Shown here: piece after piece, positions 1 to 64,000 of the stretch
How the letters are laid out: each line of letters begins with the position of its first letter
Numbering within the stretch: the first letter of the stretch is position 1
Assembly: GCA_006384855.1 (NCBI GenBank)
Contig: VCJN01002909.1
Span: 62,001-126,000, forward strand
Length of the DNA: 64,000 nucleotides
Source of the DNA: Tetraselmis striata
Lineage: Eukaryota; Chlorophyta; Chlorodendrophyceae; Chlorodendrales; Chlorodendraceae
Direction: 5' to 3'
Position numbers and translations under genes: made by a program
Notes under the pieces: generated by a model
The model's input: only the letters and a program-made list of their open reading frames with translations
Told to the model about the DNA's origin: nothing
Database searches by the model: none

Positions 1-2
1 GC

Positions 3-1831
3 ACAAGCGACACGGCTGAAAGCGTGCTGCTGCTCGACGCGCAGGCGGGCACCGCGCTTCGCTTCACCGCGCCTCGGCGCATTCTTGCCTGCACGCGCGT
101 GGAAGACGTCGCCGCCTGCCTGCAAGACGCCGAGCGTGCCGCGGCCGAGGGCGCGCATCTTGCCGGCTTTCTCTCCTATGAAGCCGGCTATGCCTTCGAG
201 GACAAGCTGCGTACGCTTGCCCCGCGCGACCCGGACCTCCCGCTGGTCTGGTTCGGCGTCTACGACGCGCCCGAGCGGCTCGACCGCGCGGCGGCGCTGA
301 CACAGCTTGTCGACGCGGACGCCCGGGCGGCCGCCCATGCGGCGCCGCCCACGGCAACCGTCGACGGCCTCGACATGAGCGAAGAGGACTATCAGGCCGC
401 CTTCACGGCCGTGCGCGACCATCTTGCGCGCGGCGACATCTATCAGGCCAATCTGACCATGCGGGCCCGCGGGCGCTGGTCCGGCGACCTGCGCGCCCTC
501 TTCGCACGGCTGGTCACAACACAGCCCGTCGGCCATGCCGCCTGGCTCGATCTCGGCACGCACCAGGTTCTGTCGCTGTCGCCGGAGCTTTTTTCTGGAG
601 CGGCGCGGCATGCGCCTCACCTGCCGGCCGATGAAGGGGACGGCGCCGCGCGGCGCGAACCAGAACGTCGATGCGGAAATCGCCGCAGAGCTTGCCCGCG
701 ATCCCAAGTCGCAGGCCGAAAACGTCATGATCGTCGACCTGATGCGCAACGACCTGTCGCGCATCGCCGTGCCGGGCAGCGTGAAGGTGCCGCGCCTCTT
801 CGAGGTCGAGCCCTATGCCACGCTGCACCAGATGACCTCGACGGTGGAAGCGGAGCTGGAGCCCGGCCACGGGTTTGCCGCCTGCATGGCACGGCTCTTT
901 CCCTGCGGCTCGATCACCGGCGCGCCGAAACTGAGGGCGATGGAGATCCTGCACGAGCTGGAAACCGGCCCGCGCGGGATCTACACCGGCGCCATCGGCC
1001 ACCTTGCGCCCGGCGGCGACTTTCGCTTCAACGTCGCGATCCGCACCCTGGTGGCGCGCACGCCCGAGGGTGCCAGCGAAGGCCCCTTCGAGATCGGGAC
1101 GGGATCGGGTGTCGTTTTCGATTCCGGGGCCGGTCCCGAATATGCCGAAAGCTGGCTGAAGCTCGCCTTCCTTGAGCGTCCGTTGCCGGATTTCGCCCTG
1201 ATCGAGACCATGGCCTGGCATCCGGGCGAGGGCTATCTGCTGCTTGCGCGCCACATGCGCCGGCTTCGGACGAGCGCGGCCCGGCTCGGGTTCGCCTGTG
1301 CTCCGGACAGGATCGCGGCGGCGCTTGCGGAACGTGCGGAGGGGTTCGACGCGCCGCGCCGGGTCCGGCTGGAAGTCTCCGCCGACGGGCGATTTCGCCT
1401 TGCCGACGAAGCGCTCGCGCCGACGCCGCCGCGCTGGCAGGTCGGGATCGCCGACACGCCGGTCGATGCCGACAATCCGCTGCTTGCCCACAAGACGACG
1501 CGCCGCGCGCTCTACGACGAGACCCTGAAGCGGATGGTCACGACCCGGGGATGCGACGAGGTTCTGTTCGTCAACCGGGACGGCTTCGCGACGGAAGGAA
1601 GCTACACCAATCTCTTCGTCGCCCGGGCGGGCCGGCTGCTGACGCCGCCGCTTGCCCACGGCCTGTTGCCGGGCACGCTGCGCGAAGCCCTGCTGGACAG
1701 CGGACGGGCCTTCGAGGCGGAGTTGACGCTCGGACGATGTGCTGCGGGCCGAAAAGGTCTATTTCGGCAATTCGGTACGCGGGCTGGTCGCAAGCGACAT
1801 CCAGTCCCGGCCGGCGGCCGACGGCGCATAG
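3..1831 (+). CDS. pabBC: Aminodeoxychorismate synthase component I fused to 4-amino-4-deoxychorismate lyase (5' end outside or at window edge)
   Basis: Bifunctional p-aminobenzoate synthesis for folate: the PabB part makes aminodeoxychorismate from chorismate and ammonia, and the PabC part releases PABA and pyruvate. The PabB core is clear (IVDLMRNDLSR, HQMTSTVEAEL, CGSITGAPKLRAMEI, GIYTGAIG). It is followed by a PLP lyase domain with KTTRRALYDE around the catalytic lysine and EGSYTNLFV. The open frame continues to the window edge, so the true start may be just outside. Two single-base insertions break the frame: one in a run of six T near 592 and one extra G near 1733. With them the frame ends at the TAG at 1829-1831. 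Both halves are otherwise well conserved, so I read these as sequencing errors. The end overlaps the convergent nucleotidyltransferase by about 70 bases. Confidence 0.9.
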
Positions 1832-2583
1832 CCGGGATCAAAGGCCGTTTGCGCCTGCGGCCGGGGTTCATCCATCGCGGCCGACGGACCCGGATCCACC
1901 TCCTGGTCCGCCGCATCGGCCGGCCAGGGCACGACCTCGACCTCGGGCCAGGCGGCACTCATGCGCGCGGCCTTTTTCGCGTAGGTCTCGGCGTTGTCGA
2001 GCACGGGATTGGGCACCAGCCGCATGGCGAAGACATCGGCAAGGCCGAACGGCGCGACAATCGACAAGCGGTCGTCGTTCTCCAGCCGCACGGCCACGGC
2101 ATGGGTCTTGGACGCGTAGTTCAACAGCGCCTCGTCGGTGCAGCGCAGCTTCGGATAAGCCCGGCCGAAGCGGGCCTGAAACCAAAGGTGCACCCGCGCC
2201 TGATTGCGGATCTCGACGGGAACCGGTGCATCGGCGAAGAGCGCCGCGCCGCGTGCGATTTCCCGGTCCTCCGCCTCATAGCCGGTGTCCGTGCCGTCGA
2301 AATACAGCAGGTCGTAATCCTTGATGCCGTGGCCCGGCGCGCGGCCGGTGAGCGCGTTCCAGACGGTCTGGTAGATCGCGCCGCTGGCCAGGCGCCAGTC
2401 CGGCAGCGCAAGCCGTCTGGCACCGCGCAGCACCCGCATCAGGTGTTCGTCGGTGCGCAGGAGAAGTTCCAGCACCCGGCGGCGGTCGTCCTCGCTCGCG
2501 CAGGCGGGATCGCCCAGCGTTGTGCGGTCGAGGGCAAGGCCGCTCGACGGCACCGGGTTTCGAGGCGATGTCTGTGCGGCCAC
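1759..2583 (-). CDS. Nucleotidyltransferase family protein (DUF925/COG3575-like)
   Basis: A 274-residue protein resembling the nucleotidyltransferase-fold DUF925 family, whose substrate is unknown. Visible elements are the GAIYQTVWNALTG segment followed by KDYDLLYFDGTD, an Asp pair typical of the metal-binding site, then PVEIRNQARVHLWF and APFGLADVFAMRLVPNP, which recur in this family. I chose a GTG start at 2583 because GGAG lies six bases upstream and the reading frame before it is arginine/alanine-rich noise. The C-terminus after about residue 240 is low-complexity and overlaps pabBC on the other strand, so the true stop may be earlier if an indel lies here. Confidence 0.7.
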   Translation of the reverse strand: MAAQTSPRNPVPSSGLALDRTTLGDPACASEDDRRRVLELLLRTDEHLMRVLRGARRLALPDWRLASGAIYQTVWNALTGRAPGHGIKDYDLLYFDGTDTGYEAEDREIARGAALFADAPVPVEIRNQARVHLWFQARFGRAYPKLRCTDEALLNYASKTHAVAVRLENDDRLSIVAPFGLADVFAMRLVPNPVLDNAETYAKKAARMSAAWPEVEVVPWPADAADQEVDPGPSAAMDEPRPQAQTAFDPGYAPSAAGRDWMSLATSPRTELPK

Positions 2584-2731
2584 GAAAGTCTCCAGATCAA
2601 GAACCCTGCCCCGCAGGCGTCCACGCGCCCGGCTCTCGCCGGACGCGCCGAAGCACCTCGCAAAGGGTATGGGACACGGCGTCCCGGCACAAGCCGCCAG
2701 CCGAAGGGTCCGGCCGGCGCGGGGGACGGCC

Positions 2732-5154
2732 TCAGCCGCGCAAGCTGCCGCCGGTCGCCTTTTCCACCGCCGCGCGGATCTTGGCCGCGACCGCATCGAT
2801 GTCCTCGTCGGTCAGCGTCTTGTCGCGCGGCTGCAGCGTGACGTCGATGGCGAGCGACTTGCGCCCCTCCTCGATGCCCTTGCCGCGATAGACGTCGAAC
2901 AGGGTCACGTCGACGATCAGCGCCTTGTCGGCGCCGCGCGCGGCCTTGATCAGCTTGTCGGCGGTCACCGCCTCGTCGACGACGAAGGCGAAGTCGCGGC
3001 GCACCGGCATCAGGTCGCTGGCGTTGAAGGCGCCCTTGGAGCGGCCGCCCTTGCCCTTGGGCACGGGGATCGCGTCAAGGAACACCTCGAAGACCGCGAC
3101 CGGTCCGTCGATGTCGAGGTCACGCATGACGCGCGGATGCAATTCGCCGAAGCGCGCGAGCACCGTCTTGGGGCCGAGGCGCAATTCGCCCGAACGCCCG
3201 GGATGCAGCCAGTCCGGCGCCTCGGCGAAGACCATCAGCTTGTCGACCGGCGCGCCGGCCGCGGCAAGCGCTGCCTCGGCGTCGGCCTTGGCGTCGAAGA
3301 CACCGACGGGGGCGGCATTGCCCGCCCAGTGACGGTCGGAGCCGGTGAAGGCGGCGGTCCCCCGGCGCACGCCGGCGGCGACCATCGACTGGCCCTTCGG
3401 CGTGTCGTTGGCGAAGACCTGGCCGACCTCGAAGAGAGCGACATCCGGATAGCCGCGGTCGGCATTGCGCTGGGCGGCGGCGGCAAGCCCCGGCACGAGG
3501 CTCGGGCGCATGTCCGACATGTCGGCGGAAATCGGGTTGGCAAGTTCAAGATCGCGCCCGCCGCCGCCGAAGGCTTCCGCCTGCTGGCGCGAGATGAACG
3601 ACCAGGTAACCGCTTCCTTCATGCCGCGCACGGCGAGCGTGCGCCGTGCCTGCGAGCGGCGCGTCTGGGCGATGGTCAGCACCCGGTCGGAGACCGTCGA
3701 CTGGCGCGGCAGCGGGGTGGAGACCACCTTGTCGAGGCCGACGATGCGCACGACCTCCTCGACGAGATCCGCCTTGCCGTGCACGTCCGGACGCCAGGAC
3801 GGCGGCGAGACCTTGACCGTGTCGCCGCTGGCCGGCGACCCAGAAGCCGAGCCGGCCGAGCACGCCCTTGATCTCCGCATCCGACAGCGAGAGGCCCGAC
3901 AGCCGCTTGACCTCGGCGAAGGGGAAATCGATGACGCGGTCGGTGTCGGGAATGGCGCCGGAGAAGGTCGTCTTGCTCGGCGTGCCGCCGCACAGGTCCA
4001 TCACCATCCTGCGTGGCAAGCTCCAGACCCGGGAGGCAGAACTGCGGATCGACGCCGCGCTCGAAGCGGTAGCGCGCGTCGGTGTTGATGCCGAGCGCAC
4101 GACCGGTGCGGGCGATGTTGGTCTCGTCCCACAGCGCCGATTCGATCAAAACGTCGGTGGTCTCGGCGGTGCAGCCGGAGACCTCGCCGCCCATGATGCC
4201 GCCGATGGATTCCAGACCGTTCTCGTCGGCGATCACGCACATGGTGTCGTCGAAGCGGTAGGTCTTGCCGTCGAGCGCCAGCAGCTCCTCGCCCGCGCGG
4301 CCGCGCCGCACGGTGAGGTCGCCCTTGACCTTGGCCGCATCGAAGACATGCAGCGGACGGCCGCGGTCGAAGGTGATGTAGTTGGTGATGTCGACCAGCG
4401 CGTTGATCGGGCGCAGGCCAATGGCGATCAACCGCTTCTGCATCCACTCCGGCGAGGGGCCGTTCTTGATGCCGCGCACGAGGCGCAAGCCGAAGGCGGG
4501 GCAGAGCGACGGCGTGTCGCCGAAGTCCAGATTGACCTTGACCGGGCAGTCGCCCTCGCCCGCGATCGGCTGCGGCCGGTTTTCCTTGAACTTGCCGAGA
4601 CCGGCTGCGGCAAGGTCGCGGGCGATGCCGGCAACGCCGGCGCAATCGGGACGGTTCGGCGTCAGGCCGATCTCGATCACCGGATCGTCGATGCCGGCAT
4701 AGGCGGCAAAGGACGCCCCCACCGGCGCGTTCTCGCCGAGGTCGATGATGCCGCTGTGCTCGTCGGACAGCTCAAGCTCGCGCTCCGAGCACATCATGCC
4801 GAAGCTTTCCACGTCGCGGATCTTGCCAACCGAAAGCGTCACGTCGATGCCCGGAACATAGTCGCCGGGACGCGCCAGCACGCCGACGAGACCGGTGCGG
4901 GCATTGGGCGCGCCGCAGACGATCTGCAGCAGCTCGCCGCCGTCGCCGGCGTCGACGCTGAGCACCTTGAGCCGGTCGGCGTTCGGGTGCTGCTTCGCCT
5001 CCACCACGCGGGCGATGGTGAAGCTCTTCAGCTTGTCGGCCGGATTGACGACATCCTCGACCTCCAGGCCGATGCGGGTCAGCGTCTCGACGATCTCGTC
5101 GAGGCCGGCGTCGGTCTCCAGGTGATCCTTGAGCCAGGACAGGGTGAATTTCAT
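2732..5154 (-). CDS. pheT: Phenylalanyl-tRNA synthetase beta subunit
   Basis: Beta chain of the (alpha-beta)2 PheRS that charges tRNA-Phe in the cytoplasm. It begins [15 protein letters not shown], followed by the EMAP/tRNA-binding-like domain ([20 protein letters not shown]), the B3/B4 editing domain, the B5 domain ([20 protein letters not shown]), the catalytic-like core ([17 protein letters not shown]) and a C-terminal ferredoxin-fold anticodon-binding domain ([15 protein letters not shown]). About 805 residues, the usual length. The frame is broken twice by single-base insertions (near 4010 and 3836), and flanking sequence on both sides is fully family-like. Downstream of pheS, separated from it by one small membrane-protein gene. 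Confidence 0.95.
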
Positions 5155-5220
5155 GGCATCGGTCTCTTGTCTTCATGTCGCGGAGGGCGCCGAAACGGGC
5201 GGCGCCATTCGACGCGACCG

Positions 5221-6957
<1,737 letters not shown>

Positions 6958-7097
6958 GGCACCGTCGGGATTTGCGGCGCACGGACAAGCCCGCGCACGC
7001 GGCATGGTGAGAAGGTTTCCGGTCTTTTAGCAGACTTTTTGCGGGTTTCCAGCCGCAGCCGCATCGCCGGTCCACATGCATCGGCGCAAGCGGGCCG

Positions 7098-7307
7098 CTA
7101 CTTGGTCAAAAGCAGCTTCTCGAAGCGCGTGATCGACAGGCGGTAGGTCATGTCCTTGTGCCTGATGTGCACCTCGCGCGCGCCCTGAAAAAGCGCGGAA
7201 CTGTCAAGCTCGAGCGGCGCAAGATCGGGCTTGGGTCCACCGCCGAAGGGCCGGCGCGCACCCGGCCGGCGAAGCAGCGACCGGCGGACGGACGTGTCTT
7301 GAGGCAT
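7098..7307 (-). CDS. hemP: Hemin uptake protein HemP/HmuP family
   Basis: A 69-residue protein whose C-terminal half carries the HemP pattern: LELDSSALFQGAREVHIRHKDM followed by YRLSITRFEKLLLTK (split here for length). In rhizobia HmuP is a small co-regulator needed for heme-uptake gene expression. The start at 7307 has an excellent ribosome site (AAGGAGAT, six bases upstream). A TGA-N9-TCA operator lies 67 bases upstream of the start. Divergent from the DUF2325/heme-monooxygenase gene, consistent with a joint iron-regulated unit. Confidence 0.88.
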   Translation of the reverse strand: MPQDTSVRRSLLRRPGARRPFGGGPKPDLAPLELDSSALFQGAREVHIRHKDMTYRLSITRFEKLLLTK

Positions 7308-7373
7308 GACAATCTCCTTGAACAACTGGCGCTTGAACGACTGCGGGCGAAGCCGCCGCGCCCGACTAATTCA

Positions 7374-7388
7374 TGACTCAATTACTCA
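7374..7388. promoter_or_regulatory. Iron-responsive operator (IRO/iron-Rhodo box) near hemP
   Basis: The sequence TGACTCAATTACTCA fits TGA-N9-TCA, the element bound by RirA-type iron regulators in Rhizobiales and described as the iron-Rhodo box in Rhodobacterales. It lies in the hemP/DUF2325 intergenic region (7308-7776), nearer hemP. The match is exact at all six defined positions. Iron-dependent binding is inferred from known family sites. Confidence 0.65.
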
Positions 7389-7495
7389 TGTTTTATCGCG
7401 GGCGCAATCCTCACCATGCGCCTGTTGAAAAACACCGCAGGCCGGGCGGCTTCGTCCATGCGGTCATACCTTGCAGGGGCGACAGGCTTTTAACT

Positions 7496-7510
7496 TGACT
7501 CCAATTATCA
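7496..7510. promoter_or_regulatory. Second iron-responsive operator, on the DUF2325 side
   Basis: TGACTCCAATTATCA is a second perfect TGA-N9-TCA element, 108 bases from the first and nearly the same in its spacer. It sits in the only AT-rich stretch before the DUF2325 gene and overlaps a TTGACT-like -35, suggesting it controls the rightward transcript. From 7511 to 7776 there is a GC-rich leader without a gene I can support. Confidence 0.65.
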
Positions 7511-7776
7511 TGTTTTATAGATCTCAAGGCGTTCGCCGGCCCCACCCGTGTCCAGGGCGCCGCCGGACATGTCCAAGCGCCAGCAAGCCAGGCCGGCATC
7601 TCCCTCGCCGGTTCAGCCAGCCATGCCTTCGTCCTGCAAAGATGCGAGCGGCACCATCCGCAGGTGCCGCGTCGTGCCGCGCACCCCGCGAGGATCCATG
7701 CTGTCGCCAGTCTCCCATTGCCGTCTTTCCGCGCGCGGCTTGCGCGCCGCCTCGCCCCGCCGGCCGGAGGTCCGTC

Positions 7777-9369
7777 ATGTGCGCGGGCGATGACCGCATC
7801 GGCGTGGCCATTGCCGCCGCGATCAAGGCCGAGACGTCCGGCGCCGCATCCGACACCGGAGAGACGGAGCCGCGCCGCCGGATCGCCCTTTGGGAGCAGA
7901 GCGACAACGTGCATTGCTCGATCGTCGGAACCTGCGCCAGTGTCGGCGACCTGCGCCGGATCGCGCGGCGGATCGGCATGGAGGTTGCCCCCGAGACCCC
8001 CGACTACGACCTGCACGGCCACTTCGTCCGCCTGTCGACCACTGACAACACCTTTTCTCGCGCGTTCCAGAAACTCCTCGACACCCGCTACGAGGGCGCC
8101 TTGCGGCGGATCGCGCGCACCCGAAGCGCGGCGGATCTGGCTGCGCTTTGGGACGACATGTGCGACCGCGGCCAGGTTGCCCCCGCCTATTGGGCCTTCA
8201 TGAGCCACGGTCACGTGCCGAACGACCTTCGGGTGCGCGTCTTCGGCGAGGTGCACATGTGGTCGCATCTGGCCGGCGCCTCCTTCCGACGCAAGACGGT
8301 GGAGGCGGCGGCGCTGCGCGACCAGATCCGCGAGACGCAGGAGCGCGCCCGGCGCACCGAGGCCGGGCTTCACGCAGCCCTGGCGGAGCGCGATCGGGAA
8401 ATCGCCCTGCTGCGCGCACGCCTCACCGACCTGCAGGCAAGCGCTGCCCGCGGCGCCGACGCCGCCACAAAGCCGACAGGCCGGTCGCAAGCCGACGCGC
8501 TGCAGCGCCGGTTCGACAAGGCTCAGCGTGCGCTTCAAGGCGCAAGGGTACGGGCACGCCAGGCGGAGGCGCGTCTGCGTGACATCGAAAAGGCGGGACC
8601 AGACCACCGGGCCGCGCGTGGCGCCTCGCCCGCCGCAGCCCCTGCGGTATCCGCTTCCCCGGTTGCGGCGGGGATCGCTCGGCAGCCAGCGTCAGCCGGA
8701 AAACCACGCACCGTGCTTTATGTCGGCGGGCTGCACGGCCACCGCGACCGGTTGCGCGGCATTGCCGCGGAGTTCAACGCCGCCTTTCTGCACCATGACG
8801 GCGGCGTGGAGGACGCACCGCAACGGCTCGACCAGCTGCTGCCGTCGGTCGACTGCGTCTTCTGCCCCGTCAGTTGCGTCAGCCACGACGCCTGCCTGCG
8901 CGCCAAGCGGGCGTGCCAGAAACTCAACATGCCTTTCGTACCCTTGCGCAGTGCCGGCCAGAGCGCCTTTGCAAAGGCGCTGCGCAGCCTTGTCGAAGGC
9001 GACGATCATGGCCAAGTATCGGGTCACGACCCGCTACAGGAGGACACCCCCGACATGTTCATCGCCATGAACCGCTTTCGCGTCAAACCCGGCCACGAGG
9101 ACGACTTCGAAACCGTCTGGCGCAACCGCGAGCGCAAGCTTTCCGACGTGCCGGGCTTCAAAGAGTTTCACCTCTTGCGCGGCGCGACCGGCGATGACCA
9201 CACGCTGTTTGCCTCCCACACCATCTGGGAGAGCGAGGACGCCTTCCGTGCCTGGACCAAGAGCCAGGCCTTCCGCGACGCCCACAAGAACGCCGGCGAC
9301 AACAAGCCGCTCTACCTCGGCCCGCCCGATTTCGAGGGTTTTCACGTGGTGCTCGCCGAAGGACGGTAG
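7777..9369 (+). CDS. DUF2325 protein joined in frame to a heme-degrading-monooxygenase-like (ABM) domain
   Basis: 530 residues. Residues 1-180 are an N-terminal domain of unknown type (RIALWEQSDNVHCSIVGTC, then SRAFQKLLDTRYEG). Residues 180-280 form a coiled coil rich in E/R/A, and roughly 310-425 are DUF2325 (RTVLYVGGLHGHRDRLRGIA, FCPVSCVSHDACLRAKRACQ). From residue 427 (MFIAMNRFRVKPGHEDDFE) to the end is an antibiotic-biosynthesis-monooxygenase fold related to IsdG/HmuQ heme-degrading enzymes. The start at 7777 has GGAGG seven bases upstream. Inside the ORF the ATG at 9055 also has AGGAGG in front of it, so the second domain may be a separate cistron whose upstream neighbour lost its stop through an indel. 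The context (hemP, iron operators) supports heme-iron use. Confidence 0.8.
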   Translation: MCAGDDRIGVAIAAAIKAETSGAASDTGETEPRRRIALWEQSDNVHCSIVGTCASVGDLRRIARRIGMEVAPETPDYDLHGHFVRLSTTDNTFSRAFQKLLDTRYEGALRRIARTRSAADLAALWDDMCDRGQVAPAYWAFMSHGHVPNDLRVRVFGEVHMWSHLAGASFRRKTVEAAALRDQIRETQERARRTEAGLHAALAERDREIALLRARLTDLQASAARGADAATKPTGRSQADALQRRFDKAQRALQGARVRARQAEARLRDIEKAGPDHRAARGASPAAAPAVSASPVAAGIARQPASAGKPRTVLYVGGLHGHRDRLRGIAAEFNAAFLHHDGGVEDAPQRLDQLLPSVDCVFCPVSCVSHDACLRAKRACQKLNMPFVPLRSAGQSAFAKALRSLVEGDDHGQVSGHDPLQEDTPDMFIAMNRFRVKPGHEDDFETVWRNRERKLSDVPGFKEFHLLRGATGDDHTLFASHTIWESEDAFRAWTKSQAFRDAHKNAGDNKPLYLGPPDFEGFHVVLAEGR

Positions 9370-9375
9370 AGCGGG

Positions 9376-9400
9376 AAAACCGGGGCCGCCCCGGTTTTTT
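9376..9400 (+). terminator. Rho-independent terminator after the heme block
   Basis: Perfect 10-bp stem (AAAACCGGGG / CCCCGGTTTT) with a 3-base loop and a continuing T run (TTTTTT in total), starting seven bases after the stop of the DUF2325/ABM gene. Confidence 0.85.
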
Positions 9401-9457
9401 GCAAGAGGCAGTCGTGGTAGACTTTACCCGTGATATTGCAACCGGAACGGGAAATTC

Positions 9458-10559
9458 ATGAAGATCGACGGAACCCCCTATCGCGCGATCTGGCCGGGTG
9501 AAGACGGCGTCAGCGCCTGCATCATCGACCAGACACGGCTGCCGCATGAATTCGTCACCGTGGATCTGCGCAGCGTCGACGAGGCGGCCACCGCCATTCG
9601 CGACATGTGGGTGCGCGGCGCGCCGCTGATCGGCGCCACCGCCGCCTACGGCATGGCGCTGGCGATGCAGCGCGACGCGGGCGACGCCGCGCTTGCCGCC
9701 GCCTATGACACGCTGATCGCAACGCGGCCGACCGCAATCAACCTGAAATGGGCGCTCGATGCCGCCCGTGCCCGTCTGGCGCCGCTCGGCCAGGCGGAGC
9801 GCGCGGAGGCCGCTTGGCGCTTCGCCGCCGAGCTCTGCGACGAGGACGTCGCCGTCAACCACGCCATCGGCGCACACGGTCTCGACCTGATCCGCGAGAT
9901 CGCCGCGAAAAAAGAAGCCCGGCGAGCGCGTCAACGTGCTGACCCATTGCAATGCCGGCTGGATCGCCACCGTCGACTGGGGCACCGCCACTTCGCCGAT
10001 CTATCAGGCGCATGATGCGGGGATCGACGTGCATGTCTTCGTCGACGAGACCCGGCCGCGCAACCAGGGCGCCAGCCTGACGGCTTGGGAGCTTGGCAAA
10101 CACGGCGTGCCGCACACGCTGATCGTCGACAATGCCGGCGGCCACCTGATGCAGCACGGCCAGGTCGACATGGTCATCACCGGCACCGACCGCACCACGC
10201 GGCAGGGCGACGTGTGCAACAAGATTGGCACCTATCTCAAGGCGCTGGCGGCGAAGGACAACGGCATTCCCTTCTATGTCGCGCTGCCCTCCTCCACCAT
10301 CGACTGGACCGTGCGCGACGGCGTGCGCGAGATCCCGATCGAGGAGCGCAGCGGCGAGGAAGTCACCTGGATCCAGGGCCGGCGCGCCGACGGCACGCTC
10401 GACAAGGTGCTGATCTCGCCGCCGGACACGCCCGCCGCCAATCCCGCCTTCGACGTGACCCCGGCGCGTCTGGTCACCGGCCTGATCACCGAACGCGGCA
10501 TCTGCGCGGCCAGCGCCGAAGGCCTCGCCGGCCTCTTCCCGGAGCGCGCGGTGGCATAG
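9458..10559 (+). CDS. mtnA: S-methyl-5-thioribose-1-phosphate isomerase
   Basis: Methionine salvage enzyme converting methylthioribose-1-phosphate to methylthioribulose-1-phosphate, a step in recycling the methylthioadenosine left by SAM-consuming reactions. Family motifs: [36 protein letters not shown] with the catalytic cysteine, [12 protein letters not shown] and [20 protein letters not shown] with the catalytic Asp. About 366 residues. One extra A in a run of six (near 9908-9913) shifts the frame; removing one A from the run joins the two halves exactly. Lies just upstream of the ArgRS-like gene. The salvage function may matter if the neighbouring cluster uses SAM as an alkyl donor. Confidence 0.93.
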
Positions 10560-10640
10560 CGCGGCACGGCTTGCCTAATCGACCGAAGGTTGCAAAACTG
10601 ATCCGGACACGCGTCTTTTCGCGTCTTTCGGAACGGATCG

Positions 10641-12350
10641 ATGACCCAGGCCCCGAAAACGGCACAGGAGAGCGGCGGCATCGCGGATCCGGGCGGCCCG
10701 CTCGGCGCGGGCGCCCTGTCGGCGCTCGTCGAGGCCGGGCTTGAGGCTGCCGTCGGCGCGCTCGACCGGCAGACCGACTTTCGCCGCTCCCCGCAAGGTG
10801 CCGCCGACGTCTCCGTCATCCTCAAGGGCCGCGTCGACGGCGCGGCCCGCACGGCCCTGACGGCGGTCTTCGAGGCCTGGCCGGCGGTTGCAAGCGCGCG
10901 GCTTTCCAAAAACCGGCTGACGCTGCGCTTCACCGAGGAGACAGTGCAGCGCGTCGCCGACGGTCTCGCCTTGCATCGGCGCGATCCCTTGCGGCTTGCC
11001 GGCACCGCCTCGGGCAGGCGGATTGTCGTCGACTATCTCGATCCCAACGCCAACAAGGCGCTCCATGTCGGCCACCTGCGCAACATCGCGCTCGGCGGCG
11101 CGCTTGCCGCGCTGTGGCGGGCACGCGGCGCCGAGGTCGCCTGCCAGAGCGTCGTCTGCGACATCGGCCGCAACATCGCCGAGGCACTGGCCGGCGTTTC
11201 GGCTGCGGGCGGACTGTCTGCGCTTAAGGGCAGCGGCCCCGTCGACCGGATTGTCGGCAGGCTTTACGGCGACATCGCAGGCGCCGTCGTGACTGAAGAG
11301 GGCGGCGCGGACGCCGACGCGCCGATCGCGCGCGAACTGACGCTGCATGGCGATGCCGCCGATGCGACGCTCGCCGCCTGGCGGGCGGGCGATCCGGCAA
11401 CGCTCGCCCTGTGGCGGGACATGATCGATCTCGTCTTGCGCGACCAGGCGGCGACGCTCGCCCGCCTCGGCCAGCGCCACGACATCTTCCTGCGCGAATC
11501 GGAGGCGGTCGGGCCCGCGCTGGCGCTGGCGGACCGGCTGATCGACGTCGGTCTGGCACGGCGCGAGGACGACGGCGTGGTGATCCTGGAAACCGGGCGC
11601 GACGACTACCCGCGCTGCCCGCTGACCCGCAGCGACGGCTTTGCGACCGAACACCTGCGCGCGCTGGTTCTCTGGCTCGAGGCGGCACAGAGCGCATCGC
11701 CGGCCGACCGCATCCTGCATGTTATGGGCGAGGAATGGCTGACCAGCACCGAGATCCGCATCGATGCCTTGAAGGCGCTCGGCGCCGGACCGTTTTTCAA
11801 GCGCTACCGGATGCTGGCGCATCAGCTGGTGCGGCTCGACGGATCGACGATGAAATCGAGCACCGGCAACACGCTGTTGATCGACGACCTGCTTGATGCG
11901 CTCGCGACCGCCCTGCCGGCCGCGCTCGCCGCCCTGCCCGAAGAGGCGCGCGGCCAAGCCGTTGCGGCCGTGGCGCTGACGCCGTTCCTGATCGCGGAGG
12001 CGGGCGTTGCGCTGGAGATCGACCTCGCGACCCTCACCGATCCGGCGCGCAATCCGGGCTTCGATCTCGCGGCACTCGCGCTTGCCCCATCGGCAGAACC
12101 GGCAGCGCCTCTTGGAGCAGCGCCTCTTGGAGATGCCGGACGCTTCGCGCTGCTTCAGGGCGAGCGGCTTCGGCGGGTGCTGATCCAGGCCTGCGAGCGC
12201 GACGATCCGGTGGCGCCGGCGCGCTTCCTGGCACGCCTCGCGCAGGCCCGCCGCGACGGGGAGATCGGACCGGAAGCGAATGCGGTGCTGCAGCCGCAGG
12301 TAAGGGCGGCGATGATCGCCTGCGGCCTGCTGCCGGGCGTTGAGGCCTGA
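10641..12350 (+). CDS. Divergent arginyl-tRNA synthetase paralogue (class I aaRS-like)
   Basis: 569 residues with the ArgRS plan. There is an N-terminal additional domain (about 55-118), then IVVDYLDPNANKALHVGHLRN with the HIGH-type motif HVGH at 142-145. A KMSKS-like loop MKSSTGNTLLIDDLLD lies at about 404-419, followed by a degenerate DALR-type anticodon-binding domain (LQGERLRRVLIQACERDD) that is shorter and more alanine-rich than in housekeeping ArgRS. ATP-binding elements look intact, so it may still activate an amino acid. It is convergent with the 17859-12755 operon, whose content (amino-acid enzymes, a UGG tRNA-like gene) suggests a dedicated aaRS. Alternatives are a resistance copy of ArgRS, or a non-tRNA acyl ligase. 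Substrate unknown. Confidence 0.85.
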   Translation: MTQAPKTAQESGGIADPGGPLGAGALSALVEAGLEAAVGALDRQTDFRRSPQGAADVSVILKGRVDGAARTALTAVFEAWPAVASARLSKNRLTLRFTEETVQRVADGLALHRRDPLRLAGTASGRRIVVDYLDPNANKALHVGHLRNIALGGALAALWRARGAEVACQSVVCDIGRNIAEALAGVSAAGGLSALKGSGPVDRIVGRLYGDIAGAVVTEEGGADADAPIARELTLHGDAADATLAAWRAGDPATLALWRDMIDLVLRDQAATLARLGQRHDIFLRESEAVGPALALADRLIDVGLARREDDGVVILETGRDDYPRCPLTRSDGFATEHLRALVLWLEAAQSASPADRILHVMGEEWLTSTEIRIDALKALGAGPFFKRYRMLAHQLVRLDGSTMKSSTGNTLLIDDLLDALATALPAALAALPEEARGQAVAAVALTPFLIAEAGVALEIDLATLTDPARNPGFDLAALALAPSAEPAAPLGAAPLGDAGRFALLQGERLRRVLIQACERDDPVAPARFLARLAQARRDGEIGPEANAVLQPQVRAAMIACGLLPGVEA

Positions 12351-12512
12351 GGTTTCAAGACGGGCCCGCGAGACATCCCGACCGGCGCACGACCGGCACA
12401 CGACCGGCGACTTCTCCCCGCCCTGCCGTGCTGCGCGTCAAGCGCGCGGTCACACGCAAGTCGATCAATATTCGCAATTCAAAAGGCAATCTTCGCAAAA
12501 TCCGGTGCAAAA

Positions 12513-12529
12513 CTTGCAAAAGTTGCAAG
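12513..12529 (+). repeat. Perfect hairpin (CTTGCAA/TTGCAAG) downstream of the ArgRS-like gene
   Basis: Seven-bp stem with a 3-base AAG loop in an AT-richer pocket (12470-12530) about 160 bases after the ArgRS-like stop. No T run follows on either strand, so it is not a classical terminator. It may mark a transcript end or protein-binding site between the two convergent units. The rest of 12351-12630 holds no gene I can support. Confidence 0.4.
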
Positions 12530-12630
12530 TCCGCCCGGACAGGGTCACCGGCGGGCAGCGTCCGGCGCGCTTCGTGCCGATGCAGCCGCGGAAAAACCGG
12601 ACCAAGCCGGCCGGCCTTCCCGCGGCGCGG

Positions 12631-12675
12631 GTTTCTACAGGGCATCGTTTCCAGGGCATCATTTCCAGGGCATCA
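12631..12675 (-). repeat. Three tandem 14-16-base units downstream of the CCA-rich gene
   Basis: Read on the minus strand, the unit is GATGCCCTGGAAAT/C twice, then GATGCCCTGTAGAAAC. The units lie 80-120 bases past the stop of the small CCA-rich ORF, where an operon transcript could still run. Each unit is complementary over 10-11 bases to the loop of a hairpin in the tRNA insert (13310-13321). Role unknown. Confidence 0.6.
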
Positions 12676-12754
12676 CAGTTTGCGAAAGCGCAAGATCGCG
12701 CGCGTTCCGGTGCTGCGGCTATCGGACGACGGTCGCCCGCCGGCCGGTCAGGCC

Positions 12755-13087
12755 TTAGCGGGCTGGAACGGCATCGAACTTGGCGAGCGCGCCAGCGGCA
12801 ATTGGAGCCGAGCTGGCGATTGGCGCCGCATCACGCGCCAGTGGATGCGCCGCTGGTACAGCCAGATCGTCGAGATCCTTGGCTGGAACAGCGGGTGGCA
12901 TCGCGCCCGCTGGCACGCCCTTGCCCGCTGGAACGGCGGGTGGAGCTGCTGCCAGCTTTGGCATAGCGGCTGGAACACCAGACGCTGGTACAGACCGGTT
13001 CGCCATTGGCGCAGCGGTCTCGGAGAGACGCGCACTCGTCAACGCGAGCGCGGCCTTGATCTCCCGGATAGCCATCACTTTGTCCAT
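12755..13087 (-). CDS. Small Ala/Pro-rich protein with extreme CCA codon bias
   Basis: 110 residues: a helix-prone N-terminal third (MDKVMAIREIKAALALTSAR) and then a low-complexity region built on VPA and PPAVPA motifs. 34 residues are Ala and 16 Pro. I counted the proline codons: 14 CCA, 2 CCC, no CCG or CCT. The upstream operon gene at 13384-14172 has 19 prolines with 0 CCA (11 CCG, 7 CCC, 1 CCT). Both CCC codons directly follow a CCA in repeated CCA-CCC-GCY-GTT-CCA units. Valine use is also odd (4 GTT, 2 GTA, 2 GTG, 0 GTC). The ribosome site is near-ideal (AAGGAGGTGA, six bases before ATG), implying strong translation. It is last in the minus operon, 118 bases after the UGG tRNA-like gene. 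No family recognised; it could be a peptide precursor, a structural protein or a decoding sensor. Confidence 0.75.
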   Translation of the reverse strand: MDKVMAIREIKAALALTSARLSETAAPMANRSVPASGVPAAMPKLAAAPPAVPAGKGVPAGAMPPAVPAKDLDDLAVPAAHPLARDAAPIASSAPIAAGALAKFDAVPAR

Positions 13088-13128
13088 GATTTTTCACCTC
13101 CTTTCCTTCCCATGCAGGAAACTGGTCC

Positions 13129-13158
13129 GGCCTCCACCGGAGCGCGCTCCGGGAGGCC
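13129..13158 (-). promoter_or_regulatory. Strong stem-loop between the tRNA-like gene and the CCA-rich ORF
   Basis: GGCCTCC/GGAGGCC forms an outer 7-bp stem and CGGAG/CTCCG an inner 5-bp stem with a CGCG loop and a 2-base bulge. It lies about 40 bases upstream of the start of the small ORF and has no T run after it. A processing site or translation-control element is plausible. Confidence 0.55.
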
Positions 13159-13205
13159 GTGTCACATGTCGCGCGGCGTGCCGACACTGGCAGCGCGCGG
13201 AAAAA

Positions 13206-13393
13206 TGGCGCATCCGACGGGACTCGAACCCGCACCTACCAACTCCCAAAGCTGGTGCTCTTAAGCCGCGTAAAGTCCGCCGTTCCGGGATCCGGGTCGG
13301 GGTGGAATGACGATGCCCTGGTGAAATCATTCCCCAGTCGCCAGGCCTTCCAGGCGTTCCGCTGCAGCATTTTACCGGTTAAGCTACGGATGC
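13206..13393 (-). tRNA. tRNA-Pro(UGG)-like gene interrupted by a 112-nt insert at position 21/22
   Basis: With bases 13261-13372 removed, the minus strand folds into a complete 76-nt cloverleaf including an encoded CCA end. The acceptor GCATCCG/CGGATGC pairs 7/7. T8-A9 is followed by D stem GCTT/GAGC (one G-U pair) with the 8-base loop AACCGGTA. The anticodon stem CCAGC/GTTGG (one G-U) has loop TTTGGGA, so the anticodon is UGG with G37. The variable loop is TAGGT, the T stem GCGGG/CCCGT (one G-U) has loop TTCGAGT, and G is at 73. G1-C72 and G73 are not typical of bacterial tRNA-Pro (usually C1-G72, A73), so ProRS may not be its enzyme. Its first ten bases overlap the end of the upstream ORF, whose TAG stop is nucleotides 8-10 of the tRNA. 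Either an intron-bearing tRNA, a tRNA-like regulatory RNA, or a broken copy; the perfect acceptor stem argues against old decay. Confidence 0.75.
13261..13372 (-). other. 112-nt structured insert (possible intron) within the tRNA
   Basis: Sits exactly between the last D-loop base and the 3' strand of the D stem. On the minus strand it forms three local hairpins: CGCC-T-GG with loop AAGG, a longer one (GGGG..AATGA / TCATT..CCCC) with a 16-base loop holding CCAGGGCATC, and CCGG-ATC-CCGG. The bases CCGGTAAA across the 5' junction (13371-13378) can pair with TTTACGCGG near the 3' end of the insert (13266-13274) with a single bulged G. Too short for a normal group I or II intron. No terminal inverted repeats, and no clear target duplication beyond A residues. 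Confidence 0.65.
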
Positions 13394-14172
13394 ATTTGCC
13401 CCTTTTCGTCCTCAGGGGTCGGTTTTCGCGCGACGAAGACGACGTTCTCGCGCGCGTCGAGCGCGATGTAGTCGGGCGTTCCCGCGCGGTGAAAGAACTG
13501 CGCCTCCTCGACCTCCAGACCGGCCGCCCGCGCGGCGCGGGAGAGCACGTCGGGATCGAGCAGGTGCAGAAACCTCGGCAGCTCGCTGATCGTCGGATCG
13601 TCGGAGATCGCCGGAAGGTCATGACATTCGCCCGGCCACGGCACTCCGGCGGCGCGATTGGCCTCGTAGATCGCCCCGAACGCGCGAATGTTGGCGGCAT
13701 AGGGCGAGCCGGAAATCGACAGGAACCGGCCGCCCGGCTCCAGCCAGGCGGCGATTTTCTCAAAGCCCGTCTCGATCTCGGCGCCGCTGAGGAAATTGAG
13801 CAGGTTAGAGGCATGTACCAGCGACAGGCTGCCGGGCGCGAACTCGAGATCGGCGGGAAAGCCGCCGGGCACGAGATGCAGCCGCTGCGCGGTTCCCGCC
13901 GGCGCATCGCGCGCGGTTGCTTCCAGATGCGCCGGATCGATGTCATTGGCATGGACGGTGGCGCCGGCCTCTAGAGCTGCGTGGGTGGCGACGCCGAAGG
14001 CACAGCCGAGGTCGAGCACGGGACGGGACGCCCTGCCGGCCAGCTCCGCGAAGCGCCGGTTGATCTCGTTCAGCCGCGTCGTGGTGCGTCCACGCCGGTT
14101 TGCCGTCACCAGGCTCACTGCCTGCGGATCGCCGCTGTGTCCGTCTTTCGCCATCGCGCCCGCCTCGCTCAT
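13384..14172 (-). CDS. Class I SAM-dependent methyltransferase-fold enzyme
   Basis: 262 residues. The SAM motif I is RPVLDLGCAFGVATHAALEAG, followed by an acidic ribose-binding end (HANDIDPAHLE), motif LVPGGFPADLEFAPGSLSLV and WLEPGGRFL. It may methylate a small molecule. Some members of this fold cyclise SAM to azetidine-2-carboxylate (a proline analogue) with release of methylthioadenosine, and the nearby UGG tRNA, CCA-rich gene and mtnA make that worth testing; I cannot assign it from sequence. Start at 14172 because its ATG overlaps the preceding stop (ATGA) and a GAGAGG site lies just upstream. All 19 proline codons avoid CCA. Its stop lies inside the tRNA-like gene. Confidence 0.82.
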   Translation of the reverse strand: MSEAGAMAKDGHSGDPQAVSLVTANRRGRTTTRLNEINRRFAELAGRASRPVLDLGCAFGVATHAALEAGATVHANDIDPAHLEATARDAPAGTAQRLHLVPGGFPADLEFAPGSLSLVHASNLLNFLSGAEIETGFEKIAAWLEPGGRFLSISGSPYAANIRAFGAIYEANRAAGVPWPGECHDLPAISDDPTISELPRFLHLLDPDVLSRAARAAGLEVEEAQFFHRAGTPDYIALDARENVVFVARKPTPEDEKGQMHP

Positions 14173-15314
14173 GCGCTCAGCCTCTCGGCATAGGCGCGGT
14201 AGCGCGCCTGCAACTCGCCCGCCCAGTCGTCGACCTCGTCGACATGCATCTGCGCGCAATCATAGCCAAAGGCCTCTCGCAGCACGGCCATTTCCGCCGG
14301 CGCATAGACGATCGTGCCATCGGCGCGGATCTCGGAGATCCCTTCCACCGTCTGTCCGTCGAGATTGACGCGGATCGCCTCGTCCTGCGGCAGGCCATTG
14401 GGCAGGGCGAGGCGCACCTCGCCCTTGCCGACAAGCGCCGGATAGCCTCCGGGAAGCGCGTTTGGACCCGGCACATGCATGGGTTTTTGCGTGTCGGGCG
14501 CACTCAAGGCAGCGGTCACCGCGGCGACACCGGACGCGGCAACGATCTGGCCGGTGACCCCGCGCACGCGCTTGAACTCGCCAATGACGCTGGCAAACAG
14601 CGCCGTGTGATCGAGCGTGTCGGCGACCTCCGCGCCGTCGAGCAGGATGCTCAGCCGGTAGGGCGCCTCGCCCGGCGTTCCATAGGAGGAAATCGCATTG
14701 CAGGCGACATGATGGGCGACGAAGTGAACGGTCAGCTCTGCGCGCTCGACGCCGAGCTGGCGCGCTGCGGCACGGGTCAGCGTCGGCACGATGTTGGCGA
14801 TGTTGCCGCCGCCGACATCCGGCGCGAGACCGACCGTTGCAAGCGCGGAGTTCACCGCATCGGGGAAGGCGGCATTGACCACCAGCGCGGTGCTGCCGGC
14901 GGAGCGCACGGCGCGCATCAACGCCCGCGCGGTGGCGAGGTGATTGGGCAGCCACGGGCCGATGCGCGCGCGTTCCAGATGCCTGTAGGCCTCCGCCGGC
15001 AGCAGCCCGATTTCCCAGAAGGTCTGCAGGCTGGTGGCATTGACGATGATGTCCGGGCGGACCCGGTCGATCAGAGCGGCGCAGGCATCGGTCTGGAACA
15101 CATCGCAGGCCACCGCCTCGATGCGCGGATCGAACCCGAGACACAGCGCGGAGGTGATCGACAGGTTCACACGCTGGGACAGCGCGTCCGCGCGCCGCGC
15201 CGACACCGTGAGATCGAAGCGGTCGTCCATGCGCGACAGCAGATCGCAGACATGACCGCCGATCACACCGGCTCCGAAGATCAGGACACGGGTCCGTCTC
15301 GCCTTTTCTACCAT
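14169..15314 (-). CDS. Saccharopine-dehydrogenase-like NAD(P)-dependent oxidoreductase
   Basis: 381 residues with an N-terminal Rossmann site (RVLIFGAGVIGGHVCDLL) and the saccharopine/carboxynorspermidine dehydrogenase layout: RPDIIVNATSLQTFWEIGLL, then a mixed alpha-beta substrate domain (HFVAHHVACNAISSYGTPGE). Such enzymes reductively join or split amino-acid imines, which fits a pathway making a modified amino acid. Overlaps the HAD gene by 7 bases at its start and the SAM-enzyme gene by 4 at its end, so all are translationally coupled. Confidence 0.8.
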   Translation of the reverse strand: MVEKARRTRVLIFGAGVIGGHVCDLLSRMDDRFDLTVSARRADALSQRVNLSITSALCLGFDPRIEAVACDVFQTDACAALIDRVRPDIIVNATSLQTFWEIGLLPAEAYRHLERARIGPWLPNHLATARALMRAVRSAGSTALVVNAAFPDAVNSALATVGLAPDVGGGNIANIVPTLTRAAARQLGVERAELTVHFVAHHVACNAISSYGTPGEAPYRLSILLDGAEVADTLDHTALFASVIGEFKRVRGVTGQIVAASGVAAVTAALSAPDTQKPMHVPGPNALPGGYPALVGKGEVRLALPNGLPQDEAIRVNLDGQTVEGISEIRADGTIVYAPAEMAVLREAFGYDCAQMHVDEVDDWAGELQARYRAYAERLSA

Positions 15315-16381
15315 TGCATCGCCTCCATCACATGGTGCGGCATGACCCGCGCGCGCCTGGCAAGCCGGGCAAGCGCCTCGGCGCAGAAGGTTCCGCCGGC
15401 CCCGACATGAAGCTCGTCGGCATGCGAGCCGGCGCCGGTCACCAGGACGGTAACGATGCCAACGTCGCGGGCGCCGGCGATATCGGTCGCCAAAGTGTCG
15501 CCGATCATCACGACACGGCCCGGGTCGGCGACCCCGACGGCGTCGAGAGCGGCCGCGAACATGTCCGCGCCCGGCTTTCCGTAGATGCGCACCGTGCCGC
15601 CGAGCGACTGGTAGAGCGGCGCAAGCGCCCCGATGCCGAGATGAAGCGCGCCCGCGATGCGCACGCTGGTGTCGGCATTGGTCAGGATGAGCGGCAGGCC
15701 CGAGCGGGCGGCGGTGCGCAACAGCCGGCGGACCGCGATATCCGGCGCCGGCGGCGGCGCACCGGGGCGCGGATCGCCCTGGCCCAGAACGCCGAAGCCG
15801 AGCAACAGATCCGCCTCGTCGACGCTTGCCACGCATCGAAGCCCGGCGTCGCGCGCCCAGTCGCCGCCCGGCTGGGTCCCGACGATCAGGCACCGCAAGT
15901 CATCGCCGCCCCCGGCGCGCCGGCGCGCCACCTCGGCCGACAGATGCCCGAACGCCAGACCGCCGCCGGTGATCACCGCGTCATGAAGGTCCGATGCGAG
16001 CCCCTGCCCCTCGAGCAGGCGGGCCAGCTCGCCGCCGCGCCTGGAGGTGTTGGAGACAAGCGCTACCGGCACGCCCCGTGCCCTGAGCACTTTCAAGGCC
16101 TCGATGGCGGGCACAAACGCCCGCGCGCCGTCGGTGAGAACGCCCCAGACGTCGACCAGCGCGGCTAGCGGCGGAATTCCGGCGCCGGACGCCGGATCGA
16201 ACAGCGCGCCCAGCCCGGAAAGCGCCATGGCCTCAACCGGTTCCGCCGGCGCCTCCGCCATGGCGGGACGCGGTGCCGGGGCAACGCAAGCCCCGACCGC
16301 GCTCCGCACGCTGCGTGGCCGGAGCGCCGGCTGGATCGCGGTGGCGGTTTCGGCGACGCCCGCGCCGTCACGCCGGCTCAC
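15308..16381 (-). CDS. HAD-superfamily class IIA hydrolase (TIGR01459-like)
   Basis: About 357 residues from a GTG start that overlaps the aminotransferase stop (GTGA). The N-terminal 60 residues are Ala/Pro-rich and poorly conserved. HAD motifs follow: ALVDVWGVLTDG (nucleophile Asp; Trp where NagD proteins usually have the second Asp, as in the DVWGVL subfamily), VALVSNTSRRG, RIYGKPGADMFAAAL and VVMIGDTLATDIAGA. Likely a small-molecule phosphatase. An internal ATG at 16261 is an alternative start. Confidence 0.82.
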   Translation of the reverse strand: MSRRDGAGVAETATAIQPALRPRSVRSAVGACVAPAPRPAMAEAPAEPVEAMALSGLGALFDPASGAGIPPLAALVDVWGVLTDGARAFVPAIEALKVLRARGVPVALVSNTSRRGGELARLLEGQGLASDLHDAVITGGGLAFGHLSAEVARRRAGGGDDLRCLIVGTQPGGDWARDAGLRCVASVDEADLLLGFGVLGQGDPRPGAPPPAPDIAVRRLLRTAARSGLPLILTNADTSVRIAGALHLGIGALAPLYQSLGGTVRIYGKPGADMFAAALDAVGVADPGRVVMIGDTLATDIAGARDVGIVTVLVTGAGSHADELHVGAGGTFCAEALARLARRARVMPHHVMEAMQW

Positions 16382-17859
16382 AGCGCCACCCCCTGTCCGG
16401 TCGCGAATGCAGCCGCAGCGGACCGTTGCCGCCGCGATCGCGCCACCTCGGGCGCCTGGCCCAGCAGCCGGAATACCGCAGGCTCGATGCGTTCGGCGAA
16501 GGTGGAGGAGATCAGGTCCCGCGCCCGGGCAAAGCCGCCGTCGAAGGCGCGTTCCTGCTCCTCGCCCCAGCTATCGTCCTCCCGCGCCTCCCAGACCCTT
16601 GAGGCGTCATAGGTGAATTGCGTGCCGATGGAGGCCACATTTGCGCGCACGCGCGGACCGTCGAACCCGTGCGACAGGGCCGGCGCGAAGGCGACCTTCG
16701 CCTCGTTGAGGAACAGCCGCGTCAGATCCGCGCCATCGCGCGGCGCGCCACCGTCCGAGAGATCGTGACCGGCAAGACAGGGAAACTCGAGCAGCACCGA
16801 GTGTCCGGCCTCCACCTCGTGTCCGACCGTCACCATGGGAGCGTTCAGCCGCGTCGCCGTGCGCAGCCGCGCGTCCAGACCGCGCACCAGATCGCAGACG
16901 AGCGCGATCCGCCGCTGGCACTCCTCGACATTGCGCCGGGAGAAAAGCGCCGGCGCGCGCAGGGCGCCAAGGGCGGCCGCCTTGGCGACATGGGGAATGC
17001 TGGCCGCGCTGCTGGTCACATAGTCCTGGAGCGCGCCGATCAGCCATTGCGGGCCGCACCCCCAGCCGATCCTGAGATTGGCCAGGCAATGCAGCTTGCT
17101 GGCACCGGCGACCGTGAGGCAGCGCTCGCCCGCCGGCGAAGCGGCCAGACGGCCACCGGTCTTGTCGGGGTCGTGTTCGGAACCGGCAAACAGCGCATCC
17201 TCGATGGCCAGCATGTCCGCCCCGACCAGAACCTCGCCGAGATCATCCAGCTCGTCCTGGCTGTAGACGGCGCCGGTCATCGTCGGATTGAAGAGAACGA
17301 GAAGCGGGGGCGTTGCAGGCCGTGTTTGGACGAGCCAGTCCCTGAGGTCCTGCGCGCAGAGCTTGTAGGCGCACGCCCTGGAGGTCGGCAGCACATGCAA
17401 CGGCCGATCAAGGTAGCCGCACCAGCCGGCAAGCGGATGATAGAAGCCCGGCGAAGTGACGACCTCCGCCCCGCCGCGGCTCATCAGGCCAAGAGCGGCC
17501 ACCATCAGGCGCGTCGACCCGGCGTCGAGCACGACATTGCCCGCGAACTCGGGCGGAACGCCGTTGCGGCAGAAGTTTTTGGAAATTTCCACCTCGAGAT
17601 CGGGGAAGCGCCGCAGGAACATGTAGTTCTCGATCGGCGCGCCTTGCGCGTCATGCAACGCCTCGACCGCCTTGCGTATGGCACCGGGAAACGGCCGACG
17701 CACGCCTTCGCCATGAGCGAACGACACGACATCCGCATCGAACATGCCCGGCCCGATGCGCGCCCCGTCCTCCCCCACACCCATGAGGGCAAGCCGGGCA
17801 CGATGCAGCCGCTGGGCCGCAGGGCCATCCAGGGGGCCGGTCACACGGTCACACATCAT
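16378..17859 (-). CDS. Fold-type I PLP-dependent aminotransferase (class I/II)
   Basis: 493 residues, first gene of the minus operon. The PLP lysine is in GASKLHCLANLRIGWG, the Asn in LVLFNPTMTGAVYS, the Asp in LAIEDALFAGSEHD, and the substrate Arg near GPRVRANVAS. The layout resembles ACC-synthase/aspartate-aminotransferase-like enzymes that act on amino acids or, in some subfamilies, on SAM. Two consecutive ATG codons open the gene; I use the first. It probably starts the amino-acid chemistry of the cassette. Upstream lies an AT-rich promoter region. Confidence 0.85.
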   Translation of the reverse strand: MMCDRVTGPLDGPAAQRLHRARLALMGVGEDGARIGPGMFDADVVSFAHGEGVRRPFPGAIRKAVEALHDAQGAPIENYMFLRRFPDLEVEISKNFCRNGVPPEFAGNVVLDAGSTRLMVAALGLMSRGGAEVVTSPGFYHPLAGWCGYLDRPLHVLPTSRACAYKLCAQDLRDWLVQTRPATPPLLVLFNPTMTGAVYSQDELDDLGEVLVGADMLAIEDALFAGSEHDPDKTGGRLAASPAGERCLTVAGASKLHCLANLRIGWGCGPQWLIGALQDYVTSSAASIPHVAKAAALGALRAPALFSRRNVEECQRRIALVCDLVRGLDARLRTATRLNAPMVTVGHEVEAGHSVLLEFPCLAGHDLSDGGAPRDGADLTRLFLNEAKVAFAPALSHGFDGPRVRANVASIGTQFTYDASRVWEAREDDSWGEEQERAFDGGFARARDLISSTFAERIEPAVFRLLGQAPEVARSRRQRSAAAAFATGQGVAL

Positions 17860-18163
17860 GCCACCACCGAAAATCTCTATTAAATTGTATAATTTACTTA
17901 TACTCGTTATACGATCACAAACAGTCTATGCACGCAACTCATTTGTGACCCAGCGTCAAATTCGTATCCTGAATCTTGCACTCTGAAAAAATTTTCTAAA
18001 TCTTGCTTATATTCCGCAACGTCGCCTGGCAGGACATAGGCAGACGAAACCATACGGAAAAGCGGGCCGCGACTTGGCAAGCGTCCCGATCGCAGTTCCT
18101 TCTTGCAACGGACCGTTTGTGTGGCGAGTGTACCGCTTCCGCAGTCCCCTTCTGGAGATCCGC
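17860..18163. promoter_or_regulatory. Divergent promoter region with AT-rich core and palindrome
   Basis: 304 bases without a gene between the aminotransferase operon (minus) and the dipeptidase (plus). Bases 17875-18015 are strikingly AT-rich for this genome. A perfect inverted repeat TAAATT-GTAT-AATTTA lies at 17881-17896, 22 bases from the aminotransferase start. On the minus strand TTGTGA and TATAAG have -35/-10 character. The palindrome is a good operator candidate. Confidence 0.5.
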
Positions 18164-19219
18164 ATGCGCCGCGACCTCGTGCCCGTCTTCGACGGACACA
18201 ACGACACCTTGCTGAAACTGGAGTTGGGCGCCGGAACCCCGCGCGAACGCTCGTTCCTCGCCCGCGCCGAGCGCGATCACATCGACCTGCCGCGCGCCCG
18301 CGAAGGCGGCTTTGCCGGCGGGCTGTTTGCAATGTATGTGCCCTCGCGCACGGGGCTCGATCTCACGGTTCGCTACAATCCGAACGATCCGGCGAATTTC
18401 GCGCCGGTCGCGCAGGAGGTCGCGCTGGGGTTCACGCTGCGCATGGCCGCGCGCGCCCGGCGGCTGGAACGCGAAGCCGCCGGCGCGGTCAGGATCTGCA
18501 CCGATGCGCCGGGCATCCGGCAGGCGATGGCCGACGGCGCACTTGCCATGGTGCTGCACATCGAGGGCGCGGAGGCGATCGACGCGGATTTCTGCGCGCT
18601 CGAGGTCTTGCATGCGGCGGGCCTGCGCTCGCTCGGTCCGGTGTGGAGCCGGCCGAACATCTTCGGCGACGGCGCGCCGATGACCTGCCCGTCCTCACCG
18701 GACACGGGACCGGGGTTGAGCGACGCCGGCAAGGCGCTGGTCAGGGCCTGCAACGCGCTCAAGATCATGATCGACCTGTCGCATCTAACCGAAAAGGGGT
18801 TCTGGGATGTGGCCGAGCTCAGCGACCGCCCGCTGGTCGCCTCCCACTCCAATGCCCATGCGGTCTGCCCGTCGGCGCGCAATCTCACCGACCGCCAGCT
18901 CGACGCCATCGCCGAGAGCAAGGGGCTGGCCGGCCTCAACTTCCACGTCGCCTTCCTCAGGCCGGACGGCGCCCACAAGGGCGACACGCCGCTGGAGCTG
19001 ATGGTGCGCCACACCGATCACATGCTGTCCAGGCTCGGCGAGGACGGGGTGGCGCTCGGGTCGGATTTCGACGGCTGTTTCGTGCCGCGCGCCATCGGCG
19101 ACGTCACCGGACTGCCGAAGCTGATCGAGGCGTTTCGCGCCGCCGGATACGGCGAGGACCTGATCGAGAAGATCGCCTGGCGCAACTGGCTCTCGGTGCT
19201 GGAACGCACCTGGGCATAG
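18164..19219 (+). CDS. Membrane dipeptidase (peptidase family M19)
   Basis: 351 residues. Metal-ligand motifs of renal-dipeptidase-type enzymes are present: VFDGHNDTLL (HxD), MVLHIEGAEAI (bridging Glu), VASHSNAHAVCPSARN (His) and ALGSDFDGCF (Asp). These zinc enzymes split dipeptides, including mixed-chirality ones. No signal peptide, so cytosolic. Start 18164 is the first ATG in frame with TGGAG upstream; the extra residues before it are not family-like. Divergent from the amino-acid-enzyme operon, so it could act on its peptide product, but this is only context. Confidence 0.88.
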   Translation: MRRDLVPVFDGHNDTLLKLELGAGTPRERSFLARAERDHIDLPRAREGGFAGGLFAMYVPSRTGLDLTVRYNPNDPANFAPVAQEVALGFTLRMAARARRLEREAAGAVRICTDAPGIRQAMADGALAMVLHIEGAEAIDADFCALEVLHAAGLRSLGPVWSRPNIFGDGAPMTCPSSPDTGPGLSDAGKALVRACNALKIMIDLSHLTEKGFWDVAELSDRPLVASHSNAHAVCPSARNLTDRQLDAIAESKGLAGLNFHVAFLRPDGAHKGDTPLELMVRHTDHMLSRLGEDGVALGSDFDGCFVPRAIGDVTGLPKLIEAFRAAGYGEDLIEKIAWRNWLSVLERTWA

Positions 19220-19232
19220 ACAGGCGCAGACC

Positions 19233-19586
19233 TCAGCCCGGCGCGACCGGGCTTTCCGCCTCGATGCGTTCTTCCAAATAGCTGGCGATGCTGGTCGCGA
19301 CCGCATGAAGACGCCTCAGCTCCGCCTCGCGGCGCGTGGCGGCGAGCACCTCGCTCGGGCTGCCCGAGCGCGCGCCGTCGCCAAATCGCCCGGTGCCGCG
19401 AACGATGAAGCGATAGGCCGCGCCGTCGCGCGATTTCGGCGTGTGCAGGATGTCGCCGACATGCTGTTCGGCGAAGCGCAGGGAATCGTCCAAAGTCGGC
19501 ATGGCGGTCGACGCGCGGTGCGACGTGGCCGTCACGCCCGCCTCCGTGCCCCGCGCCCAGTCCAGGAAGCTCATGTCAGAAGTCAT
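19233..19586 (-). CDS. Hypothetical protein
   Basis: 117 residues, no family recognised. It begins MTSDMSFLDWARGTEAGVT, followed by a hydrophilic region with helical stretches (SEVLAATRREAELRRLHAVA) and an acidic end. No signal peptide or membrane helix. Codon use is native. The alternative start MSFLDWARG is five codons in. Confidence 0.5.
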   Translation of the reverse strand: MTSDMSFLDWARGTEAGVTATSHRASTAMPTLDDSLRFAEQHVGDILHTPKSRDGAAYRFIVRGTGRFGDGARSGSPSEVLAATRREAELRRLHAVATSIASYLEERIEAESPVAPG

Positions 19587-19738
19587 CGGTCCCACCCCGA
19601 AGTCGCCCAAGGCTGAATTGGTTAACAAAAAGTTTGCGACGATTCGCAAAAGAGTCCAAAGCCAATGCGCAGCCTGCGTCCCGCGCGGTTTCCGCGTCCG
19701 GCATTGACGCCGACCATCGGCTGGGGTCTTGTCCTCCC

Positions 19739-20572
19739 ATGACCAGCGACACGTCCGAACCAACGCAGACAGAAGACGAAGACACCCGCGCCTCCCCGTC
19801 ATCGGGACTGCGCGCCAGGGTGCGCCGGCTCTATTACGGCATGACACCGGGCGCGCGACGCTGGCGGCTGGCGCTTCTCGTGTTCGATCTCGTGACGATC
19901 GCCTATTTCGTCGTGTCCTCGATGATGGAAACCGCCATCGCGCACCATCTGATCGACTATGTCATCGCGGTGGTGCTGATCGTCGATTACGGCCTGCGCA
20001 TGTATGCCGCCCACCGGCCGTGGCGGATGGTGTTCGAGTTCACCAATATCGCCGACCTGATCGTGATCCTGTCGCTGCTGGCCAGCGCCTTCATCGACAA
20101 TCTCGCCTTCCTCAGGGTGGTGCGCATGCTGCGCCTGCTGCGCTCCTACCATCTGCTGCGCGAGCTGCGCTCGGCCTCGCATTTCTTCCGTCGCAACGAG
20201 GAGATCATCCAGTCGGCGATCAACCTGATCGTCTTCGTGTTCGTGGTCACGGCCATCGTCTTCGTCACCGAGGGCCACCAGAATCCGGCGATCAACAACT
20301 ATCTGGACGCGCTGTATTTCACCGTGACCACGCTGACCACCACCGGGTTCGGCGACATCACCATGACCGACAGCTTCGGGCGGCTCTTGACCGTGCTGAT
20401 CATGATCTTCGGGGTCGGGCTGTTCCTGCGGCTGATCCAGACGATCTTCCGGCCGCAGAAAGTCGCCTACAACTGCCCCGACTGCGGGCTGTCGCGCCAC
20501 GACCCGGACGCGGTGCACTGCAAGCATTGCGGCCGCACGATCAATATTCCGACCGAAGGCGAATGGGCGTGA
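19739..20572 (+). CDS. Voltage-gated-type potassium channel with C-terminal zinc-ribbon-like tail
   Basis: 277 residues with six hydrophobic segments. S4 carries spaced arginines (FLRVVRMLRLLRSYHLLRELR, split about residue 140), and the pore loop has a selectivity filter TTTGFGD. The C-terminus, instead of a RCK domain, has CPDCGLS..CKHCG, a four-cysteine motif likely to bind zinc. Inner-membrane ion channel; the gating signal is unknown. Start at 19739 is the ATG before the acidic N-terminal tail. Confidence 0.88.
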   Translation: MTSDTSEPTQTEDEDTRASPSSGLRARVRRLYYGMTPGARRWRLALLVFDLVTIAYFVVSSMMETAIAHHLIDYVIAVVLIVDYGLRMYAAHRPWRMVFEFTNIADLIVILSLLASAFIDNLAFLRVVRMLRLLRSYHLLRELRSASHFFRRNEEIIQSAINLIVFVFVVTAIVFVTEGHQNPAINNYLDALYFTVTTLTTTGFGDITMTDSFGRLLTVLIMIFGVGLFLRLIQTIFRPQKVAYNCPDCGLSRHDPDAVHCKHCGRTINIPTEGEWA

Positions 20573-20738
20573 TCTGCGCTTTGCGCAAGCCACCCTTGCG
20601 CTGGGGCCGCGACACGCTTCACTCTGTCACATAGCCTTTGGGCGACTGCGCGACACTTATGTTCGCGAGTTTGAAATTTACCGCACAGCCCGGCGCCCCC
20701 ACCGCCGGACCGCGCCGCCATCCCACGTTGGAGAGACC

Positions 20739-22148
20739 ATGATGGAGTTTTCCGCAGTCGATCTGGCCCGTTTCCAGTTCGCGTTCACCGTCTCGTTCCA
20801 CATCATCTTTCCCTCCTTCACCATCGGGCTGGCGAGCTTCCTGATGGTGCTCGAAGGCCTGTGGCTGACGAGCGGGCGCGACGTCTATCTGCGCCTGTTC
20901 AAATACTGGATGAAGATCTTCGCCGTCGCCTTCGGCATGGGCGTCGTCTCCGGCATCGTCATGACCTATCAGTTCGGCACCAACTGGTCGGTCTTCTCCG
21001 ACAAGACCGGCCCGGTGCTCGGCCCGCTGATGGGCTACGAGGTGCTGTCGGCCTTCTTCCTGGAAGCCGGCTTCCTCGGCATCATGCTGTTCGGCCTGAC
21101 GCGGGTCGGCCCGCGCCTGCATTTCGCCGCGACCTGCATGGTCGCCTTCGGCACGGCGCTGTCGGGCTTCTGGATCCTGTCGGTCAACAGCTGGATGCAG
21201 ACGCCCGCCGGCTTCTCGATCAACGAGGTTGGACAGTTCGTGCCGGAAAACTGGTTCGAGATCGTCTTCAACCCCTCCTTCCCCTACCGTTTCGTCCACA
21301 TGATGCTGGCGGCCTATCTGACCACCGCCTTCGTGGTCGGCGCGGTCGGCGCCTGGCACCTCTTGAAGGACCGCAGCAGCGACGCGGCAAGGGTGATGTT
21401 TTCCATGGCGATGTGGATGGCGGCCCTCGTGACCCCGCTGCAGATCGTCGCCGGCGACATGCACGGCCTCAACACGCTGGAGCACCAGCCGGCGAAGATC
21501 GCGGCGATGGAAGGCCATTTCGAGGGCGAGGAAGGCGCGCCGCTGATCCTCTTCGGCGTGCCCGACATGGCAGCCGGCGAGACCCGCTACCAGGTCGCGA
21601 TCCCCAAGCTCGGCAGCCTGATCCTGACCCATTCGCTCGACGGACGGGTGCCCGGTCTCAACGACTTTCCGCCCGAGGACCGGCCGAACGCGACCATCGT
21701 GTTCTTCTCCTTCCGCGTGATGGTGGGCATCGGCTTCGCCATGCTGGGCATCGGGCTTCTGAGCCTCTACCTGCGGGCCAAGGGGCGGCTCTACGACACG
21801 CCGCTGTTCCACAAGCTGGCGCTGGCGATGGGGCCGACCGGCTTCATCGCGGTGCTGGCCGGCTGGATCACCACCGAGGTCGGACGCCAGCCCTTCACCG
21901 TCTACGGGCTGCTGCGCACCTCAGACAGCATCTCGCCGGTCGACGCGCCGGCGGTCGCCACCTCGCTGCTGGTGTTCATCGTGGTCTATTTCATCGTCTT
22001 CGGCATCGGCACCTTCTACCTGCTGCACTCGATGGCGGCCCCGCCCGATGCCGGCGACGGTCCGGATGCCGGCGAACCGACCCGCGCGGCGGGCGTGACC
22101 CCGGCCTTCGCCTATCGCGACAAGACCACCCCCAGCCCCGCGGAGTGA
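20739..22148 (+). CDS. cioA: Cytochrome bd-type (cyanide-insensitive) ubiquinol oxidase subunit I
   Basis: 469 residues, heme-binding subunit of the inner-membrane quinol oxidase. Family signatures: DLARFQFAFTVSFHIIFPSF with the heme ligand His, GFWILSVNSWMQTPAGF, and RVMVGIGFAMLG. The Q loop is short, as in the CioA subgroup. Starts ATGATG about 170 bases after the channel gene and is followed four bases later by subunit II. Confidence 0.93.
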   Translation: MMEFSAVDLARFQFAFTVSFHIIFPSFTIGLASFLMVLEGLWLTSGRDVYLRLFKYWMKIFAVAFGMGVVSGIVMTYQFGTNWSVFSDKTGPVLGPLMGYEVLSAFFLEAGFLGIMLFGLTRVGPRLHFAATCMVAFGTALSGFWILSVNSWMQTPAGFSINEVGQFVPENWFEIVFNPSFPYRFVHMMLAAYLTTAFVVGAVGAWHLLKDRSSDAARVMFSMAMWMAALVTPLQIVAGDMHGLNTLEHQPAKIAAMEGHFEGEEGAPLILFGVPDMAAGETRYQVAIPKLGSLILTHSLDGRVPGLNDFPPEDRPNATIVFFSFRVMVGIGFAMLGIGLLSLYLRAKGRLYDTPLFHKLALAMGPTGFIAVLAGWITTEVGRQPFTVYGLLRTSDSISPVDAPAVATSLLVFIVVYFIVFGIGTFYLLHSMAAPPDAGDGPDAGEPTRAAGVTPAFAYRDKTTPSPAE

Positions 22149-22152
22149 CGTC

Positions 22153-23160
22153 ATGGACCTCGACCTTCCTCTCATCTGGGCGCTGCTGATCGCGGCGGCG
22201 GTGTTTCTCTATGTCGTGCTCGACGGCTTCGACCTCGGTCTCGGCATCCTGTTTCCCACCGCCCGCTCGGCCACCGAACGCGACGTGATGATGAATTCCG
22301 TCGCCCCCGTGTGGGACGGCAACGAGACCTGGCTGGTGCTCGGCGGCGGCGGGCTCTACGCGGTGTTTCCGCTGGCCTACGCGATCCTGATGCCCGCGCT
22401 CTACGCCCCGATCTTCGCCATGCTGTTCGGGCTGGTGTTTCGCGGCGTGGTGTTCGAGTTCCGCTTCAAGTCGAGCGAGCAGCGGCGCTGGATCTGGGAC
22501 ATCGCCTTCTTCCTCGGATCGCTGACGGCGGCTCTTTCGCAGGGCGTCATCCTGGGCGCCATCGTGCAGGGGATCGCCGTGGAGGGCCGCGCCTATGCCG
22601 GCGGCTGGCTCGACTGGCTCACCCCCTTCTCGGTGATGACCGGCGTTGCCGTCGTCATCGGCTATGCGCTGCTCGGCGCCACCTGGCTGGTGTGGAAATG
22701 CGAAGGCCCGATGCAGGATCACTTCCGCGGCCTGGCGCTGACGCTGATGTTCGCGATGCTCGCGATGATCGGCATCGTCAGCCTGTGGACCCCGGCGCTC
22801 GACCCGGCGATCGCCGCGCGCTGGTTCGAGATGCCGCAGATCCTCTACACCGCCCCCGTGCCGCTGATGGTGCTGGGCCTTGCCGTCGTGCTGTTCAGGA
22901 GCCTCAACGGCACCCGCGACGCCCTGCCCTTCCTGGCAAGCCTGGCGCTCTTCCTGGTCACCTTTGCGGGCCTCGGCATCAGCCTCTACCCCAACATCGT
23001 GCCGCCGACGATCACCATCTGGGAGGCGGCCGCGCCCGACAGTTCGCTGGCGTTCCTGCTGGCCGGTGCCGCCGTGCTGATCCCGATGATCCTGGCCTAT
23101 TCCGCCTATGCCTACTGGATCTTCCGCGGCAAGGTGCGCCCGGGCGAGGGCTATCATTGA
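22153..23160 (+). CDS. cioB: Cytochrome bd-type ubiquinol oxidase subunit II
   Basis: 335 residues, multi-pass membrane partner of CioA. It opens with LIWALLIAAAVFLYVVLDGF and contains VAPVWDGNETWLVLGGGGLY, the hallmark of CydB/CioB. Ends in TGA, which overlaps the start of the small third subunit. Confidence 0.93.
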   Translation: MDLDLPLIWALLIAAAVFLYVVLDGFDLGLGILFPTARSATERDVMMNSVAPVWDGNETWLVLGGGGLYAVFPLAYAILMPALYAPIFAMLFGLVFRGVVFEFRFKSSEQRRWIWDIAFFLGSLTAALSQGVILGAIVQGIAVEGRAYAGGWLDWLTPFSVMTGVAVVIGYALLGATWLVWKCEGPMQDHFRGLALTLMFAMLAMIGIVSLWTPALDPAIAARWFEMPQILYTAPVPLMVLGLAVVLFRSLNGTRDALPFLASLALFLVTFAGLGISLYPNIVPPTITIWEAAAPDSSLAFLLAGAAVLIPMILAYSAYAYWIFRGKVRPGEGYH

Positions 23161-23321
23161 TGGCCGCACAAGGCTCCGGCAACGGGGAGGCACAGGACAC
23201 GCGACGCAAGGCGGACGCGCAGCCGGCGTGGCGCCGGCTCGCCTGGTTCGCCGGACTGTGGCTTGCCGGCGTCGGCACGCTGTTCGTCGTCGCCAGCGTG
23301 ATCCGCTGGGCGATCCTGTGA
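23160..23321 (+). CDS. Small DUF2474 subunit of the bd oxidase
   Basis: 53 residues: a charged N-terminus then a single transmembrane helix (WFAGLWLAGVGTLFVVASVI). This is the DUF2474 pattern, the CydX-like small protein that accompanies CioAB. ATG overlaps the cioB stop (TGATG), so it is translationally coupled. Confidence 0.82.
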   Translation: MAAQGSGNGEAQDTRRKADAQPAWRRLAWFAGLWLAGVGTLFVVASVIRWAIL

Positions 23322-23444
23322 TCTCGACGCGGTCAGCTGCCCTCCATCACCGATCCGTGACAGGCGACCGCGCCCGCACCCCTTGTCCTTCCTCGGTCCG
23401 GGCGCATCCTTAAGGGCAGATCCTCGCAACAAGGACCGCCGGAC

Positions 23445-24317
23445 ATGCCCCGTGTCGCCAATGCCCCTTCAATCGCCGCCGCCGTGTCCCTGGCGCTTCT
23501 CGCAGGCGCATCGCCTGTCCAACCCGCGCAGGCGGCGGCGGAGACCGGCTGCGGCATCGAGACGCCGTGCCGGATCGAGACCGGCGAATACCGCATCCGC
23601 TTTCCGGCAGACTGGGACGGCAAGACCCCGCTCGGGACCATCGTCTTCCTGCATGGCTGGCGCGGAACGGCAGCAGGCGAAATGCGCAACGCGGCCTGGG
23701 CGCAGCTGGCCGACCGGCTCAATGTCGCCTTCGTCGCCCCACAAGGCGCGGGCAAGACCTGGTCCTATCCCGGCGCGCCACGCGACTTGCGCGATGACTT
23801 CGCGTTTTTCGATGCGCTGATCAAGGATCTCACCACCCGCTTTCCCCTGCGCGCCGACCGGATGATGGCCACCGGCTTTTCCATGGGCGGATCGATGGTG
23901 TGGAACCTTGCCTGCTATCGCGGCGGGCTGTTCGCCGGCTTCGCCCCGATCGCCGGGGCGTTCTGGGATCCGATCCCGAAGGACTGCCCCTCGCCGGCGC
24001 CGGTGCTGTTCCACGTGCATGGCACCGCGGACCGGACGGTGCCGCTTGAAGGGCGTCCCATCGGCGAGCGCTGGCGCCAGTCCGATGTCGCCGACAGTCT
24101 CGCCGTCTGGCAGGCGCAGGCCGGTCTGCCGCAGGTCTTTCCGGCCTCAGCGCCCGACAGCGGCCTGACCTGCCAGCGCCAGCAAGCGCCAGCCCGATCC
24201 GGTCCGGCGGCGCCGCTCCTGGAGGTCTGCCTGCATTCCGGCGGACACAGCGTGCGCGCCGAATGGGTGGAGCGGGCCTGGCGCGCGCTCGGCGATCATC
24301 TGGGCTGGCCGGACTAG
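23445..24317 (+). CDS. Secreted esterase/depolymerase (PHB-depolymerase-like alpha/beta hydrolase)
   Basis: 290 residues with a signal peptide (VSLALLAGASPVQPAQAAAE). The fold follows LpqC/feruloyl-esterase-like proteins: TIVFLHGWRGTAAGEM oxyanion region, nucleophile elbow ATGFSMGGSM (Ser), LFHVHGTADRTVPLEG (acid) and LHSGGHSV (His). Periplasmic or secreted ester hydrolase; substrate unknown. Cysteine pair CGIETPC near the mature N-terminus. Confidence 0.82.
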   Translation: MPRVANAPSIAAAVSLALLAGASPVQPAQAAAETGCGIETPCRIETGEYRIRFPADWDGKTPLGTIVFLHGWRGTAAGEMRNAAWAQLADRLNVAFVAPQGAGKTWSYPGAPRDLRDDFAFFDALIKDLTTRFPLRADRMMATGFSMGGSMVWNLACYRGGLFAGFAPIAGAFWDPIPKDCPSPAPVLFHVHGTADRTVPLEGRPIGERWRQSDVADSLAVWQAQAGLPQVFPASAPDSGLTCQRQQAPARSGPAAPLLEVCLHSGGHSVRAEWVERAWRALGDHLGWPD

Positions 24318-24342
24318 CTCCGAGGACCAGCGCCGACGCCGA

Positions 24343-25584
24343 TCAGCGAGCGGTTTCGCGCGCCGGCTGTGCCGCGCCGCGGCGGTCGGCGGACGTCCCG
24401 CCGGCCGACCCGTGCGGCGGGCCTTTCCGGCGCCAGGGCTCCTTCTTGTACCAGGAGACGACATAGGCAACCGCAACGAGAGCGGCAAAGCCGCCGGCGT
24501 TGGCGAGGAACTCGATCAGCATGTCGCCGCGCCCCCAGACCATGTCGCGCAGGATGCCGACAGCCTGGGCGACGACCAGGCTTGCCAGAAACACCGCAAG
24601 CGACTGCTGGCCGACCTTCTGGATCACGCGGACCACCGCGCCCCAGGCGTTGTCGACGACGAGATAACGCCCGCCGGCGCCGACCGCGACCCAGGCGAGA
24701 TAGGCCAGCGCCAGGAAGTGGACATAGCGCAGCAACCCGAATTCCGTTTTGGCCCACAGCGGCTCGATGGCGTTGCGCACCTCAAGCAGCACCGGAAAGG
24801 CGCCATAGGCGCGAAACCAGGCGAAGGGAACGGTCAAGAGAACGACGGCAAGGGCGGCGAGGATCAGACCGTGGCGCACGGGCGGTGCCGGGATCCAGCC
24901 GCGCATATAGGCAAAGCCGGTGAAGAACAGGAGCTGCCAGGCAAATGGATTGAAGAACCACACCCGGTCCGACCAGGGTTCCGCCGGCAGGCCGAGAAGC
25001 TTGAGGTTGGCGCCGAGCCAGAGCGCGCCCATGAAGGCGAACACCGGCCAGCGCCCCAGCCGCGACAGCGCCATGATCACCGGCAGAAGCACCAGGATGA
25101 CGATATACATCGGCAGGATGTCGAAATAATTCGGCACATAGGTCAGCGTCAGGAGACCCGGCAGCGTCTCGCCGGCCTTCTCGAAGAAGTGCCAGAGATT
25201 GAGCGAATTGACGTAGTCTTCGGTCAGACCGCAGCAGCGGGTCAGGACGCCGCTGGTCTGCACCGCGACAAGCCCTGCGGCAATGACCAGAAACTGGCAG
25301 ACATGGGCCCAATAGACCTGCCAGACCCGGTGGCTCACCCGCGCCGCCCCCATCAGCCAGCCGCTCTGGTCGAACACCTTGCCGAAGGCGATGGCCGAGG
25401 CCATCCCCGAGCAGAAGACGAACATCTCCGTCGCGTCGGAAAAGCCGAACCGCGCCGGGATCCACAGCGTCCAGCTGTTGGCCGGCAGATGGGCGATGAA
25501 GATGATGAACATGCCGATGCCGCGAAAGAAATCGAGGCGCGGATCGCGCGGGCGCGGGGCTGTTGGCGCGGACGTGGAATGCAT
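24343..25584 (-). CDS. opgC: OpgC family glucan acyl/succinyl transferase
   Basis: 413 residues, about ten membrane helices. It begins PRDPRLDFFRGIGMFIIFIA, typical of OpgC acyltransferases that decorate osmoregulated periplasmic glucans. VPNYFDILPMYIVILVLLP and a Pro/Gly-rich cytosolic tail follow. Start at 25584 by family alignment; a GTG two codons upstream is equally possible. The synthase opgH lies 8.5 kb away, so the two are unlinked here. Confidence 0.86.
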   Translation of the reverse strand: MHSTSAPTAPRPRDPRLDFFRGIGMFIIFIAHLPANSWTLWIPARFGFSDATEMFVFCSGMASAIAFGKVFDQSGWLMGAARVSHRVWQVYWAHVCQFLVIAAGLVAVQTSGVLTRCCGLTEDYVNSLNLWHFFEKAGETLPGLLTLTYVPNYFDILPMYIVILVLLPVIMALSRLGRWPVFAFMGALWLGANLKLLGLPAEPWSDRVWFFNPFAWQLLFFTGFAYMRGWIPAPPVRHGLILAALAVVLLTVPFAWFRAYGAFPVLLEVRNAIEPLWAKTEFGLLRYVHFLALAYLAWVAVGAGGRYLVVDNAWGAVVRVIQKVGQQSLAVFLASLVVAQAVGILRDMVWGRGDMLIEFLANAGGFAALVAVAYVVSWYKKEPWRRKGPPHGSAGGTSADRRGAAQPARETAR

Positions 25585-25688
25585 GTTCACGAAACGCAGG
25601 TCCTTGAAACGTTGGAACGAATGCCGCCGCGGTCTGGCGCGGGAGCGGAACGGCTCTGACACGCGGCCGCGTCAAAACCAAGGCAAAT

Positions 25689-27071
25689 TTACGCCGGCAC
25701 GGCGCGCAAGGCTTCGTTTTGCATGATCTTTGCCGCCCGCTTCATGCTGTCCACCCGTTCCAGCCGCTCGGAGGCGAAGCGGTCGAGCGCGCCGCGCAAC
25801 GACAGACGCTCGCGCAGCAGCCGTTCCGCTTCACCGGCCAGCCCCGCGCGCAGGGCCGCGTCGATCGCCAGACGCTCGAAGACATCGCGCTGGGCATGGC
25901 TGCCGCCAATGTCGCGCAACGTCGGGCGGGCCTGATCGAGATGATGGAAGGCGGAATAGAAATTGCCCCGGAAATAGGCGTCGAGACCGCGCGCGGCCGA
26001 CAGGCCGGTCCGTGACGCGATCCGGCCCAGATCGGACGGTTCCTCGGCATGCAGGGCGACGGAAGCAAGCATCTCGTCGGCGGCCTGCCGGCGCCGTCCG
26101 CCGCCGAGCGAGATCATGTAGTGCAGGTCGGCGAAGAGATTGCAGCGATCGTCGATCCGGGTCTGCGAGATCCGCGCCAGTTCGTCCCAGCGTCCGCCGA
26201 CGTTGACACCCTCGATTTCCAGCCGCACGAGCAGCGAGGCCGCATTGGAGATGTCGCGATAGTCGTCGGTGTGTTCCGCGCGGATTTCCGCGTCGTAGAG
26301 CGCCAGAACGGCCGCGATGTCGCCCCGGTCGAGATACATCAGCGCCAGATGCCACCAGACGTGGAAGCGGAAGTTGTTGCAGTGGGAAAAGGCCTGGGTG
26401 TTGCCCTCCAGCCAGCGCCGGCCCTCGTCGAAGCGGCCCGTCATGTCGTGGACATGGGCAACGGCATGCAGCCCCCACGCATCGTCGGGCGCGATCTCGA
26501 CGGCGCGCCGTCCCGTGCGCTCGGCCCGCTCGTAGTCGCCGGTTTCCTCCAGCGCGAAGGCATGACAGCCCAGCAGATAGCCATAGGCGGAGTGGCTCTC
26601 GTCATAGGCCTCAAGCACGCCTTCCACAGACCGCCGCATGCCGGCGGCATCGCCGAGCACGAAACGCACCGCATGCACCAGTTTCATCAGGAGCGGGTCG
26701 GCGGGATGGGCAGCAAGGGTTGCGTCGAGGCGGTCGGCCGCCGCACGCGGATGGCCGTCGAGCCAGTCGCGCAGGGCATCGATCACCGCCGCCTCGCGCG
26801 GGGTCGCGCCGAGAGCTGCGCGCGCGCCGTCCGCCCGTTTCCAGTCGTCCTGTGCCACATCCACCATTTCGCGCCGGCCGAGCAGCAGGCAGAACAGGCC
26901 GTGCGTCGCGTGCCCGAGCGCGAATTGCGGCTCCAGCGAGAGCGCACGGGCGAGATGGTCCGGCGTTGACGTGCCATGGGCCAGAAACGCATCGAGCGCG
27001 CGCTGCCAGGCCTCCAGGGCGGCGCTGTCCGACATCGTGAGAGGGTAGCCGTAGCGATCGGTAAGGGTCAT
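25689..27071 (-). CDS. Tetratricopeptide-repeat protein
   Basis: 460 residues of helical repeats (QFALGHATHGLFCLLLGR, WGLHAVAHVHDMTGRFDEGR, FHVWWHLALMYLDRGDIAAV). The family resembles the TPR 'tetratricopeptide repeat protein' of alphaproteobacteria with a His/Trp-rich centre; function unknown. No signal peptide, so cytosolic. Start at 27071 with GGAAG upstream; the long open frame beyond it is not protein-like. Confidence 0.75.
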   Translation of the reverse strand: MTLTDRYGYPLTMSDSAALEAWQRALDAFLAHGTSTPDHLARALSLEPQFALGHATHGLFCLLLGRREMVDVAQDDWKRADGARAALGATPREAAVIDALRDWLDGHPRAAADRLDATLAAHPADPLLMKLVHAVRFVLGDAAGMRRSVEGVLEAYDESHSAYGYLLGCHAFALEETGDYERAERTGRRAVEIAPDDAWGLHAVAHVHDMTGRFDEGRRWLEGNTQAFSHCNNFRFHVWWHLALMYLDRGDIAAVLALYDAEIRAEHTDDYRDISNAASLLVRLEIEGVNVGGRWDELARISQTRIDDRCNLFADLHYMISLGGGRRRQAADEMLASVALHAEEPSDLGRIASRTGLSAARGLDAYFRGNFYSAFHHLDQARPTLRDIGGSHAQRDVFERLAIDAALRAGLAGEAERLLRERLSLRGALDRFASERLERVDSMKRAAKIMQNEALRAVPA

Positions 27072-27429
27072 TCGGCTTTCTTCCTGCCAGCGGCGCTTCG
27101 GCCGCGCGGTTTCCTGCGGCGGCGCACGGGCCGCAGCGCGGGGGAGGCAAAGGGCTTCAGGTCGGCAAGGCCCGTCGTTCGGCCGGGAGGAGCCGACCAC
27201 GGATCTTGCAAGGACGGACGCCCGCCTGCTTTCTTTCGCCCTGTCAGTTTTTCCGTGGCGCGGATGACGTGCAACACACAAAAACTTGTGGCCGACGTGT
27301 GCGACGGCGGACAGGGATCGCATGTATCTTCCAATAGCGGCCAGATCCGGGCAATGCGATTGCGCTGGCAGGCGCTCCTGCAAAACGCCATACCTTCCGC
27401 CCGCCCGCGCAAGGGAGTATCCAGAAGCC
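27072..27429. other. Intergenic region without supported gene
   Basis: 358 bases between the divergent TPR and YeeE genes. Open frames here have implausible composition (Arg/Pro). It probably holds both promoters. No clear operator or RNA element seen. Confidence 0.5.
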
Positions 27430-28602
27430 ATGACAGCTCTTGCCCAATCCCTCGCCCAGACGTTTGCCGGCGCGAACCGCGCGGTTCTCGCCCTGTCGCT
27501 CGCCGCCCTTGCGGCGGTCGCCCTGATCGCCAGCAACACCGGCGGCCCGACGCTCGGCTATGCCGTGCTGATCGGCGGCCTTGCCGGCGTTGCGCTTTAT
27601 CATTCGAGCTTCGGCTTCACCGCCGCCTGGCGCCGCATCGTCACGGAGAAGCGCGGCGGGGGCCTGCGGGCGCAGTTCCTGCTGATCCTGCTGACGGCGG
27701 CGGTCTCCTTTCCGCTGATCGGCTGGGGCGCCTCCTTCGGCATGCCGACCGGCGGCTTCGTCTTTCCCTTCGGCATCGCCGCCGCCATCGGCGCGACCAT
27801 GTTCGGTTTCGGCATGCAGCTCGGCGGCGGCTGCGCCTCCGGCACGCTGTTCACCGCCGGCGGCGGATCGACGCGCATGATGGTGACGCTGACAGCCTTC
27901 GTGATGGGCTCGGTCGCCGCCACGCCGCACATGCATCTCTGGGGGACGCTGCCGAAGCTGCCGGCCGTTTCCCTGATCACCGAATTCGGCCCCGTCGGCG
28001 CCTTTGCCGCGACCGCCGCCGTGCTCGGGCTGATCGCGCTGTGGAGCATCAGGGTCGAGCGCAAGGCGCACGGCAGCCTCGCCGAGCCGCGCGCGACCGA
28101 AAGCTTTCTCGCAGGTCCCTGGTCGCTGCGCTTCGGCGCGGTGATGATCGCCGTCGTCGGCATCGCCACCTTCGTCGTGCTCGGTCGCCCCTGGGGCATC
28201 ACCTCCGGCTTTGCGCTGTGGGGCGCGAAGATCTGGCAGGGCTTCGGCGTGACCGTGACCGACTGGCCCTACTGGCAGTGGCAGAAGGGCGCGCTGGAGG
28301 CTTCCGTCTTCGCCGACGCGACCTCGGTGATGAACTTCGGCATTCTGATCGGCGCCATGACGGCGGCCGCCCTTGCCGGCAAATACGCGCCCGTGTGGAA
28401 GCTTTCGACCCGCGATCTCCTGACCGCGATCATCGGCGGCCTGCTGATGGGCTATGGCGCGCGGCTCGCCTACGGCTGCAACATCGGCGCCTATCTCGGC
28501 GGGATCGTCTCCGGTTCGCTGCACGGCTGGCTGTGGCTCGTCTTCGGCTTCATCGGCAGCCTCGCCGGCACGCGCGCCCGCCTGAAGCTCGGGATGGGGT
28601 AA
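27430..28602 (+). CDS. YeeE/YedE family sulfur-compound transporter
   Basis: 390 residues, about nine helices, two-fold related halves. Conserved cysteines occur in LGGGCASGTLF and YGCNIGAYLGG, as in thiosulfate transporters of the TsuA/YeeE type. No TusA-like partner gene is adjacent. Start chosen at 27430 (AGGGAG 13 bases upstream). Ends before a strong terminator. Confidence 0.88.
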   Translation: MTALAQSLAQTFAGANRAVLALSLAALAAVALIASNTGGPTLGYAVLIGGLAGVALYHSSFGFTAAWRRIVTEKRGGGLRAQFLLILLTAAVSFPLIGWGASFGMPTGGFVFPFGIAAAIGATMFGFGMQLGGGCASGTLFTAGGGSTRMMVTLTAFVMGSVAATPHMHLWGTLPKLPAVSLITEFGPVGAFAATAAVLGLIALWSIRVERKAHGSLAEPRATESFLAGPWSLRFGAVMIAVVGIATFVVLGRPWGITSGFALWGAKIWQGFGVTVTDWPYWQWQKGALEASVFADATSVMNFGILIGAMTAAALAGKYAPVWKLSTRDLLTAIIGGLLMGYGARLAYGCNIGAYLGGIVSGSLHGWLWLVFGFIGSLAGTRARLKLGMG

Positions 28603-28651
28603 CCCAACCGGATACAATCTCAGGTTTACTGCCTGGCGCGAAAGTGACAAG

Positions 28652-28687
28652 CTCCCCGAGGATCGCGTCCTCGGGGAGTTTTGTTTT
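28652..28687 (+). terminator. Rho-independent terminator overlapping the ribosome site of the next gene
   Basis: Perfect 11-bp stem CTCCCCGAGGA/TCCTCGGGGAG with a 5-base loop and a following TTTTGTTTT tract. The only Shine-Dalgarno-like sequence of the next ORF (GGGGAG) is in the 3' arm of this stem. Confidence 0.88.
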
Positions 28688-28688
28688 C

Positions 28689-29780
28689 GTGACCGGGCTT
28701 ATCAAACACCACGTCATCGTCGTCCTTGCTCTGCTTTATGTCGGCCTGGGGACCGTGCCGGCCGCATCGGACGCGCCCGATATAAGCGGCAAGGACGATC
28801 CGCAGTTTCAGCAGGCAATCGAGTATTTTATCGAGGAGAAGGACGACCTCGCTTTCCCGCTGCTGTCCAAACTCGCAAACGACGGCAACCAGGCAGCGCA
28901 GCTGTTTCTGGGTCGCGCCGATCAGGTCAGCCATTCTCTCTATCTGACCAACCTGGACCCGGCAGAGCGCCGCTCCCTGATGAAGAAGTCCTCGGGGAAA
29001 GTCGGAAAACCCTGGCTCACCGTCCTGCAAGACGATGTCGAACTCGCCAACCTGTTTCTCAAGAGCCAGCAAACCGGAGAGATCTACGCCTCCGCACGCC
29101 GACTTGTCGCTCTCGGCGAAACCGATGCCGCAACGAGAGCCTATCTTCTCTCCCTCATGGGAGCGCCCGCCTATGAAAGCGGGTTCCGTCTGTATCTCGA
29201 CGCATGGCAGGCGGAATTGCTTCCAGAGCCTGTGGAGCATCTTGCGTGGTTGGGGGCACTCCTGAACCCCGGATCGGAAACGTCAAAAACGCTGCGCAAC
29301 ACGGCGTTCAAGCAGGCAGGACAAGGCGATATCCGAGCCGACTATATCGTGATCACGGCCACCAGCCTTGTCGACCCCGCGAAGGATCTCGAGAAAGCAC
29401 AGGAGGCGCTGCGCTATCTCTACAGCGGCGTCGTCAGGCGCGACGCGCCCGTCGCAGCCGACCTGCAGGATCGGCTTGATCGCTTCCTCGGCATGGTGCC
29501 GCGCGCTCGGTTCATCGCGGACCATTGCAGCCGCCGCTGCCCCCAGTCGACAAAGGCCTGCGTTCGGGACGCCTATCTCGCGATCGGCGGCTATCCGGGC
29601 CTCTACGAGATCTCCTCCCCGGTGGAAGCGCTCCTGCCCAACGACCGCTTCCTTGCCAGCAACCGTCCATGGTCCCGCATCCAGTTCGCCGCCTGGAACA
29701 AACGGAAGCACATCCCGAACCAGTGCTTCGCCGAGCAAGAAGAGTTCAAGGCTGCCGAAGAGCTTGCGGGTAAGCAATAA
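28689..29780 (+). CDS. Secreted hypothetical protein with Sel1/TPR-like helices
   Basis: 363 residues from a GTG start. A signal peptide (VIVVLALLYVGLGTVPAASD) precedes an all-helical body (DDLAFPLLSKLANDGNQAAQ) reminiscent of Sel1-type repeats. Near the C-terminus is a cysteine cluster (HCSRRCPQSTKAC). Function unknown. Initiation may depend on melting the terminator hairpin that contains its ribosome site, or on a promoter that starts inside it. Confidence 0.65.
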   Translation: MTGLIKHHVIVVLALLYVGLGTVPAASDAPDISGKDDPQFQQAIEYFIEEKDDLAFPLLSKLANDGNQAAQLFLGRADQVSHSLYLTNLDPAERRSLMKKSSGKVGKPWLTVLQDDVELANLFLKSQQTGEIYASARRLVALGETDAATRAYLLSLMGAPAYESGFRLYLDAWQAELLPEPVEHLAWLGALLNPGSETSKTLRNTAFKQAGQGDIRADYIVITATSLVDPAKDLEKAQEALRYLYSGVVRRDAPVAADLQDRLDRFLGMVPRARFIADHCSRRCPQSTKACVRDAYLAIGGYPGLYEISSPVEALLPNDRFLASNRPWSRIQFAAWNKRKHIPNQCFAEQEEFKAAEELAGKQ

Positions 29781-29889
29781 ACGGCCCGCGCCACATCGTG
29801 ATCATCCGTGATTGCGGCGTGTGCGGTGCGGGCAACAATCTCCACTAGGGTCGGCTTCCGTTTCATTTCCTGAAGGGAGCCGATCCGAC

Positions 29890-30381
29890 ATGACCCGTCT
29901 CGCACCCATTGCCGTCGCCTGGATGCTGGCGGCCTTTTTCCATGTTGCCGGTCCCGCCGCCGCGCAGGGCGAACTCGCACCGCGCGACGGCTGGACGGTG
30001 ATCGCCACCGACAAGGCCTTCCCGGACCTGGTGGACAGTCTGACAGCCGCGATCAAGGTGGCCGGGATGGGCCTTGTCACGCAGGCAAGCGCCTCGGATG
30101 GCGCGAAGATGCAGGGCATCACCATTCCCGGAAACCGGGTGATCGGGGTCTATCGCAACGACTATGCGAGGCGGATGCTGGCGGCGAGCGTTGCGGCCGG
30201 CATCGAGGCGCCGATCCGCTTCTATGTCACCGAGACCCCCGACGGCGGGGCAACGCTTTCCTACAAGCACCCGAGCTTCGTCTTCGCCCCCTATCTGGCG
30301 GAGGGCGGCGACGCGCTGCAGGCACTGGCGGGCGAGCTCGACGCGGTGTTCAAGGCGATTGCCGAAGACGCGACCAACTGA
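29890..30381 (+). CDS. DUF302 domain periplasmic protein
   Basis: 163 residues with a signal peptide (AVAWMLAAFFHVAGPAAAQG) and a DUF302 fold: KAFPDLVDSLTAAIKVAGMG, GNRVIGVYRNDYARRML and ETPDGGATLSYKHPS. Function of the family is unknown, often in oxidative or metal contexts. AGGGAG ribosome site ten bases upstream. Confidence 0.83.
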   Translation: MTRLAPIAVAWMLAAFFHVAGPAAAQGELAPRDGWTVIATDKAFPDLVDSLTAAIKVAGMGLVTQASASDGAKMQGITIPGNRVIGVYRNDYARRMLAASVAAGIEAPIRFYVTETPDGGATLSYKHPSFVFAPYLAEGGDALQALAGELDAVFKAIAEDATN

Positions 30382-30390
30382 GACTGTCCG

Positions 30391-32067
30391 TCAGAACTTC
30401 CCGTCGTAGGCGCGGCGGCCGATGCGGCAGGCAAGCAGCGTGTAGCTGTCGCGGGAAAGTGCGGCCGCCACCTCGCGCCGGAGCGTTTCGACATCGTCCA
30501 CCCACACGCCGTGGCCGCCCATCGCCCGGGCAAGTGCCGGAAAATCCGTTCCTGAAAAATCCACGCCGACATTGGGCCGCTGGCCGGCGCGCTGCTTCAG
30601 TTCAATCAGCGCCAGGCTTTCATCGACCAGCACGCAGACGATGACCGGCAACCCCATGTCGCGCAGGGTCGCCAGTTCGCCAAGCCCCATTTCCAGCCCG
30701 GCATCGCCGACGAAGACAACGACGGGTCGCGCCGGATCGGCCAGCTTCTGCCCCATGCCGAGCGGCAGGGCACAGGCCATGGTGCAAAGCGCGGAGGACT
30801 GCAACATGCCGCGCGGCACCGCCGTTTGCCAGATCTGCGAGACCAGAATGCGATGCGCGCCGCTGTCGGCGGTGGCGACGGTCTCGGGCGGAAGCACATC
30901 GCGCAAGGCATGAAATACCTGCGCCGGGCCCCAACCCTCCGGCTCCGGCGCGAATTGCGCGGCAAGGGCGGCCTTGGCGGCGGCAATCTCGCCGCCCTCC
31001 CAGGACGGCGTGGCGGGAACGCCCTCGCCGAGCGCCTGTAGAGCCGGAGCGACGCCGGATGCGAGCGTGTGGCGCACGCCATGCATGCCGTGGGTGCGCG
31101 GGGTCGCCGCGATCTCGATCACCGGGGCGTCGAAGGCCCAAGGATCGCGCCAGTTGATGCGCATCTCGATGGGATCGTAGCCCAAAAGCAGGATGCAGTC
31201 GGAGGCCTTGACGAGCGGCAGGAGATGCGCGTCGGCACGCGGCGACAGGCCCGCCCCGCCAAGCGCCAGAGGGTCGGCCTCGTCGATCAGCCCCTTGCCC
31301 TTGTAGGTGGTCACAAGCGGCACGGAATGCGTCCGGCAGAAGGCGGCGATGACCTCGCCCGCGCCCTCGTTCACGGCATCGACGCCGGCGATGGCGATGG
31401 GGCGCTTTGAAGCGGCAAAGAGCGCGCGCGCAGCCTCCAGCCCGGCCCCGGCCGGTTGCAGATCCGCCGGTGAGACTCCGACCGGCAGGGGCCGCAGGGC
31501 CTCCCCGGTTGCGCCTTCGGCGACCGAGATCGGTACGTCGACATGCACCGGTCCGGGCTGGCCGTCGAGTGCGATGCGGATCGCCTTGTCCATCATGGCG
31601 CCGAGCGCGCCGGGGCTTGCGCGAAAGCTCGCCTTGACGATGGGGCGCAGGAGCTGCTGATGGTCGAACACCTGATGGGTGTAGGTTTCGGCTTCTGCCG
31701 CATCGACACAGCCGGTCAGGAAAATCAGCGGCACCCGGTCCTGCCAGGCATTGGCGACGACATTGACCGCATTGGCAACGCCCGGCCCGAGTGTTGCGAG
31801 CAATACGCCCGGCGCGGCGGATCCCGTCTCGCGTGCCTCGGCGTGCCACACGCCCTCGGCCATGAAGCCGCCGGCGTTCTCGTGCTTGACGAGATGGAAG
31901 GCGATGCCGGCGCTGTCCAGCGCATCCATCAGCGCCAGCACCTCGCCGCCGGGAATGCCGAAAGCGTGGCGGCAGCCGGCCTGGCGAAGCTTCGCCGCGA
32001 TCAGTCCCGCACCCGTTGTCCCTGCAGCCGTTGTGCCTGCTTGCGTTGTACCCGCTTCCGTTGTCAT
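30391..32067 (-). CDS. Thiamine-diphosphate enzyme, acetolactate-synthase-like
   Basis: 558 residues with the three ThDP domains: Pyr domain with VKHENAGGFMAEG (activating Glu), central DHS-like domain, PP domain with the metal site VFVGDAGLEMGLGEL. The metal-binding motif ends in ..VDESLALIE instead of the usual NN pair, so the substrate may not be pyruvate. The first 22 residues are a TT(E/Q/A/G)AG-type repeat, likely a slippage product. Overlaps the CoA-transferase gene (ATGA at 32064-32067), so the two form an operon. Could be part of a 2-keto-acid or oxalyl/formyl-CoA-like pathway; unassigned. Confidence 0.8.
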   Translation of the reverse strand: MTTEAGTTQAGTTAAGTTGAGLIAAKLRQAGCRHAFGIPGGEVLALMDALDSAGIAFHLVKHENAGGFMAEGVWHAEARETGSAAPGVLLATLGPGVANAVNVVANAWQDRVPLIFLTGCVDAAEAETYTHQVFDHQQLLRPIVKASFRASPGALGAMMDKAIRIALDGQPGPVHVDVPISVAEGATGEALRPLPVGVSPADLQPAGAGLEAARALFAASKRPIAIAGVDAVNEGAGEVIAAFCRTHSVPLVTTYKGKGLIDEADPLALGGAGLSPRADAHLLPLVKASDCILLLGYDPIEMRINWRDPWAFDAPVIEIAATPRTHGMHGVRHTLASGVAPALQALGEGVPATPSWEGGEIAAAKAALAAQFAPEPEGWGPAQVFHALRDVLPPETVATADSGAHRILVSQIWQTAVPRGMLQSSALCTMACALPLGMGQKLADPARPVVVFVGDAGLEMGLGELATLRDMGLPVIVCVLVDESLALIELKQRAGQRPNVGVDFSGTDFPALARAMGGHGVWVDDVETLRREVAAALSRDSYTLLACRIGRRAYDGKF

Positions 32068-33368
32068 TGCGTCTCGTCTTTCTGCGCGCCGAACGCGCCG
32101 TCCGCCCTCAGGCGTGCCAGATCGTCATCCTCAAGGCCCAGTGCCTGTTTCAGCACGGCCTGTGTGTCCGCGCCAAGTTCCGGCGGCGCGTGGCGATAGG
32201 TCACCGGGGTCTTCGACAGGTTCAGCGGATTTCCGATGAGATCAACCGTACCGGTTGCGCTTGTCTCATGCGGCATGGAAATGCGCATGCCGCGATGACG
32301 CACCTGCGGATCGGCGAAGACCTCGCCGACATCGTTGATCGGCCCGCAGGGAACGCCGGCGGCCTCGAGCACGGCGATCCACTCGGCCGCGTCGCGCGTG
32401 CGGGTCAGCCGCTCGATTTCCGGCTCGAGCGCCGCGCGGTTGCGCACGCGTTCTGCATTGGCGGAAAACCGCGGATCGTCGGCAAGCGCCGGCGCGCCCG
32501 CCACCTCGCAGAAGCGGCGGAACTGCGCGTCGTTGCCGACCGCCAGGATGAAGGCGCCGTCGCGCGCCGGATAGGCGTTATAGGGCACGATGGTGGGATG
32601 GGCATTGCCGCGCCGGGGCGGCACCGCGCCGTCGGTGAGATAGGCCACGCCCTGGTTGATCAGCCAGGCGACCTGGGTATCGAGCAGGGCGACGTCGATG
32701 TGCTGCCCCTCGCCGGTTGCCGTTCGATGATGAAGGGCCGCCAGGATCGCGTTGGAGGCATACATGCCGCACATGACGTCGGCGATCCCCACACCCGCCT
32801 TGGTCGGCTCGCCGCCCTCCGCGTCGGGCCGCCCGGTCAGGGACATCAACCCGCCCATGCCCTGGATCAGGAAATCGTAGCCGGCGCGCGCCGCATAGGG
32901 ACCGGTCTGGCCGAAGCCGGAGATCGAGCAATAGATCAGCCCCGGATTGAGGGCCTTGAGATCCGCGTAGCCGAGCCCGCGCCGGGCGAGATCGCCGACC
33001 TTGAAGTTCTCGATCAGCACGTCGGCCTTGCAGGCGAGACGGCGCAAGAGGTCCTGGCCCGCAGGCTGGGCGATATCGACAGCGAGCGAGCGTTTGTTGC
33101 GGTTGGCGGACAGATAATAGGCGCTCTCGCGCGTCTCGTTTCCCTGCTTGTCCTTGAGAAACGGCGGGCCCCAGCCACGGGTGTCGTCGCCCGTTCCCGG
33201 ACGTTCGATCTTCCAGACGGTGGCGCCGAGATCGCCCAGCAATTGCGTGGCGGTGGGGCCGGCAAGAATGCGCGACAGGTCGAGCACGACGAGGCCCGCA
33301 AGCGGGCCTCGAGGTGTGTTCTCAGACAGCGGATCGGACGAAGCTACAGTCCCGGAAGAGGTCGTCAC
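32064..33368 (-). CDS. CaiB/BaiF family III CoA-transferase
   Basis: 434 residues: GLVVLDLSRILAGPTATQLL, DLGATVWKIERPGTGDDTRG, then AGVGIADVMCGMYASNAIL with the probable catalytic Asp, and CGPINDVGEVFADPQV. Moves CoA between carboxylic acids. GTG start at 33368 with AAAGGA upstream; the longer frame is not conserved. Promoter-proximal partner of the ThDP enzyme. Confidence 0.88.
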   Translation of the reverse strand: MTTSSGTVASSDPLSENTPRGPLAGLVVLDLSRILAGPTATQLLGDLGATVWKIERPGTGDDTRGWGPPFLKDKQGNETRESAYYLSANRNKRSLAVDIAQPAGQDLLRRLACKADVLIENFKVGDLARRGLGYADLKALNPGLIYCSISGFGQTGPYAARAGYDFLIQGMGGLMSLTGRPDAEGGEPTKAGVGIADVMCGMYASNAILAALHHRTATGEGQHIDVALLDTQVAWLINQGVAYLTDGAVPPRRGNAHPTIVPYNAYPARDGAFILAVGNDAQFRRFCEVAGAPALADDPRFSANAERVRNRAALEPEIERLTRTRDAAEWIAVLEAAGVPCGPINDVGEVFADPQVRHRGMRISMPHETSATGTVDLIGNPLNLSKTPVTYRHAPPELGADTQAVLKQALGLEDDDLARLRADGAFGAQKDETQ

Positions 33369-33399
33369 CAGCGCGCAAATCCTTTCAAGGGAGGGGAAA

Positions 33400-33909
33400 T
33401 CAGCCTGTGGCCCCGCTCCGCCAGCGCACGACGGCACCGCAAACGAGACCGAAGATCAGATGCCCGACCAGCGAGGCCCAGGTCAACTGGATGAACCCGA
33501 GAAACGGCGGCAGGCCGGCGATCAGATGCGCCATGACATAGAGCGCGAAGACCCAGAGGCCCGCCCCGAACCCGAGCGCGACCACCGGCCAGGGCAGAAA
33601 CGGAAAGAAGCGATCGGCAATCGGCCTTGCGATGAAGAGATAGCCCAGCGGATAGAAAACGATGCCGACGACGAGGTGTACCGCCTCGGCCAACGCGAAA
33701 TTGCTGAAGCCGAAGACGGACTGCACAAGTGCTGCCGGCTGCAACGGGCCGCCGACCCAGTAGGGCGTGACGAAGCGCGCCCAGATCTCCCAGGCGCCAT
33801 CGGCGAGAAGCCCGGCGAGGATTGCCGTGCCGAGCGTTGCCAGCGTCAGGGGCGGAAACAGGCCGTGCCGCGGCCGGGCGGCGGACGAGAGGGAGGCGGA
33901 CATGGGCAT
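33400..33909 (-). CDS. Hypothetical four-helix membrane protein
   Basis: 169 residues, hydrophobic segments around LTLATLGTAILAGLLADGAW, AEAVHLVVGIVFYPLGYLFI, VVALGFGAGLWVFALYVMA and WASLVGHLIFGLVCGAVV. Similar in layout to YagU/DUF1440-type proteins; function unknown. Start 33909 (AGGAG five bases upstream); the second ATG at 33903 is possible. Confidence 0.7.
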   Translation of the reverse strand: MPMSASLSSAARPRHGLFPPLTLATLGTAILAGLLADGAWEIWARFVTPYWVGGPLQPAALVQSVFGFSNFALAEAVHLVVGIVFYPLGYLFIARPIADRFFPFLPWPVVALGFGAGLWVFALYVMAHLIAGLPPFLGFIQLTWASLVGHLIFGLVCGAVVRWRSGATG

Positions 33910-34089
33910 CTTGGCTCCTGAGGGCGATCCGCCGGACCCGGCGGCGTTGCGGGCGCCGGGACCCGGTGAGCAATCCGGTCCCGACGATCCCACTGTGGGA
34001 GCAACGCCCGCTCCGTTCAAATCAACCAAGCGAGACGCGCCCTGCAGTCCCGCTCACGCCCGCGTGACCCGCCTCCGGGTCATCCGGGG

Positions 34090-35983
34090 TCAGGCTTCGG
34101 CCTTTTCCAGATCCGGCTCGAAGAAGGCGCGCGGCGGCACGAAGGCGACGCCCAGCGCCGCATGAGCGGAGAGGCGAAGCGGCAGCAGGCATTCCGGCGG
34201 CACGGTCTCCTCCGGCAGGCGCCAGAGGCGCGTTTGCCAGCGCCAGCCGTCCGACCCATTCGCCCGACGTGCCGAGCGCCAGCGGAACGGCAATCGCCGG
34301 TCCGAGGATCACCGGCAGGAGCGGCCAGACGAGCGACGGCGCGAAGACGGCAGCCCATGCGAAGCCGGCAAAGCCGAAGAGCATCTGCGGCCACAGCCGC
34401 GAGACGCACAGGCCGAGCGGCAGGGCACGGGTGTCGCGCACCTGCGCGCCCCAGCCCATCGCCTTGCCGAAGGGCAGTCCGGCGACGAAGAGCGATACGG
34501 CGACGGCGACGACCGGGGCCATCAGCGCGGCGAAGACGATTTCCGTCAGTGCGCTCGCAACGATCCGCGCCGGTCCGCCGAAGGCCGTGCGCAGCCGCCG
34601 GTCGGCGAGGATGTCGATCACCGTCGCAATCTTGGGGGCGAAGATCATCGTCAGGATCACGACGAAAAGCGTGAAGCCGGAGACCTGTTCGAAGCGCACG
34701 AGCTCATGCCCGCCGAAGGCGACGATCGCGGCACCCGTTGCCATGAACAACAGCCAGGCCGGCGCGGAGACGAACATCAGGATCGCCAGCACCATCTGCA
34801 CCCGGCTGGTGGGCAGCAGCCCCGGCAGCCCGAGCAGCTTGAGATACTGGAGGTTGCCCTGGCACCAGCGCAATTCGCGGCGGATGAACTCCAGCGCGTT
34901 CGGCGGGTTTTCCTCGAAACTCTCCGTCTCGCGCGGGATCACCCGGACCTCGTAGCCGGCGCGGCGCATCAGCACCGCCTCGACTTGGTCGTGGCTCAGG
35001 ATCCAGCCCGCCAGCGGGCCCTTTCCGGGAAGCTTCGGCAGGTGGCACGCCTCGGTGAAGGGCTTCACCCTCAAAATCGCGTTGTGCCCCCAGTAGGGAC
35101 CGCAATCGCCCTGCCACCAGGCGCTGCCGAGCGTGTAGGAGCGCATGCCGAGACGCATGCCGAACTGGAAGACACGGGCAAAGGCGCTGCTGGTCGGCAT
35201 GCCGACCACCAGCGTCTGCAGGATGCCGAGACGCGGATTGGCGTCCATTTTCGCGACGAGATCGACAATCGCCGCGCCCGACATGAAGCTGTCGGCGTCG
35301 AGCACCAGCGCATAATCGTGGTTGGCGCCCCAGCGGACGCAGAAATCGCGGATGTTGCCGGCCTTGAAGCCCGGATTGTCGTCGCGGCGGCGGTAGACCA
35401 CCGGCAGGACATGGGCCCAGCGGTCGGCCAAGGCAGCGAAAACGGCGTCTTCCTTGGCGGCGATCTCGGGCCGGTCGGTGTCGCTCAGCACATAGAGCGT
35501 GAAGCCGGCGGCATGCGGCGTGCGCGACAGATCGCCAAGCATGGCGTCGAGATGGACGGCGACCTGGTCGACGTCCTCGTTGCGGATGCAGGACAAAATG
35601 GCGGTGGACGAGCGGCTCGACACGGAGGTGTCGCCCTCGGCGATCGGACAGACATGCGCGACCGGGTCGCGCCGGGTGCGCATCAGCGTCAGGCCGATGA
35701 CCGCGTTCCAGAAGCCGATCGCGGTCCACGGCAGGGTCAGCAGGAAACAGCCGATCATCAGCCCTTCCGCCCAGCTCACGCCGTCGCCGGAAAAGCTGAC
35801 GACAAGAAGCGCGGTGAGCGCGGCGATCGTGCCAAGGACGAGGGTCGCGAAGACCGCGCGGCGAACGGCCAGGCGGGGCGCATCAACCGGCGTGTGCGAC
35901 GCACCCGAAGCGGGGGCCTGGGACGCGGCGCCAAGCCCGGACGGGTCCGGCGTCAGGAAATTCGGACGGTGCTTTTGAAACAT
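34090..35983 (-). CDS. opgH: Glucans biosynthesis glucosyltransferase OpgH (MdoH)
   Basis: Inner-membrane GT2 synthase of the osmoregulated periplasmic glucan backbone. Visible: N-terminal helices, FTLYVLSDTDRPEIAAKED, VLDADSFMSG (D-x-D), WWQGDCGPYWGHNAILRVKP, ELRWCQGNLQYLKLLG, then a C-terminal helix bundle. About 630 residues. Near 34215 a single-base shift moves the frame; the family-like C-terminus (PLRLSAHAALGVAFVPPRAF) is in the other frame and ends at 34090. The usual opgG partner is not next to it. Start at 35983 with AAGG seven bases upstream. Confidence 0.9.
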
Positions 35984-36072
35984 ACAACGACCTTTGCACA
36001 TATAAGTATGACGGCCCCCGATGCGGCAGCCGATCCGTTGGGCTATACGTTGCGCGCGACTGAGGAGGATTT

Positions 36073-37093
36073 GTGACGCACCGCACAATCACAAAAATAT
36101 TTCCGTGCGAAACGCGGGCCTTGTGGTCGGTCGGCCCTGGCCGCATGGCGCTTCGCAGTGCAACCGTGCCCGCGCCGGGTCCCGGCGAAGTCTGCGTCCG
36201 CGCGCTCTTCAGCGGCGTCAGCCCGGGGACCGAACGGCTGGTGCTTTCGGGCAAGGTGCCGGAAAGCGAATGGAGCCGCATGCGCGCCCCGTTCCAGGAG
36301 GGCGACTTTCCCTTTCCCGTCAAATACGGCTATGCCGGCGTCGGCGAGATCGTCGCCGGTGCCCCCGACCGGCTGGGCGAGACCGTCTTCGTGCTCCATC
36401 CCCATCAGTCCCTCTATTGCGTTCCGGCCGAGGCCGCGCTGCCGCTGCCCGACGGCGTTCCGGCCGCGCGCGGCATTCTCGCGGCCAATATGGAAACCGC
36501 GCTCAACGGTTTATGGGACGGCGGCGCCTCACCGGGGGATCACATTGCCGTGGTCGGCGGCCGGCATCATCGGTCTGCTCGTCGCCCATCTGGCCGCGCG
36601 CATTCCCGGCACGAAGGTCACCGTCGTGGACGTCGATCCGGCGCGCGAAGCACGCGCGCGCGCCCTCGGTGCCGGCTTCGCGACGCCCGATGCGGCGCCG
36701 GAAGACCAGGACCTCGTCTTTCACGCCAGCGGCCACCCGGACGGGCTCGACACCGCGCTTTCGCTGGCCGGAATAGAGGCCCGCGTGGTGGAAATGAGCT
36801 GGTACGGAACGACGCCGGTCACGGCAACGCTCGGCGGGGCGTTCCACAGCCGCCGGCTGACGCTGCGCTCTAGCCAGGTCGGTCGCGTACCGGCCGAGCG
36901 GCAGGCGCGCTGGAGCTACAGCCGCAGACTGTCGACGGCGCTTTCACTTTTGCGTGAACCGGCGCTCGATGCCCTGATTTCGCCGCCGGTCCCGCTGACA
37001 GAGGCGCCGGAGCGCATCCCCGCGCTGCTTGGTCCCGAGGGCGGCGGGCTGATGCCGCTGATCTCCTACGACACCCCCGCCGACATCGCCTGA
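36073..37093 (+). CDS. Zinc-binding dehydrogenase (BchC/threonine-dehydrogenase-like MDR family)
   Basis: About 340 residues. [18 protein letters not shown], then [15 protein letters not shown]; the cofactor loop is V-G-[A/G][13 protein letters not shown]. One extra base near 36560 breaks the frame inside this GxGxxG loop and is most simply a miscall. The zinc-site cysteines of classic alcohol dehydrogenases are not obvious. GTG start with GAGGAGG upstream. First of four same-strand genes (dehydrogenase, pterin synthase-like, glycosyltransferase, methyltransferase) with tight spacing. Confidence 0.82.
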
Positions 37094-37128
37094 CGACCCC
37101 GTTTCCCCGACGTTTCTGGAGTATCCCA

Positions 37129-37526
37129 ATGCACAGTGTTGAAGTTCGCGACCACATCATGATCGCCCATTCCTTCAAGGGCGAGGTTTTCGGGCCGGCG
37201 CAGAAGATGCATGGCGCCACCTTCGTGGTCGACGCCGCCTTTCTCGCCCGCGATCTCGACGAAAACGGCATCGTCATCGACATCGGCCGCGCCCACGAGG
37301 TGCTGAAGGAAACGCTTGAGCCGCTGAACTTCCAAAACCTCGACGAGGTGCCGGAGTTCAAGGGCAAGAACACCACGACCGAATTCCTGACCCGCCACAT
37401 CTTCGACAAGCTCGCCGCCGCCGCCCGCGCCGACCGGCTGGCCGTCCGGGCAGCGAACTGCATGCGATCCGCGTCACGCTGCACGAATCCCATGTCGCGC
37501 GGGCCTGGTACGAAGCGGAAGTGTGA
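37129..37526 (+). CDS. 6-pyruvoyl-tetrahydropterin / 6-carboxy-tetrahydropterin synthase family (QueD-like)
   Basis: About 132 residues: VRDHIMIAHSFKGEVFGPAQ and KMHGATFVVDAAFLARDLDE carry the histidine zinc ligands, then NTTTEFLTRHIFD and, after a frameshift near 37436 (one base missing, probably from a GGG run), IRVTLHESHVARAWYEAEV with the catalytic Glu/His region. Converts a dihydroneopterin-type substrate. Its stop overlaps the glycosyltransferase start, so the pterin enzyme and sugar transferase are coupled, hinting at a modified pterin. The usual queC/queE genes are absent nearby. Confidence 0.8.
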
Positions 37527-38602
37527 TGGACGCCGCCGCCGCCGCGCTGACATTTCTCTATCCCGGCGAGTTGTCGACGCCGACCGGCGGCTATCTCTAC
37601 GACCGCGCGCTGATCGCAGCGCTTCAGCGCGCGGGAACGAGTGTCGAGACACGCTCGCTCGGCCCCGGCTATCCGGCCCCCTCGCCGGAGGTGCGCGCTG
37701 CGGCCGCCCGGACGCTGGCTGAGATTCCCGACGGACGGCTCACGATAATCGACGGGCTGGCCTGCGGCGTCATGGCCGAGGAGGTCGCCCCCCATGCCGG
37801 ACGCTTGCGGCTCGTTTCGCTGCTGCATCATCCGCTGGGCCACGAAAGCGGACTGGACGAGGCGGCCGCTCACGCGCTGATCGCGGCGGAACGCGCTGCC
37901 CTTTCCCATGTCCGCCATGTGGTGACCACGAGTGCGGCGACCGCACGCTCGGTGCGCGAGACCTTCGGCATCGCCGCCGAGGCCGTCAGCGTCGTCGAAC
38001 CGGGCATCGAGACCGCAGAGCGCATCGACGCGAAACGTCCGGAGGCCGCCGGCGGTCCGCTCAGACTGCTCAGCGTCGGATCGCTGATCCCGCGCAAGGA
38101 CCATGCGACGCTGCTCGAGGCGTTCAGCCGGCTCGCGCCCCGCGACCTCAGGCTCGACATCGCCGGCAGCGCGGATCTCGATCCCGCTCATGCGGCGGAA
38201 CTGCGCGCGCTGGTTAGCCGGCTTGGGCTCGAAGACCAAGTGACCCTGCACGGCGCGCTGCCGCGCGCGGCCCTCGACGCGCTCTACCGGGCGGCGGATC
38301 TCTTCGTACTGACAACCCGCTACGAGGGCTACGGCATGGCCTTCGTCGAGGCGATGGCGCATGGTCTGCCGGTGGTTGCCACCGGCGCCGGCGCGGTGCG
38401 CGACACGGTCCCGGAAACGGCCGGCCTCGTTTTGCCCGTCGGCGACGTCGCGGCGGTGGCCGATGCCCTTGCCCGACTTGCCGACACGCCGCAAGATCGC
38501 CACGCGCTGTCGCTCGGCGCGCTTGCGCATGTCGCGGGCCTGCCGGACTGGGATGCGCAAGCCATTCGGTTCCTGGACATCTTGAAAGGCATAGAGCAAT
38601 GA
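37526..38602 (+). CDS. Glycosyltransferase family 4
   Basis: 358 residues. LSVGSLIPRKDHATLLEAFS, then TTRYEGYGMAFVEAMAHGLP with the GT4 E-x7-E motif, and a Rossmann N-terminal domain (TPTGGYLYDRALIAALQ). No membrane helix. Coupled to the pterin-synthase-like gene upstream (TGATG) and the methyltransferase downstream (ATGA), so the acceptor may be a small molecule in place of a polysaccharide. Confidence 0.86.
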   Translation: MDAAAAALTFLYPGELSTPTGGYLYDRALIAALQRAGTSVETRSLGPGYPAPSPEVRAAAARTLAEIPDGRLTIIDGLACGVMAEEVAPHAGRLRLVSLLHHPLGHESGLDEAAAHALIAAERAALSHVRHVVTTSAATARSVRETFGIAAEAVSVVEPGIETAERIDAKRPEAAGGPLRLLSVGSLIPRKDHATLLEAFSRLAPRDLRLDIAGSADLDPAHAAELRALVSRLGLEDQVTLHGALPRAALDALYRAADLFVLTTRYEGYGMAFVEAMAHGLPVVATGAGAVRDTVPETAGLVLPVGDVAAVADALARLADTPQDRHALSLGALAHVAGLPDWDAQAIRFLDILKGIEQ

Positions 38603-39426
38603 GCGGATTTTCCGGCGACTGGCTGTCGGCGCGCGAACCGGTCGACCTGCGGGCCCGCAATGCAACCGTCCGCGACGCCTTTCTCACTCATCTTGCCGTG
38701 CGCAAGGGCTCCGACCCGACGCGTCCGCTGGTGCTGCTCGACCTCGGCGCGGGCACCGGCGCGACGCTTCGCGCGCTTGCGCCCCATATCGCGGCACCTC
38801 AGGCCTGGCGGCTCGCCGAACACGACCCCGCGCTGATCGCCCGCGCCCGCGCGCTGATCGGCGAGGAGCAGACGCACATCGAGATCGTCGAGGCGGATCT
38901 CGCGGCGGGCGTGCCCGAGGCGCTGCTTGAGGGCGTCGACGGGGTCACCACCTCGGCGTTTCTCGATCTGGTGTCGGCGGGATGGGTCTCCGCCTTCGCC
39001 CGTCAGCTCGCGGCACACCGGCTGCCGTTCCTGGCGATGCTGACCTATGACGGCCGGCTGTCGCTCGACCCGGCGGACCCGCTCGACGAGACCATCCGCG
39101 AGGCGATGAACGCGCATCAGTGTGGCGACAAGGGGTTTGGCGCGGCCCTTGGACCGCAGGCAGCCGATCTCACCCGCGAGGTCTTCCAGGAGGCCGGCTT
39201 CCGGGTGATCGAAGGTCGCTCTGACTGGGAGGCGGAGCCGGACGAGCAGGCGTTCCAGTCGATGCTGGTCGATGGCTGGGTGGAGGCTGCCCGCGACATG
39301 GCGGCCGATATGGCAATCGATGCCGACGCGCTGTCACGCTGGCACGCGCGCCGGCGCGGAGAAATCGCCGCGCGGGCGCTCGTCACCCGGGTCGGGCATC
39401 GCGACCTCGCCGCCCTGCCGGTTTAA
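38599..39426 (+). CDS. Class I SAM-dependent methyltransferase
   Basis: 275 residues: LVLLDLGAGTGATLRALAPH (SAM site), LAEHDPALIARARAL, then a C-terminal domain with DEQAFQSMLVDGWVEAARDM. Last gene of the four-gene pterin/sugar cluster and overlaps its predecessor by four bases. Substrate unknown. Confidence 0.82.
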   Translation: MSGFSGDWLSAREPVDLRARNATVRDAFLTHLAVRKGSDPTRPLVLLDLGAGTGATLRALAPHIAAPQAWRLAEHDPALIARARALIGEEQTHIEIVEADLAAGVPEALLEGVDGVTTSAFLDLVSAGWVSAFARQLAAHRLPFLAMLTYDGRLSLDPADPLDETIREAMNAHQCGDKGFGAALGPQAADLTREVFQEAGFRVIEGRSDWEAEPDEQAFQSMLVDGWVEAARDMAADMAIDADALSRWHARRRGEIAARALVTRVGHRDLAALPV

Positions 39427-39436
39427 TCGGTCGGGG

Positions 39437-40642
39437 TCAGGCCGTCTCTATGGCGCAGGCAATGCCCTGACCGACGCCGATGCACATGGTCGACAGCGCC
39501 CGGGTTCCGCCGCGCAGCGACAATTCCAGCGCCGCCGTGCCGACAATGCGCGCGCCCGACATGCCGAGCGGATGGCCGAGCGCAATCGCGCCGCCGTTGG
39601 GATTCACATGCGCGCAATCGTCGCCAAGCCCCAGCTCGCGCAGCACCGCAAGCCCTTGCGCGGCGAAGGCCTCGTTCAGCTCGACAACGTCGAAATCGGA
39701 AATCGACAGGCCAAGCCGCGCCATCAGCTTGCGCGACGCGGGAACCGGACCAATGCCCATGACGCGCGGCGGCACGCCCGCCGCCGCACCGCCGACGACC
39801 CGAGCGATCGGCGTCAGCCCATAGGCCTTCACCGCCTCTTCCGAGGCGATCAGCAGCGCCGCCGCACCGTCATTCACGCCCGACGCATTGCCGGCCGTCA
39901 CCGAGCCGCCGTCGCGGAACGGGGTCGCGAGCTTGGCGAGCTTCTCCACCGTGGTGCCGGCGCGCGGATGCTCGTCCTGCTCGACAATCACCGGATCGCC
40001 CTTGCGCTGCGGGATCGTCACCGGAGTGATTTCCTGCGCCAGGCGACCGTTTGCCTGAGCCGCGACGGCGCGCTCCTGCGAGCGCACGGCGAAGGCATCC
40101 TGGTCGGCGCGCGCGACCGCATAGTCGGCGGCGACGTTTTCCGCCGTCTCGGGCATGGAATCGATGCCATACTGCTTTTTCATCACCGGATTGACGAAGC
40201 GCCATCCGATGGTCGTGTCGTGGATTTCCGCCTTGCGCGAGAACGCCGTGTCGGCTTTCGGCATGACGAAGGGCGCGCGCGACATGCTCTCGACGCCGCC
40301 GGCGATCATCAGATCCGCCTCGCCGGTGCGCACGGCCCGCGCGGCCATGATCACCGCGTCCATTCCCGAGCCGCACAGGCGGTTGACGGTGGTGCCCGGC
40401 ACCTCGACCGGAAGACCCGCCAGGAGGGCGGCCATGCGCGCCACGTTGCGGTTGTCCTCGCCCGCCTGGTTGGCGCAGCCGTAGATCACATCATCGACCC
40501 GCGCCCAGTCGACACCGGCATTGCGCGCCATCAGCGCGCGGATCGGCGCGGCCCCCAGGTCATCGGCGCGCACTGCGCTCAACGCTCCGCCGAACCGGCC
40601 GATGGGCGTGCGGATGTAGTCGACGATATAGGCATGGCGCAT
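39437..40642 (-). CDS. pcaF: 3-oxoadipyl-CoA/acetyl-CoA thiolase (PcaF type)
   Basis: 401 residues. [20 protein letters not shown] holds the acyl-acceptor Cys, [14 protein letters not shown] and [20 protein letters not shown] the active-site Asn/His, and [17 protein letters not shown] the second Cys. The stretch [20 protein letters not shown] matches beta-ketoadipyl-CoA thiolases better than general AtoB types. Ends 10 bases from the methyltransferase on the opposite strand. No other catechol-pathway gene in the window. Confidence 0.88.
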
Positions 40643-40960
40643 TGCGAAGCCCCTCCCGCGGGCAAATTTTAAACCTAAAGCGTTTTCGGCGACACAAACC
40701 GCCGCGTCAACGCCTGACCTCCCCCATATAATAATTGATCGACCGGACGGTCAACGAATTCGCGCATGCCCCCCTGCGGTGCGACGCGCCGGCTTGCGAT
40801 TTTCCATGCATTCCAGAAAGCTTTCGGTTAACCTTACCAATAACATAATGTCTTTTGTTCAACGACTTCAGATATTGTCAATACACTTGTGAGATACGTG
40901 CTCCATCAGAAATGGAACAAGAAAACCAAGAAGTCGATTGCGAGTAACAGGAGAAGTGTC
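40643..40960. promoter_or_regulatory. AT-rich intergenic region, promoter of the carrier-protein operon
   Basis: 318 bases without a gene. Bases 40800-40900 are AT-rich and include GGTTAACC and a TTGTCA..TATAAT-poor promoter-like stretch. The same GGTTAAC core occurs at 52457 and 58419 before polysaccharide genes, but too short to call a shared operator. Confidence 0.4.
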
Positions 40961-41218
40961 ATGTCCGCTGTTGAAGCCATTCGCTCAATTGTCGCCAAAC
41001 ACGGCAAGCTGCCGGTGGATGTCGCAACATTGCAGGACGACGCGGATCTCTACGCCGCCGGTCTGTCGTCCTTTGCCTCGGTGCAGCTGATGCTCGCCAT
41101 CGAGGAGCATTTCGATATCGAGTTCCCGGAAGACCGGCTGAACCGCAAGACGTTTTCCAGCATCAAGGCGATCGCCGAGGTCGTCACGGAGCTGAGCGAA
41201 GATCAGCAGGCCGCATGA
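40961..41218 (+). CDS. Acyl-carrier-type protein (amino-acid carrier)
   Basis: 85 residues, acidic four-helix carrier protein. DLYAAGLSSFASVQLMLAIE contains the phosphopantetheine serine (second Ser of LSS, about residue 37), and HFDIEFPEDRLNRKTFSSI is helix III. Start at 40961 with CAGGAG upstream. Partner proteins for such carriers in rhizobia are amino acid:[carrier protein] ligases, and one is encoded two genes downstream. Stop overlaps the next start (ATGA). Confidence 0.88.
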   Translation: MSAVEAIRSIVAKHGKLPVDVATLQDDADLYAAGLSSFASVQLMLAIEEHFDIEFPEDRLNRKTFSSIKAIAEVVTELSEDQQAA

Positions 41219-42400
41219 TGAACATCCACGCCCACACCCCGAACCTCGAGCTGACGGCGCGCGCGCGCCGCGTGGCGGCGGTCGCCGCAAGTCATGCCGA
41301 CAGCGTCGACCGCGACGGACGCTTCCCGGCGGAAGCCGTCGAGGCGATGCGCACGGAACGGCTGATGGGCGTGCAGATCCCGACCGCCTTCGGCGGCGAG
41401 GGTGCCTCCACGGCCGAGATCGCCGAAATCTGCTCGATCCTCGGCCAGGCGTGTTCCTCCTCCGCGATGGTTTTCGCGATGCATCAGATCAAGGTGTCGA
41501 GCCTCGTCACCCACGGCGGCGACGATGCCTGGCACCAGGGCTTCATGGCGCGGGTCGCCGGCGAGCAACTTCTGCTTGGATCGGCCACCACGGAAGGCGG
41601 CATCGGCGGCAACATGCGCAATTCCATTTGCGCCATCGAGGTCGAGGGCGACACCTGCCGACTTGAGAAGAACGCCACCGTCATTTCCTACGGCGACCAG
41701 GCCGACGCCATCCTGATCACCTCACGCAGCCACGCCGATGCGGCGGCAAGCGACCAGGTGCTGACCGTCTTCCTCAAGGACCAGTACACGCTGGAAAAGA
41801 CCCACGTCTGGGACGCGCTCGGCATGCGCGGCACCTGTTCCGACGGCTATGTGTTCAAGGGCGAGGCCCCTGCGGTGCAGATCCTGCCGCGCCCCTTTGC
41901 CGAGATCGCCGCGCAGTCCATGCTCGCCCACGCCCATATCCTGTGGAGCGCGGTGTGGTACGGGATCGCGGCCGACGCCTTTGCCAAGGCCCAGGCCTTC
42001 GTGCGGGCGGCCGCGCGCAAGTCGCCCGACATGACCCCGCCGGGCGCGCTGCGCGTCGCGGAAGCCTCCAGCCTGCTTCAGGGCGTCAAGGCCAGCATCG
42101 TGGCCCGCTCTCGAGATGTATGAGGCTGCACGCGAGAACGAGGACAAGCTGTCGTCGATGAGTTTCTCGGTCGCGATGAACAACCTCAAGATCGCGAGTT
42201 CGCAGACGATCCTGACGATCATCAACCACTGCATGCTGATCTGCGGCATCCTGGCCTACAAGAACGGCACGCCGTTCAGCCTCGGCCGGCATCTGCGCGA
42301 CGCGCATTCGGCGCAGCTGATGATCTCCAACGACCGCATTCTCGGCAACACGTCGAACATGCTCTTGATCCACAAACAGGACACCAGCCTTCTGGGCTGA
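41215..42400 (+). CDS. Acyl-CoA dehydrogenase family flavoenzyme, probably acting on the carrier-bound aminoacyl group
   Basis: About 394 residues. [49 protein letters not shown] and the C-terminal [20 protein letters not shown], with four-helix end [20 protein letters not shown]. One extra T near 42109 breaks the frame; both sides are family-like, so probably a miscall. Close relatives oxidise prolyl- or aminoacyl-thioesters on carrier proteins; here it is coupled to the carrier-protein gene, which makes that the likely role. Confidence 0.83.
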
Positions 42401-42416
42401 GGAGAGGAACGGGACC

Positions 42417-43325
42417 ATGGACATGCAAACGTCCCTGCTCGACCGGCTGTTTTCCGCCGGGCTGCTGATCGACACCGGCGTCGACGGGCTGTATGGCCGC
42501 GGCGGCGCCTTCGAGGATGTGATCGCCCGCTTCGAGGCGCTGATCGGCCGGCACGCACCGGAGGCGACGCCGGAAGTGATCCGCTTTCCGCCGGGCATGA
42601 ACCGCGCCCACTTCGAGGGCTCGGGCTACATGAAGAGCTTCCCGCAGCTCGCCGGCACGGTGCACAGCTTCTGCGGCTGCGAGCTCGACCACATGAACCT
42701 GCTTGAGTGCATTGCTGAAGGCGGCGACTGGACGGAAGGTCAAAAGGCGACCGACATCGTGCTGACGCCGGCGGCCTGCTATCCGCTCTATCCGACGATC
42801 GCCAAGCGCGGCCCGTTGCCCGAGGGCGGCGGTCTTTTCGACCTGCAGTCCTATTGCTTCCGTCACGAGCCGTCGAAGGACCCGGCGCGCATGCAGCTCT
42901 TCCGCATGCGCGAGTTCGTGCGCATCGGCACGCCGGACGAGGTGATGGCCTTTCGCGAGGACTGGATGGAACGCGGCGCGAAGCTGATCGAGGCGGTCGG
43001 CCTGGACGTCGAACTCGACACCGCCAACGATCCCTTCTTCGGCCGCGCCGGCAAGATGATGGGCAACAGCCAGCGCGAACAGAAGCTGAAGTTCGAGCTG
43101 CTGATCCCGGTCACCTCGGCCGCAAACAAGACCGCCTGCCTGAGCTTCAACTATCACCAGGACCATTTCGGCGCCACCTGGGGGCTGGAAACGGCCGACG
43201 GCGAGGTTGCCCATACCGCCTGCGTCGGCTTCGGGCTGGAGCGCATCGCGCTCGCGCTCTTCGCCAAGCACGGACTGGACACGGCAGACTGGCCGGCGGA
43301 CGTGCGCGCCGCACTCTGGAGCTGA
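42417..43325 (+). CDS. Amino acid:[carrier protein] ligase (class II aaRS homologue)
   Basis: 302 residues, shaped like the catalytic core of atypical SerRS but lacking a tRNA-binding domain. Motif 2 region [20 protein letters not shown], motif 3 [13 protein letters not shown]. Zinc ligands would be Cys121, Glu166 and Cys269, with the same spacing as the ligands I recall for Bradyrhizobium Bll0957. Known members adenylate Gly or Ala and pass it to the phosphopantetheine of a small carrier protein, not to tRNA. The specificity here is unknown. GGAGAGG upstream of ATG 42417. Confidence 0.9.
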
Positions 43326-44356
43326 TGGGGCGTTGCGACATGTTTGAAACTCTCGCCGCCCTCGATCCGCAGAACTATGCGCCGCATCCCCTGCATGACG
43401 CGGAACGGATCTGGCCGGAAACCAACTGCTACATCGACCTGTGGATCGAGACATTGCATGCGCTGGGTCTCGAGCCCGAGGCCATGCTCGGCTTCACGCT
43501 GACCCAGGATTTCGAGGGCGACCAGTTCACCTTCTTCAAGGTGCCGCTGGAAGACCTCGAGACGCTTTATGGCATCCGCGCCCAGGAACTGGCGATCTAC
43601 GAGCCGACCGAAGCCCACGTCGCGACCCAGATCGCGCGCGGCCGGCTATGCCTCGTCGAGGTCGACAGCTACTTCCTGCCCGATACGCCGGGCGTCAGCT
43701 ATCGGCTTGAACACGGCAAGACCACGGTGGCGATCACCGCGCTCGACGCCAGAGCCCGCACGATGCGCTACTTCCACAACGGCGGCTTCTTCGCGCTGGA
43801 GGGCGAGGATTTCGACGGCGTGTTCCAGCGCGGCGACCACGCGCAGGCCCTGCCCTTCCTGCCCTATACGGAGTTCGCCAAGTTCCCGGCGAAAGCGCCC
43901 GCACCGCAAGCGCGGCGGGCCGAGGCGCTGAGGCTGTTGCGGGTCCACTACGGGCGCCGTCCGACCGCCAATCCCTTCACCGCCTATGCCGGGACATTCG
44001 CCGCCGACATCGAGGCGTTGAGCGAACGGCCGTTCGATGTGTTTCACAAATACGCCTTCAACACGCTGCGTCAGGCGGGGGCGAACTTCGAACTGGCCGG
44101 CACCCATCTCGACTGGCTCGCGCCGGACGGCGGATTCGCCGCACCGGCGGACGCCGCACGCGAGATCGCCGCGACCTGCAAGAGCCTGCAGTTCCAGCTC
44201 GCCCGTGCGCTCGCCCGCAAGAAGTTCGACAAGCTTGGCGAAGGGCTCCAGCCGGCGGCCGCCGCCTGGGACCGGCTGATGAGCGATCTGGGCCCTGCCC
44301 TTGCCCGTTCATCGGCGGATCATCCGCAGGCGCAAGCAGGCATCCGCGCCGCCTGA
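43325..44356 (+). CDS. DUF1839 family protein
   Basis: 343 residues. LGFTLTQDFEGDQFTFFKVP, AQELAIYEPTEAHVATQIARG, then VEVDSYFLPDTPGVSYRLEH, a pattern with a conserved Cys/His-poor papain-like look. DUF1839 genes accompany amino acid:carrier-protein ligases, and an acyl-transfer role (moving the amino acid from carrier to final acceptor) is the natural guess. ATG overlaps the ligase stop (TGATG); a second ATG is at 43340. Confidence 0.82.
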   Translation: MGRCDMFETLAALDPQNYAPHPLHDAERIWPETNCYIDLWIETLHALGLEPEAMLGFTLTQDFEGDQFTFFKVPLEDLETLYGIRAQELAIYEPTEAHVATQIARGRLCLVEVDSYFLPDTPGVSYRLEHGKTTVAITALDARARTMRYFHNGGFFALEGEDFDGVFQRGDHAQALPFLPYTEFAKFPAKAPAPQARRAEALRLLRVHYGRRPTANPFTAYAGTFAADIEALSERPFDVFHKYAFNTLRQAGANFELAGTHLDWLAPDGGFAAPADAAREIAATCKSLQFQLARALARKKFDKLGEGLQPAAAAWDRLMSDLGPALARSSADHPQAQAGIRAA

Positions 44357-44382
44357 GCCTCTGGCGTGACGTGAGAGTTCCC

Positions 44383-46869
44383 ATGATCAATCCCTGCCTT
44401 CTCGACCCGTCGGACGACCTGCTCGCCGGGATCGACTGGGACATGACCGTGACCGAGGCAAGCGCCTGGGCGACGCCGGCCGATTGCACCGCCGACGCCG
44501 ATTGGCACCCGGCCCCCGTGCCCGGCACGGCCGCCGGCGCGCTCGCCGACGCCGGGCTGTTTTCCCTCGACGCACCGACGCCCTTGCACGATCGCGACGT
44601 GTGGTATCTAGCCCATGTCGAGGTTCAAGAACCTGGCGCCTACCGGCTGATCGCTCCGGGTCTTGCGACCGTGTGCGAGGCCTGGTTCGACGGTGAGCCG
44701 GTGCTGATTTCCGACAGCATGTACGCCCGCCACGAGATCCGGCTCGATCTCGACGGTCCGGGCGATCTCATGCTGTGCTTCCGCGCCCTCGCGCCGCATC
44801 TGGAGCGAAAAGGTCCCCGCGCGCGCTGGCGCACGCAGCTTGCAAACCACCCGGGCCTCAGACTGATGCGCACGACGCTGCTGGGTCACATGCCCGGCTG
44901 GTGCCCGGACGTGCATGCCGTCGGCCCCTGGCGCGGCCTGCATCTCATCGCGGAAGGGTCCGTGCGGGTCGAGGATCTCGCGATCGAGGCCACGCTCGGC
45001 GAGGACGGCACGGGTCGGCTCAGGGTCGCCCTGCGCCTGCCGGGCGCCCCCGGAGACACGCCCCCGGTCCTGCACTGCGCCGGCTGGGAGGCCCCGCTCG
45101 ACACGAGCGACGACGGCCTGTGGTCGGCGGACATGCTGCTGCCCGGCATCGAGGCCTGGTGGCCGCACACCCATGGCACGCCGCATCTTCATGCGCTGAC
45201 GCTGCGCACCAGAACGTGCGAGATCGCGCTGGGACGCACCGGTTTCCGCCGCATCGAGGTCGACCGGGGCGCGGATGGCGACGGCTTCGCGCTCAAGGTC
45301 AACGGCGAGCGGATTTTCTGCCGCGGCGCGGTCTGGAGCAATGCCGACATCCTGCGGCTGCCGTCGACCCGCGAAAGCTACCGCCCCTGGCTGGAGCGCG
45401 CCCGTGACGCGCATATGAACATGCTCAGGATCGGCGGCACGATGGCGCCCGAGGCGCCGGCCTTCCATCAGCTGTGCAACGAGTTCGGCATTCTCGTCTG
45501 GCAGGACCTTCCGTTTGCGAATTTCGACTATCCGGCGAAGGACGAGAGCTTCGTCGCCGCCGTGCGCGACGAAACGCGCGGCCATCTGCGCGCGACCCAG
45601 GCCTCGCCGAGCCTTGCCGTCGTCTGCGGCGGCAGCGAGATGTATCAGCAGGCCGCGATGCTGGGGCTTCCCGAAAGCCGCTGGCGCGGACCGCTTACCG
45701 AAGAGATCCTGCCCGAGGTCGTGCGCGAGATCCGCCCTGACGTCGCCTATGTGCCGAATTCGCCCTGTGGCGGGGCGATGCCGTTTTCTCCCGATGCCGG
45801 GATTGCCCACTACTACGGCGTTGGCGCCTACCTGCGCCCGCTCGACGATGCACGCCGCGCCAATGTGCGCTTCGCCGCCGAGTGTCTCGCCTTTGCAAAT
45901 ATCCCCGACGGCGATCCGCAAACCCTGCCCGGCGGGAACGCGCCTGGCCACGACCCGGCATGGAAAAAGGGCGTTCCGCGCGACCGGGGCGTCGGCTGGG
46001 ACTTCGAGGACGTGCGCGATCACTATGTCGAGACGCTCTACGACGTCTCGCCCGCGAAACTGCGCCATGGCGACCCGCAGCGCTGGCTCGACCTCGGGCG
46101 GGCCGCGGTCGCCGAGGTGATGGAGGCGACCTTCGCGGAATGGCGCCGGCCGGGATCGTCTTGCGCCGGAGCGCTGGTGTGGACCTTTCAGGACCTCGCG
46201 CCGGGTGCCGGCTGGGGCGTCGTTGCGCACGACGGGCGGCCGAAGTCCGCCTGGCATGCGCTGAAGCGCGCCTTTCGTCCGCTGGCCGTCTCGCTGACCG
46301 ACGAGGGCACCAACGGCCTTGCGATCCATGTGGTGAACGATACGGCCGGGGAGCAGGCGCTGCGCCTCGACCTCACCTGCCTGCGCGACGGCCGGCTGGC
46401 GGTTGCCACCGGCACCAAAGACCTGGTGCTCGCCCCGCGCGAGGCGCGCACGCTTGCCGCCACCGACCTGATCGGCGCCTTCTTCGATGTGACATATGCC
46501 TTCCGCTTCGGCCCGCCCTCGCATGATTGCACCCATGTGCGGCTGGCCGATGGCGACGGCACCACGCTCGACGAGGCGTTTCATTTCCCGCTTGGACGAA
46601 GCGCTTCCGGCAAGGGCGCAATCCTGTCGGTGACGATGGATCGCGACGACGACGGAACCGATGTGCTGGTGCTGGAAAGCGATCGTGTCGCGCAATCGGT
46701 CCTGATCGACGACGACGCCTTCGAGCCGCAGGACAACTGGTTTCACCTTGCCCCGGGACAGGCGAAACGGATCAGGCTGGTCCGGCGGCCCGAAAGCGAT
46801 CAAGCCGCCCGCCCCTCCGGCCTGTTGCGCGCGCTGAACAGCGACGCGGTTGCCTATTCCGCCGGCTGA
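44383..46869 (+). CDS. Glycoside hydrolase family 2 protein (beta-mannosidase-like)
   Basis: 828 residues with jelly-roll, immunoglobulin-like and (beta/alpha)8 domains. RIFCRGAVWSNADILRLP, HMNMLRIGGTMAPEAPAFHQ, GILVWQDLPFANFDYP and CGGSEMYQQAAML around the usual acid/base Glu; the nucleophile is probably in RFAAECLAFANIP. No signal peptide. The canonical WNGNNE is CGGSEM here, so activity may be changed. Last in the carrier-protein operon, 26 bases after DUF1839. Its 3' end overlaps the convergent hydrolase by 16 bases. Confidence 0.83.
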   Translation: MINPCLLDPSDDLLAGIDWDMTVTEASAWATPADCTADADWHPAPVPGTAAGALADAGLFSLDAPTPLHDRDVWYLAHVEVQEPGAYRLIAPGLATVCEAWFDGEPVLISDSMYARHEIRLDLDGPGDLMLCFRALAPHLERKGPRARWRTQLANHPGLRLMRTTLLGHMPGWCPDVHAVGPWRGLHLIAEGSVRVEDLAIEATLGEDGTGRLRVALRLPGAPGDTPPVLHCAGWEAPLDTSDDGLWSADMLLPGIEAWWPHTHGTPHLHALTLRTRTCEIALGRTGFRRIEVDRGADGDGFALKVNGERIFCRGAVWSNADILRLPSTRESYRPWLERARDAHMNMLRIGGTMAPEAPAFHQLCNEFGILVWQDLPFANFDYPAKDESFVAAVRDETRGHLRATQASPSLAVVCGGSEMYQQAAMLGLPESRWRGPLTEEILPEVVREIRPDVAYVPNSPCGGAMPFSPDAGIAHYYGVGAYLRPLDDARRANVRFAAECLAFANIPDGDPQTLPGGNAPGHDPAWKKGVPRDRGVGWDFEDVRDHYVETLYDVSPAKLRHGDPQRWLDLGRAAVAEVMEATFAEWRRPGSSCAGALVWTFQDLAPGAGWGVVAHDGRPKSAWHALKRAFRPLAVSLTDEGTNGLAIHVVNDTAGEQALRLDLTCLRDGRLAVATGTKDLVLAPREARTLAATDLIGAFFDVTYAFRFGPPSHDCTHVRLADGDGTTLDEAFHFPLGRSASGKGAILSVTMDRDDDGTDVLVLESDRVAQSVLIDDDAFEPQDNWFHLAPGQAKRIRLVRRPESDQAARPSGLLRALNSDAVAYSAG

Positions 46870-48629
46870 GCCGCCGCGGCCAGCAGTTCGACGAGTTCCG
46901 CGCGCGCCGCGCGCTGGGTCAGATTGTGATCGGCATCGGGCAGTTCGACCAACGCCAGATTGGGATAGGAAACGCGCCGGCGCAGATCCTTGCCGAAGAA
47001 GACCGGAAGCTGCGCCAGCCCCGGATCGCCGTCGCTGTAGACAAGCGTCACATCCGTGCCCCGGTCGCGCAGCGTCGCCAGATTGGCATGCACGCTGGCA
47101 TAGAGCCTGGAAAACGGCGCCAACCCGAAAAGCCAGGGCGCGAAATCGCGTTCCGCGCGGCGAAACCCGCGCCGCACGAGCGAGCGCGCCAGCGCGACGG
47201 CATTGGTCTGGCCGCTCAGGACCCGCTTCCATTTTTCCGCGCTCAGCATCTTGCGACCGTAGTCGACCGCCGAGGTATGACCGAAGCGCAGCACCTCGGC
47301 GACATCGTCGCGCGGATCCCAGAGGAAGCGCTGGAGGTTGACCGCAATCACCTTGCGCACGCGCGCGTCGGCGACCGCACCGTTGAGCGCCAGATAGGCG
47401 CCGCTGCAGGTGCCGGTGACAACGGCGCCGGCGCCGAACCCATGGGCCTCCACCACGTCGAGGGCGGCGGCGAGATCCGCAAGCTGGCACGGGTGATAAT
47501 GCACGATCGGCGGTCCGCCGGCCTGGGGGCGGCTGTCGCCAATGTCGGCGAGGTCGATGCGCAGCGAGGCGATGCCACGTCCCGCGAGCGCCCGCGCCGC
47601 CTCGGCCGCGCCGCGCGCCCAGCCGGCCCGGGGCGTCGCGCCGGAATTGAGAAAGACCACCGGCCGTGCGCCGGGCAGACGCTCGGCCGGCTCGCACCAG
47701 ATGCCGACCAGATTGCCCTGCGGCCCAAAGGCAAGCGGCATCTCCTGCGCGCCGCCTGCAAGCCGAAGGGCGGTGCCCCCCACCGACGCGGGCGATACGC
47801 CGACCGTGCGCGGCGGGAGGATACGCACCAGCCATCCGACCAGCCGGTCGAAATCCGCCTGTGGACAGACCGAGGCGGTCGGGTCGCTCATCAGCTCGTC
47901 ATAGCCGGCAAAGACATGCCTCTCGCCGGTGCGCCCGGCGGACGCCGCCTTGCCGAAGGCCTCTTCCATCGTCTTGCCCGACCGATGCAGCACGAAGGCC
48001 GGCGGCAGATCCGCAAGCCCGGCAAGACCGGAGACATCGAGCGCGCGAATTTCCTCCGCCAGCCGCTCGCCAAGGCCGAGCCCGCCGATGGAGAGCATTT
48101 CCCCGGACGCGCAGGCGGGCGCGGCACCGGTGATCTCGCCGATCATCGCCGCACGCGCCTGAAGCTCGCGCAGATAGGTGCGCCCCTTAACCACGGGAGC
48201 GAGAAGGGCGAGCGCCACCGGGGCCTGGCGTCCGTCCGCCACCGCCTTGAGCGCAAGCGTGGCACCGAGACCGAGGCCGAGCAGGACGATCTCCTCCACG
48301 CCGGGAAGCTGTCGCAATGCGGTACAGGCCGCATCCAGCGCCGCCTCATAGCGGGCAAGACCCTCGACATCGGCCGCGGAGCCGGCTGCATCGCCCGTGC
48401 CGGGCCAGTCGAACCGCAGCGCCGGATAACCGGCGGCCGCGAGCTGGTCGGCCAGGAGGCGCATCGACCGGCGGGCGCACAGGTCCTCATAACCCCAGGC
48501 ACCGGCGATCACGACGCCGACCGCCCCTTGCGCCGGGTGCAGGACGGCAAACGTGCCGGACACGACGAGCGGACGGAGAGCGTCCTCCCCTTTCCCCTCA
48601 AGCCGCGGATTCGCTGCGTTCGACGTCAT
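46854..48629 (-). CDS. Double-domain alpha/beta hydrolase linked to exopolysaccharide genes
   Basis: 591 residues with two hydrolase domains. The first (1-260) has VVIAGAWGYEDLCARRSMRL and VLLGLGLGATLALKAV with Leu-Gly-Leu-Gly in place of the serine elbow, so it may be inactive. The second (300-590) has VVFLNSGATPRAGWARGA, AVVTGTCSGAYLALNGAV (Cys in GTCSG) and LVYSDGDPGLAQLP, ending DADHNLTQ (His). It resembles hydrolases in exosortase/polysaccharide loci. Starts after GAGGAC. Ten bases downstream of the GH5 gene. Confidence 0.75.
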   Translation of the reverse strand: MTSNAANPRLEGKGEDALRPLVVSGTFAVLHPAQGAVGVVIAGAWGYEDLCARRSMRLLADQLAAAGYPALRFDWPGTGDAAGSAADVEGLARYEAALDAACTALRQLPGVEEIVLLGLGLGATLALKAVADGRQAPVALALLAPVVKGRTYLRELQARAAMIGEITGAAPACASGEMLSIGGLGLGERLAEEIRALDVSGLAGLADLPPAFVLHRSGKTMEEAFGKAASAGRTGERHVFAGYDELMSDPTASVCPQADFDRLVGWLVRILPPRTVGVSPASVGGTALRLAGGAQEMPLAFGPQGNLVGIWCEPAERLPGARPVVFLNSGATPRAGWARGAAEAARALAGRGIASLRIDLADIGDSRPQAGGPPIVHYHPCQLADLAAALDVVEAHGFGAGAVVTGTCSGAYLALNGAVADARVRKVIAVNLQRFLWDPRDDVAEVLRFGHTSAVDYGRKMLSAEKWKRVLSGQTNAVALARSLVRRGFRRAERDFAPWLFGLAPFSRLYASVHANLATLRDRGTDVTLVYSDGDPGLAQLPVFFGKDLRRRVSYPNLALVELPDADHNLTQRAARAELVELLAAAAQPAE

Positions 48630-48639
48630 GCTCTTGTCC

Positions 48640-49710
48640 TCACGGCCGGGCAAGCGCCGGACAGGCCTTTTCGGCCGGCGTGCGCCGCGCGATCAGGCGC
48701 GAAATCGCCACCATCTGCGGGCGGTCGAGACCGTCTTCCGGCTGCACCGACAGGGGATACTCGCCCCACCAGTCGCCCGCCGCCCAGATTGCCCAGCCGG
48801 CCCAGACATCCGGCCGGTCGTTGAGATAGCCGACCATGCGCACCAGCCCCTCGTAGCAATCGGGCCGGGCATGCCCCCCGAACTCGCCGAGGAAGGCGGC
48901 AGTGCCGGTTTCCTCCAGCCACCCCGTCAATCGCTCGATGGCGGTCATCGCATCGTCGACGCGGCTGCAGGCGGTCTTGGTTCCGGAAAAGTCGTCGTCC
49001 ATATACTGGTGAACGTCGAAGACGTAGCGGTCGAGGGGATCGACCACGTCTTTGAGCACCTCGGCGTTGGAGCCGCCCGGCTGCGCGTCGAACCAATGCG
49101 ACGCGCCGGTCCAGATCGTGCCCGGCACCATGACCAGATTGTCGGCGCCCGTCTCCCGGATCGCTGCGATCGCCGCATTGACCGAGGGCAGCCAGTCGCG
49201 CGCGGAGATATTCGACGGTTCGTTCATCAGCAGGAAGACGACATCCTCGCGGCCCTTGTAGCGCGCCGCCAGCCGCCCCCAGAAATCGGCGAAGGCGGAA
49301 GCCGGAACCGCATCGCTGCCGATGAAGGCATCGCGGTATTTCGCGTAATTGTGGGGATCGAGAATGACGGTCAGCCCCATGCCCGTCGCCGTGGCGACCG
49401 TCTCGTCGATCAGGGCCAGTTCGCTGGCGGCAAGCGGCGCGTTCAGCCGGGGCTGCAGGCGCTCCCAGCGAAACGGCAGGCGCACCGCGTTCATGCCCTT
49501 GGCGCGCAGATAGGCAAGCGTCTCCCGGGACGGGTAGATGTAGGTCTTGGCATGAACGCCCGGCAGGTCACCGAATTCGGCGCCAGCCACATTCGCCCCG
49601 CGCAGGCACTCCGCGCCCGCCGGGCCCACCGAAAGGGCCAGGACGAGCGGCAGGACCGCGGCGAAGGAGGCCCGCCTGCGAGCGGAGGACCTTGCGTCAG
49701 GAGCGCGCAT
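48640..49710 (-). CDS. Secreted glycoside hydrolase family 5 (endoglucanase-like)
   Basis: 356 residues with signal peptide (ASFAAVLPLVLALSVGPAGA). GH5 markers: GMNAVRLPFRWERLQP, VVFLLMNEPSNIS (acid/base Glu in NEP), VFDVHQYMDDDFSG, and AFLGEFGGHARPDCYEG (nucleophile Glu). Probably trims the polysaccharide made by this locus, a common role for GH5/GH8 enzymes in such clusters. Overlaps the flippase gene by 14 bases. Confidence 0.88.
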   Translation of the reverse strand: MRAPDARSSARRRASFAAVLPLVLALSVGPAGAECLRGANVAGAEFGDLPGVHAKTYIYPSRETLAYLRAKGMNAVRLPFRWERLQPRLNAPLAASELALIDETVATATGMGLTVILDPHNYAKYRDAFIGSDAVPASAFADFWGRLAARYKGREDVVFLLMNEPSNISARDWLPSVNAAIAAIRETGADNLVMVPGTIWTGASHWFDAQPGGSNAEVLKDVVDPLDRYVFDVHQYMDDDFSGTKTACSRVDDAMTAIERLTGWLEETGTAAFLGEFGGHARPDCYEGLVRMVGYLNDRPDVWAGWAIWAAGDWWGEYPLSVQPEDGLDRPQMVAISRLIARRTPAEKACPALARP

Positions 49711-51094
49711 GGGAGCTTCCCTTGTCCTGGCCAAGGCCAGCGGCGGACGCGGCACCGCCGCCGTCACCGCCGCGATTGCGCCAGACCGCGAAGATCGCGG
49801 TCGCCATGTTGTCGACCTGCCAGTGCCGCATGACCCAGCGACGCGATAGCAGATGCACGATCACCAGCTGCGCCCAGCCGGCGATGGCAACGCCGTCGAG
49901 ACCAAACTGACGCCCGAGAACATACAGCAGGCCGGCATAGAGGATGAAGACGAGGCTGCGCATGCGAAGCAGATAGGATTCGCCACCGCCGATCATCGTC
50001 AGCCAGGTGCCGGGACCGAAAAAGGCGTGGCTGATCGCCGCCAGCGACAAGAGCACCAGCACGTCGAAATGCGGAACGAAGGCGGGATCGAACATGTAGA
50101 GGATGTAGGGCCCCAGGAAATAGAGCATCACGCCGCCGATTGCCGCCAGCGCGAAGCTGCCGGCAGAGAGCATCGCCACCAGTTTCTGGGCGCCGGGGCG
50201 GTCGTCTTCCTGGAATTTCGCCGAAATCAACGGAATGCCGACCGTGTCGATGGCCAGCACCGGCAGGGTCAGCAGCATCGCGATGCGATAGGCCACGAAA
50301 TAGAAGGCGGCGACCTCCAGCCCGATGGTGATGCCGATCAGGATCGTTTCCAGATAGGAGGACGCGGCGTTGAAAAAGCCGTTGGCGCTGAAGTTGAGCG
50401 TCTCCGCGTTCCAGCGCCGCCAGGGCACGCTTTCCCGCGTCGGCGCCGAGCGGGACAGAAAGCCGAGCCCCTCCTGGCGAACGAAGACGACCGCCTGATA
50501 GCCGACCATCAGGAACAGCAGGCCCGTGACGATCTCGGTCGCGGCCGCGCCGCTCACGAGCAGCCCCGCATAGGCGAGCGCCGGCAGGGTGACCGCCGAC
50601 AACAGCCGCCACAGGTTCTCGCGCGGAACCAGCGCCATCACGATCTGCCCGTGGATGCGGAAGTAGTTCTGGAGGTATTCGCTCAAGGTGAAGACCGCAC
50701 CGAACAGAAGCGCGATCGGGAGCGAATTGTAGGGTTCCGCCAACCGGTCGGAGAAGATCCAGACCACCACCGCGGCCAGGAGCTGAACGCCGGTGCCGAA
50801 GGCCAGCCAGATCGCGTTGACGAAAAAAATTGCCTGATTGCTGTCGCCGGGGACGTGATCCTTCAGCCGGAAATGCTTCACCAGGAGCACGGGCTGACCG
50901 AAGGTGAAGATCAGGCCGAGCGACGTGCCGACGGAAAACAGGAAGATGTAAAGACCGTATTCCGCCGTTTCCAGCGAATGACTGGCAGCGAACAGGACAG
51001 CAAAGCTCAAGATCGTGCTGCCGAAGCGGCTGAACAGCGACCAGAACAGCCGCTTGAAGCCCTTGCCGGCAATCAGCGTGCGGATCCGCTTCAC
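49697..51094 (-). CDS. Polysaccharide flippase, Wzx/MATE-like family
   Basis: 465 residues with about 12 to 14 membrane helices; GSTILSFAVLFAASHSLETA, YGLYIFLFSVGTSLGLIFTF and the polar loops of Wzx exporters. Moves lipid-linked repeat units across the inner membrane. Coupled to the glycosyltransferase upstream by a four-base overlap (51091-51094). Confidence 0.87.
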   Translation of the reverse strand: MKRIRTLIAGKGFKRLFWSLFSRFGSTILSFAVLFAASHSLETAEYGLYIFLFSVGTSLGLIFTFGQPVLLVKHFRLKDHVPGDSNQAIFFVNAIWLAFGTGVQLLAAVVVWIFSDRLAEPYNSLPIALLFGAVFTLSEYLQNYFRIHGQIVMALVPRENLWRLLSAVTLPALAYAGLLVSGAAATEIVTGLLFLMVGYQAVVFVRQEGLGFLSRSAPTRESVPWRRWNAETLNFSANGFFNAASSYLETILIGITIGLEVAAFYFVAYRIAMLLTLPVLAIDTVGIPLISAKFQEDDRPGAQKLVAMLSAGSFALAAIGGVMLYFLGPYILYMFDPAFVPHFDVLVLLSLAAISHAFFGPGTWLTMIGGGESYLLRMRSLVFILYAGLLYVLGRQFGLDGVAIAGWAQLVIVHLLSRRWVMRHWQVDNMATAIFAVWRNRGGDGGGAASAAGLGQDKGSSHARS

Positions 51095-52314
51095 AGCGCC
51101 ACCTCGCGATGCGGCGCGGGCGCCTGTCTGGCGTGCCGGCGCAAGGTGTCTTCGAGAAACGCCGTATAGAGAGCGGCGATACGCGGACGCAGATAGCTCT
51201 GCGCGCTTTCAAGCGCCCCCAAGGACAAATGCTCATAAAGATCGGGAGCGGCGGAAAGCCGTCTCAGACTGTCGGCGAGCGCATCCGCATCGCCCGGCGC
51301 AAACAGCAGGCCGTTGTGCCCGGGCTCGACCGTTTCGGCAATCCCGCCAAGGTCGGAGCCGATGACGGGAACCGCATGCGCGAAGGCCTCGACCGCCACC
51401 CGGCCGAACGCCTCGCGGCCGATCGAGGGGAAGACCAGCACGTCGACCTCGGGAAAGAAGGCTTGCGGATCGGCCCAACCCCAAAAGCGGGTCCTGTCCC
51501 TTGGAAACTGCGCCCGGAGCGCCTTTTCGTCGTCCGCAGTGCCGGTGCCGGCCACATGAAACTCCAGCGCGCAATCGCCGAGCCGCTCCGCCGCACGGCC
51601 AAGAACATCGAGCCCCTTGAACCGCGTGTGGACCCCCAGGAAGCCAACCCGCATTGCCCGCTTCGAAGGCGCCGTGCGCGGCACCGTCGCGGCGATCTCC
51701 TTGATCGCTCCGGGAATGCGCCGGGTCAAGGCATTGGGAAAATAGCCGCGCTCGACGTGCCGTGAGATCACGTCGCGGGTCTCGCCGCAGACACCGTCGA
51801 CATAGCGGGTGAAATACTTCTTGCCGAGAGACGCCATCCAGCAGGTCGTGCACTGGCCGTCGCAATTGCGCCCGTTCTTCTGCATCACGCCGCGCCAGCA
51901 CATCAGAAAGGCGCTTCTGAGCGTATGGGCGACCGGGACGCCGAGCGAGCGGGCAGCGGCCCAGGAGGCGACATTGATGTTTTCGATGCTGTCGGTCAGC
52001 AGGATGTCCGGAGCGAATGCGCGGATCTCGCGACGCATGGCGGCATAGGCGCGCGGATTGCCGTTTTCCAGCGCATGCCAGGCGAGTTTCTTCCAGGCCG
52101 GCCGCGGACGCCGGTAATTCCAGTAGACATTCGTCGGTCGGATCCGGTGCACCTCGATGCCCTCGAGCGTATCATGCTCCGCGGCATCGGCCGTGTTGAT
52201 CACGCGCAGATCATGTCCCTCTTCCTGCAGCATCTTTGCCAGCAGCAGGGCGGAAATCGGGCCGCCGCCATCGACGAAGGGCGGGAATGCGGCACAGGCC
52301 ATCAGGACGCGCAT
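51091..52314 (-). CDS. Glycosyltransferase family 4
   Basis: 407 residues: VLMACAAFPPFVDGGGPISA, MRVGFLGVHTRFKGLDVLGR, FPSIGREAFGRVAVEAFAHA with the E-x7-E motif. Contains a cysteine group QKNGRNCDGQCTTCWM in the middle, as in a subset of rhizobial GT4 enzymes. First gene of the minus polysaccharide unit that runs to 46854. Confidence 0.87.
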   Translation of the reverse strand: MRVLMACAAFPPFVDGGGPISALLLAKMLQEEGHDLRVINTADAAEHDTLEGIEVHRIRPTNVYWNYRRPRPAWKKLAWHALENGNPRAYAAMRREIRAFAPDILLTDSIENINVASWAAARSLGVPVAHTLRSAFLMCWRGVMQKNGRNCDGQCTTCWMASLGKKYFTRYVDGVCGETRDVISRHVERGYFPNALTRRIPGAIKEIAATVPRTAPSKRAMRVGFLGVHTRFKGLDVLGRAAERLGDCALEFHVAGTGTADDEKALRAQFPRDRTRFWGWADPQAFFPEVDVLVFPSIGREAFGRVAVEAFAHAVPVIGSDLGGIAETVEPGHNGLLFAPGDADALADSLRRLSAAPDLYEHLSLGALESAQSYLRPRIAALYTAFLEDTLRRHARQAPAPHREVAL

Positions 52315-52684
52315 GTGACTATGAAGCTTTCTTGTGGATTTGGGCCATTCAGCTACGACCGCCCTGAACCGTATCGGGCATTCCTTAACCTGCCGTGTTC
52401 CAGACCGTCGACACCGCCACCCGGCGCGCCGCATTGCGAGATCGGTCTAAACGGACGGTTAACGCGTGAACCGCAGGCAAACGCACCCGAGCGTCGCCGC
52501 TCCGCACCAATTGGCGCATTCACGCGTTGAAACTTGGTTTACCATACGCGCAGGATCCGAACGGACCATAGGCATTTCAACCGGATGTTCATGCCGGCGG
52601 ACCTAGGATCGAACCCGACCGTGCCTCAAAGACGCTGGACGTGTGGCGATACCGGTTCAAATCGAAGGACGAAAGCCGAACCTC
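52315..52684. promoter_or_regulatory. Divergent polysaccharide promoter region with inverted repeat
   Basis: 370 bases without a gene between divergent polysaccharide genes. AACGCGTGAA (52461-52470) and TTCACGCGTT (52519-52528) are a perfect 10-base inverted repeat 48 bases apart, candidate paired operator. GGTTAAC overlaps the first. Confidence 0.45.
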
Positions 52685-53795
52685 ATGGCCCCGCTTGCGA
52701 CTGTCACTCCCCGTCTGAGCCTTGCCGAACGCGCAAGGCGCGGCATCAAGACGGCCGGCCTGCGCCTGTTGCGGGCCAGCGGACTGCCGGGAGTGGTCGG
52801 GCGCATCTACGGCGGGCGCGGCGTGATCCTGATGTTTCCACGATTTCACGCCGGACCCGAAGGCCGATCTCGACCAGGGCTGCAAGAGCGCCGACTTCGA
52901 GCGGATTCTCAAGGACCTGCGCGGCAGCGGCCGCGACATCGTCACGATGGACGAGGCGCTTAAGCGGCTGGACGACCCGCAAACGCGCCCCTTTGCCGTT
53001 CTGACCTTCGACGACGGCTATCGCTCCAACATCGACATCGCGCTGCCGATGCTTGAACGCCACCACGCGCCGGCGACGATCTTCGTGCCGACGGAAATGG
53101 TGACGCGCACGATCAACGCCTGGTGGCTGGGCCTGAAACATCTGTTCCTCGACAACGACCGCGTCGAGATCGAGCCGATGGGCGTCCGGTTTTCCTGCCC
53201 CGACCGCGCGACCAAGACCGCCGCGTTGCGCCGCGCAACCGCCTGGGTCTGGGAGGATTTTCACAGAGCGGATGTGCTCGCACCGACCTTTGCAAAACAT
53301 GGCGTGTCGCTGCCGGACATCGTCGAGGCACGTGCCTTCGACGAAGCCGAGATGGTGGAGATCGACCGTCACCCGCTTATCGAGATCGGCGCCCACACCA
53401 CCACCCACCGCGCGCTCGCGCTGCTGGATGGGGAGAGCGTGCGCCGCGACATCCTCGACAACAAGACCTATCTGGAAGACCGCCTGGGCCGGGACGTGGG
53501 CTATTTCGCCTATCCCTATGGCGCCCCGTCGATCAGCGGCCGGCGCGAAGCGGAGATCGTGCGGACCGCCGGTTTCCGCAGTGCCGTGACGACGACGGCC
53601 GGCTGCCTGTTTCCCTCCCACCTCGACGAGCGCTTCCTCCTGCCCCGGCAAAACGGCGAATATACCGACGACAGCGCGGCCTATACCGCCTGCGGCGTGA
53701 ACGGGCTTTTCCGCGCCATCGCGACGCGGGGCGGAGACCCGGTCGCGGTCGGCCCCGGAGCCTGCCGCTTCGCGGCGACGGGAGCACGCGGATGA
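52685..53795 (+). CDS. Polysaccharide deacetylase (NodB/CE4 family)
   Basis: About 370 residues. The metal site is present: FAVLTFDDGYRSNIDIALP (D-D) and EIGAHTTTHRALALL (H-x3-H), with SGRREAEIVRTAGFRSAVTT later. Removes N-acetyl or other acyl groups from sugars. One extra C near 52837 breaks the frame at ILMF-HDF; without it the NodB start VILMFHDFTPD reads through. No signal peptide. The stop overlaps the next start (ATGA). Confidence 0.87.
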
Positions 53796-54974
53796 AACCG
53801 GCGGATATCGCCCCTCCTGCCCCGGCGGATGCCGACCCCGACGCGTCGCCGTTTCGCGACGCGGTGCTCGTTCATGTGGTGCGGCAATACAAGCCGAGCG
53901 TCGGCGGACTGGAGGATTTCGTCGCAAGTCTCGTGGCGCGCCAGCGCGGCCGGTTCCGGCGCATCCGCATCATCACCTGCGACCGGCTGTTTCGCGGCGA
54001 CGGCAGCAAGCTTGCCAAACGCGAAATCATCGACGGCGCGGAAGTGGTGCGGCTGCCGTACATCGGCTCGACGCGTTACCCCATTTGCACGGGCGTCCTG
54101 TCGGAGCTTGCGGATGCCGATCTGGTGCATGTGCATGCCATCGACTTCTTCTTCGATGCGCTGGCCTTCACCCGCCGGCTGCACCGCAAACCGCTGGTCG
54201 CAACGACCCATGGCGGTTTCTTCCACAGCCCCGACTATCGGCTGCTCAAGCGGATCTGGTTCCGCTCGATCACCAAGGCGGGCGGCCCGACGCTACGGTG
54301 CGCTCGCCTGCTGCAGCGAAAGCGACTACGCGCGCTTCGCCCGCATTGCGCCCGACAAGGTGCGGCTGATCGAAAACGGCGTCGACATCGAGAAGTTCGC
54401 CGGCGCCGGGTCGCCGGCACCGGCGAAGTCGCTGATCACCATCGGCCGCCTGGCCCACAACAAGCGCGTCGACCTGCTGCTCGACACGATGGCGCGGCTC
54501 GTCGCCAGCGACCCGGACTGGCGACTGTCCATCGTCGGCACGCCGTTCGACTGGAGCCGGGACGACATCGCGGCGATGATCGCGGACCGCGGCCTTACCG
54601 GCAACGTCGATCTGCACGTCGGTCCGAGCGATGCGGAAATGCGCGACCTGCTCGGCAAGGCCAGCCTGTTCGTCAGCGCCTCGCGCCATGAAGGTTTCGG
54701 CATCGCGCTGATCGAGGCGATGAGCGCGGGCCTGTCGAGCGTGGTGGAGGGCAATGACGCCTTCGCCGCCTTCGCACAGAAGCACAGCGGCATCACGCTC
54801 TGCGATTACGGCGATCCGGACAGCACGGCGGAGGCGATCCGTGCCGCTTTCGCGGTCATCGAAACCGATCCGCAAGCAGCGCGCGACACCGCCATCGCGC
54901 AGGCGCAAGCCTATTCCTGGGATGCAACGGCCCTGCGCTACGAGGCGCTGTACCGGGAGGTTCTGGGGCGCTGA
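53792..54974 (+). CDS. Glycosyltransferase family 4
   Basis: About 393 residues: VRQYKPSVGGLEDFVASLVA, LIENGVDIEKFAG, LITIGRLAHNKRVDLLLDTM, SASRHEGFGIALIEAMSAGL (E-x7-E). A single-base shift near 54285 breaks the frame; each side is clearly GT4. Ends convergent with the polymerase gene, overlapping by 37 bases. Confidence 0.87.
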
Positions 54975-56284
54975 AGCGGCCGTGAAGGCGCCTTCGGCTC
55001 CGGTGAGGCGGCCGGCGTGTCCGCCGCAAACCCCCTCCAGACATCGGTCGCGCCGACGCACAGCCACAGCAGAGCCGCCGTCTTGATCGAATAGAGCGAG
55101 TTCGACACCACCATCAGCAGGCTGATGTAGGTCACCACCAGCGCGCGAAAGCGCCAGGCATCGCTTGAGCGCACCGGCACGAAGACGAAGGCGGTCCACA
55201 TGGCGACCACGCCGATCAGGCCGAACTGGTGCAGCGTATAGGCATAGCCGCTGTCGTCGAGAAACGTCTCCACCCCGGAAATGCCGAACAGGCCGGCGAG
55301 ATCGAGCTTGAGAAAGAGACGCGCGGAATGGAACCAGCGTCCGCCGAGGTTGTCCTGCCAGCTGACCTGGGTGGTCGACAGACCGTAGAGCACCAGCAGC
55401 AGCGCGAACATCGCCGGAACCAGCCACCAGACGACGCGCGGCACGAAGCGATAGACCAGGAAGGCCGCGAAGAAGGCAATGCACACGAAGAGGCCGAAGC
55501 GGGCGTCGCCCAGGATGATCACCGTGGCGGAGGCGGCAAACAGCAGCTTGCGACGGGCCATGTCCTTGCGAAACAGCGCCCACATGCCCAGAAACGCGCC
55601 GAAGTTGCCCATCGACACCGGCTCCAGGAACACCGACGACACGCGGTGAATGCCGAGAAACGGGAAGAAATTCCGCCCTTCCGGGCGAATTCCGCTGATG
55701 AAGAGGTCTGAGCCTTCGGTGAAATTGTCGCCGGCGTTGATGGTGCCGCGGGCGATGTAATAGTCGTTGATGTTGATGTTGGCGAGGAAGATGTCGAGCA
55801 GGAAATACTCGAACAGGCCGACGGCGATGACAATCCCCGCGCAGGCAAGCACCAGCTTGTCGACCGAGCGGATGTCACGCACCCCGCGGCCGAGAAAATA
55901 GAAGCAGATCGGAATCAGCCCGTCGCGGATCCCCTTCAGGTCGAGCTCCGGCCGCATCGCCAGGATCAGCGCCATATAGGTCAGATAGATCGTCAGCACG
56001 ACGTAGAGATCGACCCGCCGGTCGAGCGCCAGCAGGAAGCCGACGCCGATCAAGAGCACTTCCACGAGCATCACATGGCTTGCCGAGATCCCGGTCACCC
56101 GCGTGTTGACGAACGCCAGGAAGCAGTTGAACACCAGCGCCGCGATCACGATGGCAAAGACCGACCGCAGCCACAGGTCATAGGTGTCCGCACGCACGAC
56201 GAAGGGCGAGAAGCCTGGCGGAAGCGACGCCGCGCGCGACACAGGCGCGGACGCCGGCGGGTGATCAGGCTGCGAGCGCCACAT
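54938..56284 (-). CDS. O-antigen/exopolysaccharide polymerase or ligase-like membrane protein
   Basis: 448 residues, about 11 helices with a large periplasmic loop containing GIRPEGRNFFPFLGIHRVSS, characteristic of Wzy/WaaL-like proteins. Starts MWRSQPDHPPASAPVSRAAS, C-terminus is a Pro/Arg-rich tail. Overlaps the chain-length gene start region by 20 bases (56265-56284). Confidence 0.83.
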   Translation of the reverse strand: MWRSQPDHPPASAPVSRAASLPPGFSPFVVRADTYDLWLRSVFAIVIAALVFNCFLAFVNTRVTGISASHVMLVEVLLIGVGFLLALDRRVDLYVVLTIYLTYMALILAMRPELDLKGIRDGLIPICFYFLGRGVRDIRSVDKLVLACAGIVIAVGLFEYFLLDIFLANININDYYIARGTINAGDNFTEGSDLFISGIRPEGRNFFPFLGIHRVSSVFLEPVSMGNFGAFLGMWALFRKDMARRKLLFAASATVIILGDARFGLFVCIAFFAAFLVYRFVPRVVWWLVPAMFALLLVLYGLSTTQVSWQDNLGGRWFHSARLFLKLDLAGLFGISGVETFLDDSGYAYTLHQFGLIGVVAMWTAFVFVPVRSSDAWRFRALVVTYISLLMVVSNSLYSIKTAALLWLCVGATDVWRGFAADTPAASPEPKAPSRPLQRPRTSRYSAS

Positions 56285-58332
56285 TGCCGATCATCCTGTC
56301 CTGCCACGGCTGCAGCAGCGTCAATGTCCTGTCGAGATCCTGACGCGAGGTCTGCCCGAGGTGGGTGACGAGCAGGATCGCGTCACTCTGCCCGAGCAGG
56401 ACCGGCAGATAGGGATTGGACAAGGCGGAACCGCCGTCGATCAATAGGAACTCATCCTCGCCGGCGCCGATCTGGTCGTCTCCGGGAACATGGGCATGTC
56501 CATCCAGACGCTCCACCGTGAAGGGCGACGCTGCCGCGCCCGCACGCAGTGCCGCCGGCGCGAAGCCATCCTCCTGAAGCGCGGGCCCGGCCCGCCGCCG
56601 GCTGGACAGGCGTGTGCGCTTCGGCTCCCGCGTGGTCAGCATCTCGCGCCGCGGCGCACTCAAGGCCGCATTCGCATCGGTGCGCGCAAGCAACACCTCT
56701 TCGCCCATGTCGTAAAGACCGCTGGCGATTGCCCGCACCAGCGGCGACAGCGCCGCCTCCTCGCCGGCGGAGACCACAAGGATATTGGCCGGACGTTCCT
56801 CCGCGAAGGCATGGCGCAAGGCATAGGCAACGCGCGCAACGGCAAGCTGGCGCTCGGACGTGCGGGTCGCGGAGGTCTCGCCCGGCATGAAGCGCGCCAG
56901 GCGCGCGGTCCCCTTGCCGCTTCCGGGCGCACTCAGCCTGGCGATCAGCGGAACGCCGGTGCGTTCCACCAGTTCCCGGTCCGACCCGAGCTTGCCGTTG
57001 ATCATCTCCCAGCCAACGCTGCCCGCAGCGGCGAGCGCGAAGCCGAAGACGGCGGCGGCGGCCAGGACGATCAGGCCCGACGGTCCGTTCGACTTCAGCG
57101 GCGCCACCGCACGCGAGATAATCCGCGAATTGCTGGTGTCGATTTCCTGCTGTTCCTGAAGTTCATTGGCCCTGCTCAGGAACGAATTATACACCGCTCC
57201 GAGCGACGAGGCCTCGTTCTCAAGCTGGCGGAGGCGGATCTGCGAGCGGCTCTGGTCGACGTTTGGTCGAGGCGAGCCGGTCCGCCTCGCCTTTCAGCGC
57301 CGTGACATTCGCCAGCGCGCGCTGCAGGTCACTGTCGACCGACCGGCGCACCCGCGACAGTTCATCGGCAATCAGGCGGCGGGTGTTGTCGAGCTGCGAG
57401 CGCAATTCGCGCAGTTGCGGATGGTTGGCGCCAAGCGTGGTTGCCGCCTGCGCCTCGCGCTCGGCGATCCGGGCAAACTGCACCCGCAAGGATCCAAGGG
57501 TCGTGGTCTGGAGATTGGCGGGCAGACCGCCGGCCTCAATGTCCGTCACGGTCAGTGTCTTGAGCAGATCCGCGTTCGATTTCGCCCGCTCCAGATCCAC
57601 CCGCGCCTGGGTCAGTTGGGTGTTGATGTCCTGAAGCTGCTGATCGACCACGAGACCGCGCTGGCCGGTGCTGATCAGCCCGTTCTCGGCCCGAAACGTC
57701 TCGACGGCCGCCTCGGCCGCCTCGACGCGAGTCTTCAGGTCGGCCGCCTGTTCCTGCAGCGCGACGCTGGCGCGCAAGGTGGCATCCGCCCGCGACCGCC
57801 GCGCCTCGTCGAGATAGGCGCGCGCCGCCTCATTGGCGATCGCGGCCGCCGCGAAGCGATCGGGGTGACGCATGATGATGTTGATGACGAAAGCCTTCTC
57901 CACGCGGACCGCCTGCAGGCGGTCCTTCAGGCCGGCGATCGCGGCGGCGCGAATGTCTTCTTCGGTCGGCGTCGGCGCGCCCCGGCCAAGCAACCGCGAC
58001 AGCAATCCGCCGCCGGGCAGCTTGGTGATTGCGGGGTCGTCCGTCAGGTCGAGGCGCTCGACGACGTCCTCCAGAACCGCCTGGGAGAGAATCACATAGG
58101 TCTGACTGTCGACGGCGAGACGCTGCAGGGCATCGCCATTGTCGCGGGCGAGAATGTCGTTGCCGACGATCTGCAGACCGCGCGGCTCGATCAACAGCTC
58201 CGCGCTGGCGCTGTACTGCGGCGTCTTGAGCGCGAGAAATCCGAGCGCCAGCGTCGTCATCACGGCCGGCAGGACAAACAGCCATCCGATCCGTTTCCGC
58301 AAGATGCCGGGAATCTGGTAGATGTCGATCAT
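56265..58332 (-). CDS. Wzz/ExoP-type chain-length protein with degenerate kinase domain
   Basis: About 688 residues. Starts MIDIYQIPGILRKRIGWLFV with the first TM helix, Wzz domain (PQYSASAELLIEPRGLQIVG), long coiled coil, second TM (LIVLAAAAVFGFALAAAG), then a BY-kinase-like domain. The P-loop position reads VVSAGEEAALSPLV, lacking GKS/T, while the Walker B-like LLIDGGSAL remains, so it should not phosphorylate. One extra A near 57262 breaks the frame. Works with Wzx/Wzy to set polymer length. The start has 223 bases to the divergent wecG-like gene. Confidence 0.85.
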
Positions 58333-58555
58333 GGTCGCGCGCCGCCTGGACAATCCCGCGGGCCACCACTCGGTCAGCCCCGGACGAAAAGTAACATGCC
58401 CCCAGCAATGCCCGAACATGGTTAACAATTCGCAAGTCCGCGCAAGCGTCTGAACGCCAACCAACCTTTCACACTGTAGCACGATTGTTCTGCAGATTAG
58501 CATCTGGTTCGCACTTGGTGCCTATGCTGCGACGCGCATCACGAGAGCGAGGGTC

Positions 58556-59341
58556 ATGAGCAACGAGCGTCAAACCGAACACGCATCCCAGCCGCCGGCG
58601 CAGGTTCGCATCGGCCCGGTTGCCGTGGCCAGACTGACACAGGCGCAAGCCATTCAAGAGCTCTTGGCGCATGTGCCGGACGGTCCGGCGCTGCGCGTCG
58701 CCTTCGCCAATGCGCATGGTCTGCTGCTGGCGATGGACGACCCGAAATTCGCGCAAACGCTCGACGGCTTTCTCGTTCTCAACGACGGGATCGGCGCGGA
58801 AATCGGCGCCAGGCTCCTCACCGGCGAAGGCTTTCCAGACAATCTCAACGGCACCGACTTCGTGCCCGCCCTGCTCGCCGCGGCCCCGTCGGGAACGCGC
58901 GTCTATCTGCTTGGCGCAAAGCCGGAAATCGTCGCGCGCGCGGCCGAAGAATTCGCTGCCGCATACCCCGGAATTGTAATCTGCGGCCATCGCGACGGCT
59001 ATTTCGGTCCCGACGCCCACGCGGAAATCATCGCCGGCATAAATGCGGCCGCCCCCGACATCCTGCTGGTCGCCATGGGAAACCCGAAACAGGAACATCT
59101 CATCGAGACGCTGGCCCCCTCCCTCGACGTCCCGCTCATGCTGGGTGTCGGCGCATTGTTCGACTTCACCGCCGGCGAGGTCGCGCGCGCGCCTACGGCC
59201 ATGCGCAAATACGGGCTGGAATGGGTCTTTCGTTTCCTGCAGGAGCCGAAACGCCTCGGCGGACGCTACACGCTGGGCGTCGTGCGCTATCTGTGGAAGA
59301 TCGGCGGCCTGTGGATTTCGTCCCGCTTCGCCCGCAGCTAG
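58556..59341 (+). CDS. WecG/TagA/CpsF family glycosyltransferase
   Basis: 261 residues, GT26. VLNDGIGAEIGARLLTGEGF with the conserved Asp, GTRVYLLGAKPEIVARAAEE, LVAMGNPKQEHLIETLAPSL, VGALFDFTAGEVARAP. Adds ManNAc-type or similar sugars to lipid-linked intermediates. A monomeric polyprenyl-phosphate primase is not seen in the window. The C-terminal membrane-association tail is present. Confidence 0.88.
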   Translation: MSNERQTEHASQPPAQVRIGPVAVARLTQAQAIQELLAHVPDGPALRVAFANAHGLLLAMDDPKFAQTLDGFLVLNDGIGAEIGARLLTGEGFPDNLNGTDFVPALLAAAPSGTRVYLLGAKPEIVARAAEEFAAAYPGIVICGHRDGYFGPDAHAEIIAGINAAAPDILLVAMGNPKQEHLIETLAPSLDVPLMLGVGALFDFTAGEVARAPTAMRKYGLEWVFRFLQEPKRLGGRYTLGVVRYLWKIGGLWISSRFARS

Positions 59342-59377
59342 TCCCCCTCCCTGATCCCGACCTGACCCTAAAGACCC

Positions 59378-60121
59378 TCAGCATCGCTCCGACAGGCGTG
59401 CAATCCACGCCAGAACCGCCTGCGTGTCGGCAACCGCCTGCGCGCCGGCACAGGGCGGACGCCGCACCATGACCACCGAAAGCCCGAGGCGGCGCGCCGC
59501 CTCGATCTTGGCGTAGCCCCAGGGGCCGCCGCTGTTCTTGGTGACCACATGGGTCACGCCGTGATCGCGAAACGCCGCGACCTCGACGTGCGCGTCCTCT
59601 GGCGGACGGCCAAGCACCAGCCGTCCCGGCGGCAACGGCTGGTCCGGCGCCGGCGGATCGATCATCCGCATCAGGCAGAAAAGATCGCCGCGCGGCGCGA
59701 AGACGCCGATTTCCTTGCGACCGATGGCAAGGAAGGGACGCGCGCCATGGGGAAGCGCCGCCACCGCCTCGCCCAGATCGGTGACCTCCCTCCAGTCGTC
59801 GCCGGCCTCAGGTCGCCACTCGGGCCGGTCCAGCCGCAAAAGTGCAACGCCCGCGCGGTCGCAGGCCGCGACCGCATTGGCGGACATGGTCCGTGCGAAA
59901 GGATGGGTCGCATCGACGACCGCGTCGATCCCGGTTTCGCGCAGGTAGGCCACAAGGCCCTCGACGCCGCCGAAGCCGCCGATTCTGGTGTGCGCGCCAT
60001 AGACCTCGGGACGCGCCACGGCACCGGCAAGCGAGACGATGACCGAGTGCCGTCCCTCCTCGCCAAGCCGGGCGGCAAGCGCGCGCGCGTCCCCGGTTCC
60101 GCCGAGAATCAGCAGGCGCAT
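59378..60121 (-). CDS. cobK: Precorrin-6A reductase
   Basis: 247 residues: [65 protein letters not shown]-dependent ring reduction in cobalamin synthesis. Starts inside the last codons of cbiD (overlap 60109-60121), so the two are coupled. Confidence 0.9.
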
Positions 60122-61243
60122 CCCGCGTCCTCCGATGCCGGCGACGCGGGTTCGAAGGGCACTTCGGCGACGATGCGACCGGCCGCGGTCGACCACCAGG
60201 ACCTCCAGATCGACCGGCGCGTCGCGCAGCACCTTGCGCACCGCGGCGTGCGCCGCGCGCGCCACCGCGCCGGCGACATCCACGCCGTCGCGTTCGGCGC
60301 GGTCGAGCACTTCCTTGGCGGTGTTGGCCGTGCGCGCCGCCTCGACCAGTTCGGGCCGGGCGCCTGCGCCGCGCAGCACCTCGGCCAGGGCCTCGAAAAT
60401 CGACCTGGCTGCGCGCGGAGTGAAGATCGAGCGCGCCCTGGGCGAGCTTCACCAGCTTGGCGAAGCCGCCGGCCAGCGTGAGGCGCGGCACGGGGTGCGC
60501 ACGCAGATACTTGAGCAGGCCGCCGGCGAAGTCGCCCATATCCATCAGGGCCATCTCGGGAAGCTCGGGATGGCGCGCCTGCGCGGCCGTCTCCGAGGTC
60601 GCCCCCGTGGCGCCGATGACATGGGCGAGCCCGGCGGCCCGCGCCACGTCGACGCCGCGATGGATGGAGGCGATCCAGGCGGCGCAGGAAAACGGCCGCA
60701 CGATGCCGGTGGTGCCCAGGATCGACAATCCGCCGACGATCCCGAGCCGCGGGTTCATCGTCTTTGTGCCAGCGCCTCGCCGCCGGGAATGGAGATCTCC
60801 ACCTCGACATCGCCGCTGCCGCCAAAGGCTTCGGCTATCTCCGCGATGGCCGCCGATATCATCTGGCGGGGCACCGGATTGATCGCCGGCTCGCCGGGCG
60901 GGATCGGCAGGCCCTCGCGGGTGACCGTTCCCACCCCCTCGCCGGCGCGAAACACCACGCCGCTGCCGGCCGGGGCAAGGCGCACCCGCGCGATCACCAG
61001 CGCGCCATGGGTGACATCGGGATCGTCGCCCGCGTCCTTGACGATGGCCGCCAGCGCCTCGTCTTCCGCGAGTTCCTCGCGGGCAAGCGCAAAGGCCGGA
61101 CGCTCGCCCTTGGGCAGGACGATCTCGACCGGATCGGGAAAGGCGCCGGTCAGCAACGCCTGATAGGCGGCCTTGGCCGCCGCCGTGGCGCAGGCGCCCG
61201 TCGTCCATCCCCGGCGCAGCTCTGTGGTGGCCTTCGCGTTCAT
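60109..61243 (-). CDS. cbiD: Cobalt-precorrin-5B C1-methyltransferase
   Basis: About 378 residues. [20 protein letters not shown] is the CbiD hallmark; then [20 protein letters not shown] and [20 protein letters not shown]. The frame breaks about three times by single-base insertions (near 60780, 60395, 60190), yet all segments are family-like and in order, so probably sequencing errors. Together with cobK it is transcribed away from cobA. Confidence 0.88.
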
Positions 61244-61290
61244 GCGCGGGACTATAGGGCGGGCCGCGACGAGCGTCACGGCAAAGGGCA

Positions 61291-61353
61291 CCAAGGTCGC
61301 GATTTCAATAACAGGCGACGCAAGTTGACCTTGGCGCGGGCGCCTGTGCGTCG
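61291..61353 (+). promoter_or_regulatory. Structured leader with interleaved inverted repeats before cobA
   Basis: CCAAGGTC (61291-61298) pairs with GACCTTGG (61327-61334), and CGACGCA (61316-61322) with TGCGTCG (61347-61353), in pseudoknot order. ACAGGCG (61311-61317) and CGCCTGT (61341-61347) offer a competing stem. No cobalamin-riboswitch B12 box or core is recognisable. It ends 15 bases before the cobA start. Confidence 0.45.
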
Positions 61354-61368
61354 TAAAACCGGAGAGAC

Positions 61369-62241
61369 ATGACAACGACGCCCAACGATCTCACAGACGG
61401 CCTCGACCCGTCCCGGCTGCGCCTCCCCGATTTCGAGGCGGGCTGGGTGTGGCTGGCCGGCGCCGGTCCGGGCGATCCCGGCCTGTTGACGCTGCATGTC
61501 CTCAACGGTCTGCGCCACGCCGATGTCATCGTCTATGACGCCCTCGTCGACACCAGCATTCTCGACCTCGCCAAACCCGGCGCGATCATCGATTACGCCG
61601 GAAAGCGCGGCGGCAAGCCGAGCCCCAAGCAGCGCGACATCTCGCTCAAGCTGGTCGACTACGCCCGCGCCGGCCACCGGGTGCTGCGGCTGAAGGGGGG
61701 CGACCCCTTCGTCTTCGGACGCGGCGGCGAGGAAGCGCTGACGCTGGTTGGCGCCGGCGTGCCGTTCCGCATCATTCCAGGCGTCACCGCCGGGATCGGC
61801 GGGCTTGCCTATGCCGGCATCCCGGCGACCCACCGCGACACCAACCAGGCGGTCACCTTCCTGACCGGCCATGACCAGACGGGCCTCGCCCCCTCGGCGA
61901 TCAATTGGGAGGCCATCGCCAAGGGCTCGCCGGTGATCGTCATGTATATGGCGATGAAGCATCTGGCGCAGATCACGCAGAATTTGCTCGACGCCGGACG
62001 CGACGCCGACGAGCCCGTCGCCATCGTCTGCAACGGCACGCTCGCCAACCAGCAGGTGCTGGAGACCACGCTTTCGCGGGCCGCCGAAGACGCCGCCGCG
62101 GCCACGCTGGAACCGCCGGCCATCGTCTGCGTCGGCGAGGTCGTGCGGCTGCGCACCGGGCTCGACTGGCTGGGCGCCATTGCCGGGCGCAGTCTCGATC
62201 CCGACCCGCTCGATCTCAGGCAAGCTTCAGAAACCGGATGA
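61369..62241 (+). CDS. cobA: Uroporphyrinogen-III C-methyltransferase
   Basis: 290 residues: VWLAGAGPGDPGLLTLHVLN, LKGGDPFVFGRGGEEALTLV, PFRIIPGVTAGIGGLAYAGI. SAM-dependent double methylation to precorrin-2. Ribosome site GGAGAG just before ATG 61369. Overlaps cobB by four bases. No fused CysG or HemD domain. Confidence 0.93.
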   Translation: MTTTPNDLTDGLDPSRLRLPDFEAGWVWLAGAGPGDPGLLTLHVLNGLRHADVIVYDALVDTSILDLAKPGAIIDYAGKRGGKPSPKQRDISLKLVDYARAGHRVLRLKGGDPFVFGRGGEEALTLVGAGVPFRIIPGVTAGIGGLAYAGIPATHRDTNQAVTFLTGHDQTGLAPSAINWEAIAKGSPVIVMYMAMKHLAQITQNLLDAGRDADEPVAIVCNGTLANQQVLETTLSRAAEDAAAATLEPPAIVCVGEVVRLRTGLDWLGAIAGRSLDPDPLDLRQASETG

Positions 62242-63533
62242 GCACGCCGGGCGGCCTGCTGATCGCGGCACCGGGCTCCGGCGCGGGCAAAACGACGCTG
62301 ACGCTTGCGCTGCTGCGCGCACTGAAGAGCGCCGGGGTGCGCGTCGCCTCCGCCAAATCCGGCCCGGACTACATCGACCCGAAATTCCATGAGGCCGCCA
62401 GCGGACGCCCTTGCGTCAACCTCGATGCCTGGGGTATGCGGCCCGGCGCGATCCGGGGACTGGCGTCGCGGTTCGGCCAGGACGCGGAACTCCTGCTCGT
62501 CGAAGGCGCGATGGGACTGTTCGACGGCGCGGCGGACGGGAGCGGATCGGCGGCGGATCTTGCGGCGATCCTGAGCCTTCCGGTCGTTCTCGTCATCGAC
62601 TGCGCGAAACAGGCGCAATCGGTCGCGGCCCTCGTGCGCGGCTTTCGCGACCACCGCGCGGATATCACCATCGCCGGGCTGATCCTGAACCGCATCGGCA
62701 GTCCGCGCCACGAGGCGATGCTGCGCACAGCCCTCGCCCCGCTCGGGATTCCGGTTCTGGGCGCGCTGCCGCGCGATGGCGCCCTTTCGCTCCCGGAACG
62801 GCATCTGGGTCTGGTGCAGGCGGAGGAACACGCCGATCTCGGGGCGTTCCTGGAGACAGCCTCCGCGATCTGCACGCAACATATCGACCTCTACGCGCTG
62901 CGCGCGCTCTCAGCCCCTGTTGCGGCGGCGCCGGCCCCCTCGCTGCTGCCACCGCCCGGCCAGCGGATCGCCATTGCCCGCGATATCGCCTTCGCCTTCT
63001 GCTACCCGCATCTGCTTGAGGGCTGGCGCGCGGCGGGCGCGGAACTGACAGTGTTCTCGCCGCTTACCGACGAGACCCCGGATGCGACCGCCGATGCCGT
63101 CTATCTGCCGGGCGGCTATCCGGAGCTGCACACCGGCAAGCTTGCCGCCGCCACGACCTTTCTGGAGGGCCTGCGGGCCGCCGCAGCCCGCGGCGCGCTG
63201 GTTTACGGCGAGTGCGGCGGCTACATGACGCTGGGGCAAGGCCTGACCGACGCGGATGGAACCCGCCACGCCATGGCCGGGCTCCTGCCGCTGGAGACGA
63301 GCTTCGCCGCGCGCAAACTGCACCTCGGCTACCGGGTGCTGACACCGTTCGGGCCCACACCCTTTGCCGGCCCGCTCGCGGCGCATGAGTTCCACTATGC
63401 CTCGACCACGCAGGAGGGCGCGGCGGAGCGGCTGTTTTCGGCCCAAGACGCCACCGGCGCAGCGCTTGCCGACATGGGGTTGCGGGTGGGAACCGTCATG
63501 GGCTCCTTCGCCCATGTCATTTGCGGGCGCTAA
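62238..63533 (+). CDS. cobB: Cobyrinate a,c-diamide synthase
   Basis: 431 residues. N-terminal P-loop (LLIAAPGSGAGKTTLTLALL), SAKSGPDYIDPKFHEAAS, then C-terminal glutamine amidotransferase domain with VYGECGGYMTLGQGL holding the Cys, and AHEFHYASTTQEG with the His. Glutamine-dependent amidation. Ends 7 bases before a convergent methyltransferase. Confidence 0.92.
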   Translation: MSTPGGLLIAAPGSGAGKTTLTLALLRALKSAGVRVASAKSGPDYIDPKFHEAASGRPCVNLDAWGMRPGAIRGLASRFGQDAELLLVEGAMGLFDGAADGSGSAADLAAILSLPVVLVIDCAKQAQSVAALVRGFRDHRADITIAGLILNRIGSPRHEAMLRTALAPLGIPVLGALPRDGALSLPERHLGLVQAEEHADLGAFLETASAICTQHIDLYALRALSAPVAAAPAPSLLPPPGQRIAIARDIAFAFCYPHLLEGWRAAGAELTVFSPLTDETPDATADAVYLPGGYPELHTGKLAAATTFLEGLRAAAARGALVYGECGGYMTLGQGLTDADGTRHAMAGLLPLETSFAARKLHLGYRVLTPFGPTPFAGPLAAHEFHYASTTQEGAAERLFSAQDATGAALADMGLRVGTVMGSFAHVICGR

Positions 63534-63540
63534 GCGCGCC

Positions 63541-64000
63541 TCACGCAGCTTCCAGAACGCATAGCTTGCAGGAATAGCCTTCCTTTTCATGATAGGCGGC
63601 ATCGCGGATGGCGCGCACGCGCACCAGACCCTTTTTCTCCATCGCCTTCAAATGGTCGGCATAGCCGTCCGGCTCCCAGACCTTTTCGTGAACGGTGACG
63701 ACGACCGGCGCGCCGGGCCGCGCGACGCGCGCAAGCTCCTCCATCGCCTGCGGCCCGACATGGCCACTGGTGAAGACGCCGACGCTGACGACGCCGTCGT
63801 AACTGTTTGCGGGCATGTCGAGCGGCTTGGTGAGATCGGCTTCCGACAGCTTGCGGTAGACATTCTTTTCCGCCGCCTGTTCCAGCATGCCCGCGCTGAG
63901 ATCGATGCCGTCGATCAGCAGACCGGAGACCTCCTGCCGGCTCAGCGCCTCGCCGACCAGCCCCGTTCCGCAGCCGGCATCGAGCACCAGCGCGGCCCCG
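63541..64000 (-). CDS. SAM-dependent methyltransferase (5' end beyond window)
   Basis: C-terminal 150 or so residues: LDAGCGTGLVGEALS (SAM site), GIDLSAGMLEQAAEK, EELARVARPGAPVVVTVHE. The reading frame continues past the window end. Type 11-like small-molecule methyltransferase; no link to the cobalamin genes shown. Confidence 0.75.
   Translation of the reverse strand, partial: GAALVLDAGCGTGLVGEALSRQEVSGLLIDGIDLSAGMLEQAAEKNVYRKLSEADLTKPLDMPANSYDGVVSVGVFTSGHVGPQAMEELARVARPGAPVVVTVHEKVWEPDGYADHLKAMEKKGLVRVRAIRDAAYHEKEGYSCKLCVLEAA

Follow-up and report, generated by a model that had tools for sequence, protein, structure and literature searches.

A conserved cassette of an ArgRS paralogue, a giant-D-arm tRNA, and a CCA-rich ORF: a candidate route for a non-standard amino acid at a sense codon

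The window analyzed here, a stretch of 64,000 nucleotides, holds a cassette made up of genes for an aminotransferase, an HAD phosphatase, a dehydrogenase, a SAM methyltransferase, a UGG tRNA, a small ORF, and an ArgRS paralogue that is convergent to the others (Table 1). The initial annotation had described a tight minus-strand operon with overlapping junctions that runs straight into a tRNA-like gene, and both points were borne out. The enzyme genes overlap at three junctions, by 4, 7, and 4 nt, with the ATG of the methyltransferase gene overlapping the dehydrogenase stop, and the methyltransferase stop codon falls inside the tRNA gene, among its opening 10 nt, in the window and at loci L033, L036, and L115; at L034 and L035 it does not lie inside the start of the tRNA gene. 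The small ORF has a strong Shine-Dalgarno sequence, and AAGGAGGTG is conserved ahead of it in the 7 loci compared. A terminator-like hairpin 3′ of the ORF must be called weak because only 2 such sites were found in the region, against 4.5 on average in shuffles.

Table 1. Cassette features and their positions in the window
Feature	Position	Strand	Basis or family
ArgRS paralogue, 569 aa, proposed synthetase of the special tRNA	10641..12350	+	Pfam PF00750
Terminator-like hairpin 3′ of small ORF	12600..12616	-	weak
Small ORF, 110 aa, 14/16 prolines CCA, proposed recoded target	12755..13087	-	
Shine-Dalgarno AAGGAGGTGA before small ORF	13094..13103	-	
Special tRNA gene, 188 nt, UGG anticodon, encoded CCA end	13206..13393	-	cloverleaf pairs, Rfam partial match
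Anticodon TGG within loop TTTGGGA	13246..13248	-	
Structured D-loop extension, arm of about 100 nt	13264..13374	-	covariation
SAM-dependent methyltransferase, 262 aa	13384..14172	-	Methyltransf_25, 47.2 bits
NAD(P)-type dehydrogenase, 381 aa, LDH/MDH-like predicted fold	14169..15314	-	
HAD-IIA type phosphatase, 357 aa, GTG start	15308..16381	-	NCBIfam TIGR01459
PLP enzyme, aminotransferase class I/II fold, 493 aa, first operon gene	16378..17859	-	

The cassette occurs at eight loci, the window and seven genomes, in the lineages Stappia, Oceaniradius, and Alkalicaulis, which rules out an artefact of a single genome. At all of them the dedicated aaRS, the tRNA, and the putative biosynthetic genes share a single cluster. 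By sequence comparison the association exceeds chance, since the enzymes, the special tRNA, and the CCA pattern are co-retained in 7/7 other cassette genomes, which represent only three independent lineages. The proposal that the parts form one unit has therefore held: among the relatives, none was found with the four-enzyme operon but without the tRNA and the ORF (7/7 keep both). The distribution of the cassette is patchy. As regards a mobile element or phage, the special-tRNA pattern had no exact match in the viral contigs searched, and the ArgRS paralogue matched nothing in plasmids.

The special tRNA gene is 185-188 nt long across loci. It folds as a 7-4-5-5 cloverleaf with a CCA end, the acceptor, D, anticodon, and T stems being 100% paired in 5/5 distinct sequences, and its anticodon loop reads TTTGGG[AG] in every aligned locus. 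The D-loop is far from normal size, with ~111 extra nt in the window, and the resulting arm, absent from the host tRNAs compared, carries the invariant CCAGGGCATCG in its apical loop (13311-13326, minus strand). The structure was derived with RNAalifold and pair counts from the 5 distinct sequences; both sides have changed in 9/45 pairs of the whole tRNA, and 8 of these pairs belong to the D-arm. The retained cloverleaf stems and the covarying arm rule out a broken tRNA or an attachment-site remnant. What had been annotated as a split UGG tRNA is thus a UGG tRNA gene, as proposed, but it is not two genes; a long structured D-arm is present instead. The extra nucleotides account for the failure of ARAGORN to report the gene and for the partial Rfam match (29.5 bits against a gathering threshold of 29), so that we have here a concrete bacterial tRNA missed by a standard finder. 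At the acceptor end, 13 of 15 bases match host tRNAArg(CCG), 10 match tRNAThr(GGT), and 1 matches host tRNAPro(UGG). The special tRNA has G1:C72 and G73; in this it departs from tRNAPro, of which the reference host has three, all with C1:G72 and A73. Compared as a whole without the insert, the tRNA body gives 0.74 for Lys, 0.73 for Arg(ACG), and 0.70 for both Arg(CCG) and Pro(GGG); judged in this way, the body is not specially Arg-like. By its sequence, the special tRNA combines an acceptor end like that of tRNAArg and an anticodon loop like that of tRNAPro with an arm derived from the D-loop, and the acceptor end points to the ArgRS paralogue, not ProRS, as its partner.

The small ORF encodes 97-113 aa across loci. 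The original count of 14 CCA codons among 16 prolines is correct for the window; the other loci give 14/16 (L032), 14/15 (L033 and L115), 15/17 (L034), 15/19 (L035), and 11/12 (L036). These shares of 79-93% compare with 47/861 proline codons (5.5%) in 31 long window ORFs. A special role for CCA in the ORF had been suspected, and the triplet is indeed conserved as a codon and not merely as proline. Among 36 aligned Pro-Pro codon pairs (window, L035, and L036), which were pooled from three pairwise comparisons and hence are not independent, no pair switched between CCA and another proline codon; label shuffles gave a mean of 8.9 switches, and 0 switches in 1/20,000. Each non-CCA proline in the same three ORFs stands directly after a CCA, an order seen in 0/20,000 shuffles. 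Where other synonymous-box codons encode the same residue at both loci, the codon itself agrees in only 13/35 cases between the window and L035 and 10/27 between the window and L036. Non-CCA proline columns vary in residue (S, A, L, V) and CCA columns seldom do. The exceptions are a CGC (Arg) in Alkalicaulis (L036), a Thr in P0050, and another column in which two lineages have CCA and others have Met/Leu; the L035 CCA positions are shifted within a poorly aligned repeat (columns 68-70). These exceptions do not name X, as we call the amino acid proposed to stand at CCA. With no switches and with non-CCA prolines always following CCA, CCA in the small ORF behaves, at the level of codon comparison, like a residue distinct from proline.

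The constancy of CCA might instead come from the opposite strand, if a real antisense gene kept it as TGG, the single codon of Trp. In 6/7 loci the antisense frame keeps register and has no stop. However, changes are concentrated at sense third positions (10, 6, and 33 at the three positions between the window and L034), sense residues are better conserved than antisense residues in 7/7 pairs compared, and the start and the Shine-Dalgarno sequence lie on the sense strand. This substitution pattern and a stop in the Alkalicaulis antisense frame all but rule the gene out, and the chance we leave it is negligible. An attenuator or leader ORF is not favored either, as the small ORF comes last in the operon and encodes 97-113 aa. 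A basic helix with X = Arg was judged by eye only and set aside.

Outside the ORF, roughly 2 of every 1000 codons in cassette genomes are CCA. Ten 20-kb stretches of these genomes contain 107 CCA among 2587 prolines (4.1%), compared with 170/2171 (7.8%) in ten stretches of cassette-free relatives, or 115/2029 (5.7%) once one low-GC stretch is removed; these raw counts reveal no clear depletion because GC-matched stretches overlap. Of five cassette proteins, three have a single CCA codon, and the reference host has a normal tRNAPro(UGG) and a normal ArgRS. Full reassignment is ruled out by this tRNA and by the continued genome-wide use of CCA, which remains an ordinary proline codon. Since the host tRNA is kept and CCA is used elsewhere, also in cassette proteins, competing readings of CCA would have to be tolerated or kept in check.

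Another reading takes the small ORF product for an ordinary proline-rich protein whose CCA codons mean proline and are kept for translational control, through slow decoding or pausing, with the aaRS, tRNA, and enzymes serving alongside to make a tRNA-dependent natural product. A normal tRNAPro(UGG) is there to read CCA, the codon is rare and could be slow, and aaRS paralogues are known in natural-product pathways (PMC9437257). Relatives in Conexibacter also place the same aaRS family beside methyltransferases and an ATP-grasp protein with an L-amino-acid-ligase C-domain match; no CCA-type small ORF was found at these loci, where, as at the Planctomycete loci, the scan for codon-biased ORFs was swamped by shadow ORFs. 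Against this stand the 0/36 switches, the strict order of CCA and then another codon in every proline doublet, and the residue changes that affect non-CCA proline columns and seldom CCA columns. In addition, no recognized aminoacyl-tRNA-using transferase was matched by any cassette protein in Pfam or NCBIfam, although a transferase of a novel type may be among them. We consider this reading improbable.

The ArgRS paralogue faces the operon and carries HVGH and a KMSKS-like loop (MKSS), as the initial annotation had stated, and scores 89.4 bits against NCBIfam argS, under the cut-off of 261.65. Within the family the class I motifs are retained, with H142, H145, and S406 in 43/43 members and K405 in 36/43. 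For the arginine pocket we located, by hand count on the alignment, the positions of yeast Tyr347, Asp351, and Gln375, which we take to be the arginine-side-chain residues of ArgRS. In the 43 aligned paralogues the Tyr347 position is occupied by E (32), Q (8), H (2), or L (1), the Asp351 position by A (32), G (3), V (3), Y (2), T (2), or H (1) and never by an acidic residue, and the Gln375 position by W in every case; Tyr and Asp are retained in 3/3 canonical ArgRSs compared. Alignment thus indicates an altered arginine pocket beside retained class I motifs, and such a change had been expected of an enzyme for a non-standard amino acid. In 4/4 genomes examined, three of them cassette-bearing, a canonical ArgRS is encoded separately.

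The changed pocket bears on programmed mistranslation, in which the pair would put a canonical residue such as Arg at CCA and the enzymes would do something else. The Arg-like acceptor of the special tRNA and the CGC in one CCA column would fit, and ProRSx/tRNAProX (PMC10365949) is a precedent in which an aaRS paralogue adjoins a tRNA whose body does not match its anticodon. That precedent, as described in PMC10365949, comes without a dedicated target ORF, the pocket positions are changed in all 43 aligned family members, and a canonical residue leaves the linkage of four enzymes at all 8 loci unexplained. There is little to recommend mistranslation as the function of the cassette.

The linked genes would produce an amino acid, to judge from their families. 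The aminotransferase belongs to Pfam PF00155 (49.4 bits), and its best NCBIfam model is aspartate transaminase (61.5 bits against a cut-off of 617); its SK motif, which presumably holds the catalytic lysine, aligns with that of AspAT 6f77. Likeness to GntC (46.2 against 415) and to the capreomycidine synthase VioD (41.9 against 390.9) is weak and, given the higher scores of aspartate-aminotransferase models, amounts to no more than a hint that X may derive from arginine. In Oceaniradius the aminotransferase and HAD genes are fused. The HAD phosphatase scores 118.3 bits with TIGR01459, above the cut-off of 103.75. The label of saccharopine-DH-like enzyme could not be kept for the dehydrogenase, which reaches 20.3 bits where the family requires 25.1 and whose predicted model matches, among the families listed in the fold comparisons, the lactate/malate dehydrogenase fold. 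Paralogues of it with 41-43% identity occur at L116-L118, where no ArgRS-like gene, tRNA, or small ORF was found nearby. At L117 an alanine racemase (Pfam) and a relative of the HAD phosphatase (31% identity) are neighbors of the paralogue, and this neighborhood may share part of the cassette chemistry, but it does not point to a particular X.

These enzymes could also act on the tRNA itself. The paralogue would then load an ordinary or simple precursor, the tRNA-bound amino acid would be converted, and the D-arm would be a docking handle. On-tRNA conversion has precedents in the tRNA-dependent formation of Sec, Gln, and Cys. The size, conservation, and structure of an arm that ordinary decoding can do without, the presence of enzymes and tRNA in one operon, the encoded PLP enzyme and phosphatase, and a methyltransferase with sub-threshold likeness to the FtsJ RNA methyltransferase (17.0 bits against 24.1) are in its favor. 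The enzymes, however, resemble small-molecule families (aspartate aminotransferase, LDH/MDH fold), none has an RNA-binding domain above the Pfam cut-off, and the synthetase pocket is changed and not kept for Arg. We regard such pretranslational conversion as unlikely.

The conservation of the unit, the standing of CCA as its own codon class in the ORF, the structure of the tRNA, and the altered pocket are read directly from the sequence. What we propose from them, with a probability of about 0.6, is that an orthogonal aaRS/tRNA pair places an operon-made non-standard amino acid at the CCA codons of the small protein: the ArgRS-derived synthetase would load an enzyme-made amino acid outside the known 22 onto the giant-D-arm tRNA, and the ribosome would incorporate it at as many as 15 CCA positions. 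X, perhaps related to arginine, would be the product of the aminotransferase, phosphatase, dehydrogenase, and methyltransferase. The ArgRS paralogue would activate X and attach it to the special tRNA, which it would recognize by the Arg-like acceptor end and probably also by the long D-arm. This tRNA would be cut from the operon transcript, and its UGG anticodon would read CCA. Because the tRNA and the ORF share one operon, X-tRNA would be abundant mainly during translation of the ORF, where CCA would mean X, and the remaining genome would keep CCA as proline with tolerated ambiguity. The cassette first outlined from the window stands as a conserved unit with a distinct codon class and an altered pocket; the use of CCA elsewhere and the normal tRNAPro(UGG) of the reference host count against the simplest form of the proposal.

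To our knowledge, Sec and Pyl are the only genetically encoded amino acids beyond the twenty, and they are typically placed at stop codons. If our proposal is true, nature has extended the genetic code by an amino acid at a sense codon, and by a new route, in which one gene has that codon translated as an amino acid that its own operon makes. The cassette would also be an example of a sense codon that is ambiguous yet tolerated, and would provide an aaRS/tRNA pair of class I, taken from nature, for use in synthetic biology, with the D-arm as a possible identity element. No system of this kind was found described in a literature search with most subscription papers and all bioRxiv preprints outside its scope, in agreement with the initial annotation.

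Several known systems share features with the cassette. Like canonical ArgRS/tRNAArg, it has a full-length ArgRS fold, HVGH, a KMSKS-like loop, and an acceptor end close to tRNAArg(CCG); unlike that pair, it has replaced arginine-side-chain positions, a long arm in place of the D-loop, and the anticodon UGG. We know of no aaRS paralogue of the SbzA or MshC type that comes with its own tRNA gene and a codon-marked ORF. SbzA is listed as an aaRS paralogue outside translation in PMC9437257, and MshC (PDB) is another; both share with the cassette synthetase a duplicated class I synthetase fold, put to other chemistry in SbzA and MshC. PMC9437257 also has a passage on CysRS*/SelC* of Desulfobacterales, which, like the cassette, couples an aberrant synthetase with an aberrant tRNA; there a SelC-type tRNA is loaded with cysteine, and enzymes for a new amino acid go unmentioned in that passage. 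Streptomyces ProRSx/tRNAProX serves deliberate mistranslation (PMC10365949; PMC9437257). It has in common with the cassette an aaRS paralogue adjoining a tRNA that joins the body of one amino acid's tRNA to the anticodon of another's, but it pairs a ProRS paralogue with a tRNAPro body where the cassette has an ArgRS paralogue and an Arg-like acceptor. ProRSx keeps its amino acid, whereas the pocket of the cassette synthetase is changed, and only the cassette adds linked enzymes of proposed biosynthetic function and one ORF shaped around a codon. The pyrrolysine system consists of PylRS, tRNAPyl, and PylBCD, a clustered synthetase, odd-shaped tRNA, and set of biosynthetic enzymes. The cassette likewise clusters a dedicated synthetase, a tRNA of unusual shape, and putative biosynthetic enzymes, and here, too, the cluster would make an amino acid for use in ribosomal translation. 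Pyrrolysine is placed at the stop codon UAG by a CUA anticodon and a class II synthetase, with target genes elsewhere; the cassette has a sense codon, CCA, a UGG anticodon, a class I synthetase of ArgRS fold (PF00750), a tRNA with a D-arm of ~100 nt unlike tRNAPyl, and its proposed target ORF inside the operon.

The likeliest account of this cassette, judged from its sequence, is a joint scheme in which four operon enzymes would produce a non-standard amino acid (X), an ArgRS paralogue would charge a special UGG-anticodon tRNA with X, and X would be inserted at the CCA codons of a small protein. The contig is bacterial (64-71% GC) and, because the assembly it sits in, with 224 Mb in 2903 contigs, is of eukaryote size, its bacterium is a companion or contaminant. 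The cassette proteins share 97-100% identity with their counterparts in Stappia stellulata SN27-3 (locus L031), which was used as the host of reference. The four enzyme genes lie on the minus strand, successive genes overlapping head to tail, and in Oceaniradius the aminotransferase and phosphatase form one 774-aa reading frame, which ties both to one pathway. The small ORF begins 118 nt past the tRNA gene and has a weak terminator-like hairpin 3' of it.

Features of the cassette and adjoining genes (window coordinates)
Feature	Position	Strand	Remark
pheS-like gene (named by eye)	about 6492-7064	minus	apparently split over frames
IF-2B/mtnA-like gene	9458-10559	plus	apparently split over frames
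ArgRS paralogue	10641-12350		directed towards small ORF
Small ORF, 110 aa	13087-12755	minus	strong Shine-Dalgarno sequence ahead of start
Special tRNA gene	13393-13206	minus	
SAM methyltransferase	14172-13384	minus	
Dehydrogenase	15314-14169	minus	
HAD-IIA phosphatase	16381-15308	minus	
PLP aminotransferase	17859-16378	minus	
M19 membrane-dipeptidase gene	18074-19219	plus	

The cassette is rare and patchy, yet complete wherever found (8 of 8 loci encountered). A protein search that scored the 7998 candidates with the most shared words returned at least 44 relatives of the ArgRS paralogue; for the small ORF, 8 relatives were returned. Scanning the paralogue alignment against a species-genome collection gave 13 loci, six of which carry the complete set of enzymes together with tRNA and ORF. 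These are L031-L034, from three Stappia genomes and a MAG named Rhodobacteraceae, L035 from Oceaniradius and L036 from Alkalicaulis. At the remaining seven loci, which are Planctomycete and Actinobacterial, no cassette part but the paralogue was found by tblastn at 1e-4. Searching with a pattern built from the 3' half of the tRNA, with up to 3 mismatches allowed, revealed a seventh cassette genome (G470, locus L115) with the tRNA, the ORF, all four enzymes and the paralogue. Among the 12 genomes that have a paralogue locus, the same pattern matched the six that carry the cassette and none of the others. We call the cassette rare and patchy because matches were few: 5 of 87 genomes in the host family, 1 of 394 in the Oceaniradius family, 1 of 299 in the Alkalicaulis order and 1 of 385 in the class. 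These sets share members, the larger of them are samples, and each single match is a cassette genome already known.

CCA accounts for 14 of 16 proline codons in the ORFs of the window, L031 and L032, 14/15 in L033 and L115, 15/17 in L034, 15/19 in L035 and 11/12 in L036, against a background of 47/861 in long window ORFs and 4.2-6.8% in seven other loci. CCA columns of the ORF alignment remain CCA wherever proline is retained, and non-CCA proline columns never turn CCA, varying among CCC, CCT, CCG and the residues S, A, L and V. No switch between the two classes occurred among 36 aligned proline-proline codon pairs across three lineages, pairs that come from three pairwise comparisons and hence are not independent; shuffling labels within each ORF gave a mean of 8.9 switches and zero in 1 of 20,000 trials. 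For codons of other synonymous boxes encoding the same residue, 13 of 35 were identical between the window and Oceaniradius and 10 of 27 between the window and Alkalicaulis. In all seven ORFs compared, each non-CCA proline stands directly 3' of a CCA codon and CCA never directly follows CCA, an order reached by 0 of 20,000 shuffles in the three-lineage set. The exceptions at CCA columns are one column with CGC (Arg) in Alkalicaulis, one with Thr in P0050 (protein sequence only) and one in which two lineages have CCA and others have Met or Leu; L035 is also shifted at columns 68-70, within a poorly aligning repeat region. A proline codon class that stays unmixed with its synonyms over such distance is the pattern that a separate amino acid would produce. 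We also considered a Trp-rich antisense gene, which could likewise freeze CCA as TGG on the other strand. A strand check contradicted it: substitutions fall mostly at sense third positions (10, 6 and 33 at positions 1, 2 and 3 for the window versus L034), conservation is higher for sense than for antisense residues in every one of the 7 pairs compared, and the antisense frame, open in six loci, is interrupted by a stop in Alkalicaulis.

In the reference host, which has its own tRNAPro with UGG, CGG and GGG, the special tRNA is additional to the normal set. Its anticodon loop, UUUGGGA, is that of the host tRNAPro(UGG). RNAalifold, applied to five sequences from three lineages, recovered all four tRNA stems (acceptor, D, anticodon, T), with the anticodon stem drawn longer than five pairs, and one long arm that extends from the D-loop after G18G19. 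In this structure, which was derived from the same five-sequence alignment, 96.4% of cells pair, compared with 37-45% when it is slid, and 15 cells changed on both sides, compared with 6.1 in shuffles (0 of 500 reach 15). Acceptor pair 6:67 goes from C-G to U-A between lineages with pairing retained. Of the 15 bases of the acceptor end, 13 agree with host tRNAArg(CCG), 11 with tRNAArg(ACG), 10 with tRNAThr(GGT) and 1 with tRNAPro(UGG). When the whole body without its insert is compared, no single family is prominent (Lys 0.74, Arg(ACG) 0.73, Arg(CCG) and Pro(GGG) 0.70 each). ArgRS normally reads the tRNA D-loop, and the long D-arm, which replaces that region, may be the identity element. The invariant part of its apical loop (13311-13326, minus strand), CCAGGGCATCG, includes GCATC, which repeats the 5' acceptor strand of this tRNA and could, if the molecule folded differently, base-pair with the 3' acceptor strand. 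The stop codon of the methyltransferase falls within the first ten bases of the tRNA gene in the window, L033, L036 and L115 and upstream of it in L034 and L035.

Genome-wide CCA use speaks against clean recoding. CCA makes up 107 of 2587 proline codons (4.1%) in ten 20-kb stretches taken from genomes with the cassette and 170 of 2171 (7.8%) in ten from relatives that lack it, or 115 of 2029 (5.7%) when one low-GC stretch is left out. Either X is therefore tolerated at CCA elsewhere or X-tRNA is scarce unless the operon is on, and the latter is fitted by the tRNA and ORF sharing one transcript unit. As for the enzymes, the aminotransferase weakly resembles capreomycidine synthase and GntC, both of which act on arginine derivatives, and is more similar to aspartate aminotransferases; the predicted fold of the dehydrogenase is lactate/malate-dehydrogenase-like.

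Several neighboring and related loci deserve mention. The IF-2B/mtnA-like and pheS-like genes, which appear split in the window, are each one unbroken frame in Stappia L034 (367 and 360 aa), and the splits are possibly assembly errors. The M19 membrane-dipeptidase gene adjoins the cassette in Stappia-type loci (L031-L034, L115) and was not found at L035 or L036. The Oceaniradius cassette has as neighbors (L035:16958-20529) a lanthionine synthetase of the LanM type (DUF4135 and LANC_like) and a small ORF that matches nitrile-hydratase-alpha below threshold. L117 belongs to a genome that lacks the tRNA cassette. At L117:3871-7957, a gene related to that of the cassette dehydrogenase (41%) is close to an alanine racemase gene and to one related to the cassette HAD phosphatase (31%), perhaps a related pathway. 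In the Conexibacter/Actinomycetota loci L038-L042 (about 9690-14460), a tRNAArg(UCU) gene stands immediately 5' of a member of the same ArgRS-like family, which is followed by SAM methyltransferases (one or two) and an ATP-grasp enzyme with a weak L-amino-acid-ligase C-terminal match; this is another tRNA-linked cassette.

Among the matches listed by literature searches of open-access full texts there was no comparable system. Nearest in logic are the pyrrolysine system and the ProRSx/tRNAProX mistranslation pairs described in PMC10365949. The cassette belongs to neither, differing in the type of codon, the class of synthetase, the body of the tRNA and the amino-acid pocket. With pyrrolysine it shares the cluster logic, and it differs by its unrelated parts and its use of a sense codon; if the recoding reading holds, the cassette is categorically new.
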